Positions 1 through 64,000 of a stretch of 64,000 bases of DNA are shown one piece after another. The DNA comes from Rhizobium sp. CC-YZS058 (lineage in GTDB: Bacteria > Pseudomonadota > Alphaproteobacteria > Rhizobiales > Rhizobiaceae). The stretch is from contig NZ_JAYESJ010000001.1 of the NCBI RefSeq assembly GCF_034720595.1, positions 2,878,001-2,942,000 of the forward strand, given 5' to 3'. Numbering within the stretch: the stretch's first letter is position 1; the number at the start of each line of letters is the position of its first letter. The notes beneath the pieces were generated by a model. The model saw only the letters and a program-made list of their open reading frames with translations. It searched no databases and had not been told where the DNA came from. Position numbers and translations under genes: made by a program.

Positions 1-152
1 GTCAGAAAGATTCGCCGCCGCAGATCCTCGCCCGCCATGTCGAGAAAGGGATCGGCCGGCTGGATCACCGGCGTATTGACCCGCTCGGCCGAGCGCACGG
101 CGAATTCGGCCAGAAGGGCGGGAGCGAAATCGGGAAGATCGACGAGGCTCAT
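1..152 (-). CDS. hisZ: ATP phosphoribosyltransferase regulatory subunit HisZ, N-terminal fragment
   Basis: The reverse strand opens with ATG at 152 and reads [20 protein letters not shown], then runs off the left edge after about 50 codons. HisZ is a catalytically inactive HisRS-like protein that activates the short form of HisG in the first step of histidine biosynthesis. The call rests on the N-terminal sequence and on its position directly downstream of hisS on the same strand, a usual order in Rhizobiaceae. The 298 bp gap from hisS, filled by a repeat, makes close translational coupling unlikely. The C-terminal part is outside the window. Confidence 0.72.
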
Positions 153-196
153 GCGCTGCGCGCCCCAAAGGCAGAGGCTGACGCACCAACGCTAGC

Positions 197-402
197 CCCC
201 CTCTGCCCTGCCGCCCATCTCCCCCACAAGGGGCGAGAGACCGTGAGGCGGGCGCCTGCCAGGAGAGGGGTTGGAGGTCTGCAAGATGCCGGGTGCATTG
301 CGGTTTGCGCGAGCGCCGACCCGCAGACGTCAGACAGGGCACGTAGCGAGCGCCCCCAGCCCTCTCCCCCCTTGTGGGGGAGATGCCGGCAGGCAGAGGG
401 GG
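197..402. repeat. Intergenic inverted repeat between hisS and hisZ
   Basis: Two arms of about 40 bp, 197-238 and 361-402, are near-perfect inverted copies; both carry the core ATCTCCCCCACAAGGGG or its complement. They enclose about 120 bp with no convincing gene. This has the form of the GC-rich palindromic intergenic elements common in rhizobial chromosomes. It would form a long hairpin in a transcript passing from hisS to hisZ. Confidence 0.6.
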
Positions 403-406
403 ACTT

Positions 407-442
407 GGGGGCCGATGGCGCGACGGGGGCCGATGGCGCGAC
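407..442. repeat. Tandem 18-bp direct repeat
   Basis: The unit GGGGGCCGATGGCGCGAC occurs twice in a row and is followed by another GGGGG. It lies just after the hisS stop codon. It looks like replication slippage at the edge of the inverted repeat; no function is visible. Confidence 0.7.
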
Positions 443-450
443 GGGGGTGG

Positions 451-1938
451 TCACGGAGCGCTCCGGGCGCGGTCCTCGGCCTGGGCGGCGAGCATCTCCT
501 TGACCTTCTCGACCAGCGCGTCTTCCGGCACGGAGACCTGGGCGACACGGGCCTCGCGCCAGGCGGCGTTGTCCTCGATCTCGCCCGACAGTCGCTTGCC
601 CTCGATCAGGTCCTTGATCTGCACCGCGCCCGTCTCGCGCTCGCTGGAGCCCTGGATGATGGCGAGCGGCGCGCCGCGGCGGTCAGCATATTTCAGCTGG
701 TCGCCGAAATTCTTCTTGTTGCCCTGGTACATTTCGGCACGGATGCCGGCATGGCGCAGCGCCTGGGTGAAGCGCTGGTAGCGGCCGAGCGCCTCGATGT
801 CACGGTCCATGACGCAGACGACGACCGGGGCCAGCACCTCGTCCGTGCCGAGCTTGCCGAGGTTCTTCAAGGCGGTCATCAGCCGCGAGACGCCGATGGA
901 GAAACCGGTGGCCGGCACCGGCTGGCCCATGAAACGCGAGACGAGCCCATCATAGCGCCCGCCGCCGCCGACCGAGCCGAACACCACCGTCTCACCCTTC
1001 TCGTTGGTCACGGGGAAGGTAAGCTCCGCCTCGAAGACCGGACCGGTGTAATATTCGAGGCCGCGGATGACGGAGGGGTCGATCTTGATGCGATCGGCCC
1101 CATAGCCGCCGGCGCGCACCAGTGCTTCGATCTGCGTCAACTCTTCGATGCCCTGCGTGTAAAGATCGCTCGATGGGTGGTAGTCATCCTGGGCGAGATA
1201 GGCGAGGACGCTGGCGATCGCCTCTTCGGAAAGGCCCGCGCCTTTGGTGAAGTCGCCGCTTTCGTCCTTGCGTCCGGCACCGAGCAACAGGCGCACGCCT
1301 TCCAAGCCGAACTTGTCGAGCTTGTCGATGGCGCGCAGCACGGTCAGCCGGCGGCCGGCATTGTCTTCGCCGGAAAGGCCGATGCCGTCGAGCACGCCGT
1401 CGAAGACCTTGCGGTTGTTCACGCGGATCACATAGTCGCCGCGCGCGATGCCGAGCGCTTCCATCGTGTCGGCCATCATCATGCACATTTCGGCATCCGC
1501 CTGGACGCCGCTGGCGCCGACCGTATCGGCATCGAACTGCATGAACTGGCGGAAGCGCCCCGGGCCCGGCTTTTCGTTGCGGAACACCCAGCCGGCGCGG
1601 TAGCTGCGATAGGGCAGCTGGATCTCGTTGAAGTTTTCGGCGACATAGCGGGCGAGCGGCGCGGTCAGGTCGTAGCGCAGGCTCATCCACTGCTCGTCGT
1701 CGTCCTTCAGCGAAAAGACGCCCTCGTTCGGGCGGTCGCTGTCGGGCAGGAACTTGCCGAGCGCATCGGTATATTCGAAGAGCGGAGTTTCCACCGGATC
1801 GAAGCCATAGCGCTCGTAGACGGCGCGGATCTTGGCCACCATTTCATCGACGGCGCGGATATCGGCGGCGGAGCGGTCGACAAAGCCGCGCGGCAGGCGC
1901 GCCTTGAGCTTCTGAGGCTTTTTCTTCTTGTCGCTCAT
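451..1938 (-). CDS. hisS: Histidyl-tRNA synthetase
   Basis: This 495-residue class II aminoacyl-tRNA synthetase charges tRNA-His in the cytoplasm. Visible signatures are motif 2 ([20 protein letters not shown]), the histidine-specific [14 protein letters not shown] block, the GGGRYDGL loop and motif 3 ([11 protein letters not shown]). The N-terminus starts [19 protein letters not shown], with a basic leader before the usual LPRGF start. The C-terminal anticodon-binding domain (about residues 380-480) is present, so the length is normal for the alphaproteobacterial type. It is upstream of hisZ, from which it is separated by a repeat-rich gap. Confidence 0.96.
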
Positions 1939-2141
1939 GAGGATCGAACCTTCGGCAGGCGGGGATCGGGAACGGCGCCTTCCCTAGCCGAAAGGGCTTT
2001 GCCCGGCAAGCCTTGCCGCCGGTCCGCCGCCGGGCTGGACGGGCGGGCTGGGCGCCTGGGTTGAGCGGCAAGGTTGGGCAGGGGGACGGGATAAGCGCGC
2101 CGCGGCCTTTCATTCGCCCCAGAAGGGTCTATGGTGCCTCG

Positions 2142-2501
2142 ATGCGCCGCTTCGCTCTCGCCCTTGCCGTGCTCTGCGCCATCCTTTCAGGGTGGATGCC
2201 GGCGCTGGCGCAACTGCCGGGGCATGAGGGCGGCGCGCATTCCCATCATGCGACCGGTGAAGGACACCACGGCGCACAGGGACATGCGGCGGCGGGCCAG
2301 CCCGCATGCCGCGATTGCTCGGGGCATCGTACCACCCATCCCATGCTCTGCGCGGCCTGTTTCGCGGTCCAGGCGGAGGAGACGGCAGCGCCCGTTCCGC
2401 CAGCCTACAGGCCGATCTTCCCGCGCCCCTGCGAGACGACGCTCGCCGCGCGCGCGCCGGCGCCCCGTGTGCCGCCCCCCAAGCCTGCCTGTCCCGCCTG
2501 A
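2142..2501 (+). CDS. Secreted His/Cys-rich small protein (putative metal homeostasis)
   Basis: This 119-residue protein starts at MRRFALALAVL after an AGAAGGG ribosome site. It has a signal peptide ending near ALA-QLPG, then a His-rich stretch (HEGGAHSHHATGEGHHGAQG), two CxxC-type pairs (CRDCSG and CAAC) and a Pro-rich tail. It is 40 bp upstream of a DUF305 gene. The pairing and the metal-ligand-rich composition suggest a periplasmic copper or other metal-handling protein; it may belong to the DUF2946-like group. The exact family is not certain. An upstream in-frame start at 2013 is possible, but it would place the signal peptide internally. Confidence 0.62.
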   Translation: MRRFALALAVLCAILSGWMPALAQLPGHEGGAHSHHATGEGHHGAQGHAAAGQPACRDCSGHRTTHPMLCAACFAVQAEETAAPVPPAYRPIFPRPCETTLAARAPAPRVPPPKPACPA

Positions 2502-2541
2502 CCGAACATTCCTTCAATCAGCATGGACAAAGGAGACATCC

Positions 2542-2991
2542 ATGTCTTCCAGACTGACGACGCGCGCGGCCGTGGCCGGCGCATGGCTTGCTTTCGCCGC
2601 CTTCACCACCCCGCTTGGCCTCGCTCCGGCCGCAGCCGAGGACGCCTCCCATAATGGTCATGCCATGGACGGCACGATGATGGACGGCATCGCCATGAAC
2701 GGCGATGCCGGCATGGCGATGCCGAAGGGCGACCAGGGCGAATCCAGCCAGGCCTTTGCGGCCGCCAACGCCAAAATGCATGCCGGCATGGCGATCACCT
2801 ATACCGGCAAGCCGGACGTCGATTTCGTTCGCGGCATGATCGCCCACCACCAGGGGGCGATCGACATGGCCAGGGTGGAACTGCGCTATGGCAGCGACCC
2901 CGAACTCAAGACCCTTGCGCAAGACATCATCACGGCGCAGGAAAAGGAGATCGCCGAGATGAAGGCCTGGCTGGCGCGCAACGGCGGCTAA
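2542..2991 (+). CDS. DUF305 / CopM-type periplasmic metallochaperone
   Basis: This 149-residue protein has a cleavable signal peptide (to about residue 33, AAA-ED), a Met/His-rich segment (HNGHAMDGTMMDGIAMNGD) and a C-terminal DUF305 domain with FVRGMIAHHQGAIDMARVEL followed by a helical IITAQEKEIAEMKAWL end. DUF305 proteins such as CopM bind copper in the periplasm and help resistance. The start at 2542 follows AAAGGAGAC with good spacing. The gene is probably co-transcribed with the His/Cys-rich gene upstream. Copper specificity is inferred from the family and composition. Confidence 0.85.
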   Translation: MSSRLTTRAAVAGAWLAFAAFTTPLGLAPAAAEDASHNGHAMDGTMMDGIAMNGDAGMAMPKGDQGESSQAFAAANAKMHAGMAITYTGKPDVDFVRGMIAHHQGAIDMARVELRYGSDPELKTLAQDIITAQEKEIAEMKAWLARNGG

Positions 2992-3014
2992 AGCCCCTCT
3001 CCAGCACAAGGGAG

Positions 3015-3038
3015 GCGCGCCGCGGCTGAACGGCGCGC
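3015..3038 (+). terminator. Hairpin downstream of the DUF305 gene
   Basis: GCGCGCCG and CGGCGCGC pair perfectly around an 8-nt loop, 24 bp after the DUF305 stop. Only TT follows, so termination would be weak or Rho-assisted. Confidence 0.45.
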
Positions 3039-3094
3039 TTCCAGGACAAGGGAGCGGCTTGGCGAAGGCCGGCGGCAAGAAGGGAAGTCAGCCC

Positions 3095-3257
3095 ATGCAG
3101 CGTGTTTCGCGGATTGCCGGGATCATCTGTCTCGTGCTGGGCGGGCTCTGGGCCCTGCAGGGCGTGGGGCTTGTCGGCGGCAGTTTCATGACCGGCCAGA
3201 CGCAATGGCTGGTGATCGGCGGCGTGCTGGTGCTGGCCGGCCTCGGTCTTCTCGGCA

Positions 3258-3280
<23 letters not shown>
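3095..3280 (+). CDS. Small two-helix membrane protein
   Basis: This 61-residue protein starts MQRVSRIAGI and has two hydrophobic helices (about 6-26 and 36-55) joined by a short GSFMTGQTQW loop, ending in the basic tail SFSKRP. AGGGAAG sits 7 nt before the ATG at 3095. A TTG at 3059 would add 12 residues and has a weaker case. The 3' end overlaps the convergent tag gene by 23 bp. No function can be assigned; small integral membrane proteins of this shape are common in Rhizobiaceae. Confidence 0.7.
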
Positions 3281-3908
<628 letters not shown>

Positions 3909-4134
3909 CTGCATCCTCCTCGCCTTTTCGCGCCTGGCGTTCACCCGGCGTCAACCATGCCTGACAAGCTGGCGATAACCCTACCGGAAGGTTTCATCCT
4001 CCGACACCCGCTTCCTGCCCTGCCGTTTACGCTTCCGAGTCCGCGGGGGTGAGAGGTTTTGCCTGACCGAAGCCCGGCAGGGCGAAGGCCCGCCTTCGTG
4101 GCGACGATGTTCCCGAGACGAAACGAGTGTTCCG

Positions 4135-4938
4135 ATGAAGATCCTGCTTCTCCTCACCTCCGCTCTGTCGCTGATCCTGGCCGATACGGCCGCGGCCGAT
4201 CAGCGCGGGCGCTATGGCGACCGGCCGCCGGTGATCGTCAGCCCCGACCTGACGGCGCCCTGGCTCATGCAGCTGGGCGCCGGCGCTCCGGCGGGCGCGG
4301 TCCGTTCGCCGCGCCGCCAGGTGCTGCTGCGCCAGGCGCCGCCCGCGCGCATGAGCTTCGAAGCCCCGCCCGGCGTCCGGGTCGGACAGGTGCCGGCCGC
4401 GCGCCAGCCGCTGTTCAAGCCGCGGCGGGCCCAGGTTCAGCCGATCGGCCTTGCGCCGGCCGAACGGCCGGTGCGCCCGATCGACCCGCAGTTCCTGCCG
4501 CAGACCGTTGCCTATCACAGCGCGGAAAAGCCGGGCACGATCGTCATCGACACCAACAATCGTTTTCTCTACCTCGTGGAGGGCGATGGCCAGGCCCGGC
4601 GCTACGGCGTCGGAGTCGGCAAGCCGGGCTTCGAATGGGCCGGCACCCACCGGGTGACCCGCAAGGCCGAATGGCCGACCTGGACGCCGCCCTCCGAGAT
4701 GCGGGCGCGCGAAGCCGCCAAGGGGCATTATCTCCCCGCCTCCATGGAGGGCGGACCGGCCAATCCGCTCGGCGCGCGCGCCATGTATCTCGGCTCGACG
4801 CTCTACCGGATCCACGGCACCAATGCGCCCTGGACGATCGGCTATGCCGTCTCCTCCGGCTGCATCCGCATGCGCAATGAAGACGTGACCGATCTCTACG
4901 AGCGCGTGAAGGTCGGCACGACGGTAAAGGTCATCTGA
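4135..4938 (+). CDS. L,D-transpeptidase (YkuD domain), first of a tandem pair
   Basis: This 267-residue periplasmic enzyme has a signal peptide (MKILLLLTSALSLILADTAA), a Pro/Arg-rich linker to about residue 125 and a YkuD catalytic domain from GTIVIDTNNRFLYLVEGDG to the end. The active-site block is HGTNAPWTIGYAVSSGCIRM, with His and Cys of the HGT...SxGCxRM motif. L,D-transpeptidases make 3-3 peptidoglycan cross-links or anchor outer-membrane proteins to peptidoglycan, and rhizobia carry many paralogues. The next gene encodes a close relative, so the two arose by duplication. The specific activity cannot be told from sequence. Confidence 0.93.
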   Translation: MKILLLLTSALSLILADTAAADQRGRYGDRPPVIVSPDLTAPWLMQLGAGAPAGAVRSPRRQVLLRQAPPARMSFEAPPGVRVGQVPAARQPLFKPRRAQVQPIGLAPAERPVRPIDPQFLPQTVAYHSAEKPGTIVIDTNNRFLYLVEGDGQARRYGVGVGKPGFEWAGTHRVTRKAEWPTWTPPSEMRAREAAKGHYLPASMEGGPANPLGARAMYLGSTLYRIHGTNAPWTIGYAVSSGCIRMRNEDVTDLYERVKVGTTVKVI

Positions 4939-4945
4939 GCAGGAG

Positions 4946-4975
4946 GGACACGCGGCGGAGGCGCGCCGCGTGTCC
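4946..4975 (+). terminator. Intrinsic terminator after the first L,D-transpeptidase gene
   Basis: GGACACGCGGCG and CGCCGCGTGTCC form a perfect 12-bp stem around a 6-nt loop, followed by TTTGCG. It starts 8 bp after the stop codon and separates the two paralogues into different transcripts. Confidence 0.75.
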
Positions 4976-5143
4976 TTTGCGCAACAGGGGCGGCACTGGG
5001 AACGGATCGGCCGATCACATTCGGCCCTTGCGAGGCGGCTCGGACTTGCCGAGCGAAATTTGTGACTTACGGTTGTCCGCCACATCCGGCGGGCTGCAAA
5101 CAGCACCGGCCGGCGTGGCAGACGGGTTGAAGAGGGACAGACG

Positions 5144-5851
5144 ATGACGATGACAACAGGTTCGAGCAGGGCCAAGCGGCTTCTGGCCGTGGTGGCGGCG
5201 ACGCTGGTGCTCGGCGCCCAGACGGCGGGCGCGGTAACGCTGGAGCGGCCCGCAGTGGCAAACGGTGTGAGTGCCGTGACGCCGGTTGCGGCGCAGCCGC
5301 GCAAGCCCGCCAGCAAATTCTGGCGCACCAAGGTGCGGCTGCAGACGAACGAGGCGCCGGGCACCATCATCGTCGATACGAACAACAAGTTCCTCTATCT
5401 GGTCGAAGGGCCGAAGAAGGCGACGCGCTACGGCATCGGCGTCGGGCGCGAGGGCTTCGGCTGGTCGGGCGTGGTGAAGGTGCAGCGCAAGGCGGAATGG
5501 CCCGGCTGGACGCCGCCGCCGGAAATGATCGCCCGCGAGCGCAAGAAGGGGCATATCCTGCCGGCCTTCCAGCCCGGCGGAATCGACAACCCGCTCGGCG
5601 CGCGTGCGCTCTATCTCTACAAGGGCAAGAGCGATTCCGGCTTCCGCATCCACGGCACCAACCAGCCCTGGAGCATCGGCCAGAACATGTCCTCGGGCTG
5701 CATCCGCATGATGAACGAAGATGTGGAGCACCTCTATGCCCGCACCTCTATCGGCACCAAGGTCATCGTGGTCGGCCCCGGCAACAAGCAGGGCGCCGTT
5801 TCCTTCGACGATCGCGGCGTGGACTTCCTGCGCACGATCTTCGGCGGCTGA
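5144..5851 (+). CDS. L,D-transpeptidase (YkuD domain), second of a tandem pair
   Basis: This 235-residue exported protein has a signal peptide to about residue 30 (LGAQTAGA-VT) and a shorter linker than its neighbour. The YkuD domain runs from GTIIVDTNNKFLYLVEGPK, with the catalytic HGTNQPWSIGQNMSSGCIRM. A 21-residue C-terminal extension (GPGNKQGAVSFDDRGVDFL...) is absent from the first copy. AGAGGGAC precedes the ATG. The catalytic core is highly similar to the gene at 4135, but the linkers differ, consistent with an old duplication. It has its own promoter region, because a terminator lies between the two. Confidence 0.93.
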   Translation: MTMTTGSSRAKRLLAVVAATLVLGAQTAGAVTLERPAVANGVSAVTPVAAQPRKPASKFWRTKVRLQTNEAPGTIIVDTNNKFLYLVEGPKKATRYGIGVGREGFGWSGVVKVQRKAEWPGWTPPPEMIARERKKGHILPAFQPGGIDNPLGARALYLYKGKSDSGFRIHGTNQPWSIGQNMSSGCIRMMNEDVEHLYARTSIGTKVIVVGPGNKQGAVSFDDRGVDFLRTIFGG

Positions 5852-6157
5852 ACCCCGCAGAACGGCAGGCCCGGGCAAGGCTTGGGCGGTAAGTATAAAC
5901 CTACAGTCTTCGCCCGGTTGCCGTCGGGCGGAGATGCAGGTCGGCAGGGTCGCGTTTGGGCGGGCCCGTGTCGGTCGAAACAGTGCTTAAACCGACTGCA
6001 GCGTGTACGCATGAGGACGGTTCCAGCCGGCGCAGCCTACAAAAGCACCGCTGGCCGCCCTATCTACGTCAAATACCGATATTCACACGCGCCGCAGGCA
6101 AGAGCATGATGGATCTCTCCCGCGTCGCTGCATGATTCCGGAAAGGACCACCTTGAA
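5852..6157. other. Gene-free interval with a hairpin
   Basis: This 306 bp interval has no credible gene. CGCCCG and CGGGCG pair at 5911-5930, but no T-run follows. A likely ribosome site (GGAAAGGA) for the NUDIX gene lies at 6140-6147. Nothing else stands out. Confidence 0.5.
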
Positions 6158-6676
6158 TTGAACCTGATCGACAGCCTTCTTTCGGAGGTCCGCCTGATGT
6201 TTCGCCGTCCCGAGCGGGTCCAGTTTGCAGCCCTGTGCTATCGCTTCCGCAAAAAGAGCGCGATGCCCGAGATGCTGTTGATCACCAGCCGCGACACGGG
6301 CCGCTTCGTGATCCCGAAGGGCTGGCCGATGGAAAACCGCTGTTCCCACGAGGTCGCGGCCCGCGAAGCGTGGGAGGAAGCGGGCGTGAAGGGCGAGGTC
6401 TCCCCGGATTCGATCGGCGCCTATCATTACGACAAGCGCATGAGCAACGGGCTCAAACTGTCGGTCATGGTCAAGGTCTACCCTCTCGTCGTCTTCGACA
6501 TGGCCAAGCGCTTCCCCGAAAAGGGCAGCCGCCGGCTCGAATGGATGAGCTTCACCGAAGCGGCCGGCAATGTCGCCGAGCCGAGCCTGCGCACGCTGAT
6601 CCTCGATTTCCAGACCAAGCTTCTGGAAACGATGAAGGCGGACCAGCAGGACCCGCCGCGCTCCGCCGCCGGCTAG
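6158..6676 (+). CDS. NUDIX hydrolase with a variant Nudix box
   Basis: This 172-residue protein is read from a TTG at 6158, about 10 nt after GGAAAGGA; no ATG gives a complete domain. The Nudix region is PKGWPMENRCSHEVAAREAW followed by EEAGV. The REUxEExGU metal-binding half is intact, but the first conserved Glu (seventh position of the box) is Arg. This PKGWPM form is a common alphaproteobacterial subtype, probably acting on dinucleoside polyphosphates or similar nucleoside diphosphate-linked compounds. The substrate is not determinable here. It is a single gene with no obvious partners. Confidence 0.88.
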   Translation: MNLIDSLLSEVRLMFRRPERVQFAALCYRFRKKSAMPEMLLITSRDTGRFVIPKGWPMENRCSHEVAAREAWEEAGVKGEVSPDSIGAYHYDKRMSNGLKLSVMVKVYPLVVFDMAKRFPEKGSRRLEWMSFTEAAGNVAEPSLRTLILDFQTKLLETMKADQQDPPRSAAG

Positions 6677-6859
6677 AGCCGGACCTGCGCTCGCGGGGAG
6701 CGCCTCCCCACGTTCAACCCTTCCAAGGCTAGCGCCGGTCGCGCTTGAGCGCGATCATTGCCGTCCGTTCCGCAAGACGCTGACCGCGCCTCGGCTGCCA
6801 TGCTTTAATAGACCCCAATGATTCGCTGCGCATCCGCGCCGCGACGACCGACAGGACCG

Positions 6860-8356
6860 ATGGCGCATTTTCTGGAAAAACCGACGCTGGACAAGGATCT
6901 CGACAAGCTCTCCCTGCAGGAGGCTGCCTCGAACCATGTGCTGCGCGGCTCGGTCGGGATCGGCTTCGGACTGATCATGCTGATTCTGGCCATGGTGATG
7001 GCGGCCGGCGCGGTCACCGGCTCGCCCGGCGCCATCGTCATCATCGCCGCGGCGGCGATCGGCGCCTATATGGCGATGAATATCGGCGCAAACGACGTGA
7101 CGAACAATGTCGGCGCCGCCGTCGGTGCGCGCGCGATCAGCCTGCCGCTGGCGCTCGGCATCGCCGCCGTGTTCGAAATCGCCGGCGCTGTCTTCGCGGG
7201 CGGGCGGGTCGTGTCCACCATCGAAGGCGGGATCGTCGAGGCGAGCGCCTTCCCGACCGGGGAGATGCTGGTGTGGGTGATGATGGCGGCCCTGGTCTCG
7301 GCGGCCGTCTGGATCAATCTTGCCACCTGGCTGAACGCGCCGATCTCCACCACCCATTCTCTCGTCGGCAGCATTCTCGGGGCCGGCGTCGCGGCGGTCG
7401 GTTTTTCCTCCGTCCACTGGCTGTCGCTCGGCGGCATTACCTTAAGCTGGATCGTCTCGCCCTTTCTCGGCGGTGCGGTGGCCGCTGCCCTGCTCTTCTT
7501 CCTCAAGGTCTTCATTCTCTACCGCGACGACAAGATTGCCGCCGCCGTGCGCTGGATGCCGATCCTCGTCGCGCTGATGAGCGGCACCTTTGCCGCCTAT
7601 TTCGCAATGGTCGGCATGGAGAGGGTCTACGCGATCGCGCCGTTGAGCGGGCTGGCGATCGGCCTTGCCGTCTTCGCGCTGACCTATCCGCTGGCGCGCA
7701 TGGTCATCGCACGCCAGGCTGTCGGGCTCGAAAACCGCAACCAGGCCCTGCGTCCGCTCTTTCGCCTGCCGTTGATCTTTTCCGCCGCGCTGCTGTCGTT
7801 CGCGCATGGATCGAATGATGTGTCGAACGCCGTCGGCCCCCTTTCCTCCATCGTCGCCAATGTCGGCCCCGGCGGACCGGCGATGGCGGCGGCCGTGCCC
7901 TTCTGGGTGCTGCTGATCGGCGCGCTCGGCATTTCCTGCGGGCTGATCTTCTACGGGCCGAAGCTGATCTCGGTGGTGGGCGAGGAGATCACTAAGCTCA
8001 ATCCGATGCGGGCCTATTGCGTGGCGCTTGGCACCGCCATCACCGTGCTCATCGCCTCCACGCTCGGCCTGCCGATCTCGACCACCCATATCGCCGTCGG
8101 CGCCGTCTTCGGCATCGGCTTCTTCCGCGAATGGTTCACCCGACATTCGAAACTTCGGCTTGAGTATGTACGCAAGAAGACCGGGCAGACCGAGTTCAAG
8201 GCGGCGGTGCAACGCAGCGCGGACGAGATCCAGCACCGCCGGCTGGTGCGGCGCTCGCATTTCCTCACCATCGTCGCGGCCTGGGTCGTCACCGTGCCGG
8301 CCTCGGCGCTGCTGGCGGCGCTCGTCTATGCCGTCTTTGCCGCCATCTTCCTGTAA
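6860..8356 (+). CDS. pit: PiT-family inorganic phosphate transporter
   Basis: This 498-residue polytopic inner-membrane protein carries the two PiT signatures, [18 protein letters not shown] near the N-terminus and [14 protein letters not shown] in the second half, plus the repeated ISTTH motifs ([14 protein letters not shown] and [14 protein letters not shown]). PiT proteins are low-affinity, proton-coupled phosphate (metal-phosphate) symporters. The start at [14 protein letters not shown] (6860) follows ACAGGA; an upstream ATG at 6818 would add an Arg-rich, unconserved tail. No PhoU-like pit accessory gene precedes it, unlike the usual rhizobial orfA-pit pair, so this may be a second Pit system. 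Confidence 0.92.
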
Positions 8357-8366
8357 AGGACGGGCC

Positions 8367-9104
8367 ATGAGAGCCAATTTTCGCCTGCAGCGCCTGTTCG
8401 TGGCCGCTCCCCTTGCCGCCGGCGCCCGCATCGAGGCGGACCGCGAGCAGTTCAACTATCTCGCCAATGTGCTGCGCATGGAGGAAGGGCGGGAGGTGCT
8501 GCTCTTCAACGGACGGGACGGCGAGTGGCGGGCGCGGCTGACCTTCCCGACGCGCAAGCGCATCGAGCTTCTGAGCGAGGAGCAGACGCGGCCGCAGCCG
8601 CCCCTGCCCGACCTTCATTATCTCTTCGCACCGCTTAAAGTCGGGCGGCTCGACTATCTCGTGCAAAAGGCGGTGGAAATGGGCGCGGGCCTGCTGCAGC
8701 CGGTGATGACCCAGCATGTGCAGGGCAAGCTCGGCAGCCTGGACCGCCTGCGCGCCAATGTCGTCGAAGCGGCCGAGCAATGCGGCATCCTCGCCGTGCC
8801 GGAGGTGCGCGAGCCGCTGCGGCTCGACGCCGTCCTTGAGGCTTGGCCGCAGGACCGGCGGATCATCTTCTGCGACGAGGGAGCGGAGAGCAACAATCCG
8901 CTGCCGATCCTCGAGACGATCGCCGAGCCGGCGCTGGCCTTGCTGGTCGGGCCCGAAGGCGGGTTTTCGGAGGAGGAACGGGCGCGCCTGCACAGCCTTC
9001 CCTTCGTCACCGCCATCCCGCTCGGCCCCCGCATCCTGCGGGCGGATACTGCGGCGGTGGCAGCGCTCGCCGTGCTGCAGGCCAGCCGCGGCGACTGGCG
9101 CTAG
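8367..9104 (+). CDS. rsmE: 16S rRNA (uracil1498-N3)-methyltransferase
   Basis: This 245-residue SPOUT-class enzyme methylates U1498 of 16S rRNA. An N-terminal PUA-like domain ([21 protein letters not shown]) precedes the knotted SAM-binding domain with [13 protein letters not shown] and [18 protein letters not shown], the family signatures. It starts 10 bp after the pit stop, with AAAGGA close upstream, so the two genes are probably co-transcribed. The neighbour gshA follows after 129 bp, an order typical of Rhizobiaceae. Confidence 0.95.
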
Positions 9105-9233
9105 GCCGCCGCCACGCTATGTAAGTTTGACGGCGCGTTCAAAGAATTTCACTTGCACGGCCTGCCGATCCGGTCCAATCACCCTATCCCGGCCCTTGCC
9201 TTCCAGGGGTCCCGCCGCTGCAAGAAGACGCCC

Positions 9234-10607
9234 ATGGCCCGCGATACCACCGACCAGACGCCGGTAACCTCCCTCTCCGAGCTGACAGAGTATCTGGCCG
9301 GCGGATGCAAGCCCGAAGAGGCGTTCCGCATCGGCACCGAGCACGAGAAATTCGTCTTCTACCGCGCCGACAACAGCCCCGTGCCCTATGCCGGCGCGCG
9401 CGGCATCCTGGCGCTGCTGGAGGGCATGCAGGCTCGCACCGGCTGGGATCCGATCATCGACGCCGGCAACCTGATCGGCCTCGTTTCGCCGACCGGCGCC
9501 GGCGCGATCTCGCTGGAACCGGGCGGACAGTTCGAGCTCTCCGGCGCGCCGCTGGAGACACTCCACCAGACCTGTGCGGAATCGAACGGCCACCTCGCCA
9601 TGCTGCGCGAGATCGCCGAACCGCTCGGCATCCGCTTCCTCGGCATGGGCGGCAGCCCGAAATGGACGCTGGCGGACACGCCGCGCATGCCGAAATCGCG
9701 CTACGACATCATGACCCGCTACATGCCGAAGGTTGGCAGCCAGGGGCTCGACATGATGTACCGCACCTGCACGATCCAGGTGAACCTCGACTTCTCCTCC
9801 GAAGCCGACATGGCGGCCAAGATGCGCACCTCGCTGAAGCTGCAGCCGCTCGCGACCGCGCTCTTCGCCAGTTCGCCCTTTACCGAGGGCAAGCCGAATG
9901 GCCTCCTGTCCTGGCGCGGCGAGATCTGGCGCGACACGGACAACCAGCGCGCCGGCGTGCTCGACGCCGTCTTCCGCCCCGATTTCGGCTTTGCCGACTA
10001 TGTGGAGTGGGCGCTGGACGTGCCGATGTATTTCGTGGTGCGCGATGGGCGCTATCACGACTGTACCCACGTCACCTTCCGCCAGTTCCTGAACGGGGCG
10101 CTGAAGGACGAGCTCTCCGACCCGACGCCCAATATGGGCGACTGGACGAACCATCTCTCCACCCTGTTCCCCGATGTGCGGCTGAAGCGTTTTCTGGAAA
10201 TGCGCGGAGCCGATGGCGGGCCGTGGCGGCGGATCTGCGCCCTGCCCGCCTTCTGGGTCGGTCTGCTCTATGATGCCGATGCGCTTGCCGGCGCCGATGC
10301 GCTGACCGCAGGCTGGACGCATGCCGAGGTCGTCGCCTTGCGCGATGCCGCGCCGGCCAAGGGTCTTTCGGCCGAAATCGCCGGCCGCAGCCTGCACGAG
10401 ATCGGCCGCGAGGTCGTGGCGCTTTCCAAGGCCGGACTGCAGCGCCGCGCCCGGCTGAACGGCGACGGCATGGACGAAAGCATTTTCCTTCTTCCGGTCG
10501 AAGAGGTGCTGGCCAAGCGGGCGACGCTCGCCGAAGACATGCTGGCGCGCTATCACGGCGCCTGGAACGGCTCGGTGGAACCGGTCTTTGCCGACTACCA
10601 GTATTGA
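9234..10607 (+). CDS. gshA: Glutamate-cysteine ligase, plant/alphaproteobacterial type
   Basis: This 457-residue enzyme performs the first, ATP-dependent step of glutathione synthesis. It has the GCS2 family features: GTEHEKFVFYRADNSPVPY near the N-terminus, GLVSPTGAGAISLEPGGQFE, and YDIMTRYMPKVGSQGLDMMY. This class is the one shared by plants and alphaproteobacteria rather than the gammaproteobacterial GshA. The start is at MARDTTDQTPV; the in-frame sequence upstream is not conserved-looking. Regulation is not apparent from the short upstream region. Confidence 0.94.
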   Translation: MARDTTDQTPVTSLSELTEYLAGGCKPEEAFRIGTEHEKFVFYRADNSPVPYAGARGILALLEGMQARTGWDPIIDAGNLIGLVSPTGAGAISLEPGGQFELSGAPLETLHQTCAESNGHLAMLREIAEPLGIRFLGMGGSPKWTLADTPRMPKSRYDIMTRYMPKVGSQGLDMMYRTCTIQVNLDFSSEADMAAKMRTSLKLQPLATALFASSPFTEGKPNGLLSWRGEIWRDTDNQRAGVLDAVFRPDFGFADYVEWALDVPMYFVVRDGRYHDCTHVTFRQFLNGALKDELSDPTPNMGDWTNHLSTLFPDVRLKRFLEMRGADGGPWRRICALPAFWVGLLYDADALAGADALTAGWTHAEVVALRDAAPAKGLSAEIAGRSLHEIGREVVALSKAGLQRRARLNGDGMDESIFLLPVEEVLAKRATLAEDMLARYHGAWNGSVEPVFADYQY

Positions 10608-10694
10608 CAGCTTTCGCGCATAAACCGATTTCCTCGCTGCCAATTCCCTTTATAGTGCAGGCCATCCACTGGCCGGCACGGAAGGAATGCGCGC

Positions 10695-11504
10695 ATGATC
10701 CCGCTTTTTGACATGATGATGCAGGCTCAGGACGGGCGCGCGATCGACATCATGGCCAAGCAATATGGGCTGGCCCAGGAACAGATGGCGCGGGCCATGG
10801 CAGCCCTGATGCCCGCCTTCTCCGCCGGGCTGAAGACAAAGGCGACCAACCCCTATGATTTCGGCTCCTTTCTGACGGCCATGGGCCAGGCAAACTATGC
10901 CCGCTATTTCGAGGACCTGACCAAGGCCTTTACGCCGCAGGGCATAGCCGACGGCAATGCCGCACTCCTTTCCCTGTTCGGCTCGCCGGAGACGGCCCGC
11001 GCGGTGGCGGAACAGGCCGCGCGCCTGACCGGCATCGGCCAGGACATCTACCAGTCGATGATGCCGGCGGTGGCGAACGCCCTGATGGGCGGGCTCTTCA
11101 AGCAGGCGACGGGCCAGATGAAACCGCCCGCTTCCGACGCGAACCCGTTCGGCGCGGCGATGCAGAGCTGGCTCGAGGCCGCCGGCTTCAGCCGCAAGCC
11201 GGAGACGACCGCACCGATGACGCCCTTCGACAACCCCTTCACGCAGGCGATGCAGGCCTTCTTCACGCCGCCGAAGGCGGAGGAGAAGCCGAAGGCCGCC
11301 CCCGACATGTTCGCCATGAACCCGTTCATGAAAGCCTTTCAGGACATGATGGTCTCGGCGTCCGCCGCACCCAAGGCAGCGGAGCCGCCGCCGGCCAAGG
11401 GACCAATGGTCGACATGGTCAATGCCATGTTCGACAGCGGGATCGAGGTGCAGAAGGAATATCAGAAGGCGATCGACACGCTCTTCACCCGGTTCAAGAG
11501 CTGA
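10695..11504 (+). CDS. DUF937 domain-containing protein
   Basis: This 269-residue protein starts after GAAGGA. The N-terminal third (MIPLFDMMMQAQDGRAIDIM to about residue 130) matches the helical DUF937 pattern. The rest is low-complexity, Ala/Pro/Lys-rich with repeated Asn-Pro-Phe motifs (DANPFGAAMQSW, DNPFTQAMQAFF, MNPFMKAFQDMM) and ends in a helix (FDSGIEVQKEYQKAIDTLF). No signal peptide or membrane segment is seen. The biological role is unknown. The three NPF-type repeats are unusual and might be a short interaction motif. Confidence 0.8.
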   Translation: MIPLFDMMMQAQDGRAIDIMAKQYGLAQEQMARAMAALMPAFSAGLKTKATNPYDFGSFLTAMGQANYARYFEDLTKAFTPQGIADGNAALLSLFGSPETARAVAEQAARLTGIGQDIYQSMMPAVANALMGGLFKQATGQMKPPASDANPFGAAMQSWLEAAGFSRKPETTAPMTPFDNPFTQAMQAFFTPPKAEEKPKAAPDMFAMNPFMKAFQDMMVSASAAPKAAEPPPAKGPMVDMVNAMFDSGIEVQKEYQKAIDTLFTRFKS

Positions 11505-11532
11505 GGGTCGCGCCGTCTCGCGCCGAAAAAAT

Positions 11533-11555
11533 CCCGGCGCCGGCTGGGTGCCGGG
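11533..11555 (-). terminator. Intrinsic terminator for the DUF1127 gene
   Basis: On the minus strand CCCGGCACC and GGCGCCGGG pair around CAGCC (one G-T/A type mismatch) and are followed by ATTTTTTC. It lies about 130 bp after the DUF1127 stop. Confidence 0.6.
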
Positions 11556-11683
11556 CCGGGTCAGGTGGCAGGGGACGTTTGGCTCTCACCCTGCGGGGCT
11601 CTCTGCCCGGCAGGCCGGGCAAGGATGGGAAGTGGGTCTCTCCTCTCCTCTGAAAGACAGCGCAACGCGCGGGCAGATGCCGC

Positions 11684-11965
11684 TCAGCGGCGCGCCTCGC
11701 GATAGAAGAGCGCGGCGCGGTTGCGGGCGGCGATGGTCAGCGCGCCGGAGGGATCCTGCAGCAGCGACGCCGACAAGGCATCGCGCAGCTCGACCCGCGT
11801 CAGCCCGATATCGGCGAGCTGGTTGTCGGTCAGCTCCGTCAGGCGCGCGGTCTTTCGCCGATTGCCAAGCACATGCCAGAGCCGCGCCACTGCCTGGAGA
11901 ACATCCCGCAGAGCGGGCCTGCGTCCGGCGAAGATGCTGGTGGGGGCAAAGCTGGTCGTGCGCAT
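11684..11965 (-). CDS. DUF1127 domain small protein
   Basis: This 93-residue basic protein starts at MRTTSFAPTSIFAGRR after an ACAGGAG ribosome site. The DUF1127 motif is at residues 36-62 (RRKTARLTELTDNQLADIGL followed by TRVEL). In Agrobacterium and Rhodobacter, DUF1127 proteins are small regulators affecting RNA metabolism, phosphate or stress responses. The long C-terminal segment (SGALTIAARNRAALFYREARR) follows the motif. It is transcribed away from the LysR gene at 12140, sharing a roughly 175 bp divergent region, so LysR control is plausible but unproven. Confidence 0.85.
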   Translation of the reverse strand: MRTTSFAPTSIFAGRRPALRDVLQAVARLWHVLGNRRKTARLTELTDNQLADIGLTRVELRDALSASLLQDPSGALTIAARNRAALFYREARR

Positions 11966-12139
11966 GGGGGTCACTCCTGTTGCAAGGCACGAAAAATCGA
12001 TCCGCGAACGGAGACCATCCACGGTTGCTGGTGGCGTCGGGCATTCTCTGCTTGACGGTTGCAGTGTCGCGAAAGAGTATTGATCAGTCCAACGAATGTT
12101 TTTAATGTAATTCATCAAACTCACTGATAGGCGCCGCCC

Positions 12140-13090
12140 ATGTCGTCTCCGCTCGACCTCGACCAGCTCCAGACCTTCGTGGCCATTGCCGATACCGGCA
12201 GCTTCACGCGCGCCGCCGACCGCGTGTTCAAGACGCAATCGGCCGTCTCGATGCAGATGCGTCGTCTGGAAGAGCGGATCGGCAAGGCGCTTTTCACCAA
12301 GGACGGGCGCGGCAACCGGCTGACGCTGGAGGGGGAAAAGCTTCTCAACTATGCACGGCGCATGATCCGCCTCAACAACGAGGCCGTGGCCGCCTTCGAC
12401 GACAATCGGCTGGAAGGCACGCTGCGCATCGGTACGCCCGATGATTATGCCGACCGCTATATCCCGGAAATCATCGCCCGTTTCGCCAAGACCCATCCCA
12501 ATGTCGAGCTCTATATCGTCTGCGAGCCCTCGGTCGATCTGTCGGAGAAGATGGCGCGCGGCGATCTCGATATCGCGCTCGTCACCCATTCGCCGCGCGC
12601 CCGTGCCTCGGATGTCGTGCGGACCGAGCCGCTTTGCTGGGTGGCGTCCAACAGCCACCCCCTGCCCGAACATGCGCCGGTGCCGCTCGCGGTCGGCAAG
12701 CGGGATTGCCAGTGGCGGCAGGCCGCCTGCGCGTCGCTGGATGCGACGGGCAAGGACTACAACATCCTCTTCACCAGCTGGTCCTCCACCGTCATCGCCG
12801 CCGCGGTGCTGGCCGGCATGGCGGTCTCGGTCATGCCGGAATCGGCGTTGCGCAGCGGCATGAAGGTGCTGACACAGGCCGACGGCTTTCCGCCGCTCGC
12901 CCCGGTGCAGATCGGCATCATGAAGCGGCCGGGCCTCTCGCCCTCGCTGTCCAGCGCCATCACCAACCACATCACCGCCTGCCTGGACAACATCTCGCTG
13001 CCCTCGGCGGACGAAGATCTCGACGTCAACGTCCGCCCCCTCTCCCGCCAGTCGCGCCTGCGGCAGGGGCAGTTGCTGGCCGGGTGGTAG
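12140..13090 (+). CDS. LysR-family transcriptional regulator
   Basis: This 316-residue protein has an N-terminal winged helix-turn-helix (LDQLQTFVAIADTGSFTRAA to about residue 65) and a LysR substrate-binding domain from about residue 95 (LEGTLRIGTPDDYADRYIPE). LysR regulators bind near divergent promoters and respond to a small ligand. The divergent neighbour is the DUF1127 gene. The effector is unknown, and no catabolic operon is attached. The Ser/Asp-rich C-terminus (SADEDLDVNVRPLSRQSRLR) is not part of the core fold. Confidence 0.9.
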   Translation: MSSPLDLDQLQTFVAIADTGSFTRAADRVFKTQSAVSMQMRRLEERIGKALFTKDGRGNRLTLEGEKLLNYARRMIRLNNEAVAAFDDNRLEGTLRIGTPDDYADRYIPEIIARFAKTHPNVELYIVCEPSVDLSEKMARGDLDIALVTHSPRARASDVVRTEPLCWVASNSHPLPEHAPVPLAVGKRDCQWRQAACASLDATGKDYNILFTSWSSTVIAAAVLAGMAVSVMPESALRSGMKVLTQADGFPPLAPVQIGIMKRPGLSPSLSSAITNHITACLDNISLPSADEDLDVNVRPLSRQSRLRQGQLLAGW

Positions 13091-13193
13091 CAAGGCTCAA
13101 GCAGCCGATGCGACCTCGGCGGCGATGGCCCCTCGTGTCCGCGCAAAACCCCATGGGACGCGAAGCCGGAACAGCTGATCGGACCGCGGCAGC

Positions 13194-13583
13194 ATGACAG
13201 GTGAGCCGCTTCTCACCCGCGCCCGACGGGCGGCCCGCCACCTCAAGAGAGAGGTCGTCGCGCTCTGGTTCGCGGCCCGCGATCCGCGCACGCCGTGGCT
13301 GGCGAAGCTCGTGGCCGCTGCGGTTGCCGCCTACGCACTCTCGCCCATCGACCTCATTCCCGACGTCATCCCCGTGCTCGGGCTTCTCGACGATCTGCTG
13401 ATCGTGCCCCTCGGCATCCTCCTTGCCCTGCGGCTCGTGCCCCATCAGCTGATGGAGGAGGCGCGCGCAAAGGCGGCGGCGCAGGCTGAACGGCCTGTCA
13501 GCCGGGGCGGACTGGTGGCGATCGTCGCCATCTGGCTGGCAGCGGCGGGCGGAACTGCGTGGTGGCTCCTGCGGGCAAGTTGA
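13194..13583 (+). CDS. YkvA-like DUF1232 membrane protein
   Basis: This 129-residue protein contains the DUF1232 core ([20 protein letters not shown] followed by [14 protein letters not shown]) at about residues 33-70 and a second hydrophobic helix near the C-terminus ([20 protein letters not shown]). DUF1232 proteins are short, widespread membrane proteins without a defined role. The ribosome site before ATG 13194 is weak (CGGCAGC). It lies about 100 bp after the LysR gene and converges on katA. Confidence 0.85.
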
Positions 13584-13762
13584 ACGTCCGCCCCTCCGTC
13601 ATCAGCGCAGAGAGGGCCTTCCGCCGAAGGCGGGCGCAAGGCGCAGGACCGTGTTGCTTCAGGCTAGGACGAGGCGAGGTTTGGTTTCTCCGCCACCAAA
13701 ACCTCCTCTCGGCTGCGACAAGGAATGCCGCCTGAGACCCGCTCGCACTCACCAAAACGCAA

Positions 13763-13794
13763 AAACGCCGGGGATGCTGCCACCCCCGGCGTTT
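13763..13794 (-). terminator. Intrinsic terminator of katA
   Basis: On the minus strand AACGCCGGGG pairs with CCCCGGCGTT around a roughly 10-nt loop and is followed by TTTGCGTTTT. It sits 20 bp after the catalase stop. The stem is symmetrical, so it may also stop transcription from DUF1232. Confidence 0.85.
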
Positions 13795-13814
13795 GATGTC
13801 ATGACAGAGCCCGA

Positions 13815-15311
13815 TTACTCGGCAGCGGCCGGCTGGTCGGCGCTGATCGTGTCGGCGGTGTAGCCATGCGCCTTTTCGAGCGCGGCGCGGACGCCGGCCT
13901 CGTAATCGGGGTGCACGCGCTTGAAGTGGCCGAGCTGGCGCTCGACGATGAAGCCCGGAACGCCACCCATGGCGGCGGCGATGTTGGAGAACAGGCGGGC
14001 CTTCTGCTCGGCGCTGAACAGGTTGAACAGCGCACGCGGCTGGCCGTAATCATCATTGCCGTCGCGATGATTGAAGCGGGCCATGTCGCCATCGATCCTG
14101 AGCGGCGGTTCCTTGGCGGCCGGCGCTTCGGCCGGGCCGTTGAAGGAGTTCGGCTCGTAATAGGCGTCCGGATTGCCGGTGCGGATGCCGCCGAACGTGT
14201 TCATCTGGCCGTCGCGATGGTAGTGATGCACCGGGCACTTCGGCTGGTTGACCGGAATATGCTCGTAATGCGTGCCCAAGCGGTGGCGGTGCGCATCCGC
14301 GTAGGAGAAGACGCGGGCCTGCAGCATCTTGTCCGGCGAGAAGCCGATGCCCGGAACGATGTTCGAGGGCGAGAAGGCGGCGTTCTCGATCTCGGCGAAA
14401 TAGTTCTCGGGATTGCGATTCAGCTCCAGCACGCCGACATCGATCGGCGGGTACTCGCTGTGCGGCCAGACCTTGGTCAGGTCGAACGGGTTGTAGCTGG
14501 TCTTTTCGGCATCCATTTCCGGCATGATCTGAACCTGGACGGTCCAGCGCGGATAATTGCCCTCCTCGATCGCGCCGAACAGCGCTTCCTGGTAGCTTTC
14601 GCGCGTCTTGCCGATGACGGTCTCGGCTTCCTCGTTCGTGTAGAACTTGTGGCCGTGCTGGGTCTTGAAGTGGAACTTGACCCAGTAGCGCTCGCCGGCA
14701 TCGTTCCAGAAGGAGAAGGTGTGCGAGCCGTAGCCGTTCATGTGCAGCGGCGACACCGGACAGCCGCGGTCGGACATCAGGATCGTCACCTGATGCAGGC
14801 TTTCCGGCGACAGCGACCAGAAGTCCCACATGGCGGTGGCGGAGCGCAGATTGGTCTTCGGGTGGCGCTTCTGCGTGTGGATGAAGTCCGGGAACTTGTA
14901 GGGATCGCGGACGAAGAAGACCGGCGTGTTGTTGCCGACCAGATCCCAGTTGCCTTCCGAGGTGTAGAACTTGAGTGCGAAGCCGCGCACGTCGCGCTCG
15001 GCGTCGGCAGCACCCTGCTCACCGGCTACGGTGGAGAAGCGGGCGAGCATGGGGGTCTCGGCGCCCGGCTGGAAGACGGCCGCCTTCGTGTATTTGGAAA
15101 TGTCGCCGGTGATCTTCAGCGTGCCATAGGCACCCCAGCCCTTGGCATGGACGGCGCGTTCCGGAATGCGCTCGCGGTTCTGATGCGCCAGCTTCTCGAT
15201 CAGCTGGTAATCCTGCAGCATGATGCCGCCACGCGGGCCGGCCGTCAGCGAATTCTGGTTGTCCGGCACCGGTGCGCCGGCCGTGGTGGTCATTGTCGGG
15301 CGATCGGTCAT
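13815..15311 (-). CDS. katA: Monofunctional heme catalase
   Basis: This 498-residue small-subunit (clade 3-like) catalase decomposes hydrogen peroxide. The essential His is in [16 protein letters not shown], the distal Asn in [20 protein letters not shown], and the heme-ligand Tyr in [14 protein letters not shown]. The NADPH-binding-type core is of normal length. The start is [12 protein letters not shown] at 15311. It is divergent from oxyR across 189 bp, the classic arrangement for peroxide-induced katA. A strong terminator follows. Confidence 0.96.
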
Positions 15312-15500
15312 TGCCAATTTCCTCTTCTTCCTGTGCGGGACCGGCGCGAGCCGGCAGGACCATGGATATCCCTCCATCGCGGCGCGCGCATGGCAGCGCG
15401 CAAGGCGGCGATGGCCTCAGACATGGCCCTGTGCTTATCGCATCGCTGTGTTATAATTTCCAATCGTATTTGATGAAAGCGACGATAGGTTTTTCCGATC
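15312..15500. promoter_or_regulatory. katA-oxyR divergent promoter region
   Basis: The 189 bp between the two divergent starts must hold both promoters. The AT-rich stretch around 15437-15495 (TTATAATTTCC, TCGTATTTGATG, CGATAGGTTTTT) is the likely core and contains ATAG/ATCG-type half-sites reminiscent of OxyR sites. A full, regularly spaced OxyR tetramer site could not be read with confidence. Control by OxyR is inferred from the arrangement. Confidence 0.55.
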
Positions 15501-16400
15501 ATGCCAACCGTTCGGCAGATGCGCTATTTCGAGGCGCTGGCGACAGCCCGCCACTTCGGCCGCGCCGCAGAGGCGGTCAATGTCAGCCAGCCCGCGCTGT
15601 CCGCCCAGATCGCGGAGATGGAGAAGGCGCTGGGGGTCACCCTGTTCGAGCGCCAGCGCGCCGGCGCCAGGCTGACGACCGAGGGCGAGGCGCTGCTGCC
15701 GGAAATCCGTGCGATCCTCGCCGCCATCGATGGGCTCTATCAGCGCACGCGCCAGGCCTCGGGCATTCTCATCGGACGCCTGAAGGTCGGCATCATCCCG
15801 ACCGTCGCTCCCTATCTCGTGCCGCGGCTGATCCCCCTTCTCAAGCACCGCTACCCGCGGCTCGAGGTGGAGCTGCGCGAAACGCTGACCTCCACCTGCA
15901 TCGACGACGTCAAGGCCAACCGGCTCGACTGCGCGATCATCGCGCTTCCCCACCGCGACGAGGCGCTGGAGGCGGAGGAGCTTTTTCGCGACCGGTTCCT
16001 GATCGCCAGCTCCGAGGACGAGCAGACCGTTCTCCTTTCGCCGATGAGCGAGGCGGAGGTGAATCTCGACCGGCTGCTGCTGCTGGAGGAAGGGCACTGC
16101 CTGCGCGACCAGGCGCTCGCCGTCTGCGGCACGGCCGCAGGGCGGCGGGTCGCCAATTACGGCGCCACCTCCATGGCGACGCTCCTGCAGATGGTCAGCC
16201 ACGGCATGGGCATCACGCTGATCCCGGAAATCGCGGTCAAGGAAGAGCGCGGCCGAAACCGCATGCGCATCGTCCCCTTCGCCGAGCCGCAGCCGGCCCG
16301 CACCATCGGCCTCATCTGGCGCCACCGCACCCGCCGCACCGGCGACTATCGGGCGCTGGCGGAGGCAGGCAGGGAAGCGGCAAAAGGGTTGCTGGAATAG
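15501..16400 (+). CDS. oxyR: OxyR-type hydrogen peroxide-sensing LysR regulator
   Basis: This 299-residue LysR protein has the N-terminal HTH (MRYFEALATARHFGRAAEAV) followed by VSQPALSAQIAEMEKALGV. The two redox Cys of OxyR are recognisable: one in EEGHCLRDQALAVC (both Cys near residues 198-207). OxyR forms a disulfide under peroxide and activates catalase genes. It is divergent from katA. LHPVRETEEF-type identity cannot be measured here, but context and the Cys pair support the call strongly. Confidence 0.92.
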   Translation: MPTVRQMRYFEALATARHFGRAAEAVNVSQPALSAQIAEMEKALGVTLFERQRAGARLTTEGEALLPEIRAILAAIDGLYQRTRQASGILIGRLKVGIIPTVAPYLVPRLIPLLKHRYPRLEVELRETLTSTCIDDVKANRLDCAIIALPHRDEALEAEELFRDRFLIASSEDEQTVLLSPMSEAEVNLDRLLLLEEGHCLRDQALAVCGTAAGRRVANYGATSMATLLQMVSHGMGITLIPEIAVKEERGRNRMRIVPFAEPQPARTIGLIWRHRTRRTGDYRALAEAGREAAKGLLE

Positions 16401-16466
16401 AATCCAAGCGCTAGCCTCAATTGAAAACCATGATGACTTTCTTTATTATAAAGTACGACCCTCTCT

Positions 16467-16553
16467 TTCCGAAGCAAAGGGCTGGCGGAGCTCTTCAACA
16501 CGGGACGGACGCGGCGTGTTGCGCCCGCGCCTCATAGGCGGATCCTGCTTTGA
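16467..16553 (+). pseudogene. higB: Relic of a HigB-type toxin gene
   Basis: One frame reads FRSKGLAELFNTGRTRRV then APAPHRRILL and stops at TGA 16551-16553. This matches the first quarter of RelE-superfamily HigB toxins (FRxKGLxxLFxTGxTRRI...). There is no usable start codon immediately upstream, the frame stop TAA lies about 15 bp before, and the remaining two thirds of the toxin, including the catalytic C-terminus, is missing. It lies 27 bp upstream of an intact higA, the normal higBA order. The toxin has been lost and the antitoxin kept. Confidence 0.75.
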
Positions 16554-16580
16554 GCGCTTCGCCTTGCGGAGGGAGAAACC

Positions 16581-16883
16581 ATGCCGAACGAAGAGGTAAC
16601 ACAGGAGCGTTGCCCCTCGCATCCTGGCCTTCTTCTCGAAGAGATCATCGCCGCAACCGGGCGATCGAAGACGGATGTCGCGAACCTGCTCGGCATGCCG
16701 CGCCAGCAGCTGATCGACATACTCAAGCAGCGTCGCCCCATCTCGCCGGCCGTCGCAGCTCGGCTCGGCAGGATGTTCGGCGATGGCGCGGCAATCTGGC
16801 TACGCATGCAGGCCGCGCATGACGCCTGGCGAGCGGAACGCGATGTCGATACATCGGCGATCCCACGGCTCACTGCCCGCTAA
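16581..16883 (+). CDS. higA: HigA-family antitoxin, orphan
   Basis: This 100-residue XRE-type DNA-binding protein starts after GGAGGGAG. The N-terminus PSHPGLLLEEIIAATGRSKT is the HigA signature (HPGxxLxExxxxxG). The helix-turn-helix is at about residues 30-60 (DVANLLGMPRQQLIDILKQR followed by RPISPAVAARLGRMFGDG). HigA normally neutralises HigB and represses its own operon. The partner toxin upstream is reduced to a short fragment, so this copy may act only as a repressor or as an anti-addiction factor against related systems. Confidence 0.88.
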   Translation: MPNEEVTQERCPSHPGLLLEEIIAATGRSKTDVANLLGMPRQQLIDILKQRRPISPAVAARLGRMFGDGAAIWLRMQAAHDAWRAERDVDTSAIPRLTAR

Positions 16884-16917
16884 GCCGCCTCGCAGCCGAC
16901 GGTTCGGATATCTCGCT

Positions 16918-17817
16918 CTACCCCAGATAGGTCCTGAAAAACGCAACCGTCCGCCCCCAGGCGAGGTCAGCGGCGGGTTTGTTGTAGCGGGCGGCGGAGG
17001 TGTCGTTGTTGAAGGCATGGTTGACGCCGTCATAGACTTCGATGGTGAAGGTCTTGCCGGCCTTGGTCAGCGCCGCGCGATAGGCCTCGATGCCCGCATT
17101 GATGCGCTCGTCGAGCCCGGCATAGTGCAGGAGCAGGGGCGCCTTGATGGCGGGAACCTGATCGGCCGGCGGTTGCGCGCCGTAATAGGCGACGCCGGCG
17201 CCGAGATCGGGCGCGGCCACCGCCAGCCGGTTGACGAGCCCCCCGCCCCAGCAGAACCCCACCGCCCCCACCTTGCCATTGGTCCCATCAAGGCCGGCTA
17301 GATAGGCGATGGTCGCCTTGGCAGTCTCGACCGTCTGCGCCGGGTCGAGGGCGCCGATCTTCGTGCGGGCCTCGTCCTCATTCTCCGGCGTGCCGCCGCT
17401 CAGCGAAAGGAAATCCGGCGCCAGCGCCACGAAGCCTTCGAGCGCCATGCGGCGCGCGACATCGCGAATATGCGCGTTCAGCCCGCGATTTTCGTGAATG
17501 ACGATGACCGTCGGCAGGCGGCCTGTGGCCTCGACCGGGCGGACCAGAGTGCCGCTCATCGTGCCGGCCTCGGTGGGATAGGTGACCGTCTCGCTCTTCA
17601 GCCGCGCGTCGTCGGGCGCGACGATCGCCGCCCTTGCACCGTTTGCCGCCAGCAGCGGCGCGATCGCCGCCGCACTCGCCGCCGATCCGGTCAGCGCGGT
17701 CAGCTTCTGCATGAAGCCGCGCCGGTCGAGCGTCAGATGGGTATAGTCGTCATAGGCCTTGATCATCGCCTGCGTGATGACCGGGCCCTCGGCCTCGATT
17801 CTCGGTTCCCTGCTCAT
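16918..17817 (-). CDS. Dienelactone hydrolase family protein with Tat-like leader
   Basis: This 299-residue alpha/beta hydrolase starts at MSREPRIEAEGPVI. A twin-arginine-like motif, LDRRGFMQKLTALTG, comes at about residues 31-45, then a hydrophobic stretch ending ANGARA, so export by Tat is likely. The DLH nucleophile is Cys in GFCWGGG, with Asp in YAGLDERIN and His in NHAFNND, completing the triad. The YghX/DLH subgroup is common in proteobacteria. The substrate is unknown, and no aromatic-degradation genes are adjacent. Confidence 0.9.
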   Translation of the reverse strand: MSREPRIEAEGPVITQAMIKAYDDYTHLTLDRRGFMQKLTALTGSAASAAAIAPLLAANGARAAIVAPDDARLKSETVTYPTEAGTMSGTLVRPVEATGRLPTVIVIHENRGLNAHIRDVARRMALEGFVALAPDFLSLSGGTPENEDEARTKIGALDPAQTVETAKATIAYLAGLDGTNGKVGAVGFCWGGGLVNRLAVAAPDLGAGVAYYGAQPPADQVPAIKAPLLLHYAGLDERINAGIEAYRAALTKAGKTFTIEVYDGVNHAFNNDTSAARYNKPAADLAWGRTVAFFRTYLG

Positions 17818-17956
17818 CCGTTCCGTCCTCCACACCCCACTCTCCCCAAGCCAGACGGCCAGCGCAAAGCACAAGAGCGTGAGAGGCTTGAAGAAGGGTA
17901 GCTTTCGAAAGAACGAGCCAATGGCGTGACACTCATGTTTTAGATACGCCTACATC

Positions 17957-18385
17957 ATGCCAACCACGATCCTCTTGCACCCTCTGTCCGGCTGCGTGTC
18001 CTTCGGCCTCGTGCCGACGACACGAAGCCGAGGTGCACTGATTCAAGGGGGAGAGATCCGGCTGCTTCGAGGCGTGCATACTGGGCCACACCGTGGCTAC
18101 GGGGCGCGCCATATCTGGGCTGAACACCAAAAGGAGATGCGCAGTCTCGGCCTTCTCTTCGAAGGCGATGTTCCGGCATATGTCGCCCATATTATCAGGC
18201 CCGGGGCCCCGCTTTATTACGGTGGAGAGACGATCAGACGCGTTCGGCTCATGGCTGTGCGCGCTGCGGCGGGAACAGCCATTCTGGAGTTTCGGGAACA
18301 GCGGAACACTTCGTTCTGGTCGGTGGTCACAGCATTTTCGGCAAGTAAAAAGCACGGCACCCTGATCGGGACCGTGCTTTTTTAA
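17957..18385 (+). CDS. Possible PBECR/colicin-E5-like RNase-type protein
   Basis: This 142-residue protein belongs to no family that can be named securely. The arrangement GYGARHIWAEHQKEM...PAYVAHIIRPGAPLYY...ILEFREQRNTSFWSVVTAFSA resembles the phage-type barnase/EndoU/colicin-E5/RelE-like (PBECR) nucleases, which keep a His near the RHI motif and a terminal WSVVTAF strand. That would make it a toxin-like RNase without a visible antitoxin. The ribosome site is weak. Its last dozen codons lie inside a strong terminator hairpin, which is unusual. It sits alone between a dienelactone hydrolase and a long gap. Confidence 0.5.
   Translation: MPTTILLHPLSGCVSFGLVPTTRSRGALIQGGEIRLLRGVHTGPHRGYGARHIWAEHQKEMRSLGLLFEGDVPAYVAHIIRPGAPLYYGGETIRRVRLMAVRAAAGTAILEFREQRNTSFWSVVTAFSASKKHGTLIGTVLF
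18347..18383 (+). terminator. Intrinsic terminator overlapping the 3' end of the PBECR-like gene
   Basis: AAAAAGCACGG pairs with CCGTGCTTTTTT around a roughly 13-nt loop and ends in a T-run. The stop codon of the gene is TAA at 18383-18385, so coding and termination signals overlap. The A/T-rich arms make it potentially bidirectional. Confidence 0.85.
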
Positions 18386-18621
18386 TGCGTGATCGCAGTA
18401 GCAGCGTCGCCTTAGCTTGAAGGGTCGGAGACCAACTCAATGTCCTGCAAATGGTCCTCCTGCAAGGACCACCATCCCCATGAGCGGGCCGATTTACAGG
18501 TGATGCCGGCTCAAAAAGCTCTTTATGTCACGCCTATAAATTAGGGCCAAACCTGCTCTCGGTCAAGAAACGCGAGCGGCGGCTTCCAAACTGCGAGAAT
18601 TCTTTCCCGCGATCAGCACGC

Positions 18622-19404
18622 CTACTGCATATACCACCCGTGGCTGACCACAAGCGACTGGCCGGTCAGCGCGTTGGTTTCGAAGCCGGCGAAGAGGAGG
18701 GCGACTTCGGCGACGTCGTTGATGGTGGTGAATTCGGTGTCCACCGTGCCGCCGAGCATCATCTTCTTCACGACCTCGTCCTCAGAAATGCCGAGCGCCC
18801 TGGCTTGTTCGGGGATCTGCTTGTCGACGAGCGGCGTGCGCACGAAGCCGGGGCAGATGACATTGGCGCGGATGCCGTGCGGCCCGCCTTCCTTGGCCAT
18901 GACGCGGGCGAGGCCCAGAAGACCGTGCTTGGCGGTCACATAGGCCGATTTCAGCGGTGAGGCCTCGTGGCTGTGGACAGAGCCCATATAGATGATCGCG
19001 CCGCCGCCCTGTGCCTTCATGTGTGGAACGCAGGCCTTGGTCGTCAGGAAAGCCCCGTCGAGATGGATGGCGAGCATGCGCTTCCAGTCTTCGAACGGGA
19101 AGTCCTCCACGGGATGAACGATCTGGATGCCGGCATTGGAGACGAGCACGTCCACCCGGCCCCAGCGGTCGATGACGGAAGCGACGCCGTCATTGACGGC
19201 CGCCTCGCTGGTGACATCCATGGCAAGCCCGAAGGCTTCGCCCGGCCCCTTGGCCGTCAGCGCGGCGGCGGTCGCATCCGCGGCCTCCTGCTTGAGATCG
19301 GCAATGGCGACGCGCGCGCCTTCGCCGACATATTTCGCGGCGATGGCGCGGCCGATGCCGCTGGCCGAGCCGGTGACCAGGCAGACCTTGTCCTTCAGTT
19401 TCAT
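18622..19404 (-). CDS. 3-hydroxybutyrate dehydrogenase-like SDR
   Basis: This 260-residue short-chain dehydrogenase has the NAD-binding TGSASGIG (residues 11-18), NAG (about 88-90), catalytic Ser in [10 protein letters not shown], the YVTAKHG active site and a C-terminal [15 protein letters not shown]. The [17 protein letters not shown] segment and the C-terminus are typical of bacterial D-3-hydroxybutyrate dehydrogenases, which oxidise D-3-hydroxybutyrate to acetoacetate in PHB/ketone-body metabolism. The start [12 protein letters not shown] at 19404 follows GGGAAGGAGAAGGC. Substrate identity is inferred. Confidence 0.85.
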
Positions 19405-19615
19405 GCGCCTTCTCCTTCCCTCTTCGTCACACTCCGCAACAGGCTCCTTTGGTCCCGAGCCCGTGTTCCGCATCCGTCTCATCGGCAGCAAATCTGCGCC
19501 TTGCCATGGGGCGCCGGATCGACGCCCGTCCGCCGTCATCATCATGATGCGCGGGAGGATAGGCCGATCCGTCCGGCTGTAAAGCATCAGCCCGGCCCGG
19601 ACACCGAAGCCGGGA

Positions 19616-20023
19616 TCACAGGATCTGCAGGGCGAGCAACAGCCACAGGGCACTTTCGAATGCCATGCCGGCCATGAAAAGCTTCTGGCGGACGAAGAGC
19701 CGGTTGACGGTGACATGCACAATGGCATGGGCATAGCGCGTCGCCACGAAGCCCCAGGCGAGCGCGACCGCCAGCCAGCCGGCGCCGCCGGTCAGAAACA
19801 GGAGCACGGTGACGAGGTAGAACAGCACCGGCAGCTCGAACTGGTTGACGAGGCTGCGGGCAACGGTGGCACTGGGCGCCGGTTCCACCGAGGGTATGAG
19901 AAAGGCGGAGACCGAGACGGAGCCGGAGCGCACGCCGGCAATGCGCCGGCGCAGCATCAGGATATAAAGAGCGTGGACCAGCACGACCTGCGCGATGACC
20001 GGCCAGAAGATCGCAGTCTGCAT
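19616..20023 (-). CDS. MAPEG-family membrane protein
   Basis: This 135-residue protein has four hydrophobic segments and the MAPEG core: [20 protein letters not shown] (the RxxNxxE...F motif) and [19 protein letters not shown]. The eukaryotic relatives are microsomal glutathione transferases and eicosanoid enzymes; the bacterial role is unclear. The start at [12 protein letters not shown] (20023) is preceded by GGGAGATTAGTG. It is downstream of guaB on the same strand, an order seen in other Rhizobiaceae, and may be co-transcribed. Confidence 0.85.
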
Positions 20024-20100
20024 CACTAATCTCCCGTCCCGGAGCAACGATCGCGTGGCCTTGCCCGCCGTTTGCGGCGGGAAAGGCTGTTCAGGAGAGC

Positions 20101-21946
<1,846 letters not shown>

Positions 21947-22255
21947 ATGACGGCATTGAAGAAGCGTGCGCAGGCCCATGAAACGCGGTTTGCGATCGAC
22001 CAGGAAATTCTTTTCAAGGCGGAGGCCCGCCGCAATGCGCTGATCGGCCTTTGGGCGGCGGATGCGCTGCGCCATCCGGAGCGGGAAACCTATGCCCGCG
22101 ACATGGTCGAGGCCGGTGTGGAACATCCCGAAGCGGTGATCGAGAAGCTGCGCGCCGATTTCGATGCCGCCGGCGTCATCTGCCTCGAGGACGAAATTCG
22201 CGCCCGCATGGTCGCCATGCTGCGCGAGATCGCCGACGACATGCATCGCCGCTGA
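21947..22255 (+). CDS. DUF1476 protein, F1-ATPase inhibitor zeta-subunit family
   Basis: This 102-residue, all-helical, charged protein contains the family block IDQEILFKAEARRNALIGLW followed by AADALRHP, and ends RMVAMLREIADDMHRR. In Paracoccus, DUF1476 is the zeta subunit that inhibits F1-ATPase hydrolysis; in other alphaproteobacteria the role is weaker or unverified. The N-terminal inhibitory segment is short and basic here (MTALKKRAQAHETRFA). It is a stand-alone gene, divergent from guaB. Confidence 0.82.
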   Translation: MTALKKRAQAHETRFAIDQEILFKAEARRNALIGLWAADALRHPERETYARDMVEAGVEHPEAVIEKLRADFDAAGVICLEDEIRARMVAMLREIADDMHRR

Positions 22256-22296
22256 GACGAGGCCGGCGGCGCTGCCGCCGCCGACCCTTCAGTGCT

Positions 22297-23295
22297 TCAC
22301 AAATAGAACTGGTAGGAGGCGGGAATGAAGCGATAGCCCTCGCCTGCCTTTTCGACATAGCCCAGCGACGGATAGGGCATGTGATAGCCGATGAAGGGCA
22401 GGCGCTCGGCGGCGATCATGTCGAAGACCTTGCGGCGCGTCGCCGTGGCCTTGTCCTTGTCCATGTCGAAACGCACCTGCCAGTCCGGCTTCTGCAGCGA
22501 CAGGACATAATGGTTCGCCGTATCGGCCGTCAGCATCAGGTCCTTGCCGGCGGAGGAGACGCGGAAGATCATGTGGCCCGGCGAATGGCCGAAGGCCTCG
22601 ATGCCGGTGATGCCCGGCACCACCTCGGCCCCCTCCTTGATGAAGGTGATCTTGTCCTTCAGCGGCACGACGCTGGCCATGACCGCCTTCTGGTTGCCTT
22701 CCGCCGGGGTGCCGGCGCGGGCGGGGTCGGTCCAGAAGGCATATTCCACCTCGCCGGCAATGATCGCGGCCTTCGGGAAGGCCGGTTTTCCGCCTTCCAT
22801 CAGCCCGCCGATGTGGTCGCCATGCATGTGGGTCAGCACCACATGGGTGATGGAATCCGGGCTGTAGCCGGCATCGGCCAGGCCCTTGATCAGCTGTCCA
22901 TTGCCGGCCTCACGGCCCGCTTCGCCGAAACCGGTGTCGAACAGCACGACGGCGCTGCCGGTATCGACGACCACGGGCGAGAAGCCGTTCGCGAACTTGT
23001 CCGAGGGAAGGAAATTCTGCTCCAGCAGTGCGGCAACCGCGTCCTTGGGCTGGTCGATGCCGAAGGTCTCGTTGGGGTTTTCGGCGACCCGGATACCATC
23101 GCTGATCACGGTGACGGTGAAATCGCCGAGCTTGATGCTGTTTGCCCGCCCGGCCGGCGTGGTCTGTGGTTGGCTCATCGGCTTGGCGCCCTCCTGCGCA
23201 TAGGCCGAACCGGGCCTGAGGATCATCGGCGCGGCGAGCGCCGTGAGCGCCGTTGCACCAAACAGCGTGCGGCGGCGAAAATTGACCTTGTCCAT
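22297..23295 (-). CDS. MBL-fold metallo-hydrolase, Tat-exported
   Basis: This 332-residue protein begins with a twin-arginine leader (NFRRRTLFGATALTALAAPM, cleavage near AYA). The metallo-beta-lactamase fold shows HMHGDHIGG for the dinuclear metal site, DTGFGE before it, and later GHSPGHM and the final His-containing strand FIGYHMPYPSLGYV. The subgroup resembles AHL-lactonase- or arylsulfatase-like periplasmic hydrolases, but the substrate is unknown. GGAG lies 8 nt before the start. It converges on the DUF1476 gene across 41 bp that hold a GGCGGC/GCCGCC hairpin. Confidence 0.9.
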   Translation of the reverse strand: MDKVNFRRRTLFGATALTALAAPMILRPGSAYAQEGAKPMSQPQTTPAGRANSIKLGDFTVTVISDGIRVAENPNETFGIDQPKDAVAALLEQNFLPSDKFANGFSPVVVDTGSAVVLFDTGFGEAGREAGNGQLIKGLADAGYSPDSITHVVLTHMHGDHIGGLMEGGKPAFPKAAIIAGEVEYAFWTDPARAGTPAEGNQKAVMASVVPLKDKITFIKEGAEVVPGITGIEAFGHSPGHMIFRVSSAGKDLMLTADTANHYVLSLQKPDWQVRFDMDKDKATATRRKVFDMIAAERLPFIGYHMPYPSLGYVEKAGEGYRFIPASYQFYL

Positions 23296-23546
23296 GGTTC
23301 AAACTCCGTTTCGAGCGTGCGGTCTCTTTTTCGTAAGGCCAACCTAGCGCAATGAAGACGGGCGGACAGAACGGCCGGATCATTTCACGCCGTTGTGATA
23401 GCGCCGTGCATCGGGCTGCTGCCTTTTGGCCTTCGCTGCCCTAAGTTCAAGTTCCGGCCGCGCATCGCCTGCCCTGTAGCGACCTTTCGCCGGACCGCCT
23501 GCGTCTTGCAGGCGGCCTGTCCTCGCGCCCGCAAGGCCTCGTTTGC

Positions 23547-24971
23547 ATGAACCGCATTGTCCCGCTGATTCTCGCCGTCGCGCTCTTCATGGAGCAGATG
23601 GATTCGACCGTAATCGCCACCTCCCTGCCCGCCATTGCGCGGGACCTCGGGGTGGGGCCGATCACGCTCAAGCTGGCGCTGACCTCCTACATGGTGTCGC
23701 TGGCGATCTTCATTCCCTTGAGCGGCTGGATGGCCGACCGCTTCGGCGCCAAGCGCGTGTTTCGCCTGGCAATCCTCGTCTTTATCGTCGGTTCCATCCT
23801 CTGCGCGGTCTCAGGCAGCCTGCTTGCCTTCGTCGGCGCGCGCTTCCTCCAGGGCATGGGGGGCGCGATGATGACGCCGGTCGCCCGCCTGGTCCTGGTG
23901 CGTTCCACGCAGAGGAGCGAGCTGGTGGGCGCCATGGCGCTGCTCAGCATTCCGGCGCTGACCGGTCCCTTGGCCGGCCCGCCGCTCGGCGGCTTCATCA
24001 CCACCTATTTCTCCTGGCACTGGATCTTCCTCATCAACGTGCCGGTCGGCATCCTCGGTTACATTCTCTCCGGTCTCTATCTGCCCGAGGTCAAAAGCGA
24101 GCAGCCGCCGCCGATCGACGTGACGGGCTTTTTCCTAAGCGCCATTGCCGCCGCCGGCACGATGTTCGGCCTCTCGGTGATGAGCCTGCCGGCCCTGCCG
24201 CCGATCGTGGGCGCGATCTCGACGGCGATCGGGCTCCTGACCGGCATTCTCTATGTGCGCCACGCGCGCCAGCACCCCGCGCCGCTGCTCGATCTGGCTC
24301 TGTTCAGGGACAGCGCCTTTCGCGCGGCCTCGCTCGGCGGCACGCTGTTTCGCATCTCGATCGGCGCCATTCCCTTCCTGATGCCGCTGATGCTGCAGGT
24401 GGGCTTCGGTCTGTCGCCCTTCCAGTCCGGCATGATCACCTTCGTCGGCGCGATCGGCGCGCTGACGACGAAATTCTTTGCCAAGCGCGTGCTGGTCTTC
24501 GCCGGTTTCCGCACGACGCTGATCGCCGCAGCCGTGATCGGCACGGTGCTGACCTTCGTCAACGGGCTCTTTACTCCCGCGACCCCCTGGGCTGTCATGG
24601 CGGGCGTGCTGCTGCTTGCCGGCTTTGCCCGCTCCTTCTTCTTCACCAGCGTCAACGCTCTGTCCTTTGCCGATATTCCGGACAGCATGGCGAGCAAGGC
24701 CACCGCGATGAGCGCGGTTCTGCAGCAGATGAGCCTTGCCATGGGCGTCGCCGTGGCCGGCGCGATCCTGGAGATCGAGACACGGATCACCGGCACGGCG
24801 CTGACGCTGGACGACTTCCAGCTCGCCTTCATGATCATCTCCGCGATCACGCTCGTCTCGGTCATTCCCTTCCTGCGCATGAACAAGGACGCCGGCGCCT
24901 CCGTTTCCGGCCACCGCACGCCGGCAAAACGCCGGGCGGAAAAGGAATTGGAGGTGGCGGCTGGGAAGTGA
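23547..24971 (+). CDS. MFS drug-efflux type transporter (DHA2-like)
   Basis: This 474-residue inner-membrane protein has about 14 hydrophobic helices. Motif A is GWMADRFGAKRVFR and motif D1-like is EQMDSTVIATSLPAIARDLG. Motif C-like GPLAGPPLGGFITTYFSWHW follows. These features fit the DHA2 (14-TMS) multidrug exporters that use the proton gradient. No partner membrane-fusion protein is present. It converges closely (4 bp) on rlmE. Substrate unknown. Confidence 0.88.
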   Translation: MNRIVPLILAVALFMEQMDSTVIATSLPAIARDLGVGPITLKLALTSYMVSLAIFIPLSGWMADRFGAKRVFRLAILVFIVGSILCAVSGSLLAFVGARFLQGMGGAMMTPVARLVLVRSTQRSELVGAMALLSIPALTGPLAGPPLGGFITTYFSWHWIFLINVPVGILGYILSGLYLPEVKSEQPPPIDVTGFFLSAIAAAGTMFGLSVMSLPALPPIVGAISTAIGLLTGILYVRHARQHPAPLLDLALFRDSAFRAASLGGTLFRISIGAIPFLMPLMLQVGFGLSPFQSGMITFVGAIGALTTKFFAKRVLVFAGFRTTLIAAAVIGTVLTFVNGLFTPATPWAVMAGVLLLAGFARSFFFTSVNALSFADIPDSMASKATAMSAVLQQMSLAMGVAVAGAILEIETRITGTALTLDDFQLAFMIISAITLVSVIPFLRMNKDAGASVSGHRTPAKRRAEKELEVAAGK

Positions 24972-24975
24972 GCGA

Positions 24976-25758
24976 TCAGGCGTCGCGATCCTCGGCTGCC
25001 TGATCGGGCCCCTCGTCCATCGCCATCTCGTCCGCCTCGTCCCGGCCGGCGCCGATGCCCTGCGCCGGGCGGCCCTTGAAGCCCTTGGCGAGCAGGAACA
25101 TCTCGACCGATTCGGCGCGCGAGGAGGCCGGCTTGACGTGGATGACCTGGCGGAAGTTGAGCTTGAGCATGGTCAGGAGATCGCGCTCGGTGCCGCCCTG
25201 GAAGGTCTTGGCAAGGAAGTGGCCGCCTGTCGCCAGAACATCGACCGCGAAATAGGCCGCGACCTCGCACAGATGCATGGTGCGGATATGGTCCGTCTGG
25301 CGGTGGCCCGTTGTCGGCGCCGCCATGTCGGAGAGCACCAGATCCGGCGCGCCGCCGAGCGCCTGCATGAGCCGGTCGGGCGCGGAGGGATCGAGGAAAT
25401 CGAGCTCGAAGATCGTCACGCCCGGCAGCGGATCCATCGGCAGGAAGTCGATCGCCACGACGCGCGGATCGGCATCATGGGAATCCGTTACCTTGGCGGC
25501 GATCTGCGACCAGCTGCCGGGGGCGGCGCCGAGATCGATGATGCGCCGGGCGCCGGAAAGGATCTTGTGCTTCTCGTCGATCTCCAGAAGCTTGAAGGCG
25601 GCGCGCGCGCGATAGCCTTCCAGCTGGGCGCGCTGCACATAGGGATCGTTGATGTGGCGCTCGATCCAGCGGCGCGAAGAGGCCTTGAGCTTGCCCTTCT
25701 TAACCTTCTGGCCGAGCTTGCGGCCGGTGCGGTTGCCGCCGATCGGTGGCTTGGTCAT
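24976..25758 (-). CDS. rlmE: 23S rRNA (uridine2552-2'-O)-methyltransferase
   Basis: This 260-residue RrmJ/FtsJ enzyme methylates U2552 in the ribosomal A loop. It shows [19 protein letters not shown] (catalytic Lys), the SAM site [14 protein letters not shown], the catalytic [16 protein letters not shown], and KTFQGG. The Lys-rich N-terminus ([20 protein letters not shown]) and acidic C-terminal tail ([20 protein letters not shown]) are alphaproteobacterial extensions. The start ATG at 25758 has AAGGA nine bases upstream. It is downstream of the ppx gene on the same strand, a conserved pair. Confidence 0.95.
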
Positions 25759-25848
25759 GGGTTTCAATCCTTTTCATCGCCGCAGAAGCGCCGCCCTGCG
25801 TTCAGGCGAGGCAGCATCGCAGCCCTTGCTCTTGCATGCAAACCGCCC

Positions 25849-28026
25849 TCAGGCGCCGCGCCGCGGCCGCCCGCGCCGCCAGACGCCGTCATCGGCCATC
25901 ATGTCGGTCAGCAGCCCCTCGCGCAGGCCGCGATCGGCCACCCGCATGCGGGTCGAGGGCCAGCGGCGGCGGATCGCCTCCAAAATGGCGCAGCCCGCCA
26001 GAACGAGATCGGCGCGATCCGGCCCGATGCAGGGATTGGCGGCCCGCGCCGCGAAATCCCACGAGAGCAGCCGCGCCTGCATGGCGGTCACCTCGTCATT
26101 CGTCAGCCAGACCCCATCGACCCGGCGCCGGTCATAGCGCGGCAGGTCGAGATGGACGCCGGCCAGCGTCGTGACCGTGCCCGACGTGCCGATCAGGTAG
26201 AAATCGCTCTCCGCACCGGAGTTGGAGCGAGACGTCTCGATGGCCGGGCAATCGAAGCCGGAGAGCATCGCCTCCACCTCCTGCACCATCGCCTCGAAGC
26301 GCTCGGGCGTGACGTCGCGCCCGCCATGGCGTTCGGAAAGGGTGACGACGCCGACCGGCAGCGAGGTCCAGTGGGTGATATGATTGGCAAGCCGGGAGGA
26401 GCGGCTTTCGCCGATCTTCAGCACCGCGATTTCCGACGAGCCGCCGCCAATATCGAACAGCACGACCGAGCGGGCCTCGCGCCCGACCAGCGAGGAACAG
26501 CCGGAGACGGCAAGCCGCGCCTCGGTTTCCCGGTCGATGATTTCGAGCTCCAGCCCGGTTTCGGCCGCCACCCGCGCCATGAAGGCCGCGCCGTTCTCCG
26601 CCCGGCGCGCCGCCTCTGTGGCGATCAGCCGCCGCCTGCGGACCGGCCGCCCGGCAAGCTTGACCGCGCAGACCTTGAGCGCCTCGACGGCGCGGTGCAT
26701 CGCCTCGTCGGACAGCCGGCCGCTCGCCGCAAGGCCTTCCCCCAGCCGCACGATGCGGGAAAAGGCATCGACGACGCGGAACTGGCCCGGCCGGGTCGGC
26801 TGGGCGATGAGCAGGCGGCAATTGTTGGTGCCGAGATCGAGCGCGGCATAGAGCGGCGCCGCCTCGTCTCCGGCAGAGGCGCCGGACTGGCTGCGTGCCC
26901 AGCCGGCACCCGGCATCGGCCGCGCCTGGCCCGCCCCGCGGCCCGGCGGACGCGCCGTGCCCCAACCTTGTGCCGCCGCTAATCCCTCAGCTCCGCCAAG
27001 GCCGGATTGCGGGAGCTGGCCGGCCGAGCCTTCAGCCTCGCCCGAGCGCCTGCCGGCCGAGCCCACCTGCGAAGCCGACCCCGCCTGCGAACCGGACACA
27101 TTCCGCCCGGCCGAGCCCCCCTCGCCCACAGGCGCCGGATGGCGGGAGGCCTTGGCCTCGTGGGCCGGCAGGGGACGGCCCTGCAAGGAGCGCGGACGCC
27201 CCTTGGACGCGCCGGCATGACCGGCTGGACGCGCCCCGGCATGGCGGTGGCCGGGCTCCGCCGGCCCGCCGCGCGTCTGGCCGTTCTGCGAAAGCGAAGA
27301 TTGACCGTGATGATCAGCGGAACGATCCGACGACGGATCGCCTTCCTGCGAACCAGCCGCACCCGCAGCGCGGGAGAGAAGTGACGGTGTCGCATTCGAG
27401 GCGTGGCCAGGATGGCGCCCCGCCTGCTCGTGCCGCTTGCGCCGCCGCTTCCCCTTGCGCGGCTCCGCGCCGGATGGGCTTGCAGGCCTGCCCCCGTCCT
27501 GCGCCGGGTTCACCGGGCGATCGGACCCGGCACGCGCGGCGCGCTCGGCCTGCGCCCCGGCAGCGGGGAACTGCCCGGTGCCGGCGGACGAGGCCTTGCC
27601 ACGACGGCGGCGCTTCCGCTTGCGCTCCGGCCCAGCGGACCCTTTCTCGGACGCGGACCCTTTCTCGGAAGCGGATCGGCTCTCCGAGGACGATGCCAGC
27701 GAAGGGCGCGCGCCCGACATGGGACCGCTCCCGCCGGAACCTGGCCAGGCAGAGCCGTGACCCGAACCGGCTGCGGCATCGGCGCCGCGATCGCCCATGG
27801 GCGACGCGGCGGAGCCCGCACCGACGGCAGCCGGCGCGGAGGCAGCAGGCAAGGAGGCGACAGGGAGGGGGGCGGCATGGGGCGAAGCGGCGCGGGCGCG
27901 TTTTCCGCGCCTGCGCTTGGCTTTTCCGGCGCGCGGCAGACCCTGCCCCTCGCTCCGGCCCTCGGCCGACACCCCGGAAACAGACGGCTGATCGCCGTGA
28001 TCGGGGTCTTTCACTGTATCTACCAT
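25849..28026 (-). CDS. Ppx/GppA phosphatase with a ~385-residue disordered N-terminal extension
   Basis: This 725-residue protein has the exopolyphosphatase/pppGpp-phosphatase fold only in residues about 388-725 (YAALDLGTNNCRLLIA, FDIGGGSSEIAVL, IGTSGTVTTLAG). The preceding 385 residues are low-complexity Gly/Ser/Ala/Arg/Pro with basic clusters (KAKRRRGKRARAA, ERKRKRRRRGKASS, RKGKRRRKRHEQ) and a short duplicated SASEKGS unit. Family members have about 300-520 residues, so the extension is exceptional. Basic clusters suggest nucleic-acid or polyphosphate binding. Upstream in-frame MRGAM at 28038 is a possible alternative start. Confidence 0.88.
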   Translation of the reverse strand: MVDTVKDPDHGDQPSVSGVSAEGRSEGQGLPRAGKAKRRRGKRARAASPHAAPLPVASLPAASAPAAVGAGSAASPMGDRGADAAAGSGHGSAWPGSGGSGPMSGARPSLASSSESRSASEKGSASEKGSAGPERKRKRRRRGKASSAGTGQFPAAGAQAERAARAGSDRPVNPAQDGGRPASPSGAEPRKGKRRRKRHEQAGRHPGHASNATPSLLSRAAGAAGSQEGDPSSDRSADHHGQSSLSQNGQTRGGPAEPGHRHAGARPAGHAGASKGRPRSLQGRPLPAHEAKASRHPAPVGEGGSAGRNVSGSQAGSASQVGSAGRRSGEAEGSAGQLPQSGLGGAEGLAAAQGWGTARPPGRGAGQARPMPGAGWARSQSGASAGDEAAPLYAALDLGTNNCRLLIAQPTRPGQFRVVDAFSRIVRLGEGLAASGRLSDEAMHRAVEALKVCAVKLAGRPVRRRRLIATEAARRAENGAAFMARVAAETGLELEIIDRETEARLAVSGCSSLVGREARSVVLFDIGGGSSEIAVLKIGESRSSRLANHITHWTSLPVGVVTLSERHGGRDVTPERFEAMVQEVEAMLSGFDCPAIETSRSNSGAESDFYLIGTSGTVTTLAGVHLDLPRYDRRRVDGVWLTNDEVTAMQARLLSWDFAARAANPCIGPDRADLVLAGCAILEAIRRRWPSTRMRVADRGLREGLLTDMMADDGVWRRGRPRRGA

Positions 28027-28416
28027 GGCGCCGCGCAAGCCCGAAGGCCGCTCAAGACGCTCTCACTATGAACGTTGGGCGAACACTACCAGCCGGCCGC
28101 GCATTCGCCAAACCCTTTTTGCCCCTCCCTGCGCAAGCCACACCGAACAAAGCCCCCGTCCTGCCGACCTCGTTCCGCAGCTTGGCCGAACCCGCCGCCG
28201 CCACGGACCAAGGCCCGGCCACCCCCGCCGACCGCGACCACTCGATCCCCCTTCGCAAGCCGCCCGGCACCCCGCGCCCACCCCTCTCGCCCTTCGGACA
28301 GCCGATCCTCATCTTTTCGGGATTCTTCGTCAAAAACCGCTTTGCATCCGCCCCGCTTTTGTCTATAAGCCCGCTCACCGAACGGCGCCCGGCCAAGCCA
28401 CCGCCCACCGGCCTGC

Positions 28417-28490
28417 TGGGGAATAGGTTAACGGTAGACCCACGGACTCTGACTCCGTTAGTCCTGGTTCGAATCCAGGTTCCCCAGCCA
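28417..28490 (+). tRNA. tRNA-Gln (anticodon CTG)
   Basis: A full cloverleaf can be drawn: acceptor TGGGGAA/TTCCCCA, D arm GGTT/GACC, anticodon stem ACGGA/TCCGT with loop CTCTGAC (anticodon CTG, reading CAG), and T arm CCTGG/CCAGG with TTCGAAT. Discriminator G and an encoded CCA follow. Its 3' end is the probable integration site of the island that starts here. Confidence 0.95.
28471..28490 (+). repeat. Candidate attL within the tRNA-Gln 3' end
   Basis: GAATCCAGGTTCCCCAGCCA, the last 20 bp of the tRNA gene, recurs with 18/20 identity at 58612-58631. The first 12 bases are identical. This is the standard footprint of tyrosine-recombinase insertion into a tRNA gene. Confidence 0.7.
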
Positions 28491-28543
28491 ATTCTCCCTA
28501 AATCCCTTGATTCCTTTGTTCTTCCGTCGTGCCGGACCCCGTT

Positions 28544-28583
28544 TGGGCATCATTGGCGACCTGATGCCCAGACCTGATGCCCA
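28544..28583. promoter_or_regulatory. Possible integrase arm-type sites, left end
   Basis: TGGGCATCA (28544-28552) is an inverted copy of TGATGCCCA (28562-28570), which is repeated directly at 28575-28583 within GACCTGATGCCCA. The same 9-mer is found at 58509-58517, about 100 bp inside the right end. The arrangement fits arm-binding sites of a tyrosine recombinase or its excisionase, or the int operator. Confidence 0.5.
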
Positions 28584-28647
28584 CAGGTGAGGCCCACGCG
28601 TGCGTTGACGTGGTTCCTGACCGGTGGCCTGCAAGGGCAGTCGCGCC

Positions 28648-30903
28648 ATGCCTGTTCGTCACGACGTCGAAAATCTCATCCGCCGGGGCAACATCTTTTA
28701 TTGGCGCGCCCGCATCCCCAGCGCCTTCACACGTTGTCGACCCGGCAGCCGACTTTCATTGAGCCTTCAGTGTTCCGACCATAGAAAGGCACAGATGATC
28801 GGCCGCCGGCTCAACCTGCGGCTTGCTGAGCTGAAAATGGGCCAGGTACACGTCATGTCCGACAGAGAGCACCTTCGACAGCTTTTCGAAGCCGAGCGGA
28901 ATGCCATGCTCGAGCATCTCGACGACGTGGCGACAGCCGCCAAGCGCATGGGCCGGCCGTCAGACATTCGGGATGTCGAACTCGACCTCGAAAACGGCTG
29001 GGCCTACAAGCTGCTCGCACTGTTCGGCGTCAGTCGCCGCTTGACACTGGAAGAGGACTGCGAGGGCCGCGCCTATCTCCTGAAGAACGGCGTGCCTGCT
29101 TCGCACATGCACGCCATCGCAGCAAACTACCGCGCGCAGGTGCAGAAAGCACGGAGCCAAGTCTTCCAGAATGCCATCAAGGCCATGATGACGCAGTTCA
29201 AGATCGAGGCGACCTCGCTCAACCATGAACGCGCGATGCAGGCGTATTTTGGTGGCCGAGCCGAGGCATTGATGGAAACGAGCGAGCGATTCCCGCTTGC
29301 AGACCACAGCTTGAGTGAACTGACTGGCGGTGCGTCAAAGGCTCAGAGAGCCGCTGCATCGGCACCACAGGAATGGCAAGCCTCTGTCGCTGGCTATCCG
29401 GTGCATACCAGCCTGAATGTAGCACCGGCTGCTCCAGCGAAAGCGGAAATAAATTCCACACCGCAACACATTCGGAATGATGCTTTCTCAGGGACGCATA
29501 CGGGGCAGGATCTGTCTGCACCTGGCAAGGCAGGGCATCGTTCAACGGATCTCCACGCGATTGTCGTTGGAACACTCGATTACCAGCCTTCAAGGGAGGA
29601 GGCCGAACACGCCGCTTCGGCTCTCCCTGCAACGACCACGCCGTCTGCCCTCACTTCTCCTGCCCTTTCGCCGACACCTGCCCAGCGGAACCATGTTGTC
29701 GCCGTCCGTGATTTCGAAGTTGAGTGCGACAAGTTGGTCAAGAACATGCGCGATAGCTGGGACGAGGCAACGGCGCGTGATGTCTACGCGCTGGTGCGGA
29801 TGTTCAAGGGCGTGCTTGAAGAACACGGCGTCGAACACTCCGGCGAGATCACCCAGTTTCACATCGGCCAGCTTCGCCAGCACTTTAATGCGATTCCAGT
29901 GCGCTGGGGTCAAAGCGCCCGAATGCGTGCCATGTCCACTGCCGAACTCCGCGCTGAGGGCGGGAAGCTGAAACTCGAAGCAGAGCAAACAAAGACTGTT
30001 GCCGCTGTGGGCTTAAGTGCTGCGACGATCCGAAAGCACATGGGGAATCTCGACCATTTTCTCAAACATATCAGTGGTCACGGTTATGCACTGACGTCCT
30101 GGACCTTTGAGGGCCTACGTCCAAAGAAGCCGAAGCCAGGCAGTGTCCGCAGACAGCAGATGAAACCGAAGCCGGAAGATATTGCGCCGATCTTCGCCTC
30201 TCCTGTCTACACCGGCTCGCGAGATGATCGCCGCGGACGCGGCAAGCCCGGTCCTTTCGTTTATCACGACGCCGCGTACTTCCTTCCGATCATGTTCACC
30301 TATCTCGGCGCTCGACGCAGGGAGTTCGCGGGCTTGGCATTGGACGACATCGTTGAGGATGCAGACGGCATGATCATCAACATCCAGAGCAACGAGTTCC
30401 GTCGGTTGAAGACGGAACAGTCGGAGCGAAAGCTTCCCGTGCCTGACGAACTGCTGCGGCTTGGCTTCGCTGACTATCTCGCGGCATTGAAGGCGCTCGG
30501 CTACCGGGAAGTCTTTCCGGACCTTTTTTCACATCGAACCAAGAACGATCCGGGTGACCGGTTCTACGATGTCTTCACGCCCATCATGACGAAAGCCCTA
30601 GGTGAGCAGATGTGGGGCCGCGCGTTTCACGCTCTCAGGCATGGCATGGCGGACACGCTAAAGCAGGCCGGAGTTTCAAGTGAGGTGATTGACGATATCT
30701 CCGGCCGGCTAAGTGCGGGCAGCGAAACCAACACCCGCTATACCAACCCCGCAAACCTCGCGCTGATCCGGCAGACATTGAAGAAGTACCCGATCATCAC
30801 GAGTGGTATCGAAGCCAAGCCTATCCGACTGCTGCCATGGGTGCAGGATCTGCAGCCGCCACCATGGGCACGCTCGGCCATTTCAGAGTCGAGACGGAAA
30901 TGA
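28648..30903 (+). CDS. Large tyrosine recombinase / integrase of the island
   Basis: This 751-residue site-specific recombinase starts with VRHDVENLIRRGNIFYWRAR, the DUF6538-like N-terminus of large alphaproteobacterial integrases. A long helical and linker region (to about 360) precedes a core-binding domain and the catalytic domain, with Arg556 (LGARRREFAGL), H661-x-x-R664 (HALRHGMAD) and Tyr698 (TNTRYTNPAN). All key residues are present, so it may be active. It is 158 bp downstream of tRNA-Gln and points away from it. A GTG at 28624 could add 8 residues. Confidence 0.9.
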   Translation: MPVRHDVENLIRRGNIFYWRARIPSAFTRCRPGSRLSLSLQCSDHRKAQMIGRRLNLRLAELKMGQVHVMSDREHLRQLFEAERNAMLEHLDDVATAAKRMGRPSDIRDVELDLENGWAYKLLALFGVSRRLTLEEDCEGRAYLLKNGVPASHMHAIAANYRAQVQKARSQVFQNAIKAMMTQFKIEATSLNHERAMQAYFGGRAEALMETSERFPLADHSLSELTGGASKAQRAAASAPQEWQASVAGYPVHTSLNVAPAAPAKAEINSTPQHIRNDAFSGTHTGQDLSAPGKAGHRSTDLHAIVVGTLDYQPSREEAEHAASALPATTTPSALTSPALSPTPAQRNHVVAVRDFEVECDKLVKNMRDSWDEATARDVYALVRMFKGVLEEHGVEHSGEITQFHIGQLRQHFNAIPVRWGQSARMRAMSTAELRAEGGKLKLEAEQTKTVAAVGLSAATIRKHMGNLDHFLKHISGHGYALTSWTFEGLRPKKPKPGSVRRQQMKPKPEDIAPIFASPVYTGSRDDRRGRGKPGPFVYHDAAYFLPIMFTYLGARRREFAGLALDDIVEDADGMIINIQSNEFRRLKTEQSERKLPVPDELLRLGFADYLAALKALGYREVFPDLFSHRTKNDPGDRFYDVFTPIMTKALGEQMWGRAFHALRHGMADTLKQAGVSSEVIDDISGRLSAGSETNTRYTNPANLALIRQTLKKYPIITSGIEAKPIRLLPWVQDLQPPPWARSAISESRRK

Positions 30904-31069
30904 CGCGATCATGCGCCATCATTCCGCTGCTGGCCATCAGCGCAACCCTGAGCGGCTCTGCTTACTTGCGAGTGTAGAGCGTTTTTCGACGTCTGCGTCG
31001 GTATTGGAACTCAAGTCGGCTACGCGATCAGTTGGCTTTCAGCGTTCAAGCCCTGCTCGCAGAGAACCA

Positions 31070-31408
31070 CTAGTCCTCAGGGTTTTCCTCGTTGGGCCGC
31101 GCGAAGAGGTGCATCTTGCGACGAAACCCCCATCTCTCACGGCCGTATCTCTCGACCAGATCGTCGAAGACAGTGTTAGCCGCAGCTTCATCGAACCCTT
31201 GCTCCACCAGCCGGTAAACGAGTTCGTCTTGTATGCCATCAAGCTGCTGCTCGTCGTTCTTCGCCAGTGCATCTTGAATCATCCAATGCAGCGCGACGCG
31301 AGCGAAGTCATCGCGGCCCGGCCGCTTCTCGGCCTTGTTTTTCGCCCGGAGCTTGCGCTGGCGCTCGGTCTGCTCGCGGTTGCGCGCCTCATACGTCTTG
31401 CCTGCCAT
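31070..31408 (-). CDS. Hypothetical charged protein of the island
   Basis: This 112-residue protein begins MAGKTYEARNREQTERQRKL with a basic helix (RAKNKAEKRPGRDDF) followed by an acidic helical middle (DEQQLDGIQDELVYRLVEQG) and a basic end (RYGRERWGFRRKMHLF). There is no membrane segment. GAGAGAG lies upstream of the ATG. The family was not recognised. It follows the split-FtsH module on the same strand after 235 bp and may be a small regulator or accessory factor. Confidence 0.6.
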   Translation of the reverse strand: MAGKTYEARNREQTERQRKLRAKNKAEKRPGRDDFARVALHWMIQDALAKNDEQQLDGIQDELVYRLVEQGFDEAAANTVFDDLVERYGRERWGFRRKMHLFARPNEENPED

Positions 31409-31643
31409 CCAGCTCTCTCTCGTCGTCTTCTTGCTGCAAGGGTCACCCGGCCGGTCCTCCGGCGCAACACGTTTGCAGGTGAATCGGTAAACGAGATGTT
31501 TGAATCAAAAATCCAGACTCCTGAATCGGATACCCGCAAAGGCAATGCACTTGCAGACAAAGGCAAACCGGTTGTCGCCGAGTGTACTGCAGTTGATTGC
31601 CCTCTCGGATGCCAGCGCGACTGCGGCTGAAGCCGTACCGCGA

Positions 31644-32492
31644 TCAGCCAGGGGACGCTCGTGGCTTGACATGCCCACGCGCAGCCTGACCAAGAATGCG
31701 TTCTACATCCTCTGCATCGAGCACGGTCTGTCGGAACAAAGACGCCGCCAGGACATCCAGCGTGCGCCGGTTCTCGGTGAGGCAATCAGTTGCCGCCTGT
31801 GCCGCCGCCTCGATGCGACCGTGCACCCGCGTGGCAAGTGCGGCATCGAAGGTCAGCACCTGCGCCGGCTGCGCGTGCGCCAGGTACAGGAGCGGCCGTG
31901 TTCCTCCGAAGCCAAGCCGCGTTTCCATCGTCAGTGCCAGCTCGGTGGCCTTGGCGAGATCGGACTTCTCGGATCCGCCTGACCCCGTCGAGGCATCACC
32001 GATCACGAGAAGCTCGGCCGCTCTGCCCGCCATGACCATCGCCAACATCTGCTCGTACCAGGCGAGCGACTCGTCCGGCTTCGCGAAGCTCATGGTGTTG
32101 AGCCCACCCGTCGCAGCATCGATGGTGATCCCTTCGACGGCCCCGAGGCCGAGCACATGATGCACGACGGCATGACCGGCCTCGTGCACGGCGTAGCGCC
32201 AGCGGATTGCCTCCGGCAGCACCGGCCGCTGACCACGTAGGACCTCCACGATGTCGTCCAACCGAAGATCGCGCTTTCTGCGCCTTGCTCTCGAGCGCGC
32301 TTGCCGCACGATGCGCTCGATATCCGCACCGCTCAAGCCCATCGCTCGCTTTGCGAGATGCCGTAAGAGCGAGCTGGCTCCTGACGCTGGAGATGGTGCC
32401 CGTTCGTTGCGCCGGTCTTCGACGGATCCCGATCGAAGAGGTACCGGGTTGCTGGTGCTGGCGGGCTCGTGGTGCATCTGTGTGCGTGTCAT
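31644..32492 (-). CDS. Stand-alone M41 (FtsH-type) zinc peptidase with AAA lid fragment
   Basis: This 282-residue protein begins with a disordered stretch. Residues about 42-85 (LLRHLAKRAMGLSGADIERI) match the second half of the AAA+ lid of FtsH. The M41 peptidase domain follows with H103-E104-A-G-H107 and third zinc ligand Asp178 in SDLAKATELA. The active site is complete. There is no ATPase core and no membrane helix. The start ATG overlaps the stop of the upstream ATPase gene as ATGA, so the two are translationally coupled and likely form one complex, in effect a soluble FtsH split in two. Confidence 0.88.
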   Translation of the reverse strand: MTRTQMHHEPASTSNPVPLRSGSVEDRRNERAPSPASGASSLLRHLAKRAMGLSGADIERIVRQARSRARRRKRDLRLDDIVEVLRGQRPVLPEAIRWRYAVHEAGHAVVHHVLGLGAVEGITIDAATGGLNTMSFAKPDESLAWYEQMLAMVMAGRAAELLVIGDASTGSGGSEKSDLAKATELALTMETRLGFGGTRPLLYLAHAQPAQVLTFDAALATRVHGRIEAAAQAATDCLTENRRTLDVLAASLFRQTVLDAEDVERILGQAARGHVKPRASPG

Positions 32493-34414
32493 GTCCGATC
32501 TCCCGTTCTGCCTACGTGTCCAGCTTCCATCCCTGCAGTCTCTTGCGCTCCGGTGTTGCGGTCTGTGCTTGCTGCGAGTTGTTCGTGGTCCACCTTGGTG
32601 CCGTTATGCTCACGCTCCAGCCGCTGGAGATCCTCACCGAGGTGATGCGCGAGAATGGCAGCGAGCGTCGGGATGTCGGGCATCGCGATGTGGATGTGTG
32701 TTTCCAGCCGGCCGGACCGCGTGATCGCCGCATCGATCTGCTCCGGGCGGTTGGTTGCGCCGATAACGATGACGCCGTCGCTGCGTGATACGCCGTCGAG
32801 CAGCTCCAGCATCTTGTTGACGATCGTATTCCAGTAGTCCGCATGCTCCATCGCCGCATCGTGCCGTTTGCCGATGCCATCGATCTCGTCGATGAACAGG
32901 ATCGCCGGCGCGTGAGACCGTGCTTCGGTGAAGGTCTGGTGCATGCGGTCGATCACGTGGTTGAGGTGCCGGCCCTGAAGCCAGGTCGACACCGAGGTTG
33001 CCAGCAACGGGATCTGTGTCGTGTTGCAGAGCGCACGGGCAAAGGTCGTCTTGCCGGTCCCAGGCGGACCTGACAGCAGCAGCTTGGTCGACATGGCCGA
33101 CCAGTCGAGCGATCCGGCTCGGTAGTCATCAAGATCGACCTTGAGATCCAAAGCCCATTCGCGAGCCGCTCCGAGGCCGGGCATGGTCTCGATCGCCAGC
33201 GCGGGTTTGGTATCGGTCGTCTCTCCGACGTCCTGAGGCTGGACCAGCTCGATCCCGAGGCCGGTCAGCCGGCCGTGTGTCTTGTCCGGCTGCTTCTGCG
33301 GCCTGGCCTTCCGCTGCAGCGGCTTCTCCGGACGCTGTGGCTTCCTGTTGCGGTCCCGCTCCGGCTCGGAGGCGGTGTCGTCAGCGACGTCATCGTCTTC
33401 TGGCCGGTTGAGCGCAGCGCGCTGCTTGAGAGCTGTCCAGGCCGTGGCGCGGCTGCGGCCGGGGCGCAAAGCCAGCACCACATCATCGACGGTCAGTAGC
33501 CGAAGGTCGTCGTAGCTTGCCGTTCCGTCATCGGGATCACCGGCCTCGTCGCCGTAGATGGCGTCGAGCAGACTGGCGACGAGGTCGGCGTCGACCGCGC
33601 CGAGCCGCAGGTCGAGATCGAGATCGTCGCGGAGGGGTGCTGGGACATCTGCACCTTCCTCGACAACGATCACGACCGGCAGGCGTGCAGCGAAGGCTGC
33701 TGCCAAGCCCGAACTGTTGTGCAGACCCTGCCCATGATACTCGTGCCCGAGAAAGCGCACGATCCTCCGCCGCTGCTCGTCCGCCGCAAAATCTTCATCC
33801 GGCCTGCCGCGATAGATCGGGCCGGACGCCGATGCGAAGGGACCGGTCGGCGTCAGGGCGCTCAGTTCGAGGAAGTCCGCCATCGCCGTCAGGAAGCCAA
33901 CAGTCGGAGCCTCGAGCATCACCATCGGTGCTGGCCGCCGGACGATGTCGACGACGTGCCGCAGCGACAGGCCGGCAGTTCCGATCGCCCTTGCGAGCAG
34001 GAGCGCGAGAAGCATGTGGGGAACAGGTGGTGGCTCGGCCGTGGAACCGACCAGACGAACGGCATAGGCAGCCTGCCCGCCGAGCGGCGAGGTCTCGGGC
34101 GCAGGCTCTGCGCTGCCTGAACGTCCAACGGCCTGCACCGAGTCTGAGAGCCCTACGCTCGGCGGTACAGCCTGTACCGTCAGACCGGCCAACACAGCGC
34201 GGTGCTGCTCCCAGCGCTTGAGCAAGACGCCGTCCCGTTCGGGATCACCGGAAAGCGCGTGGAGATCGAAGGCTGCCGCGAACCGGCGGACGAGATGCCC
34301 ATCGACATCGACGAGCGTTTCAACGAGCAAGCCGCTCGCAGTCGCCTGCCGAATGCGGTCGCGCCGTGCGAGGTGCTTGAGGCGGAGGACGAAGAGGCGA
34401 GACAGTCGGTCCAT
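32489..34414 (-). CDS. AAA+ ATPase, partner of the M41 peptidase
   Basis: This 641-residue protein has a roughly 400-residue N-terminal region of unknown fold, a basic/charged linker (DRNRKPQRPEKPLQRKARPQ) and a C-terminal AAA+ core. Walker A is GPPGTGKT (about 449-456), Walker B ILFIDEID (about 505-512), and the second region of homology GATNRPEQIDAAITRSGRLE supplies the arginine fingers. The lid is cut short and continues in the downstream peptidase. The start is set at MDRLSRLF (34414), whose ATG overlaps the TGA of the upstream gene as TGATG and has AGGAGG seven bases upstream. Confidence 0.88.
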   Translation of the reverse strand: MDRLSRLFVLRLKHLARRDRIRQATASGLLVETLVDVDGHLVRRFAAAFDLHALSGDPERDGVLLKRWEQHRAVLAGLTVQAVPPSVGLSDSVQAVGRSGSAEPAPETSPLGGQAAYAVRLVGSTAEPPPVPHMLLALLLARAIGTAGLSLRHVVDIVRRPAPMVMLEAPTVGFLTAMADFLELSALTPTGPFASASGPIYRGRPDEDFAADEQRRRIVRFLGHEYHGQGLHNSSGLAAAFAARLPVVIVVEEGADVPAPLRDDLDLDLRLGAVDADLVASLLDAIYGDEAGDPDDGTASYDDLRLLTVDDVVLALRPGRSRATAWTALKQRAALNRPEDDDVADDTASEPERDRNRKPQRPEKPLQRKARPQKQPDKTHGRLTGLGIELVQPQDVGETTDTKPALAIETMPGLGAAREWALDLKVDLDDYRAGSLDWSAMSTKLLLSGPPGTGKTTFARALCNTTQIPLLATSVSTWLQGRHLNHVIDRMHQTFTEARSHAPAILFIDEIDGIGKRHDAAMEHADYWNTIVNKMLELLDGVSRSDGVIVIGATNRPEQIDAAITRSGRLETHIHIAMPDIPTLAAILAHHLGEDLQRLEREHNGTKVDHEQLAASTDRNTGAQETAGMEAGHVGRTGDRT

Positions 34415-34926
34415 CAGCATTCCTCCTGCGGCAGGTGACGGGACGGCGGCTGAACATGACGCGGTCGGCTCCGACCTCGCGGACGAAGAGCGGTCGAGCC
34501 TACAGGCGGCGGTTCCTTCATCGAGATACGATCCCGGCGCGTTCGGGCAGTGGATGCGGATCCGGATCCGGCAGCCGGCACGCCACCGCCGTTCTTCGAC
34601 GAGGCCGGATCAGCCGCGACACCGGTCTCTTCCACGAGGATGCTTGCTTGGCGCTGGGCGACCCAGCCTACGACAAGTCGGCACGTGGCGTCACCGAGTG
34701 CAGCTCGCTCTTCAAGGGGCGTGAGGATGGCTGCCGGGACAGATAGCCCCTGGCGTAGCGTGAGATAGGCAAGGCCGATGAGAACAGCGGCATCCATGTG
34801 CCGGTCGCAGTCGGTCGAGGTGACGGCCGCGGCGTTGACCGGCTGGCATCGCACTAGCGGCGATCGCTGCTGGAGAGACGTGAGAGACGTCGGAGGGGAC
34901 GGCGGGAACGGTGTGGTGGAGGACAT
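34414..34926 (-). CDS. Small hypothetical protein coupled to the AAA+ ATPase
   Basis: This 170-residue protein has a Pro/Ser-rich start, a hydrophobic helical middle (DAAVLIGLAYLTLRQGLSVP, then a Leu-rich helix to about residue 95) and a disordered Arg/Pro/Gly-rich tail. GGAG sits seven bases upstream of ATG 34926. The stop shares a base with the ATPase start. No family was recognised. Its strict coupling suggests it is a subunit or adaptor of the AAA-protease pair. The tail may be non-conserved. Confidence 0.6.
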   Translation of the reverse strand: MSSTTPFPPSPPTSLTSLQQRSPLVRCQPVNAAAVTSTDCDRHMDAAVLIGLAYLTLRQGLSVPAAILTPLEERAALGDATCRLVVGWVAQRQASILVEETGVAADPASSKNGGGVPAAGSGSASTARTRRDRISMKEPPPVGSTALRPRGRSRPRHVQPPSRHLPQEEC

Positions 34927-35039
34927 GGCAAAGCTCCGCCTGCGGCGTCCACGATCAGCGGGACGACGTCAGGTCATGAAGAAAGAAACGGGAAGGCAGG
35001 ACTGTTGGCGCGACGATGTCCGCGCGAGCGTCAGCTCAC

Positions 35040-36074
35040 TCAGCTCTGAAGCGATCGCCGGGCGAAGCCGACGCGCACGCGGGCCGGCAAACGGCCTTGC
35101 GGCTGGCTTTCTTCGGCTTCGTCAAGCCTTCCGGGAGGCAGGTCGGCCAGCACCGGCTCGGGCCAGTCGCCATGGGCGTTCAAGTTGATGCGCGCGCTGA
35201 CAGAAGGAGCCACCGGCAGAGTCGTGATCTCGGACGGGTGAGAGCTGACGAGCGGGCGAAGGACCTTGCGGGCCGCCCCTTCGAGAACCTGCTGGACACG
35301 ATAACCAAAACGCAGCCGCAGCTCCGCCATGCAAGCGGCGGCTCCGTCGATCCCGATGAGGTCGTCGATCTCCGACAGCGCCCAGATGCCGCTCTCATGA
35401 TCGCTTGGACGACTTGCGCCATCGACGATCGCGACGCCGACCGTATCAACCATTACCCTCTTGTGCTGCTTGTAAAGCCAGTCGGGCAGAACCAGGGCTG
35501 CGGCCATCATCTTGGCTTTGAGTTCCTCGAGCCGACTGGTGTCGCCATAGGAAGCAAGCGAGCGCTTGAGATCGAGGATGGTAGCGACATGGCGCGTGCG
35601 ATGAACCACGATCATGTCCGGCGTATAGCTGCCCTTGGCCGGAGACTCGCAGTCGAGTGTGATGCCGTCGAGCTGGCTCCAGTCGTTGCCGGCGATCGCC
35701 TCGAGCGCGCTCTTGACCAGCGGCAGCTTGATCGACTGCGTGAGGACAAGCAGATCGGGATTGGCGCGCGACACACGTTCGAGCGCCTGCTCGAGCAACT
35801 TGCCCTCCCGGAAGCTGACAGCACGCACGAGCGACGCCAGATGGATGTAGTCGCCGAGGATGTCGTCGTCGCAGGGTTCGCCATCGACGATCGCAGCAAT
35901 CGCGGCGTCGATCAGTGCAGTGAAGTCGGCTTCGACGTCCGAGAAGCGGACGAGATGCGCATGGCGGCGGAGAATGGCCGGCTCGACCGACAACAGCGAC
36001 GGTGCGGCCGTACCGGACCGGCGGAACGCGCGGGGTCCTTCCCCGGCAGATGCGGAGGCGATATGGATGTCCAT
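35040..36074 (-). CDS. Putative PD-(D/E)XK-type protein, first gene of the AAA/M41 operon
   Basis: This 344-residue protein starts at MDIHIASASAGEG after GAAGGA. The central segment YTPDMIVVHRTRHVATILDL followed by KRS contains P152-D153 and D168-L-K170 on predicted adjacent beta strands, a literal PD...DxK pattern of restriction-type nucleases; Glu residues upstream could complete the site. The rest is helical and unrecognised. It is followed after 113 bp by the small protein, ATPase and peptidase genes. Nuclease activity is inferred from a motif only. Confidence 0.6.
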   Translation of the reverse strand: MDIHIASASAGEGPRAFRRSGTAAPSLLSVEPAILRRHAHLVRFSDVEADFTALIDAAIAAIVDGEPCDDDILGDYIHLASLVRAVSFREGKLLEQALERVSRANPDLLVLTQSIKLPLVKSALEAIAGNDWSQLDGITLDCESPAKGSYTPDMIVVHRTRHVATILDLKRSLASYGDTSRLEELKAKMMAAALVLPDWLYKQHKRVMVDTVGVAIVDGASRPSDHESGIWALSEIDDLIGIDGAAACMAELRLRFGYRVQQVLEGAARKVLRPLVSSHPSEITTLPVAPSVSARINLNAHGDWPEPVLADLPPGRLDEAEESQPQGRLPARVRVGFARRSLQS

Positions 36075-36185
36075 AGCCCGATTCCTTCTCAAACAAGGAG
36101 TGAGGGTCAGGCCCTTGTCGGTGTTCCACCACCGGCTTGGGCCGCTTGATGTTCCCCATGAGGAACACGCCTAACCTGGCAGTGT

Positions 36186-36217
36186 TTGAGCCCGAGCTCA
36201 AGGAGCCCCAGGGGCTC
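36186..36217. promoter_or_regulatory. Paired palindromes upstream of the AAA/M41 operon
   Basis: TTGAGC-CCGA-GCTCAA (36186-36201) is followed directly by GAGCCCC-A-GGGGCTC (36203-36217). Both are perfect and lie about 110-145 bp upstream of the first start codon (36074, minus strand). They are candidate operators or a hairpin leader for this operon. Confidence 0.5.
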
Positions 36218-36787
36218 GAAGCGATCGCAAGGTTAACGGCGGGCTCATGAACGGCGTACCAGCGGCGTAGGCTGCCTGACGACGTCTTGGCCGGCTGGCC
36301 TGGCAGGATGACCCTCCAACGATGCTTCGAACACGGAGAGGAACGGCGTCGGACGTCATCGCAGGTCCACTTGCTTCCAGGCTTGATGGGCCGGTGGCGG
36401 CACAGACCCGCTTGCAGTTTGGGCTAGGTGCGCGTGCCGGCTCTCTGGTTGGATCGGCCGCTCCACGACACTGCGTCCACAGCCTGTGAGCCGGTGTTCT
36501 CTTCTGTCCGCTGAAGTGCAGCTCGGCATCAGGTCAACGGCACCGGATGCTCCATCGCTCCAATGGACATGTGCTTCCTCTCTCTCATTGTTGCAGGCGA
36601 TCCGCCGCGCCTGCATGGTCGAGGTCCTCGTCGGGCTGACCTTTGCAAGAGACGTTGCGTGCTCATCTGTCTTTCGGCGGGATCGCCTACGCGTCTCCTC
36701 TGTGATAGCGCCACTTAAACCAGCCTGGCAGGAGTACGCATGTCCCGTTCGTTCGTCACGCCTTCCGTGACCGGCGTCATCCATTTT

Positions 36788-36826
36788 GTACGTTCTCCCC
36801 CCGTTACTTCATCGAACGTCGTTTGC
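36788..36826 (-). repeat. 39-bp direct repeat, copy A
   Basis: Copy A (36788-36826) and copy B (37662-37700) are identical at 36 of 39 positions; both contain GTTCTCCCCCCGTTACTTCA. On the minus strand the repeat spans the end of one small reading frame and a GGGGGGAG ribosome-like site. Weaker similarity extends about 16 bp further with changes at third-codon-like positions (SESGANDV against SDSTANGV). Confidence 0.75.
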
Positions 36827-37661
36827 GCCTGACTCAGATGTTTTGATCGCACAGCACTTGTGGTAGCTACGTCTCACGAACCGCACCTCCGACCCATCAG
36901 CCATCAGACGAGGTCCCGCTGCCTCGGTAGCCGCTGCTTCCGTATCGTCGCGGACAGGCTTCCGTCTATTGTCCATCGAACCGGCTCTTAGGTCCGCGGC
37001 CTTCTGATTCCGACGTCGGCATAAGCGATTCAAAAGCACGCATTCGTGATTCCTGATTTATGAATGGTGGTGCGCAACTCTGCAAAACCGATTCCGACGG
37101 CAAGCCAGCCGTTCGACCGAGCCTCCCCGACCGCTCAGGCGATGCCAGCATACACCCGATCTCTCACGACGACCCGAGACGCTCGTAGACCTGCCACTGC
37201 GCTTCAAGCCCGGCTTGGGTGTCCGCTCCCTCATTGCACCCGACAGAGGCCGGTCGTCTGCGGCATGGTCGAACCTGAGGTCGCTGGCACGGAGTCTCGG
37301 CTGATGCGGCTCCATCGGCTGCGGCTTTGAACCTTGGCGTGCCGGTTCGTCGAGGATGTTTCATCGTCAGCGCCGCCACGACGGTCATGTTGAGGCCTTG
37401 CTGGCCCCCTGAATTCGGCGCTGGCAGACCGTTGCGCCAAGGCCTAAGCCTCGGGTAACCAGGGAAGCGGAAGCAAGCGCCACGCTGCCTTCAGTATGGC
37501 CAAGCGGGCGAAGCACAGCGTGGCCAACTGCTCGAACGCTGGCAGAGCGGGACTGCGGCAGCTCCCACTCGCTACCGGCCAACTCAAGGGGAGCCGACCT
37601 TCTCGAAGGGTCGAGCTGCCATCTTCCTGAGGTCCTGCGCGTTCTCCGAACAGAGCAACGT

Positions 37662-37700
37662 GTGCGTTCTCCCCCCGTTACTTCATCAAACGCCGTTTGC
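37662..37700 (-). repeat. 39-bp direct repeat, copy B
   Basis: This is the second copy of the repeat at 36788. After the shared part the two loci diverge completely, so only a gene border has been duplicated or conserved. Confidence 0.75.
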
Positions 37701-38045
37701 AGTTGAATCGGATTTGCAGAGCCAAATAGCGTTTGCGGCGAGAGACGATAGACGAGAGAGGGTCCGCCTTCGATCATGCGGAAAGCCAACTGCCTGTCAG
37801 GCTTTCGAGGCGGTCCATCTTCTCGATCAAGATTGGTCTTGCGCTGTTCGAAGCTTGGCGCGACCCCGCCGTGGGGTAGCACGACGATCCGGCAGAGGGG
37901 GTGCGGTCGACCGGCCTGCGCGCGGGCTGTCCCCGCGAGGTCGGTCGGTAGCCGGGCGAAGAGGATGCGCTGTGCCCGGACAAGCGAAAGGGCCGCATGG
38001 GCCCTTTGCAATGTTCGATGGTAAGTGATCCAGAGCGGAGCGCGG

Positions 38046-39176
38046 TCAGCGCATGCCCATGACCGAGCCTTCTGCTTCCAAGAGCTGTTCCGACCCTACG
38101 ACCACGCCTGCGGGATCGATGTCGTCCTCCGGGACAAGCCCAGGAAGCGCCCGCATCTCATCCTTCTTCGCCGGCCGGATCACATCAAGATCGATCATCC
38201 TGGCCGGGGCAACCTTTGCGGCCTCTTCCCGCAGAGCGATCGGGGCCGCGTCGAGCTCGGCGCCGGCCTTCGAAGTCGGCTCGGAGTGAGCCGCGATAGG
38301 GTCCAAGGTCCATTCCGGGTTCTTGGTCTTGCTTAACGCCCATGCCAAGGCCGGCAGAACCTCGTCTCGAAGCCAGGAGCCGATCTTGCCGCTTTCGGGC
38401 CAAGCGGCGTGCCCCCCGAGCTTGTCTAAGATCGCAAACACGCTCGCCCATCGGCTGTTGATTGGGAACGGGACGTCGCAGATGTTTCCCGGCGTCGTCG
38501 GGTTCGGTGTAACGAAGTGTGCAAGGCTCTTCAGCTCTGCTTTGGTGATCCGCGCGAGCGCTTCGATCTCGTCGGCGAGTTTGGCCTTTACGACCTTCCT
38601 GCCTGTGCAAGCAGCACCAATCCTGGACTGCAGCGTCTCGAGATGCCCGACGAAGGACTTCAGGCCGGTGGCAACCTTGTCTGCGATCAGCGCTTTCAGC
38701 CCGTCGATGCCGCCGACATCGTAGGGATCGGCTGCAGGCGCACTCTCGCCCGCCGTGGCCTCCGCGAGGATGGCCTGGACGTCTTTCACCTTGATCGACC
38801 CAGTTTCCTTGCAAAGGTCGATTGCCGCCTCGATCTGCTCGTCGGTCGCCGACGCGAGCTTGAACAGCACGGTCGAATTGACGGCATGCTGCACCAGCGT
38901 TTGCCGGTAACGTGACAGCGAGCGATGGATTGCCCGGAAGTTGCGTGCGTGGCGATCGGTCATGCCGCACCGCTTGGCGACCCATTTGCCAAAGGCCCCT
39001 TCGGGAAGAAGGTCCGCGGCATCGGACAGGTGCCTGCCAAGTTCGAAAGCCTGCTCGGTGGATTTCCGTCCAAGCTGATGGATGCTGGAGGCCGCGGCTT
39101 CCAGTCGCGTCTTGACCTCCTCGTTGATCTCGTCGGCGGCGTAGTCGTAGTCAGCAGCGGTAATCGCTGTGGTCAT
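38046..39176 (-). CDS. DUF3102-like island protein
   Basis: This 376-residue soluble protein starts MTTAITAADYDYAADEINEE (39176). The segment QAFELGRHLSDAADLLPEGA followed by FGKWVAKRCGMTDRHARNFR matches DUF3102-like proteins found on plasmids, phages and islands, which often sit near ParB or replication genes; the wording suggests a DNA-binding KorB/ParB-like helix-turn-helix (CGMTDRHARNF). The C-terminal 250 residues are helical without a recognised domain. No partner is adjacent. A longer start at 39230 is less likely. Confidence 0.65.
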   Translation of the reverse strand: MTTAITAADYDYAADEINEEVKTRLEAAASSIHQLGRKSTEQAFELGRHLSDAADLLPEGAFGKWVAKRCGMTDRHARNFRAIHRSLSRYRQTLVQHAVNSTVLFKLASATDEQIEAAIDLCKETGSIKVKDVQAILAEATAGESAPAADPYDVGGIDGLKALIADKVATGLKSFVGHLETLQSRIGAACTGRKVVKAKLADEIEALARITKAELKSLAHFVTPNPTTPGNICDVPFPINSRWASVFAILDKLGGHAAWPESGKIGSWLRDEVLPALAWALSKTKNPEWTLDPIAAHSEPTSKAGAELDAAPIALREEAAKVAPARMIDLDVIRPAKKDEMRALPGLVPEDDIDPAGVVVGSEQLLEAEGSVMGMR

Positions 39177-39911
39177 GCGGACATCTCCATGTTGACACCG
39201 TTGGTTGCTGAACCATTCAAGCAACCTCATATAGTTTTGGAGATAAACGTAAGCCTGTCAAATAGATAACTTTAGAGAAGGCCGAAACATTACACAGACT
39301 TGCTTAGATAATACTATTTATAATTTTGAAAATCGACTAGTTAGACCCATAGAATTTTTTTTTAATAAATCTTATACTTATCTCGACAGCGCGAGCGTTT
39401 TTGCGCCACTGCGGGTGTTTGGTGCTAGTTGTGATGGTGAGAACCAGGAGGTGGAGAGGTCAGTGCAGCCTGCCACGGAAGGCCGCCTGAAAATCCTTTA
39501 ACGCGCAGCTCCCGACGCATCTCCGGCATCATCGTACCGAAGATGCGTCCCGTGTGGTGGCAAGCTCGAAGGGAACATTCGCACCTACTATGCGTGCTTG
39601 GGCTAAACTAGCCAGGGATCAGGATGCGGAAATTATTTCCGCTCCACATGCCGCCGACCACAAATGTCAAAGTTCAACGAGAGTGAAGTGAGTACATGAA
39701 GTCTCACTTTTTTGCTGGGCAACGACCGGTATGGGGCCGTGAGCAGACTGACTGGTTCTGGTGCTCGAGAAAGAATTGGCTGCCTTAGAGCGTGGGCGAC
39801 CTTCATTACCGCTTCCCGACCCCATTGCAGCCAGTGGGAGATTTTTTTGGAGAGCCTATGAGTTGCCGTTCTGACCCGAACCTTCGACATCAGCTTCGCC
39901 GCCCGAAGCGG
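39177..39911. other. AT-rich interval holding palindrome copy 1
   Basis: This 735 bp interval has no secure gene. 39240-39395 is strikingly AT-rich for this genome (TACTATTTATAATTTTG, AATTTTTTTTTAATAAATC) and may be a promoter or a replication/transfer-origin remnant. GCGGAAATTATTTCCGC, the first copy of the recurring palindrome, is at 39626-39642. Confidence 0.5.
39626..39642. repeat. Recurring palindrome, copy 1 (perfect)
   Basis: GCGGAAATTATTTCCGC: two 8-bp arms around a central T. It lies between the DUF3102 gene and the GNAT gene. Confidence 0.8.
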
Positions 39912-40436
39912 TCATTTGGGCAGTCCCGTTTCCCATTCCAAACGAAGCATGCTCATGATCGCGGTGTCCCATCTCTCGTTACCAACTTTGGTAGACGACC
40001 GCCTCACTCCCTCGTGGACAAAACCGAGCTTTTTGTAGGTTCGGATAGCGGCAATGTTCCAGGTATATACATTCAGCTCAGTCCTCTCGATTTGCGAGTG
40101 AGAGAACGCCCGCTCCAATCCCGCTTCCAGTAACGCTTTAGCTAGTCCTTGCCCCCGCATTGTTGGCGCGACTATGACGCGGCCGATCCTTGCGACGCCA
40201 TTTTTCCAGTCCACAGCTAATTGGAGATGCCCTGCTATAACCTGGGAGGCGTTAACAGCCATCCAGGATAGCCGCTTGGGCGGTAACGTTTGCCCGTCGA
40301 TAATCATCTGTTCAAGCTGATCGTCGGTGACCGGATAAGTCAGATCAGGTCCGCCCCACTGCACCACATCGCGCTCGCTGCCCAGCCAACTGCGAAGGAC
40401 CGGAAAGTGGATTGCTTCGAAATCGATTAAAGTCAT
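39912..40436 (-). CDS. GNAT-family N-acetyltransferase
   Basis: This 174-residue protein starts MTLIDFEAIHFPVLRSWLGS (an adjacent ATG at 40439 is equally possible). The acetyl-CoA site is RIGRVIVAPTMRGQGLAKAL (R-x-x-G-x-G/A pattern), and the C-terminal NVYTWNIAAIRTYKKLGFVHEG is the usual motif B. The subgroup resembles RimJ/RimL-type acetyltransferases. It is flanked on both sides by copies of the recurring palindrome (39626 and 40516), so it behaves as a separate cassette. The acetylated target is unknown; a toxin or antibiotic role is only possible. Confidence 0.85.
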   Translation of the reverse strand: MTLIDFEAIHFPVLRSWLGSERDVVQWGGPDLTYPVTDDQLEQMIIDGQTLPPKRLSWMAVNASQVIAGHLQLAVDWKNGVARIGRVIVAPTMRGQGLAKALLEAGLERAFSHSQIERTELNVYTWNIAAIRTYKKLGFVHEGVRRSSTKVGNERWDTAIMSMLRLEWETGLPK

Positions 40437-40515
40437 CATCAGCTCATTACACACTGAACCGAAATTAGGCCTATAGCCGGCGCATCCACAGTGCAACGTC
40501 CCCTTCTGGCGCGAA

Positions 40516-40532
40516 GCGGAAATTATTCCCGC
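40516..40532. repeat. Recurring palindrome, copy 2 (one mismatch)
   Basis: GCGGAAATTATTCCCGC, between the GNAT gene and the HNH relic. Confidence 0.75.
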
Positions 40533-40759
40533 GAACGGGCCGGGAGCGGATCGTCGGCTTGGAGGCGCTCAAGAGGAAATAACGGTCGGATGCTGCCGTT
40601 TTTCGCCGACCGAGTTGCTGTCGACGATTTCGCTGCCGTTATATACCACTCTGGCGATACGTACTCGGTCGCTTGCCGTAAGGTCAGATGACCACACATT
40701 TTTGATAAACAGCGCTATTTCTTCGGGCTCTATAGTCTCTCTAGTATCGGCGGCGAAAA

Positions 40760-40976
40760 GCGGTCCTGACGTCAAAAGTTGATCCGACCTACGACGTCTT
40801 CCGGAGCAGCGGACCATTTCCCACGCACCTATCTGCGTCAGGTCGAAGCCGCGCGGGGGAGACTGGATCGTCTACTACAAGCCACGGCCGCCGAGCGGCA
40901 ATCCGACGAAAACGGATGGCAAGCAGGTATATTTCGCGACAGCCAGGATCCCCGACATCATCGAATGTCCGTCAAA
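40760..40976 (+). pseudogene. Frameshifted relic of an HNH-type restriction protein N-terminus
   Basis: Three successive frames read AVLTSKVDPTYD, then DHFPRTYLRQVEAARG, then GDWIVYYKPRPPSGNPTKTD followed by GKQVYFATARIPDII. Joined, they match from memory the N-terminus of a family of putative HNH restriction endonucleases (KVDPTYDDLP...HFPRTYLxQVxxxxGDWIVYYEPRR). At least two frameshifts are needed. Similarity stops at the recurring palindrome at 40977, and the HNH domain is absent. The gene is dead. Confidence 0.6.
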
Positions 40977-40993
40977 GCGGAAATAATTTCCAG
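40977..40993. repeat. Recurring palindrome, copy 3
   Basis: GCGGAAATAATTTCCAG. It lies exactly at the end of the HNH relic and about 100 bp before the Mrr gene. The central AA places it in the opposite orientation to the others. Confidence 0.75.
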
Positions 40994-41090
40994 ACCGGTG
41001 ACACCGTCGCTACAGCCATAGCGTAGAGGCTTGATCAATCTTGCAATTCTGCGATGCGTGATGAATGTATCTTGCGACAGGGGGATGCAC

Positions 41091-42092
41091 ATGACAAAAT
41101 CGTGGATGGTTCGCGCCGAACGCAACGGCCGCTTGTTCGATGCGTTCAAGGAAAAGTCGGTCGTTGCCATTGGTTGGCCGGCGCTGGGCGACCTGTCTGA
41201 CGCCAAGAGCCGCAAAGCCATCGGCGAAGCGCTGGCAAAGGTCTACGCTGGCGCCAGGCCGCAGAGCCAGGCCATGGCAGCCGGGCAGCTTCATCGCTTC
41301 GTCAATGAGATGACCATCGGCGATATGGTCGTGACCTACGATCCGTCGCGCAGGGTCTATCTGGTGGGGGAGATCGCCAGCGCCTATCGCCACGATGCTT
41401 CGATCGACCCGGAAGACACACAGGTTCGCTCGGTGCGATGGGATGGCGAAGTCAGCCGCGACCTGCTCTCTGTCGAAAGCCGCAACAGCCTCGGCTCCAT
41501 ATCTACACTGTTTCGCCTATCGGATGACGTGGCGGCAGAACTCAAGAAGGCTCTGTCCGGCAACATCACTACCCCCGCCGAATTGTCTGCCCCCGCGGCC
41601 GAGGCTGCCGAGGAGGATCTGTTCGAATCCATGGCCAGCCGAGCCCATGAATTCATCAAGGACAAGGTGAACGCCTTGAGCTGGTCGGAAATGCAGGATC
41701 TCGTTGCGGGTCTGCTCCGCTCCCTCGGCTACAAGACGCGCGTCTCGGACGCTGGTCCCGATCAAGGTAAGGACATCGTCGCCTCGCCCGATGGTTTCGG
41801 CTTTGAGGCACCCCGCATTGTTGTGGAGGTCAAGCATCGCAAAGGCTCCATGGGCGCGCCGGATCTGCGCAATTTCATTGCCGGGCGTCATGATCTCGAC
41901 AAAGGCCTTTACGTCAGCACCGGCGGCTTTACCCGCGAGGCGCGCTATGAGGCCGAACGCGCCCGCATCCCGACTGCGCTTATGGATCTCGATGACCTGG
42001 TGAAAAGCCTGCTGGAGCAGTACGATAAGCTCGATCTCGAGACCCAGCAGCTCATTCCCCTGAAGCGCATTTTCATTCCGGCCTGGGTCTGA
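41091..42092 (+). CDS. Mrr-like restriction endonuclease
   Basis: This 333-residue protein starts at MTKSWMVRAERNGRLFDAFK, six bases after GGGGG. The N-terminal half (about 1-120) resembles an EVE/PUA-like sensor domain (WMVRAERNGRLFDAFKEKSV; GDMVVTYDPSRRVYLVGEI). The C-terminal Mrr_cat domain carries D228 (GPDQGKDIV) and E246-V-K248, the PD-(D/E)XK catalytic set. Mrr-type enzymes cut modified or foreign DNA. It is 39 bp upstream of a methyltransferase gene, so it is probably the nuclease arm or a companion of that system. Confidence 0.87.
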   Translation: MTKSWMVRAERNGRLFDAFKEKSVVAIGWPALGDLSDAKSRKAIGEALAKVYAGARPQSQAMAAGQLHRFVNEMTIGDMVVTYDPSRRVYLVGEIASAYRHDASIDPEDTQVRSVRWDGEVSRDLLSVESRNSLGSISTLFRLSDDVAAELKKALSGNITTPAELSAPAAEAAEEDLFESMASRAHEFIKDKVNALSWSEMQDLVAGLLRSLGYKTRVSDAGPDQGKDIVASPDGFGFEAPRIVVEVKHRKGSMGAPDLRNFIAGRHDLDKGLYVSTGGFTREARYEAERARIPTALMDLDDLVKSLLEQYDKLDLETQQLIPLKRIFIPAWV

Positions 42093-42131
42093 CCGCACCG
42101 CCTGCAACGATAAGAAGAAGCCTGACCTTTC

Positions 42132-44807
42132 ATGATGAACCCCACCGAAATTGCCGATGCCCTTGATGCCATTGCCAAGACGAAGTTTGATCCCACCGAG
42201 TGCGGCTATGCCTTTGCGCAGGCGACAGACAATGCGCAGGCAACTATTGCCAAGCTGAGGGTGGGCAGCACCAACAAGTCGGATATTGCGGGCGGCGTTC
42301 TGCTGAACGGCAAGTTCCATTATGCACCTGCCTTGCAAGGCAGGGCGGCTGACATGCTTGATGCGCTTCGTGCCTCCAAGCGCACGGCAAAAGCGAAGCC
42401 CGCAATCCTGATTGCCACGGATGGCGAGATGATTGCCGCCGAGCACCCGAAGTCCGGGGAAACGCTGCACTGCCCCTTTGCCGAGCTTGGCACGCATTTT
42501 TCCTTCTTCCTGCCTGCTGCTGGCAAGGAGCGGTATCGGGCGGCAGAGGAAAACCCGGTCGATATCAAGGCCACCGGCAAGCTGGCGAAACTTTACGATG
42601 CGCTTTTGAAGGCAAACCCGGATTGGGCCGTGCCGGAGCGCCGCCATGCCATGAACCTGTTCATGACGCGGCTGATTTTCTGCCTGTTTTCTGAGGATGT
42701 CGGTGTCTTCAAGGAAGATCAGTTCTCCTTCGCCGTCTTCTCCTATGGCGGCAATAAGGGTGAACATGCGCGCCATGTGCTGGTTCAGGCGTTCACCGCC
42801 ATGAACCTGCCCAAAGGCCAGCGGGAGGGACTGCCTGCCTGGACGGACACGTTCGAATACGTCAATGGCGGGCTGTTTGCTGATGCCATCGAAGCCCCGG
42901 AATTCGACCCCATCTCCTTCCGCTATCTGCGCGATGCCGCAGAGCTGGACTGGAAGCTGATCAACCCGGATATTTTCGGCTCGATGATCCAGTCGATTGC
43001 CGATCCCAAGGCGCGCGCCGAACTGGGCATGCATTATACCTCGGTGCCGAATATCATGAAGGTGCTGGGGCCGCTGTTTCTGGACGATCTGGATGAGGCA
43101 TTGGACAAGGCCTGGGACAAGCCAGCGGCGCTGAAGGTCCAGCTTCACCGCCTGTCAAAAATCCGCGTCTTCGATCCCGCCTGCGGCTCCGGCAACTTTC
43201 TGGTCGTCGCCTATCGGCAGATGCGGGAGCGCGAAATTCGCATTCTGAAACGGTTGGGAGAGCTGGAGTATAATCCGCAGAACGTCATGTTCTCCTCCGT
43301 CAGCCTCAACCAGTTCTACGGCATCGAGTTGACGGACTTTGCGGCGGAAACGGCTAAGCTGGCGCTGTTCATTGCCGAATATCAGGCCAATGCCCGCTTT
43401 GCCGATGTGTTCGGGCGCATGCCTCCGCTGCTGCCGCTGCGGGATGGTGGACAGATCAGGTGCGACAATGCTCTGCGGGTAAATTGGGATGAGGTTTGTC
43501 CGCCACCCGTTGGGGAGGACGAGGTTTACATTGCGGGAAACCCGCCGTTTTTGGGAAAAGCAAAGCAAGAAGCGACACATAAAGCAGATATGGATTATGT
43601 TTTCTCGGGTGAAATTAGAAATTATCGGGCCTATGATTTAGTTGCTGCTTGGTATTTCAAAGCCGCCAAATATATAGTTGGCCGGGTGGCTAAGGCAGCA
43701 TTGGTTGCCACAAACTCAATTTGTCAGGGAGCGTCAGCGTCAAGCCTGTGGCCTGAGATACTAAGAAACGGTGTTGAAATTGGTTTTGCTTATCGCTCAT
43801 TTAAGTGGAGAAACAACGCAGCCGCAAATGCTACCGTCACTTGTGTAATCGTTGGAATCAGAAATCAATCAGATAGTAACCGCTATCTGATTGATTCCGA
43901 TGTCAAGACCATTGCAACAAAAATAAACTCCTATCTAATTGACGAATCTGAAATATTCGTTCGCCCTACATCGTTACCTTCAAACGGTCTCCCAGTTATG
44001 AACTTCGGCTGCATGCCCTATGATGCCGGTAATCTTAGATTGTCGGCTTCAGAGCGAGATGAGCTAATTGAGATAGCGCCCGCAGCAGATCGTTTCATAA
44101 GAAAATTTGTTGGATCTGATGAGGTCATCCATGGAATATCGCGTTACTGTATTTGGATTCATGATCAAGAATTAGAAATAGCTAAACTTTGCAAGCCTAT
44201 ATGGGATCGCGTAGAGAAAAATAGAATTGCTCGTCTCAAAATGAAAGATGTAGCTGGAAAGGCACTAGCAGAGCGCCCTCACCAGTTTAGAGAGTACATC
44301 AATGCAGACGATCATGCTATATTAATCCCAAGTATATCTTCGGAAAATAGGCCTTATCTACCTGTTGATTGGGTGAACTCAAAAACTGTTTCATCGAATA
44401 AAAACTTTGTTATATATGATGGTCCCGAATGGTGTATCGCGCTCATAGCGTCTAGGCTTCATTTAATTTGGATCGGAACCGTTTGCGGTCGACTCGAATC
44501 GAGATTTCAGTATTCCAACACGCTGGGCTGGAACACCTTTCCGGTGCCGAAATTCACCGCTGATCAATTGGATCAGCTTTCAGCCTCCGCACGTCGCATT
44601 CTGAAAACGCGCTATCAGCATTACCCGAAAACCATTGCCGATCTCTACGACCCGGACAAGATGCCGGATGATCTGCGGGCCGTGCACCGGGAAAATGATG
44701 AGCTTCTGGAGAGCATGTATATTGGCCGCCCCTTCCGCAATGACACGGAGCGGCTGGAAAAGCTGTTCAAGCTTTACGCGGCGCGGGTGAAGCAGGGGGC
44801 GAAGTAA
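42132..44807 (+). CDS. Large class I DNA (adenine) methyltransferase
   Basis: This 891-residue protein has SAM motif I in FDPACGSGNFLVVAY (about 346-360), the catalytic NPPF in AGNPPFLGKA (about 469-475) and a helical N-terminal region (LFSEDVGVFKEDQF) typical of type IIG/IIL and BREX-like methyltransferases. The target-recognition part, about residues 473-795, is encoded by conspicuously AT-rich DNA (43,550-44,515), while both flanks are GC-rich. The stop touches the helicase start. It should modify host DNA so that the coupled nucleases attack only unmodified DNA. Confidence 0.9.
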   Translation: MMNPTEIADALDAIAKTKFDPTECGYAFAQATDNAQATIAKLRVGSTNKSDIAGGVLLNGKFHYAPALQGRAADMLDALRASKRTAKAKPAILIATDGEMIAAEHPKSGETLHCPFAELGTHFSFFLPAAGKERYRAAEENPVDIKATGKLAKLYDALLKANPDWAVPERRHAMNLFMTRLIFCLFSEDVGVFKEDQFSFAVFSYGGNKGEHARHVLVQAFTAMNLPKGQREGLPAWTDTFEYVNGGLFADAIEAPEFDPISFRYLRDAAELDWKLINPDIFGSMIQSIADPKARAELGMHYTSVPNIMKVLGPLFLDDLDEALDKAWDKPAALKVQLHRLSKIRVFDPACGSGNFLVVAYRQMREREIRILKRLGELEYNPQNVMFSSVSLNQFYGIELTDFAAETAKLALFIAEYQANARFADVFGRMPPLLPLRDGGQIRCDNALRVNWDEVCPPPVGEDEVYIAGNPPFLGKAKQEATHKADMDYVFSGEIRNYRAYDLVAAWYFKAAKYIVGRVAKAALVATNSICQGASASSLWPEILRNGVEIGFAYRSFKWRNNAAANATVTCVIVGIRNQSDSNRYLIDSDVKTIATKINSYLIDESEIFVRPTSLPSNGLPVMNFGCMPYDAGNLRLSASERDELIEIAPAADRFIRKFVGSDEVIHGISRYCIWIHDQELEIAKLCKPIWDRVEKNRIARLKMKDVAGKALAERPHQFREYINADDHAILIPSISSENRPYLPVDWVNSKTVSSNKNFVIYDGPEWCIALIASRLHLIWIGTVCGRLESRFQYSNTLGWNTFPVPKFTADQLDQLSASARRILKTRYQHYPKTIADLYDPDKMPDDLRAVHRENDELLESMYIGRPFRNDTERLEKLFKLYAARVKQGAK

Positions 44808-46934
44808 ATGGTTGAGATGGTCAATGTGCGCTACAACGGCACCGGGCAATCCAAGGCCACCAATGCGCTGGGCCAGCGGCCCATGCAGGCCCGCGCCTAT
44901 GCCGCCCGCAGCGCGCAGTTCATTCTGTTGAAAGCCCCGCCTGCGGCGGGCAAGAGCCGGGCGCTGATGTTCGTGGCGCTGGACAAGCTGAACCATCAGG
45001 GGCTGGCGAAAACCATTGTCTGCGTGCCGGAAACCTCGATTGGCGGCTCCTTCCGCTCAACCGATCTGAAAAGCTACGGCTTCGATGCTGACTGGCAGGT
45101 GGAGGACCGCTGGAACCTCTGCCTTTCCGGCACCGAAGATGGCTCGACCGCGCAGAAGGTGAAGGCGTTTTCAGACTTCATGCAATCCGACGCCCGCGTT
45201 CTGGTCTGTACCCATGCCACCTTCCGCTTCGGCTTTGAGGCGGTGGAGCGGCTGCATGGCATTGAGGCCTTCGACACTGTGTTCCTCGCCATCGATGAGT
45301 TTCACCATGTCTCGGCAGCCGATAACAACCGTCTCGGCGAAATTCTGCGGCAGATCATTGCGCGCGGCCAGTGCCATGTGATGGCCATGACCGGCTCCTA
45401 CTTCCGGGGCGATGCCGTGCCGGTGCTGCGGCCGGAAGACGAGGCGCGCTTCAAGACGATCACCTATTCCTATTACGAGCAGCTTGAAGGCTATGAGTAT
45501 CTGAAGGCGCTCGGCGTCAACTACAGCTTCTATCGCGGCCAATACATCAACGGCCTGCCGGATGTGCTGGACACAACGCTGAAGACCATCATCCACATTC
45601 CCCATCGCGGTTCGGCGGAAGCCTTTGGCGAGAAGAACGATGAGGTGGGCCGCATTCTCGATCTGATCGGCGAGCATATCGGCGTGGAGGACGGCACCGG
45701 CTTCGATCTGATTCGCACGGCAGATGGCCGGGTGCTGAAGGTGGCCGATCTCGTCAACGATGGCCCGGATCGCGAGGGAGTAAAGGCGGCACTTTCCCGC
45801 GAGATCAAAGGTCCAAATGGCAAGCGCGACGATGAGGCGGACCGCGCCAAGGTGGACATCATCATTGCGCTCGGCATGGCCAAGGAGGGGTTTGACTGGG
45901 TGTGGTGCGAACACGCGCTGACCATCGGCTATCGGGCATCACTGACCGAAATCGTCCAGATCATTGGCCGCGCCACGCGCGATGCGCCGGGCAAGCCGAA
46001 AGCCATCTTCACCAATCTAGTCGCGGAACCCGGCGTGGAAACGGCGGCTGTGAAGGATGCCGTTAACGACATGCTGAAGGCCATTTCCGGCTCCTTGTTG
46101 ATGGAACAGGTGCTGGCGCCCAATTTCAAATTCTGTCGCCGCGAAGATGGCGACATTCGCGAACCAATCACCGATGACGGACAGGGCACGATCACCATCG
46201 GCATCAAGGGCCTGATGGATCCGCCGACCGACCGGGCGCGAGACATTTGCGAAAACGATATGGCCGATCTGATGGCAACCGCCTGTCAGGCCGTCGATGC
46301 CCGCATCGTTTCGCCAGACACGGCACCGGAAGTGGCAACCCAGATGCTGCTGACGGACATTATCGAGCATCGCTATGTGAACCTCAACGATGACGAAACC
46401 GAAGCCATTCGCCAGAACCTCGCCGCACGCATGAACCTGCTGACGCTGGCACGCCAGGAAGCCGAACGTGGTTTTCAGGAAGCGGGCGCGCCGTTCGTCG
46501 GTGCCGATCAGGAAGGCGGGGAAGCGCCCCGAATGGGCGGCGACGCCGGACAGGCGGATAGCGAAAACGCAGACGACGATATAAGGGTGGCACCCAACAC
46601 GCTGCTGGCCATGGTGCGCCGCTTCATCAATGTTCGTGAACTCGACATTGATCTCATCGACAGCGTCAACGCCTTTCAGGAATGCTTCGAGGTGGCCTCG
46701 CGCAGCTTCGATGCCCTGCTTCTGTCTCAGGTACAGTCGGCCATGGTGGCCATGCGTGTGCAGATGACGGAAGAGGAAGCACGGACGCTGTGGCCCCGGA
46801 TCAAGCGGTTCCGGGCGCAGGAGGGGCGCGAGCCGAATGTCCATGCCGAAGATGCGCTGGAAAAGCGCATGGGAGAAGCGCTGGCCTGGCTCAAGAACCG
46901 CAAGACCCAGATGATGCGGGAGACGGCAAGCTGA
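44808..46934 (+). CDS. SF2 (DEAD/DEAH-type) helicase of the restriction-like operon
   Basis: This 708-residue protein has Walker A LKAPPAAGKSRAL (about 41-52), motif II AIDEFHH (about 161-167), motif III MTGSYFRGD and motif VI EIVQIIGRATRDAPG (about 381-395). It starts directly after the methyltransferase stop and shares one base (TGATG) with the next gene. It lacks an obvious nuclease domain. In such operons the helicase/translocase moves on DNA and couples recognition to cleavage. The unstructured acidic stretch near residue 575 (GGDAGQADSENADDD) separates the helicase from a helical C-terminus. Confidence 0.88.
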   Translation: MVEMVNVRYNGTGQSKATNALGQRPMQARAYAARSAQFILLKAPPAAGKSRALMFVALDKLNHQGLAKTIVCVPETSIGGSFRSTDLKSYGFDADWQVEDRWNLCLSGTEDGSTAQKVKAFSDFMQSDARVLVCTHATFRFGFEAVERLHGIEAFDTVFLAIDEFHHVSAADNNRLGEILRQIIARGQCHVMAMTGSYFRGDAVPVLRPEDEARFKTITYSYYEQLEGYEYLKALGVNYSFYRGQYINGLPDVLDTTLKTIIHIPHRGSAEAFGEKNDEVGRILDLIGEHIGVEDGTGFDLIRTADGRVLKVADLVNDGPDREGVKAALSREIKGPNGKRDDEADRAKVDIIIALGMAKEGFDWVWCEHALTIGYRASLTEIVQIIGRATRDAPGKPKAIFTNLVAEPGVETAAVKDAVNDMLKAISGSLLMEQVLAPNFKFCRREDGDIREPITDDGQGTITIGIKGLMDPPTDRARDICENDMADLMATACQAVDARIVSPDTAPEVATQMLLTDIIEHRYVNLNDDETEAIRQNLAARMNLLTLARQEAERGFQEAGAPFVGADQEGGEAPRMGGDAGQADSENADDDIRVAPNTLLAMVRRFINVRELDIDLIDSVNAFQECFEVASRSFDALLLSQVQSAMVAMRVQMTEEEARTLWPRIKRFRAQEGREPNVHAEDALEKRMGEALAWLKNRKTQMMRETAS

Positions 46935-48139
46935 TGACCCGCCCCACGCTGGAAGAGATCTTTGCAGAGCCAGACGAATTTGGTCTTCTTGCTGTGAAGC
47001 TGAAACCAAGGGCCTCATCTTCAGGCAACAATGGCCTATCAATTCTGTATGATGTGACGCGCTTTTTCGAGCACCACGGACGTTTGCCCGATGCCAACGC
47101 ATCCAACCACGAAGAGATGCGGCTTGGCACGATCTGGGAAAACCTTGCCAAGTATCCGAGTGAGGAGCTTCGGCAAGCGGACAGGCTTAGACTTCTGGCA
47201 CGGAAAGAGGACGTCGCTAAGGTTTCCTGGCGCGATGAGGTTGAAGACGACAACATTCCCAACTCGCTTGATGACATCTTCGCCGATGACGGCCTGGATG
47301 TTCAGCCTGAGCTTGTTCAGCTCAAACACGTCACGCCAGCGGCAGAACGCCTACTGCCTGACCATCGGGCGGATTTCATACCTTGCAAGGATTTCGATCA
47401 GTTCGCCGGTCTGTTCGAGACCATGGAACAGGCCCTCGATAGCGGTGCACGTGAAGCCACGCTCATTGAAAAATGGGCCGTTATCGAGCCACTGGAAGGC
47501 GACTTTTTCATTCGCAACGGCCTTCTGGCCTTTATCGCGGAAAAGAGCGAAAGCACGCAGCGCGGCGGCGCGCGCGACCATCGCCTGCGGGTGATTTTCT
47601 CGAACGGCACTGAAAGCGACCCGCTGATGTCGTCGTTCCGCAAATCCCTCAATGACGACAAAACGGCTCGCATCATTCAGCGCCTGGGCCTCGGTCCGCT
47701 CGATCCCGACTGGGAGACCGACAAGGTTTCGCTTTCCGGCACAATCTATGTGGCGCGCAGCCTTTCTGAAGATCCGGCGATCAAACCGCAGCGCGACATC
47801 CTCTACAAGATCGGTGTCACCTCACAAGACGTCCGGCGTCGCGTAGCTGACGCCCGAAACGACCCGACCTTCCTTCTTGCGCCAGTCGAGATTGTCGCGA
47901 CTTACGAGCTGCAGAACCTGTCGCGTTCCAAAGTCGAGAATCTGCTCCATCGGTTCTTTGACGCCGCAAGGCCCGGAGAGCTGTTCATTATTGACCGCTT
48001 CGGCAAAAGAATTCGACCGCGAGAATGGTTCTATGTGCTGCCGGAGCACGTCGCTCACGCAGCTCAGCTCATCAAGGACGGACAGCTACATCTGTACCGA
48101 TACGACCGCGAGACGCAGAAGATTGTCAGGAGATCGTAG
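46934..48139 (+). CDS. GIY-YIG (T5orf172/MUG113-type) nuclease of the restriction-like operon
   Basis: This 401-residue protein starts at MTRPTLEEIFAEPDEFGLLA, with its ATG overlapping the helicase stop. A helical N-terminal region (about 1-260) precedes the T5orf172 domain: GTIYVARS, YKIGVTSQDVRRRVADARND, SKVENLLHRFFDAARPGELF and REWFYV. This is a divergent GIY-YIG fold with Tyr, Arg and Glu positions kept. It is probably the DNA-cutting subunit together with Mrr. It is the last gene of the module, 10 bp before a palindrome copy. Confidence 0.85.
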   Translation: MTRPTLEEIFAEPDEFGLLAVKLKPRASSSGNNGLSILYDVTRFFEHHGRLPDANASNHEEMRLGTIWENLAKYPSEELRQADRLRLLARKEDVAKVSWRDEVEDDNIPNSLDDIFADDGLDVQPELVQLKHVTPAAERLLPDHRADFIPCKDFDQFAGLFETMEQALDSGAREATLIEKWAVIEPLEGDFFIRNGLLAFIAEKSESTQRGGARDHRLRVIFSNGTESDPLMSSFRKSLNDDKTARIIQRLGLGPLDPDWETDKVSLSGTIYVARSLSEDPAIKPQRDILYKIGVTSQDVRRRVADARNDPTFLLAPVEIVATYELQNLSRSKVENLLHRFFDAARPGELFIIDRFGKRIRPREWFYVLPEHVAHAAQLIKDGQLHLYRYDRETQKIVRRS

Positions 48140-48148
48140 GGCTGGGCC

Positions 48149-48165
48149 GCGGAAATTATTTCCGA
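48149..48165. repeat. Recurring palindrome, copy 4
   Basis: GCGGAAATTATTTCCGA, between the methyltransferase/helicase/GIY-YIG operon and the reverse-transcriptase module. The rest of the gap up to 48369 is AT-richer and should hold the promoter of the RT gene. Confidence 0.75.
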
Positions 48166-48369
48166 TGCCAGGATAGCGCCGCCATGCCTTCTGTTCAATT
48201 TCAAATCGGCTTGTGCTTCGCGCTTTCGTTGTCCAACCGAGTCCGGTCACGAGAGTTTCGAAACGGCAATGCTTCGGTGCAGTTTACCACTAGTTGAATT
48301 TGTCGTTAATTATAACAGAACTTGATGAGCCTAGATTTCTAAAACCTTGCGTAGAAATAGGAGGGGTTG

Positions 48370-51300
48370 TTGGCGTTAAAATCGAGGGGAAACGTTGACC
48401 TTAAGGGAATAATTGAGCAATGCGACATCGTGGCGGTCGCAACTGCCCTCGGTCTTCAGGTCGACCGAACTAAATCTCGGCCTCATAAGGCGCTTTGCCC
48501 CTTTCATGACGACCATAGTCCATCTCTGAATCTCTATCAGCGGGCGGGAAAACGTGACAATTTCCATTGCTTCGCATGTGGCGCCCATGGCGATGTTCTG
48601 TCGCTTGTGCAGCGGCGGAATAATCTCAACTTCTGGGATGCGGTTCAATGGCTCGCCCCACACGCGGGCGTTTCGCTTGCCGAAAACATCCGAAGGCCGA
48701 GCATTGATCGGCGCAGCGGGGCAAAACAATTTGTCGAATGGTTGCGCGGAGGATCTGACGAACAGGAGCTTGAGCGCATCGCGGCACATCGCGGGTTCGA
48801 GCCCGATATGCTTAGGAGGATCGGCGCTAGCGTCTATGATCTCACCAGGCTCCGTCGCGAAGCCTCGACGGATCGTGCACTTGAAGAAGCGCTGTGCAAA
48901 GCCGGCATCTTGCGTGCCGAGGCAGCGGCGCTTCCAGACAGTGAAACGCGAAATTGGCTACGCGGCTTCTACTCGGGCAAGCGGATCGTATTTCCTTTGG
49001 GCAGTCGAGGCGGCGCACCCGTAGGGTTTGCCGCTCGGGCTTTAGGGAATGAAGATCCCCGATACTTATATTCCTTCGACTTCCCGCGCCGCGACACGCT
49101 GTACGGGGCCGAGCGTGTCGAAGCAATGCTCAGCCGGCGCGAGTTACGCGGGAACATGGCATATATCTATGTGGTCGAAGGAATTTTCGATCAGTTGCGT
49201 CTGGAGTCCCTTAATTTCACCGCGGTTGCCTTGCTCGGCTCACGTGCTGCACCGGGCCAAGTCGCTGCGCTCGCGCATATCGTAGACATCGCCAGCCAGG
49301 CCGATCGGCCTCTCAATTTTCGCCTTTTTCTCGACCCCGACACTGCAGGGCGAGACGGCACTTACGACTTGATTTTAGCGCTGTTGCGCCTGCTGGATGG
49401 TGGTAGCGCTTTCGGGATTGAGGTAGTGGTGCCGCCTCCAAATGCCGAGAAAGCTGATCCCGACAGCTATTTACGTGGCCGAAATCACGAGGACGCAGAT
49501 TCGCTGCTCGACCGTAACGCCTATCCAGCACTCGAATTCATGCTCTGGATGCGGACCGGACAGGGCGAACTTCCTATCAATATCGAGGGGCTGTCCCCCG
49601 TCCAACTGGCAAGCAGCGCGCGTCGCATTGCCCACGCCCTTCCTGATGTAAACTGGGACAGAGTTTTGGCGCCACTGGATGTAGCGGAAACCTTAGGCGG
49701 ATTCGCTGCGATGATCCGGACCTATAGCGACGGTGTACCGCGTGGGGCGCTTAAACCTGTCGACCGGCGCGAAACAACGGGCGATCCGCGAGCAGACTTG
49801 ATCACTGCTCTGAGTCTCGGGCGATCTTCTACAAAACGCCGTGAATATCCTCTCGATGACGACGCATGGGAGCGGTTAGCGGTCGCCGCCTCGCCGCTGT
49901 TCCATCTCCATCGTGAACGCCTAAAAATCGGTGATGGCCCGATGGCACCGCTCCTGGCGCGCCATCTCCCCAAGGGTGGTGGGCGATACCGCCTCAAAGC
50001 TGGGCCAGTCGCGGCTGACGCGCTGCTTCAACAATATGCACTTGTTGAGTTGCTGCGTGATCGTTCTGGCGCTCCCGGTTTCTCCGATCGGATCCCCGCC
50101 GTCCGCTTCGATCGCCGAACGGGTGGCAGAGGGATTTACCGGACAGGTGTCGAGGGAGAAACCGAGGCCTTGAGCTTTGCCTATCAGGTCGATATGGCGA
50201 TTGTTAACGGCGAAGCGCCACCGATGCGTGAAGGTATTTTTCGACCCTACTTCGAATGCTGGCGTGCCTTTATTGATCATTTGGATAACAAGATCCGGCA
50301 CTATCGGCATGAAGATCTACAGATCCTGCGGCTCGATATTACAGGATTCTATGAGTTCGTGCGTCCTGAAGTGGTCGGTGATGCTCTGCAAGGGCCGCTA
50401 GAACGTGCTCTTGGCCATTTTGCGCAAGCCGACGGCGGACCTATGGGGTTCGCCCCGCTGCTCCTTCCCGATTCCGGTGCAGATGCGCCTCTTCGTGCAA
50501 ACGTCTTTACCGACTTCCTGCTCCGTCATGCCTTCCACAATGAGCATGCAGATCCCAAATCAGGCCAATCTGCGCGTCTTAGGGGCCTTCCGCAAGGTCC
50601 TGACCTATCAGCTTATCTTGCAAACATTTCGCTTTTCGAGCTTGATGACATGATGCGGGCCGAGGTGAAGCGTATCGACGCCGCTTACATAGATAAAGAA
50701 CTTGAGAGCGAACGAAAGCGGGGCACGCCAAACCCCCACGAATCACAGGAGACTCACGGCGACGTCAAACAAGAGCAGCGCCGAAATCAATGTAGTGCAG
50801 CCTATGCGCGTTATGTGGATGATATAATCCTTATATGCCCGAACGCCGACGTTGCCGGGCTACTGCGACGAAAGATCGAAACTCACCTTCAACTGAGGGG
50901 GCTTTCGCTGAATCGAAAGAACGCGACCCCACCCTTGATGACCCGCCAAGAAGCGCGCGAGTGGCTCACAGATAGCCGCATGGGCTTCGGCTTCTCTGGT
51001 CCTCTGGCAGACATGCCAGTGACAGATACGATGGATCCGCTGGCCGATGCCGGCGACATTGATCGCCGAACTGCGCTTGGTTTACTTTTCGACCCCGAAC
51101 TCGACGACTTGCGGCGCCCAGAGCGCATACAGGAACGGTTAGAACGGGCATTTCGTGCCGACGAGGTGCGATTTAGCGACCGCGCTAACGCCTATCGGCG
51201 TCTTTGGCTGATCGCGGCGGGCGAAAATCACTTGGGGCCCACCGAGATCGCACGCTCATTTCGGACCGAAGCCCTTCGCGTGGACGTGGGCGCGCGGATG

Positions 51301-54300
51301 GCTGACGCTCCGTTCGATATCACGGTTACGGCCCTAGAAGCGATCGAGCGCGCGTTACGCGCCCATATTCCAGAAGCATTGGAGGAAGACGCGCGCGACT
51401 ACTGGTCAGAGCGCCGACGCTGGTTAGCGGAGGCGGTTCTAGCCGACATTTTTGCCCCCCTTGCCAGCGCCTTTATGGGCACAGATGCAGAGTCATTCCT
51501 TCGGCGCCATGATGTTCGCTGCCATGTTGCCATCATCGCCTGTTTGGCGCTCTCAGTTCTAAAAGATGCGAAGGTCGCCAATGGCGAGCACCCGTTTGCC
51601 TCGCTCATGCCATATCTCTCTCCAGCAGAAGGCGTCGAACTTATGTACGACGGCTTGCGACTGTCGCTGTACCGTCACGATGGGGACCTTGAGCCCCGTC
51701 TTCCTGGACTAACTGTCCCATCCGAGCAGCAGACCCGCAACGCCTTTCATCGTCTCGAGACCGCACTGGTGAAACTGCAAAGGCTCGACGACGGGGCGCC
51801 CGACTTATCCCCGACTCCAATTGCTGATACCTTTGCGACGGAAATTGAACAGGTGGTCGAGAATATCTTAAAGATCTGGACACCTGGCGCAGATGACGAC
51901 GCAAAGATCGACCCGGTGGAAGTCGATGCCGCGGCTACGCTCGTCAACGTCACCCACCGACACTTCGCCAATATCGCTCCTGCAAGGCCGCGGTTGATAC
52001 GGATGATCTCGAACAGAAGCGACGCGACAGCGCTTCCGTCACCGCCAGGTCTTGAAGCCTCGGGTTTGATGTTATGGTGCGCTAATGGTCATCTGCTTTT
52101 TGCAGCGCCGCTGAGCGATGCGCCGCGTCCAGTGGGTGCTCAGTGGCGCGAAGAGAACTCCAATGGGCAGGGTTTCCTTCATTTATGGAAGGCCGACCTG
52201 GCTGCCGATATCAGGCCGATGTTCGCGGTTGAAAGGGATTGGGATGCGCAAGATATCGCCGCGCTATACGAAGCAGGGTATGGATCATATCGCGGCCTGC
52301 TCGCCGCCGCGACGACAGAGCATGTACCAGTTCCAACGGTCTTTTCGTTCTTTGCTCCTGTCGATGCGAACGAGATGCCCGACATCCACCGTACAACCCT
52401 TATCTGCTGGACCGCCCCCCGTCCGGCAGTCGATGGTCACGCTTTCGTGCGGAACGGAAGCGCTCTTGAAGCGCGGCCGGTCCATCTCCTTGACGCCGAC
52501 CATTGGCGTTACGGCTGGGCGGTACGTGATCTCTGTCGCCGACCAGAAGGTCCCGCGGAAGATATTACGGCCTTGGAAGGTCATAGCGACACTAAGCTTG
52601 ACCGTTTAAGTCACCGCCGCGAGGCGATTTTAGCGCGTGTGCTGCCCCGGCTCTCCGGAGCCGATCGATGGGGTGCCGGACTACAATCCGATGACGGTGC
52701 TATTCCCACACGTATTGCTCGAGCGCTTCGACTGCTGACCGCATTCGGTACGACCGTACTCCCCGACCAACATGCAAGTTATCTTGTCGCGGCAACGGCC
52801 GAAGGCGTATTTATGAGCGAACGGCTGGGTACGGTCGGAGATGCGAGCCATAGCGGTCGGCCGGCTGCGATAGCGGCTCGGGCCGCGCGGCGTGTGAGCC
52901 GGGCCCTTCCGGCCGCCGGCCGATTGTGGCCTGTCAGGCAGTCTTTCACCAGCGCTGAGCGAAGAAGCGCGGCTGCATGGTTCGCCGCTGCACATCGCGT
53001 TGAAACGCAGGTCGGCGAACTTGGCGAGGCAGCCGCGATTCCGCTAGCAACACTCGGTATAGGACTTACCCTTCTGGGAACTATGGCCGAATTACGCGCT
53101 CTAGCTTTCGAGATGGCTGCCGCCTTGCCCTCGGGGAGTCTCGAGCGCCTGCAAAATCTTCCGATCGATCTGTCCTTCGCTGCCCAACACCTGGGCGGCG
53201 AGATCGCATTGATCGACGATGCGGAGAGCCATCTTGACGGCGATCCGAACGTGCAGACAAGGCGCATGTTGCTAGTCTTCAGGCAGATCGTCGAGGGACG
53301 CCGCACCGCAGCGGCGGCGGCGCGCGATGCGATAACGCCGCTCGGATGGCTGATTCTTGTGTCGACGCTGTTGCAACTTACACCACCAGTAACCACAGAG
53401 TTTGGGGAAGTTCGACCAGCCCTATGGCGTATGACATCAGACGGTTTCGAACGCGCGGCAACGGCAATTTCCGGTCTGCTGCCGTTCCTTGCGGCTGCGG
53501 CGCCTGATGTTGCAGAAGACGGCGATTGGCCTTGGAACACCTTTGAGCCGCTTCGCACTGCGATGCCTGGGGGCCTCAAAGACTACTTGACAGAATTGTC
53601 CGTAGCGGCAGCGATCCGCATCGATGTTTTGCGCTCAACTATCAATCCGCGAACGGGTGAAGTCGTCGACGGACGGCCAGTGCTGCGGCTCGCGGACGGC
53701 AGTTCACATCGGTTGTCCGAATGGCAGATCGATGTAGCATATGTGGCAGGCGAGCGCCGTCTATCTACCGAGTGCGAGGAGCATGAAAGCCGCATTCACT
53801 ATCGCTATTCAGTAGCCTGGAACAATGACCGGGTCGTTGGTCTCCACCTCGTGTCTCAAAGCCTGGCCGAAGTGGCGTTTTGCGCCGCGTCAGATGGGAC
53901 CGCTGGGAGCGCAGAAACCAATAGCGACGAACTGGTAGCACATAGAACTGCCGGGCAAACTGAAACTTCAGTAGTGACACAAATCACTGGAGATGTGCAG
54001 GAAGGGCCGATAGAAGGCCCGAACTCTCAAGAAGAGCATCTAGCAGTCAACAATGGTTCACGTCTCGGCCAAGTTACTACCGAGGATCCTCCAGCAACGC
54101 TGCCACAAAGCACCAAGGGTGGGGTACCCAGCACATTGGCGCCCGTCGACGCGATGGCCCGTATCATTCAGTGGCAAGATCGGCTTTGGGGCGATCGAGC
54201 CAAACGTGGCCACGGCCACCAACGGCTCGCCATAGTGCAATGGGATGTTGTCGACACATATTACGCGCCTGGCACCGGAGGTGGAAAGCACGAGGGTTTG

Positions 54301-55887
54301 CGCGATCTCAACGGTGGCAAGGTCACCGCAGCGACAGTAAGCAAAGGAGGAGAATTCCAATCGATCGCCGAAGGCCGGCGACGAGCTATTTTGCTCGAAG
54401 TGCTTCGCGCCTGCGCCCGCTTCAAAGTCGATGGTCTTGTGCTGCCAGAATACAGCCTGCGACCCGAGACCGTGAATTGGCTTACACGCCAGCTCTCCGC
54501 CAAAAATTTATCGCTGACCGTCTGGTGCGGAACGTTCCGCGTTCCTGACGGCTCGTCAATCTCGACAGAAATCCCGTCCAACGGACCTTCGCCTTTCCTT
54601 CGGCCAACGCCCATGGGGCGTGCTGGAGCGATTGAGTGGGACATGCATTCCGCTTTGCTAACCTGTGTAGACTCACAGGCTTCGGAAGATAGGATTCAAA
54701 TTCGGTGCGCTGTACGACGCAAGCGGTACCCTTCGTCAGCCGCTGGCGAATTGATTAGGCCCTCTGCAAACGAGCCTTGGCAGCCTTTGCTTTCTCACGT
54801 GAAAGATCCGTTCCGCCTCGGAAACTATACGGTTGAACTCGTATGCTCGGAAATGTTTCTCCACGCAAGCGCTTCCAATTACATAGGCATTCTCGAAGAA
54901 AACCGGAGCCTCGCTCAACGCTACGCAATCCCATGGCCAACATCCGATGCCGTCCAAACGCTCAATGCCGACGTGCACGAGTTCGCGCGTTGGACGTCCT
55001 ATCGTAGTGTCGAAGAGCCGCCAGAGCTCTCTCGCGGCGAAGCAATGCAGCGAACCTTGATCATTCTCCCGGCCATGACGTCACGGTCTGCCGACTATCA
55101 CATTTTCGGCCAGAACCAGTATCTTGCAGCGGGGCTCGTGACTGCTTTCTGCAATGCAGTGGAACCAACGGCGGGGGTCGGGGGATCTGCTTTCATTGGA
55201 CTTGATGGCTGGAAATCCGGAATTGAGACGGCGACGCCTTACGGCTCCTTAGCGCCGGGGATCTTCCAACTCGGTAGTAAGCATAGCGATGCACTTGGCA
55301 AGCATGAGGCCGCGATGGTGATTGCGGACATCGATCCGATCCGTACCACTGACCTGAAGCCGCGTCCGCACCATCAAGGTCGGTCGTTACAGCTTGTCGC
55401 GCATCTTCCGCTCATTTTTGCCACTGAATCCAATCCATCGCCTGAAGCTCGCGGAACTCGCGAACGGATGCAGCGAACTCGCCACGTCGGCGATGCGCAA
55501 AAGACCTTTCTTGAGGCTGCCATAGCTGTGCAAGAAGTCTTGGATACACCTGATCCGAACTGGCGTCATGAGCGTGCTGCGCCCGACCCGGATCCTTTGA
55601 TAGAGCGACGACAGACAGCGATCGTTCAGAAGACTGTCGCAGCGTTGGAGATGCTCGTTTGCTTTGCCGACGACCCTGAATGGTTGCGGCGCCGCTCTGC
55701 TGCATTTTGTGAAAAAAGGTGGCATTATCCACCGCCGTCGAATCTTCCGGCTCTGATCGACTGGCTATATGTTGACGACAGTTGGCGCGAGACCAAGGTA
55801 GACTTGGGGGACCGCCATCCATACGAGGTCGACGAGAGTGTGCTCCATGTACCGCGTGATGGTGGTACAACAGAATTTAAGGCCTAA
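48370..55887 (+). CDS. Giant primase-like / reverse transcriptase / nitrilase fusion protein
   Basis: This 2,505-residue protein is read from TTG 48370, five bases after AGGAGG (TTG 48367 is an alternative). Domains in order: a DnaG-type CHC2 zinc finger (C43, H46, C67, C70), a DnaG-type TOPRIM (E270, D322, D324; then KADPDSYL), and a reverse transcriptase with palm Asp656 (RLDITGFYEF), GLPQGP at 739-744 and YVDD at 815-818. About 950 residues of unrecognised, mainly helical sequence follow. The C-terminus is nitrilase-like with E2027 (VLPEYS), K2118 and C2159 (VELVCSEMF). RT-nitrilase fusions are known in the defence-associated UG/DRT group (DRT1/UG1). The N-terminal primase module and size set this one apart. 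Role in anti-phage defence is inferred. Confidence 0.88.
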   Translation: MALKSRGNVDLKGIIEQCDIVAVATALGLQVDRTKSRPHKALCPFHDDHSPSLNLYQRAGKRDNFHCFACGAHGDVLSLVQRRNNLNFWDAVQWLAPHAGVSLAENIRRPSIDRRSGAKQFVEWLRGGSDEQELERIAAHRGFEPDMLRRIGASVYDLTRLRREASTDRALEEALCKAGILRAEAAALPDSETRNWLRGFYSGKRIVFPLGSRGGAPVGFAARALGNEDPRYLYSFDFPRRDTLYGAERVEAMLSRRELRGNMAYIYVVEGIFDQLRLESLNFTAVALLGSRAAPGQVAALAHIVDIASQADRPLNFRLFLDPDTAGRDGTYDLILALLRLLDGGSAFGIEVVVPPPNAEKADPDSYLRGRNHEDADSLLDRNAYPALEFMLWMRTGQGELPINIEGLSPVQLASSARRIAHALPDVNWDRVLAPLDVAETLGGFAAMIRTYSDGVPRGALKPVDRRETTGDPRADLITALSLGRSSTKRREYPLDDDAWERLAVAASPLFHLHRERLKIGDGPMAPLLARHLPKGGGRYRLKAGPVAADALLQQYALVELLRDRSGAPGFSDRIPAVRFDRRTGGRGIYRTGVEGETEALSFAYQVDMAIVNGEAPPMREGIFRPYFECWRAFIDHLDNKIRHYRHEDLQILRLDITGFYEFVRPEVVGDALQGPLERALGHFAQADGGPMGFAPLLLPDSGADAPLRANVFTDFLLRHAFHNEHADPKSGQSARLRGLPQGPDLSAYLANISLFELDDMMRAEVKRIDAAYIDKELESERKRGTPNPHESQETHGDVKQEQRRNQCSAAYARYVDDIILICPNADVAGLLRRKIETHLQLRGLSLNRKNATPPLMTRQEAREWLTDSRMGFGFSGPLADMPVTDTMDPLADAGDIDRRTALGLLFDPELDDLRRPERIQERLERAFRADEVRFSDRANAYRRLWLIAAGENHLGPTEIARSFRTEALRVDVGARMADAPFDITVTALEAIERALRAHIPEALEEDARDYWSERRRWLAEAVLADIFAPLASAFMGTDAESFLRRHDVRCHVAIIACLALSVLKDAKVANGEHPFASLMPYLSPAEGVELMYDGLRLSLYRHDGDLEPRLPGLTVPSEQQTRNAFHRLETALVKLQRLDDGAPDLSPTPIADTFATEIEQVVENILKIWTPGADDDAKIDPVEVDAAATLVNVTHRHFANIAPARPRLIRMISNRSDATALPSPPGLEASGLMLWCANGHLLFAAPLSDAPRPVGAQWREENSNGQGFLHLWKADLAADIRPMFAVERDWDAQDIAALYEAGYGSYRGLLAAATTEHVPVPTVFSFFAPVDANEMPDIHRTTLICWTAPRPAVDGHAFVRNGSALEARPVHLLDADHWRYGWAVRDLCRRPEGPAEDITALEGHSDTKLDRLSHRREAILARVLPRLSGADRWGAGLQSDDGAIPTRIARALRLLTAFGTTVLPDQHASYLVAATAEGVFMSERLGTVGDASHSGRPAAIAARAARRVSRALPAAGRLWPVRQSFTSAERRSAAAWFAAAHRVETQVGELGEAAAIPLATLGIGLTLLGTMAELRALAFEMAAALPSGSLERLQNLPIDLSFAAQHLGGEIALIDDAESHLDGDPNVQTRRMLLVFRQIVEGRRTAAAAARDAITPLGWLILVSTLLQLTPPVTTEFGEVRPALWRMTSDGFERAATAISGLLPFLAAAAPDVAEDGDWPWNTFEPLRTAMPGGLKDYLTELSVAAAIRIDVLRSTINPRTGEVVDGRPVLRLADGSSHRLSEWQIDVAYVAGERRLSTECEEHESRIHYRYSVAWNNDRVVGLHLVSQSLAEVAFCAASDGTAGSAETNSDELVAHRTAGQTETSVVTQITGDVQEGPIEGPNSQEEHLAVNNGSRLGQVTTEDPPATLPQSTKGGVPSTLAPVDAMARIIQWQDRLWGDRAKRGHGHQRLAIVQWDVVDTYYAPGTGGGKHEGLRDLNGGKVTAATVSKGGEFQSIAEGRRRAILLEVLRACARFKVDGLVLPEYSLRPETVNWLTRQLSAKNLSLTVWCGTFRVPDGSSISTEIPSNGPSPFLRPTPMGRAGAIEWDMHSALLTCVDSQASEDRIQIRCAVRRKRYPSSAAGELIRPSANEPWQPLLSHVKDPFRLGNYTVELVCSEMFLHASASNYIGILEENRSLAQRYAIPWPTSDAVQTLNADVHEFARWTSYRSVEEPPELSRGEAMQRTLIILPAMTSRSADYHIFGQNQYLAAGLVTAFCNAVEPTAGVGGSAFIGLDGWKSGIETATPYGSLAPGIFQLGSKHSDALGKHEAAMVIADIDPIRTTDLKPRPHHQGRSLQLVAHLPLIFATESNPSPEARGTRERMQRTRHVGDAQKTFLEAAIAVQEVLDTPDPNWRHERAAPDPDPLIERRQTAIVQKTVAALEMLVCFADDPEWLRRRSAAFCEKRWHYPPPSNLPALIDWLYVDDSWRETKVDLGDRHPYEVDESVLHVPRDGGTTEFKA

Positions 55888-55890
55888 GTT

Positions 55891-56865
55891 GTGAGCAGTG
55901 TAATTGGAGATACTGCCTCCGAGGAGCTACTGGAGGCGGCCGCTCGCCAGCTCGAAGCATCCGGACGGTACCGGGTGCTCCGCCGGCTGGATCTCGCTGC
56001 ATGCTTGGCTGACCGTGACAGCAGTCCGACGCGGCTCGGCATGTTTCTCGACATCGAATGCACCGGTCTCGATCCTTTGACATGCGAGCCGATTGAATTG
56101 GCGATCTTACCCTTCGAGTATCGTCTCGATGGAGCAATCGTGGCCATTCACCCTCCTTTTCAGCAAGTCAATCAGCCGTCGGCTCCCATCCCTCCCAACA
56201 TTACGAAGATCACTGGCATCAACGATGAAATGGTCTCTGGACATCACATCGATCCCGCCACCGTTGCGAATTTTGTCGAAGATGCCGCTATCATCATCGC
56301 ACACAACGCTGCGTTCGACCGTCCAATCGCCGAGCGAATTTCGCCCGCGTTCATTGCCAAACCTTGGGCATGCACTATGTCGGATGTCGATTGGAAAAGC
56401 GAGGGATTCGAAGGCCGACGCCTGGGCGAATTGTTGGCAGCGTTTGGGGTATTTTTCGATGCTCACCGCGCCTTGGATGACTGTGAGGCTGGCGTAGGTC
56501 TCTTGGCCCAGAAGGTTCCATGTTCGGGTCGCCGCGTACTCGAGATGCTTTTGGAGACAGCCCGAAAGCCATGTTGGAGGATCTTCGCAATAGATGCGCC
56601 TTACGACGCTCGTGAATTACTGCGGCAACGCGGATACCGCTGGAATGCTTCCCCAGAATTCGGACCCAAATCGTGGTGGATCGATCTGGGAATGAAGGAA
56701 GTCGAGCCTGAACTTCAATTCCTTGAGAATGAGATTTTTCACCGTCCTATAAGCTTACCAATGGAGGAAATGACGGCATACGATCGCTACTCAATCCCGA
56801 TGACCAGACGCGCGCTTCGGCAGGCGGATTCGCGAGAACATCTGGCGTCCTCCGTTCGCCCTTGA
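55891..56865 (+). CDS. DEDDh 3'-5' exonuclease, partner of the RT fusion
   Basis: This 324-residue protein is read from GTG 55891, three bases after the RT stop, without a strong ribosome site; translational coupling is likely. All five DEDDh residues are visible: D54 and E56 (FLDIECTGLD), D143 (HNAAFDRP), H192 and D197 (AHRALDDCEA). The family covers DnaQ/epsilon and RNase T-type exonucleases. The last 110 residues (RIFAIDAPYDARELLRQRGY) add an unrecognised C-terminal domain. Its place suggests that it trims or degrades the product or target of the primase/RT protein. Confidence 0.87.
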   Translation: MSSVIGDTASEELLEAAARQLEASGRYRVLRRLDLAACLADRDSSPTRLGMFLDIECTGLDPLTCEPIELAILPFEYRLDGAIVAIHPPFQQVNQPSAPIPPNITKITGINDEMVSGHHIDPATVANFVEDAAIIIAHNAAFDRPIAERISPAFIAKPWACTMSDVDWKSEGFEGRRLGELLAAFGVFFDAHRALDDCEAGVGLLAQKVPCSGRRVLEMLLETARKPCWRIFAIDAPYDARELLRQRGYRWNASPEFGPKSWWIDLGMKEVEPELQFLENEIFHRPISLPMEEMTAYDRYSIPMTRRALRQADSREHLASSVRP

Positions 56866-57061
56866 CTGATGTCGCAACGATACGAGCGAGGCGCGACCCT
56901 CATCATCAGCAATCTTCCGTTTGACGAATGGACGGAAACTCTTAGGGGCAGAGTGCCTGAACGGCGCGCTGCTGGATCGCATCACCCACCACGTCACCAT
57001 CCTTGAGATGAACGGCGACAGCTATCGCCTCGCCCAAAGCCGCGCCCGAAAGGCCGGCTGA
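56866..57061 (+). pseudogene. istB: C-terminal relic of an IS21-family istB gene
   Basis: LMSQRYERGATLIISNLPFD is followed by EWTETL, a frameshift, and LNGALLDRITHHVTILEMNG plus DSYRLAQSRARKAG. This is the end of the IstB transposition helper ATPase. The Walker motifs and the istA transposase are missing. It begins directly after the exonuclease stop, so an IS21 element or its flank once joined here. Confidence 0.8.
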
Positions 57062-57082
57062 AACCCCTCAAAAAAATCGCAA

Positions 57083-57136
57083 CGCGCGGATGAGACCACC
57101 GCTCGGGCTACGCCCTCCCGGGGTCTCATCCGCGCG
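57083..57136. repeat. Strong hairpin after the istB relic
   Basis: CGCGCGGATGAGACC and GGTCTCATCCGCGCG are perfect 15-bp arms around about 24 bp. Hairpins like this end some IS21-type elements and would also stop transcription from the exonuclease side. Confidence 0.7.
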
Positions 57137-57280
57137 CCACAGCGGCCGACTTTTGCGCCGCCGCATGGCCGGTTTCTACTCCGCCGTTGACAGGTTGGCG
57201 GCTTCGCGTGTTTGTTGACGAACGTCAGTGAGAGGGGCCGATGCGAACTCTTAACTTCGTCCCATACGCGTTCGCCGCGC

Positions 57281-58177
57281 TCACGTTCTTGCGAACTCGT
57301 GCGATCTGTTAGCACCCACCGTGTGGAACACGGTCACATTCCAGGCGACTGACGGCCGCGTGAAGTCCATCTGCCCGATCGTCAGTGTGTCGGCTTCGAT
57401 TGAAATGCCTTCTGATCTCGCCGTCTCCCAAGGAAAGACCACTCTAGGCAACGAGGATATGCGCTCAAACGGTTTTGCGTCAAAGAAAGGTCGAAAGCCC
57501 TCCTCCGGATCCAATCTTCCGATCGTATGGAGCAGTCTGCCGAACGCGATGTCCGTTCGCAGCGCCGCCGTCATGAGCGCGTGTACATCTTGATGGTAAG
57601 AGAAAGCTTCGTGCTTGAAACCCTGACGTCCTCGTCCCTTGCTGTGGACCGCAGCATCGTACCGATCGACGCCATTAGAAGTCTCCATGATGCAATAGCC
57701 TCGCACGACGAGATTGGACCGGTCAGGAACAGCCTGTAGTGGATTTAGGAATCGATCGTTGTGCTTGAGCAGGTTGCTGATCTCAGCCCAACCGTCGCGA
57801 GCTTTCTTCGCCTTAGAAACGTATGCTGACACCGACTCTTGGTGAACATTCCAGTTCTCGATGGCCGTCCCTACCTGCTTCTCCTGATACAGATCCATAA
57901 ATTCCGACCATTTCCGAAGAAGGAAGTCGTAGGATTGAAGCGCGACGCGCTCGTGTTCCTCGTCGCAGCCGCCCGTCGCGGCGAGATCGTCAAGGAAACG
58001 ATTAAGAGCTGCGAGAAGCTCGATACGCCGCCTGAAGCTTTTCCGAACGAAATGCTCAATTGGGCCAAAGGCGTTCCTATTATGCATCTCGTCCGCGAGG
58101 CATGCGTAGTTGGAATATATCCGGCCGCGCTCAAAATGTAATCTGTGAATCATGATCTGATTATGTCCGTAGTACAT
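57281..58177 (-). CDS. Hypothetical protein at the right end of the island
   Basis: This 298-residue soluble protein has a largely helical N-terminal half (FRRRIELLAALNRFLDDLAA; DFLLRKWSEFMDLYQEKQ) and a mixed C-terminal half (VVRGYCIMETSNGVDRYDAA; FHTVGANRSHEFART). No motif was recognised. The start at MYYGHNQIMIHRLHFERGRI lacks a good ribosome site; ATG at 58153 (MIHRLHFERG) is an alternative. It is convergent with the exonuclease and lies between an IS relic and palindrome copy 5. Its codon use looks less GC-biased than core genes, as expected for island cargo. Confidence 0.65.
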   Translation of the reverse strand: MYYGHNQIMIHRLHFERGRIYSNYACLADEMHNRNAFGPIEHFVRKSFRRRIELLAALNRFLDDLAATGGCDEEHERVALQSYDFLLRKWSEFMDLYQEKQVGTAIENWNVHQESVSAYVSKAKKARDGWAEISNLLKHNDRFLNPLQAVPDRSNLVVRGYCIMETSNGVDRYDAAVHSKGRGRQGFKHEAFSYHQDVHALMTAALRTDIAFGRLLHTIGRLDPEEGFRPFFDAKPFERISSLPRVVFPWETARSEGISIEADTLTIGQMDFTRPSVAWNVTVFHTVGANRSHEFART

Positions 58178-58473
58178 TGTTAACGCGGAGCAGAAGCACA
58201 CACGTCGGTGGCCGATCTGTCCGACGCTCTAAACGTGCGGCTCGTCCAACTCTGCGACGAAGTGCTGCCCCCAACCCTAGTTTTATAAATTTGGAACGGT
58301 AGGGCATCCGCGTGAGGATGTCCAACGTCCGCTTTCCAACCTTGTTGAAGACGCCTCGAATGTCCGCGAAGGAGGCGGGAGCGGACTGACATGAACGCTT
58401 CGAGGGCTTTCCGCAATTGGCGCGAAGCGGTCATGCGTGCGGTGACCCGTCGTATGGCCAACTGGCCTGGAAA

Positions 58474-58490
58474 GCGGAAATTACTTCCGT
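58474..58490. repeat. Recurring palindrome, copy 5
   Basis: GCGGAAATTACTTCCGT, about 120 bp inside the candidate attR and so at the right border of the RT/exonuclease/hypothetical block. Confidence 0.7.
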
Positions 58491-58508
58491 TCCGCGCCCC
58501 ATATTGAT

Positions 58509-58517
58509 TGATGCCCA
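58509..58517. promoter_or_regulatory. TGATGCCCA motif near the right end
   Basis: This is the same 9-mer as the three sites next to the integrase gene at 28544-28583. It lies 95 bp inside attR, which suits an integrase arm site. Confidence 0.4.
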
Positions 58518-58611
58518 AAGCCAGGGCACAACGGTGGCGTCCATGGTCGCTCGCGATGGGAAAACAGAGGGAATTTCAAGGCTATTCAGCTAAGCTATTG
58601 AAATCATGTGA

Positions 58612-58631
58612 GAATCCAGGTTCTCCAGGCA
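58612..58631 (+). repeat. Candidate attR
   Basis: GAATCCAGGTTCTCCAGGCA matches the tRNA-Gln 3' end (28471-28490) at 18 of 20 positions with a 12-base exact run. It probably marks the right border of the island; the two mismatches are unusual for a young insertion. Confidence 0.65.
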
Positions 58632-58678
58632 GTCCATTTCGGGTCTCTCTCTGGCGTAAATCTGGCCGGTGTTCCTTA

Positions 58679-58734
58679 CCGATAAAAGCGGTGTCTTCTC
58701 AACAAGTTAACGAATTCTGAGGTCCTTTTATCGG
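58679..58734. repeat. Inverted repeat just outside attR
   Basis: CCGATAAAAG (58679-58688) and CTTTTATCGG (58725-58734) are perfect 10-bp arms 36 bp apart. They may be ends of a small lost element or a protein-binding pair. Confidence 0.5.
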
Positions 58735-58976
58735 GCCATCCGTCGTGCTAAAACTGGTCTCGCAAAATCGGCTGGGGACCCGCGATCAATGACTGCAACG
58801 GGGCCATGAGCGGGCTGTCCGCTTCGATCTGTTGAACCGATGAAGCGGACATCCCGTTTAAGCTAGGATTGGGTGCTGTCCGCGGCAGAAGGACGAGCCG
58901 TGTCGCGGAACCTGCGCGTAGTCATGCAAATGTATTCCGGAGGATCTCCCGGCGTCACCGCTTGTTTCTTTCTCCA

Positions 58977-60479
58977 TCACCCCTCTTGAAACGCTTCCTC
59001 CCGCTTCTTCCTGACCGACGGCAGAACAACCACAAGCAGCATGATTGCCGCAATCAAGAGGAGGCCCGCGCTCAGCGGCCGGGTAAAGAGGACGCTCGGG
59101 TCACCCTTTGAGAAGAGAAGCGTCCGGCGCAGGAATTCCTCCATCATGGGCCCGAGGATGAAGGCGAGCAGCATGGGCGCCGGCTCGACGTCCAGTTTGC
59201 GGAAGAGGTAGCCGACTACGCCAAACAGCGCCATGGCATACACATCAAACAGGCTGTTGTTGACGCTGAAGACGCCGATGGCACACAGAGCGATGATGGT
59301 GGGGAACAGGAAGTGGTAGGGAATGGCGATCATGCGCACCCACAGGCCGATCAGCGGCAGGTTGAGCACGAGCAGCATCAGATTGCCGATCCACATCGAA
59401 GCGATCAGTCCCCAGAATAGCGCCGGCTGTTCCGTCATCACCGACGGTCCCGGCTGTATGCCCTGGATGAGCATGGCGCCGATCATCAAGGCCATTACCG
59501 AATTCGATGGCAGGCCGAGTGTCAACATCGGGATGAACGACGTTTGCGCACCGGCGTTGTTGGCCGCTTCCGGCCCTGCCACCCCTTCAATTGCACCCTT
59601 GCCGAAACGCTGCGGCTCCTTTGAAAGGCGTTTCTCCAGCGAATAGGAGCCGAAGGAAGCAAGTGCTGCTCCACCACCGGGCAGGATGCCGAGCACCGAA
59701 CCCAGCGCCGTGCCGCGGGCGATCGGGCCGATGATTCGGCGCCAGTCCTCGCGCGTTGGCATGAGGCCGGTTACCTTGCGGGTAAGCAGCGTGCGCTCCC
59801 CTTCCGCCTCCAGATTGGCGACAATCTCGCCTAGTCCGAAGATGCCCATGGCAAGGACGACGAAATTGATACCATCGGAGAGCATGGGTACATCGAAGGT
59901 GAAACGCGGAACGGCAGAGTTGACGTCCGTGCCGACCATGCCGAGCAGCAATCCGGTTAAGATCATACCGAAGGCCTGCAGCAGCGAGCCAGACGCCATG
60001 ACGACGGAGGCGATGAGGCCAAGTACCATGAGCGCGAAGTATTCTGCTGGCCCGAACTGCAGCGCCACCACCGCCAGGGCAGGTGCAAAGAGCGCGATCA
60101 GCAGCGTCGAGATCGTTCCGGCAATAAACGAGCCGATGGCGGCAGTCGATAGGGCTCGTCCCGCCTGGCCCTGACGGGCCATCTGATGGCCGTCGAGCGC
60201 GGTCACCACGGAAGACGGCTCACCAGGCAAATTGACAAGGATAGCGGTTGTGGAGCCTCCATACTGGGCGCCGTAATAAATGCCCGCCAGCATGATGAGT
60301 GCCGTTTCCGGCGGCAGGCCGAAGGTCAGCGGCAAAAGCATGGCAATGGTTGCAACCGGGCCAAGGCCCGGCAGCACGCCGATCGCCGTACCAAGAAAAA
60401 CGCCAAGCAGGCAATAGCCGAGATTTATGATCGACGAGGCAACCGTGAGCCCCATCCAGAGATTAGACAGCATATCCAT
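58977..60479 (-). CDS. tctA: Tripartite tricarboxylate transporter, large membrane subunit TctA
   Basis: This 500-residue inner-membrane protein has about 12 hydrophobic helices and the TctA signatures GVLPGLGPVATIAMLLPLTF and YYGAQYGGSTTAILVNLPGE. GILPGGGAALASFGSYSLEK is the second repeat. It is the permease of a sodium- or proton-coupled TTT system that works with a periplasmic TctC receptor. The start MDMLSNLW at 60479 has GAGGA about seven bases upstream. It is downstream of tctB, 10 bp apart, on the same transcript. Confidence 0.95.
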   Translation of the reverse strand: MDMLSNLWMGLTVASSIINLGYCLLGVFLGTAIGVLPGLGPVATIAMLLPLTFGLPPETALIMLAGIYYGAQYGGSTTAILVNLPGEPSSVVTALDGHQMARQGQAGRALSTAAIGSFIAGTISTLLIALFAPALAVVALQFGPAEYFALMVLGLIASVVMASGSLLQAFGMILTGLLLGMVGTDVNSAVPRFTFDVPMLSDGINFVVLAMGIFGLGEIVANLEAEGERTLLTRKVTGLMPTREDWRRIIGPIARGTALGSVLGILPGGGAALASFGSYSLEKRLSKEPQRFGKGAIEGVAGPEAANNAGAQTSFIPMLTLGLPSNSVMALMIGAMLIQGIQPGPSVMTEQPALFWGLIASMWIGNLMLLVLNLPLIGLWVRMIAIPYHFLFPTIIALCAIGVFSVNNSLFDVYAMALFGVVGYLFRKLDVEPAPMLLAFILGPMMEEFLRRTLLFSKGDPSVLFTRPLSAGLLLIAAIMLLVVVLPSVRKKREEAFQEG

Positions 60480-60489
60480 TGGACGGTCC

Positions 60490-60966
60490 TCAGGAGGCGA
60501 ACAGAGGTGAAAGCCAGCTTCCGATGAGCGGCATGGGTACCCCCAGTCCCTTGACGAAGACCAGCGTGCAAACAGCGACAAGCGCCACCAGAGCGGCGAG
60601 AGAACGAACCGAAAGGGCAAAATGATCGCTTGCTAGGGCGGACACCAAAAGAAGCCCGGTCAGCGCCACCGCCAACCCTGCTCCTGTCAGCACTAGGCCG
60701 AACAAGCACACCGATGCCGTGACCAGCAGCAGCCCCCTCCAGTTGATCGGGCCTATCGGGTCCCCATCCCGTTGCAGGCTGCGCAGCAGCGATACGAGAG
60801 CGACCAGGATTAGCAGACCGGAAATGACCCTTGGAAAATATCCGGGTCCCATGCGGCCGGCCGTGCCGAAACTATAATCGGTTGCAACGACTAAACCGGC
60901 GATGCCTAGTGCTCCATAAAGCAGCGCACTGCCAAACTCTTTCGCCGATCTTATTTTCAGTATCAT
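60490..60966 (-). CDS. tctB: Tripartite tricarboxylate transporter, small membrane subunit TctB
   Basis: This 158-residue protein has four hydrophobic helices with the TctB pattern (SYSFGTAGRMGPGYFPRVIS-like motif: DYSFGTAGRMGPGYFPRVIS). It pairs with TctA in the inner membrane. It begins 1 bp after the regulator gene stop and ends 10 bp before tctA, so the three minus-strand genes form an operon headed by the regulator. Confidence 0.92.
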   Translation of the reverse strand: MILKIRSAKEFGSALLYGALGIAGLVVATDYSFGTAGRMGPGYFPRVISGLLILVALVSLLRSLQRDGDPIGPINWRGLLLVTASVCLFGLVLTGAGLAVALTGLLLVSALASDHFALSVRSLAALVALVAVCTLVFVKGLGVPMPLIGSWLSPLFAS

Positions 60967-60967
60967 A

Positions 60968-62107
60968 CTATCCTCCCGGTTTATTCTTGGCCTGGCTCGA
61001 CGGGCCTTCCGTGGCGCTAGATGCCGCCAGAAGCACCGAGTGCCCCTCGATTTCGTGCATGGTGATTAATGAAAGTCCGTAGGGTGCTTGCGGATCTCTC
61101 CACCGGCTTTTCAGCCGCGCATAAAGCGCCTCGGCCTGTTCCTGGGCGCTATAGCCGATCAGGTGGAAGAAGCCTTCCCGCTCAGCCTCGACGTCGCTGC
61201 GGCCCAGAAGGACGATCGAGATATCCTCCGGCACTCGAATGCCGCGGGCATGCAGACCTGCTCGAAGTCGCTGGCCACTCTCGATGCCCCAGACGAGCGC
61301 GCCCCGCTGCTTGCCTCCGGGTTCGCGGGAAATGGCAGCCAGCCGCTCCAGCACGGCTAATTCGAACTCGCGCGATGGCAGGGAAGGCAGCAGGTCGGGC
61401 TCGTGCAGCAGCGTGGCGGGGGAGGCCTCCTCTTGAATCTGCCGGTATCGATGCAGGCCGAGTTCATTGGCAAGAAAGGAGTTCGCCGTCGTGATGTAGT
61501 GGATATGCTGATGCCCGCCTCTCAACAGCAGGCGGACCGCCCGTTCGACCGGTCTGCCCCATTCGAAGCCCACGGCATCAACATCCGTGCCGACCAGCCA
61601 TGCGCCATCAACGATGACATTGTCCGACTTGCGGCGGAGCGCCGCCAGCATCTCGACGGGCATCTGCTCGAACGAATTCTGTATGACGCAGGCATCAAAA
61701 CGCGGCAGCGACTGCAGCACGCGGCGGGCATGATCGGCATTGGAATAGGCGACTTCGAGCGTTATATCGCCGCCATCTGCCACCATCGCTTGTAGCCGAT
61801 CCATAACGAAACGGGCCCGCTGCGTGGCGCTTGGCCGGCGCAGCAGAATGACGCTGCGCCCCTTTTGTGGCAGGATGCGCGCGCCTGCTGCAGAAGAGTT
61901 GGCGCCGCTTCCGACGAAAAAAGTGCCGCGCCCGACCTGCGCATCAACGAGCCCTTCCTCCTTCAGCGCCTGCAGCGCACGCTGAACCCCCGGCTGCGAT
62001 ATCTTGAAATCGCGCATGAGGCCACGAACTGTCGGCAACCGATCTCCCGGCTGCGCCGTCTCGGCCAGCGACTTCAGATAGTCTTGCAGCTTCCCAATCT
62101 TCTCCAT
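60968..62107 (-). CDS. GntR-family regulator with LacI-type ligand domain
   Basis: This 379-residue protein has an N-terminal winged helix (GDRLPTVRGLMRDFKISQPG followed by VQRALQALKEEGLV, residues about 22-55) and a C-terminal periplasmic-binding-like domain (from GRSVILLRRPSATQ, with DISIVLLGRSDVEAE), so it is an AraR/GntR-LacI hybrid. Such proteins repress transport operons until an inducer binds. It is the first gene of the tctBA operon and divergent from tctC. Two palindromes in the 159 bp between them are the likely targets. Confidence 0.88.
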   Translation of the reverse strand: MEKIGKLQDYLKSLAETAQPGDRLPTVRGLMRDFKISQPGVQRALQALKEEGLVDAQVGRGTFFVGSGANSSAAGARILPQKGRSVILLRRPSATQRARFVMDRLQAMVADGGDITLEVAYSNADHARRVLQSLPRFDACVIQNSFEQMPVEMLAALRRKSDNVIVDGAWLVGTDVDAVGFEWGRPVERAVRLLLRGGHQHIHYITTANSFLANELGLHRYRQIQEEASPATLLHEPDLLPSLPSREFELAVLERLAAISREPGGKQRGALVWGIESGQRLRAGLHARGIRVPEDISIVLLGRSDVEAEREGFFHLIGYSAQEQAEALYARLKSRWRDPQAPYGLSLITMHEIEGHSVLLAASSATEGPSSQAKNKPGG

Positions 62108-62124
62108 GCCGGCCCCCTATCACA

Positions 62125-62137
62125 ATACAAATTGTAT
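62125..62137. promoter_or_regulatory. Putative operator 1
   Basis: ATACAAATTGTAT, a perfect palindrome with a central A, 18 bp upstream of the regulator start. Confidence 0.7.
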
Positions 62138-62232
62138 CATCAAGAATGTATTTTGGCGTTGAAGAGAAAAACACATTGCTCCAATCGCTAGTCAGTCATA
62201 ATCGATAAGCGAAGCCAACACGAGGCTGTACA

Positions 62233-62247
62233 GATACAATATGTATC
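62233..62247. promoter_or_regulatory. Putative operator 2
   Basis: GATACAATATGTATC, arms GATACA/TGTATC, 20 bp upstream of the tctC start and next to its AGGAGG. It shares the ATACAA half-site with operator 1. Confidence 0.7.
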
Positions 62248-62266
62248 AGATTGAGGAGGATTTTAC

Positions 62267-63250
62267 ATGTTTTACAGGATTGGAAATGCACTGGCGGGCC
62301 TGGCTCTTGCGCTTGCGGTCACAGCTCCGGTTGCCGCGCCGGTCGCTCTGGCTCAGTCGGATGCTCCGCTGACATTGCTAGTCGGCTATTCCGCCGGCGG
62401 CAGCGCGGACCTGGCCGCGCGTATCATTGCCCCCGAGATCTCCAGCCGTATCGGCCGCACGGTCATCGTCGAAAACGCGACCGGCGCCAGCGGCATGATC
62501 GCGCTCGGGAAGCTGGTCAACGGAGCAGCCGATGGCAATACGATCTACTACGGCGGCTTCGACACGGTCGCCGTGCCAATGACTAACGCCAAGGTCAAGG
62601 TCAACTGGGAAACGGATACGATCGCAATTGGCCGAACAACCACGACTTCTATGGCGATGGTCGTGCCGGCCGAGTCCGAGCGAAGGGACATGGCAGCGCT
62701 TATCGCCGCCGCCAAAGCAGCGCCGGAAAGCGTCAGCTACGGTTCTCCCGGAATAGGCTCCGCACAGCATTTGCTGGGCGAGATCATTGCCCAGCGTGCA
62801 GGGGTCAAAATGCTGCATGCGCCTTATCGCGGCGGCGCGCAGGTGACCAATGACCTCCTGGCTGGCGTTCTGGATTCCGCGGTTCTTACACTATCCACGG
62901 CCCTGCCGCTTGCCAAGGAAGGCAAGATCCGGGTGCTGGCCGTTTCGGGACCCGAGCGTGCCGCGCAGCTTCCGGATGTGCCGACGCTGTCCGAATTACC
63001 GGGGCTGAACGGCCTGTCACTGCCGCTGTGGCAGGGCGTGTTTGCCAAGGCAAGTTCAAAGCCGGACTTTGTGGCTGCGCTGGATAAGGCGATTGCGGAA
63101 GCCCTAGCCACGCCGGCCGTGCAGAAGCGCTATGCCGATGTGGGCTTCACTGCAGCGCCGCTCGCTTCTGCTGCTTTCAAGACTTTCGTCGGGCAACAGG
63201 CAGCTACCTACAAGGGTGTCATCGACCGCGCAAAGATCGTTTCGGAATAA
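62267..63250 (+). CDS. tctC: TctC/Bug-family periplasmic solute receptor
   Basis: This 327-residue protein has a signal peptide (MFYRIGNALAGLALALAVTA, cleavage near LAQS), then the Bug fold: LLVGYSAGGSADLAARIIAP, VENATGASGMIAL, SYGSPGIGSAQHLLGEI, LHAPYRGGAQVTNDLLAG. It binds the substrate in the periplasm and delivers it to TctAB. It is divergent from the regulator-tctBA operon and upstream of a lyase gene. The ligand is likely a polycarboxylate, but this cannot be read from the sequence. Confidence 0.94.
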   Translation: MFYRIGNALAGLALALAVTAPVAAPVALAQSDAPLTLLVGYSAGGSADLAARIIAPEISSRIGRTVIVENATGASGMIALGKLVNGAADGNTIYYGGFDTVAVPMTNAKVKVNWETDTIAIGRTTTTSMAMVVPAESERRDMAALIAAAKAAPESVSYGSPGIGSAQHLLGEIIAQRAGVKMLHAPYRGGAQVTNDLLAGVLDSAVLTLSTALPLAKEGKIRVLAVSGPERAAQLPDVPTLSELPGLNGLSLPLWQGVFAKASSKPDFVAALDKAIAEALATPAVQKRYADVGFTAAPLASAAFKTFVGQQAATYKGVIDRAKIVSE

Positions 63251-63264
63251 ATCATTGGTACTGT

Positions 63265-63297
63265 GGCGCCCCGATATTGGTGGCGCCGCGGCTTTTT
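63265..63297 (+). terminator. Possible terminator between tctC and the lyase gene
   Basis: GGCGCC occurs at 63265-63270 and 63282-63287 and can pair, followed by GCGGCTTTTTG. The stem is imperfect; it could be an attenuator rather than a full stop. Confidence 0.4.
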
Positions 63298-63325
63298 GCG
63301 TTCACAGATTGACTGAGGTAACCGC

Positions 63326-64000
63326 ATGACCATCGGCATGTTCACGTCCTTCATCACCCGGCACTGGTTTAGCCCGACCGCGATCCGCATCTGGTCGGAC
63401 GATGCGACCCTGCAGGCATGGCTGGATGTGGAAGCGGCGCTGGCACGCGCCCAGGCAGAGCTCAAGATGATCCCGCAGGACGCCGCGGACCGGATCGCGA
63501 GATGCTGCCGCGCTGAAGGTTTCGATCACGAACGTCTCAGTCGCGAGATCGCCTTCGCGCAACACCCCTTCGTGCCCGTGCTAAAACAACTGGAAGAACG
63601 CTGCGGCGAGCCAACGGCCGGATACGTGCACTGGGGTGCCACGACCCAGAACATCTTCGACACAGCAATTGCTCTTCAGTTGAAGCAGACCCACGCGCAT
63701 CTGACCGACGTTCTGCAGCGGTGCGAGGATCATGTCGGCCGGCTTGCGCAGCAGCACAAGGCAACGCTGCAGGCCGGTCGCACCCATGGTCAGCACGCCC
63801 TGCCGATGACATTCGGTTTCAAAGCGGCCGCTTGGCATGCGGAACTGCGGCGTGGCCGGGAGCGCCTTGCGGCCAGGACTGATGGGGCTTTCTTGGCTTA
63901 TTTCGGCGGCGCCATCGGCACCTTTGCGGCCATGGGCGGCAAGGGTCGGGCCGTGGAGGAAGCCGCCGCCCGGCTGCTCGGCCTTGCGCCCGCAAAGCTA
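63326..64000 (+). CDS. Fumarase/aspartase-superfamily lyase, N-terminal part
   Basis: The frame is open from ATG 63326 (MTIGMFTSFITRHWFSPTAI) to the window end, 225 codons. Signatures are HWGATTQNIFDTAIALQLKQ and AGRTHGQHALPMTFGFKAAA, the first two conserved blocks of adenylosuccinate lyase, 3-carboxymuconate cycloisomerase (PcaB) and related enzymes. The third block (SSxMPxKxN) is beyond the window. A transporter of the TTT type next to it points to breakdown of an imported polycarboxylate rather than to purine synthesis. It begins 75 bp after tctC. Confidence 0.85.
   Translation, partial: MTIGMFTSFITRHWFSPTAIRIWSDDATLQAWLDVEAALARAQAELKMIPQDAADRIARCCRAEGFDHERLSREIAFAQHPFVPVLKQLEERCGEPTAGYVHWGATTQNIFDTAIALQLKQTHAHLTDVLQRCEDHVGRLAQQHKATLQAGRTHGQHALPMTFGFKAAAWHAELRRGRERLAARTDGAFLAYFGGAIGTFAAMGGKGRAVEEAAARLLGLAPAKL

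Follow-up and report, generated by a model that had tools for sequence, protein, structure and literature searches.

A UG29 reverse transcriptase fused to primase and predicted nitrilase domains lies beside a DEDDh exonuclease gene in a Rhizobium genome

Two adjacent genes and their borders

The stretch of DNA that we analysed, called the window below, covers 64,000 nucleotides of a Rhizobium sp. CC-YZS058 contig and carries two adjacent genes on its forward strand. The first, at 48370..55887, codes for a UG29 reverse transcriptase (RT) fusion protein of 2,505 residues. ORF analysis found the frame free of stops from 48367 to 55887, and the start is best placed at the TTG codon at 48370 because a Shine-Dalgarno sequence, AGGAGG, lies at 48359..48364 and because a relative in Altericroceibacterium (locus L003) reads CTG TTG at the start position, with only the second TTG in common with the window. 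With this start the length of 2,505 residues given in an earlier note on this DNA holds, as does its placement of CHC2, TOPRIM, RT and nitrilase motifs in one uninterrupted frame. Residue numbers used here are one higher than in that note because our protein sequence, P0001, was counted from 48367. The second gene (55891..56865, same strand) begins 3 bp after the fusion gene ends, has a GTG start and codes for a 324-residue DEDDh 3'-5' exonuclease of the PRK09182 family. It scores 354 bits against NF006615 (cut-off 207) and matches PF00929 at 1.4e-16. As a member of the RNase_T family it has the D, E, D, H, D residues of a DEDDh enzyme, with D54, E56, D143, H192 and D197 kept in 14 of 14 aligned rows, and it is thus the complete exonuclease that the earlier note had seen at this spot.

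The two genes behave as a unit with defined borders. DNA similarity between the window and L003 covers 48359-53884 and 54134-56809, so that it begins at the Shine-Dalgarno sequence and is confined to both genes, with only the ribosome-binding site outside them. Loci L004 and L005 are likewise 97% alike across the cassette, and their flanks differ except for one 58-bp stretch. The pair L002 and L007 is uninformative on borders because its likeness continues past the cassette. Stretches past the cassette borders in two alignments (A6 and A7) were excluded as conservation evidence. An Rfam scan of the window gave no match except a tRNA at 28417, and a search of the flanks, by Rfam and by comparison with L001 and L003, for a conserved non-coding RNA such as accompanies the RT gene in class 2 DRTs saw none. 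Upstream on the same strand, at 42132-48139, are an MmeI-type IIG restriction-methylase gene, a DEAD-box helicase gene and a T5orf172/MUG113 gene, all three of which also occur in L001 at 81-96% identity.

Domains and catalytic residues of the fusion protein

The fusion protein starts with a DnaG-type CHC2 zinc-binding domain (residues 8-105, 48388..48681) and a DnaG RNA-polymerase/TOPRIM core (about residues 109-458, 48691..49740), followed by an RT domain with YVDD at 816-819 (about residues 472-880, 49780..51006). A middle region (residues 951-1930, 51217..54156) leads to a nitrilase-fold domain with E2028, K2119, E2128 and C2160 (about residues 1936-2338, 54172..55380). Residues 961-1319 are left out of the two structure models together, and the modelled parts of the middle region are predicted to be mainly helical with some strands, followed by a low-confidence linker. 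Pfam called CHC2 at 3e-17, with matches below the Pfam cut-off to DNAG_N (4e-4), Toprim_4 (0.012) and RVT_1 (7e-5). The same search of the fusion protein did not call a nitrilase, and the nitrilase assignment therefore rests on predicted structure, where the Foldseek E-value is only middling (1.5e-3). A PDB sequence search with nitrilase and middle-region profiles returned no credible match. Overall, profile and predicted fold together give a CHC2 zinc finger and a TOPRIM core with metal-binding acidic residues, as in DnaG primases, and the model of the C-terminal part suggests a nitrilase-superfamily fold with a Glu-Lys-(Glu)-Cys active site. The structure prediction that the earlier note had asked for thus recovered DnaG/TOPRIM, RT and nitrilase folds in the modelled parts, and its assignment of four enzymes (primase, RT, nitrilase and exonuclease) is supported by profiles and predicted folds.

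Conservation was examined in 49 aligned rows, made up of the query and 48 of the 79 homologues that were found among 7,991 scored candidates, with the other 31 left out. The zinc ligands C44, H47, C68 and C71, the TOPRIM residues E271, D275, D323, D325 and D364, the RT residues D657 and Y816-V-D818-D819, and the nitrilase residues E2028, K2119, E2128 and C2160 are invariant in this alignment, which bears out the view that all catalytic residues are intact. The position of D366 holds D in 47 rows and N in 2. A recount at the genome loci, from which L010 and L031's second ORF were omitted as their stray letters fall outside the stretch that these pieces cover, found the same residues unchanged in every piece that spans the region (36 or 37 rows with the query counted).

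Along the fusion gene, dN/dS between the window and L003 ranges from 0.05 to 0.18 across seven parts, at a dS above 1. The less saturated pair L004/L005 gives 0.05 for the zinc domain, 0.16 for the TOPRIM core, 0.08 for the RT and 0.15 for the nitrilase, with 0.44 in the short C-terminal part, and the window/L001 pair gives 0.40 in the middle region. Selection on the fusion gene looks purifying from these sequences, and the primase module is therefore unlikely to be a relic.

Two loci show the protein in pieces. In Pseudoalteromonas (L031:9944-17343) it is split into a primase-RT ORF and a nitrilase ORF in different frames with a 4-bp overlap at nominal starts, which is likely a natural module border. 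In Aureimonas (L013:813-8549) two stop codons within a single frame divide the gene into three pieces.

Membership and spread of UG29, and the linked exonuclease

The sequence profiles place the fusion protein in the catalogued UG29 group, a little-studied group of putative antiviral RTs. The PADLOC model RT_UG29 (PDLC03767) matches residues 9-2477 at model positions 3-2269 of 2280 with 1,846 bits, far above the next models (142 bits for an RT-associated DnaG-like model and 52.7 bits for UG10_large), and all other RT models score below 60 bits. This near full-length match indicates that the fused architecture is already catalogued, a doubt that the earlier note had rightly raised. In contrast, its assignment of the RT to the UG1/DRT1 type fails, with Drt1a at 25.6 bits, UG5-nitrilase at 27.2 bits and best stretches in the RT only. 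The sole Drt1a stretch covers residues 624-770, and UG1/DRT1 membership is ruled out by this profile coverage; the profile scores place the RT with neither UG1 nor UG5. Membership in DRT7/UG10 was also rejected, as the primase is of DnaG/TOPRIM type by profile and predicted fold and not of archaeo-eukaryotic type. Class 3 DRTs are defined by an RT together with a nitrilase or phosphohydrolase in one multidomain protein, according to one report (PMC13275509), and an RT fold and a predicted nitrilase fold do share one frame here. A literature search for UG29 as an RT, which did not extend to the survey that established the UG/Abi RTs (Mestre et al. 2022), found no published description.

A genome scan gave 41 UG29 loci in Pseudomonadota, Bacillota, Planctomycetota, Verrucomicrobiota and Myxococcota, and the group also occurs on two plasmids. 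On one of these, Polaromonas plasmid pPNAP05 (L080), the gene is annotated merely as a CHC2 zinc finger protein and lies near a NACHT protein, an integrase and a PIN/VapB pair. A tblastn search of viral contigs found no relative among 25 pattern matches, and none of 99 matches in phage records covered 80% of the query, with the ten matches listed falling in the primase region only. We also scanned the first 110 of 184 listed genes of 180-1,000 residues within 4.5 kb of UG29 loci. In raw counts at E 1e-20, the commonest PADLOC model among the 25 of 66 families listed was mad3, with 5 members, and no Pfam family was common (none of the 25 listed, out of 90, had more than 3 members). A defence-island context of UG29 loci is only suggestive. 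Other genes follow UG29 directly at a few loci. Two gammaproteobacterial UG29 genes are each followed by an overlapping gene common to both and without a Pfam match (L031:17330-18247 and L037:17673-18572), which may be another partner. A Lachnospiraceae UG29 gene is followed by an overlapping Schlafen AlbA_2/RecG-C-terminal-like gene (L018:14930-16399), and an 83-residue ORF near a contig end in L021 is related to it.

The plasmid loci could be taken to mean that the fusion protein serves a mobile element in replication or repair and is not a defence system, the more so as a primase, a polymerase and an exonuclease are akin to a small replication kit and as we know of no defence assay for UG29. 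However, the nitrilase active site is invariant in 49 rows, and to our knowledge it has no role in replication. The window's genome also has a separate DnaG-like frame of 705 residues elsewhere, and UG29 is sporadic, since among 385 genomes of the window's class an RT match was found only in the window's own (with at most 4 candidates scored per genome). We consider this reading very unlikely.

The exonuclease gene adjoins UG29 on the same strand in the window and in L001-L008 (n=9). Downstream of UG29 in 8 of the 9, it has its nominal start at -49 to +44 bp relative to where the UG29 ORF nominally ends, and in L008 it lies upstream with an 86-bp gap. Three pairs among these cases (window/L001, L002/L007 and L004/L005) are near copies, which leaves about six separate lineages. 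The gene is absent from the 33 other UG29 loci, of which 20 come with 1 kb or more of flank on each side and the others are cut, and it is therefore not essential to the UG29 group. In a quick tree of 35 rows, which leaves out L005 as a near copy of L004, the exonuclease-linked UG29 sequences form one clade (SH-aLRT 100), and one exonuclease gain suffices. The gene-neighbourhood comparison proposed in the earlier note thus supports a lasting RT-exonuclease partnership that is limited to one clade, a variant for which we found no description in the literature searched.

The exonuclease tree gives a related picture, in that the downstream exonucleases group with the L059 exonuclease (96/97 for the full set of rows, 100/99 once six long rows are dropped) and the L008 exonuclease lies apart. 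Two independent gains were considered and not retained, as a single clade was not rejected (AU p 0.31, and 0.38 in a second tree without six long rows). In the L059/L075 genome only the last part of UG29 remains beside the exonuclease, and on a Sphingomonas plasmid the UG29-exonuclease pair straddles the record start. Of 60 relative genomes other than that of the window, 13 carry a member of the exonuclease family, in each case with no UG29 in the flank of 0.75-1.5 kb that was covered, and among these 13 are all six genomes searched of the window's genus (G001-G006). The unlinked exonucleases of these six are 42-43% identical to that of the window, whose genome carries the linked copy only.

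One gain on the UG29 tree, 33 loci without the gene and the commonness of unlinked relatives would all fit a hitch-hiking repair or proofreading exonuclease beside a UG29 protein that works alone, with the adjacency going back to a single old insertion that was passed down within one clade. Against this, the linkage persists while UG29 protein identity drops to 35% and the flanks change, the narrow spacing is kept at 8 loci, and the exonuclease itself, with a dN/dS of 0.10, is by this measure under purifying selection. Hitch-hiking therefore seems improbable to us. The linked exonuclease was also considered as a substitute for an absent host ExoI, which was sought in 40 genomes (L030 and L038 were left out as second contigs of genomes counted via L024 and L022). 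Host ExoI is present in 0 of 9 exonuclease-linked and 10 of 31 unlinked genomes (Fisher p 0.08, with kinship ignored and some genomes perhaps incomplete). The direction fits, but support for substitution is weak because 21 of the 31 unlinked genomes also lack ExoI and kinship confounds the comparison, and this candidate was set aside.

Proposed mechanism and comparison with known systems

The sequences show the layout of the fusion protein, the folds predicted for its modelled parts, the invariance of its catalytic residues, the link to the exonuclease and the borders of the cassette. Beyond this we propose, with a probability of roughly 40%, a two-gene UG29 cassette in which the RT fusion would make a DNA that controls the nitrilase and the adjacent 3'-5' exonuclease would remove that DNA in uninfected cells. 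In a first step the DnaG core would lay short RNA on single-stranded DNA, either phage DNA or a strand made by the RT itself, and the RT would extend that RNA. The DNA product would then govern nitrilase assembly and activity, as reported for DRT1, and the nitrilase would deplete or poison an essential metabolite so that the infected cell stops. Finally, in the exonuclease clade the DEDDh exonuclease would keep product levels down, up to the point at which a phage protein inhibits the exonuclease or shields the DNA end. The control of the nitrilase by DNA and the erasure of that DNA in healthy cells are inferred from reports on DRT1, DRT9 and DRT3. In DRT1, template-free, protein-primed DNA is reported to assemble and silence the nitrilase, and protection needs both active sites, RT and nitrilase (PMC13275509). 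A strain without ExoI was reported unable to take up DRT9 (PMC12483538), and strains without RecBCD parts unable to take up DRT3 (PMC13174585). By analogy with these two cases, restraint of the DNA product describes the probable role of the exonuclease better than the primer processing considered earlier.

The simplest reading, and a possible one, is that the DnaG core supplies the RNA that the RT extends, as the earlier note had suggested. RNA priming may be wrong, however, because protein priming is the rule among DRTs with described priming, as far as the available parts of the surveyed literature go, and because Ser877 (codon 50995..50997, + strand) offers a candidate site beside a low-confidence loop. 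The protein-primed DRTs reported are DRT1 and DRT5 (PMC13275509), DRT9 (PMC12483538), DRT4 (PMC13314766) and, on preprint evidence, DRT7 (PMC13213688). In that case the RT may begin DNA synthesis template-free from a side chain of the protein itself, Ser877 in the loop that follows the RT palm being the likeliest, and the DnaG core would act on that strand as a sensor or second-strand primer rather than as the starter. Of the 49 aligned rows, 45 have Ser, 3 have Tyr and 1 has Glu in column 877, and of 35 genome rows 29 have Ser and 6 have Tyr. No other column among the 2,237 scored consists of Ser or Tyr to at least 90% with both residues present, and residue 877 borders a segment, 879-895, with pLDDT under 50. 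DRT1 and DRT5 are reported to synthesise DNA template-free in this way, DRT1 from Ser402 in an unresolved stretch (PMC13275509). On the other hand, the alignment around 877 is loose and the loops differ, the equivalence of Ser877 to Ser402 is conjectural, Ser402 is reported not to be conserved in other class 3 DRTs (PMC13275509), and the intact DnaG catalytic residues in aligned homologues would need another reason. The make-up of column 877 and the low-confidence loop make protein priming with a later-acting primase a serious rival, if a somewhat unlikely one.

Recent work indicates that the DNA written by defence RTs is unusual and that its turning toxic or not depends on nucleases. A cassette encoding writer, effector and likely eraser together would make this nuclease-control idea directly testable in two genes. 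It could also show whether a bacterial replicative-type primase starts synthesis for a defence RT, where the norm in the available reports is protein priming. In its boldest form, which we consider doubtful, the RNA-primed reading would make the cassette a self-contained two-gene DNA-based toxin-antitoxin and its RT the first defence RT to start DNA on RNA from its own DnaG primase. The nitrilase, in the same polypeptide, would be the executioner, and the exonuclease would be a dedicated antitoxin that erases the DNA until a phage disables it.

Among known systems, the RT_UG29 model contains the primase, RT and nitrilase regions, but the exonuclease gene is not part of it. The exonuclease clears the NF006615/PRK09182 cut-off, whereas most family members in the searched genomes lie away from UG29. 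DRT1/UG1 is similarly reported as a single chain with an RT, a helical region and a nitrilase with a catalytic cysteine (PMC13275509). However, the PDB lists DRT1 as a chain of 1,229 residues that is matched best in the part with the RT motifs, and accounts of DRT1, in their available parts, mention neither a primase nor a partner exonuclease (PMC13275509). DRT7/UG10 likewise has a primase domain fused to an RT (PMC8934634, PMC13213688), but that primase is reported to be of AE_Prim_S/PrimPol type, whereas the UG29 primase is of DnaG type with TOPRIM. The UG10_large match also has its best stretch within the RT of the fusion protein, and the available parts of DRT7 accounts mention no nitrilase. 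Finally, in DRT9 with host ExoI and DRT3 with RecBCD, an exonuclease is reported to restrain the DNA of a defence RT (PMC12483538, PMC13174585), and the linked exonuclease would by analogy have the same role. The nuclease in those systems is a host gene, whereas the UG29 clade encodes its exonuclease beside the RT and the linkage persists.
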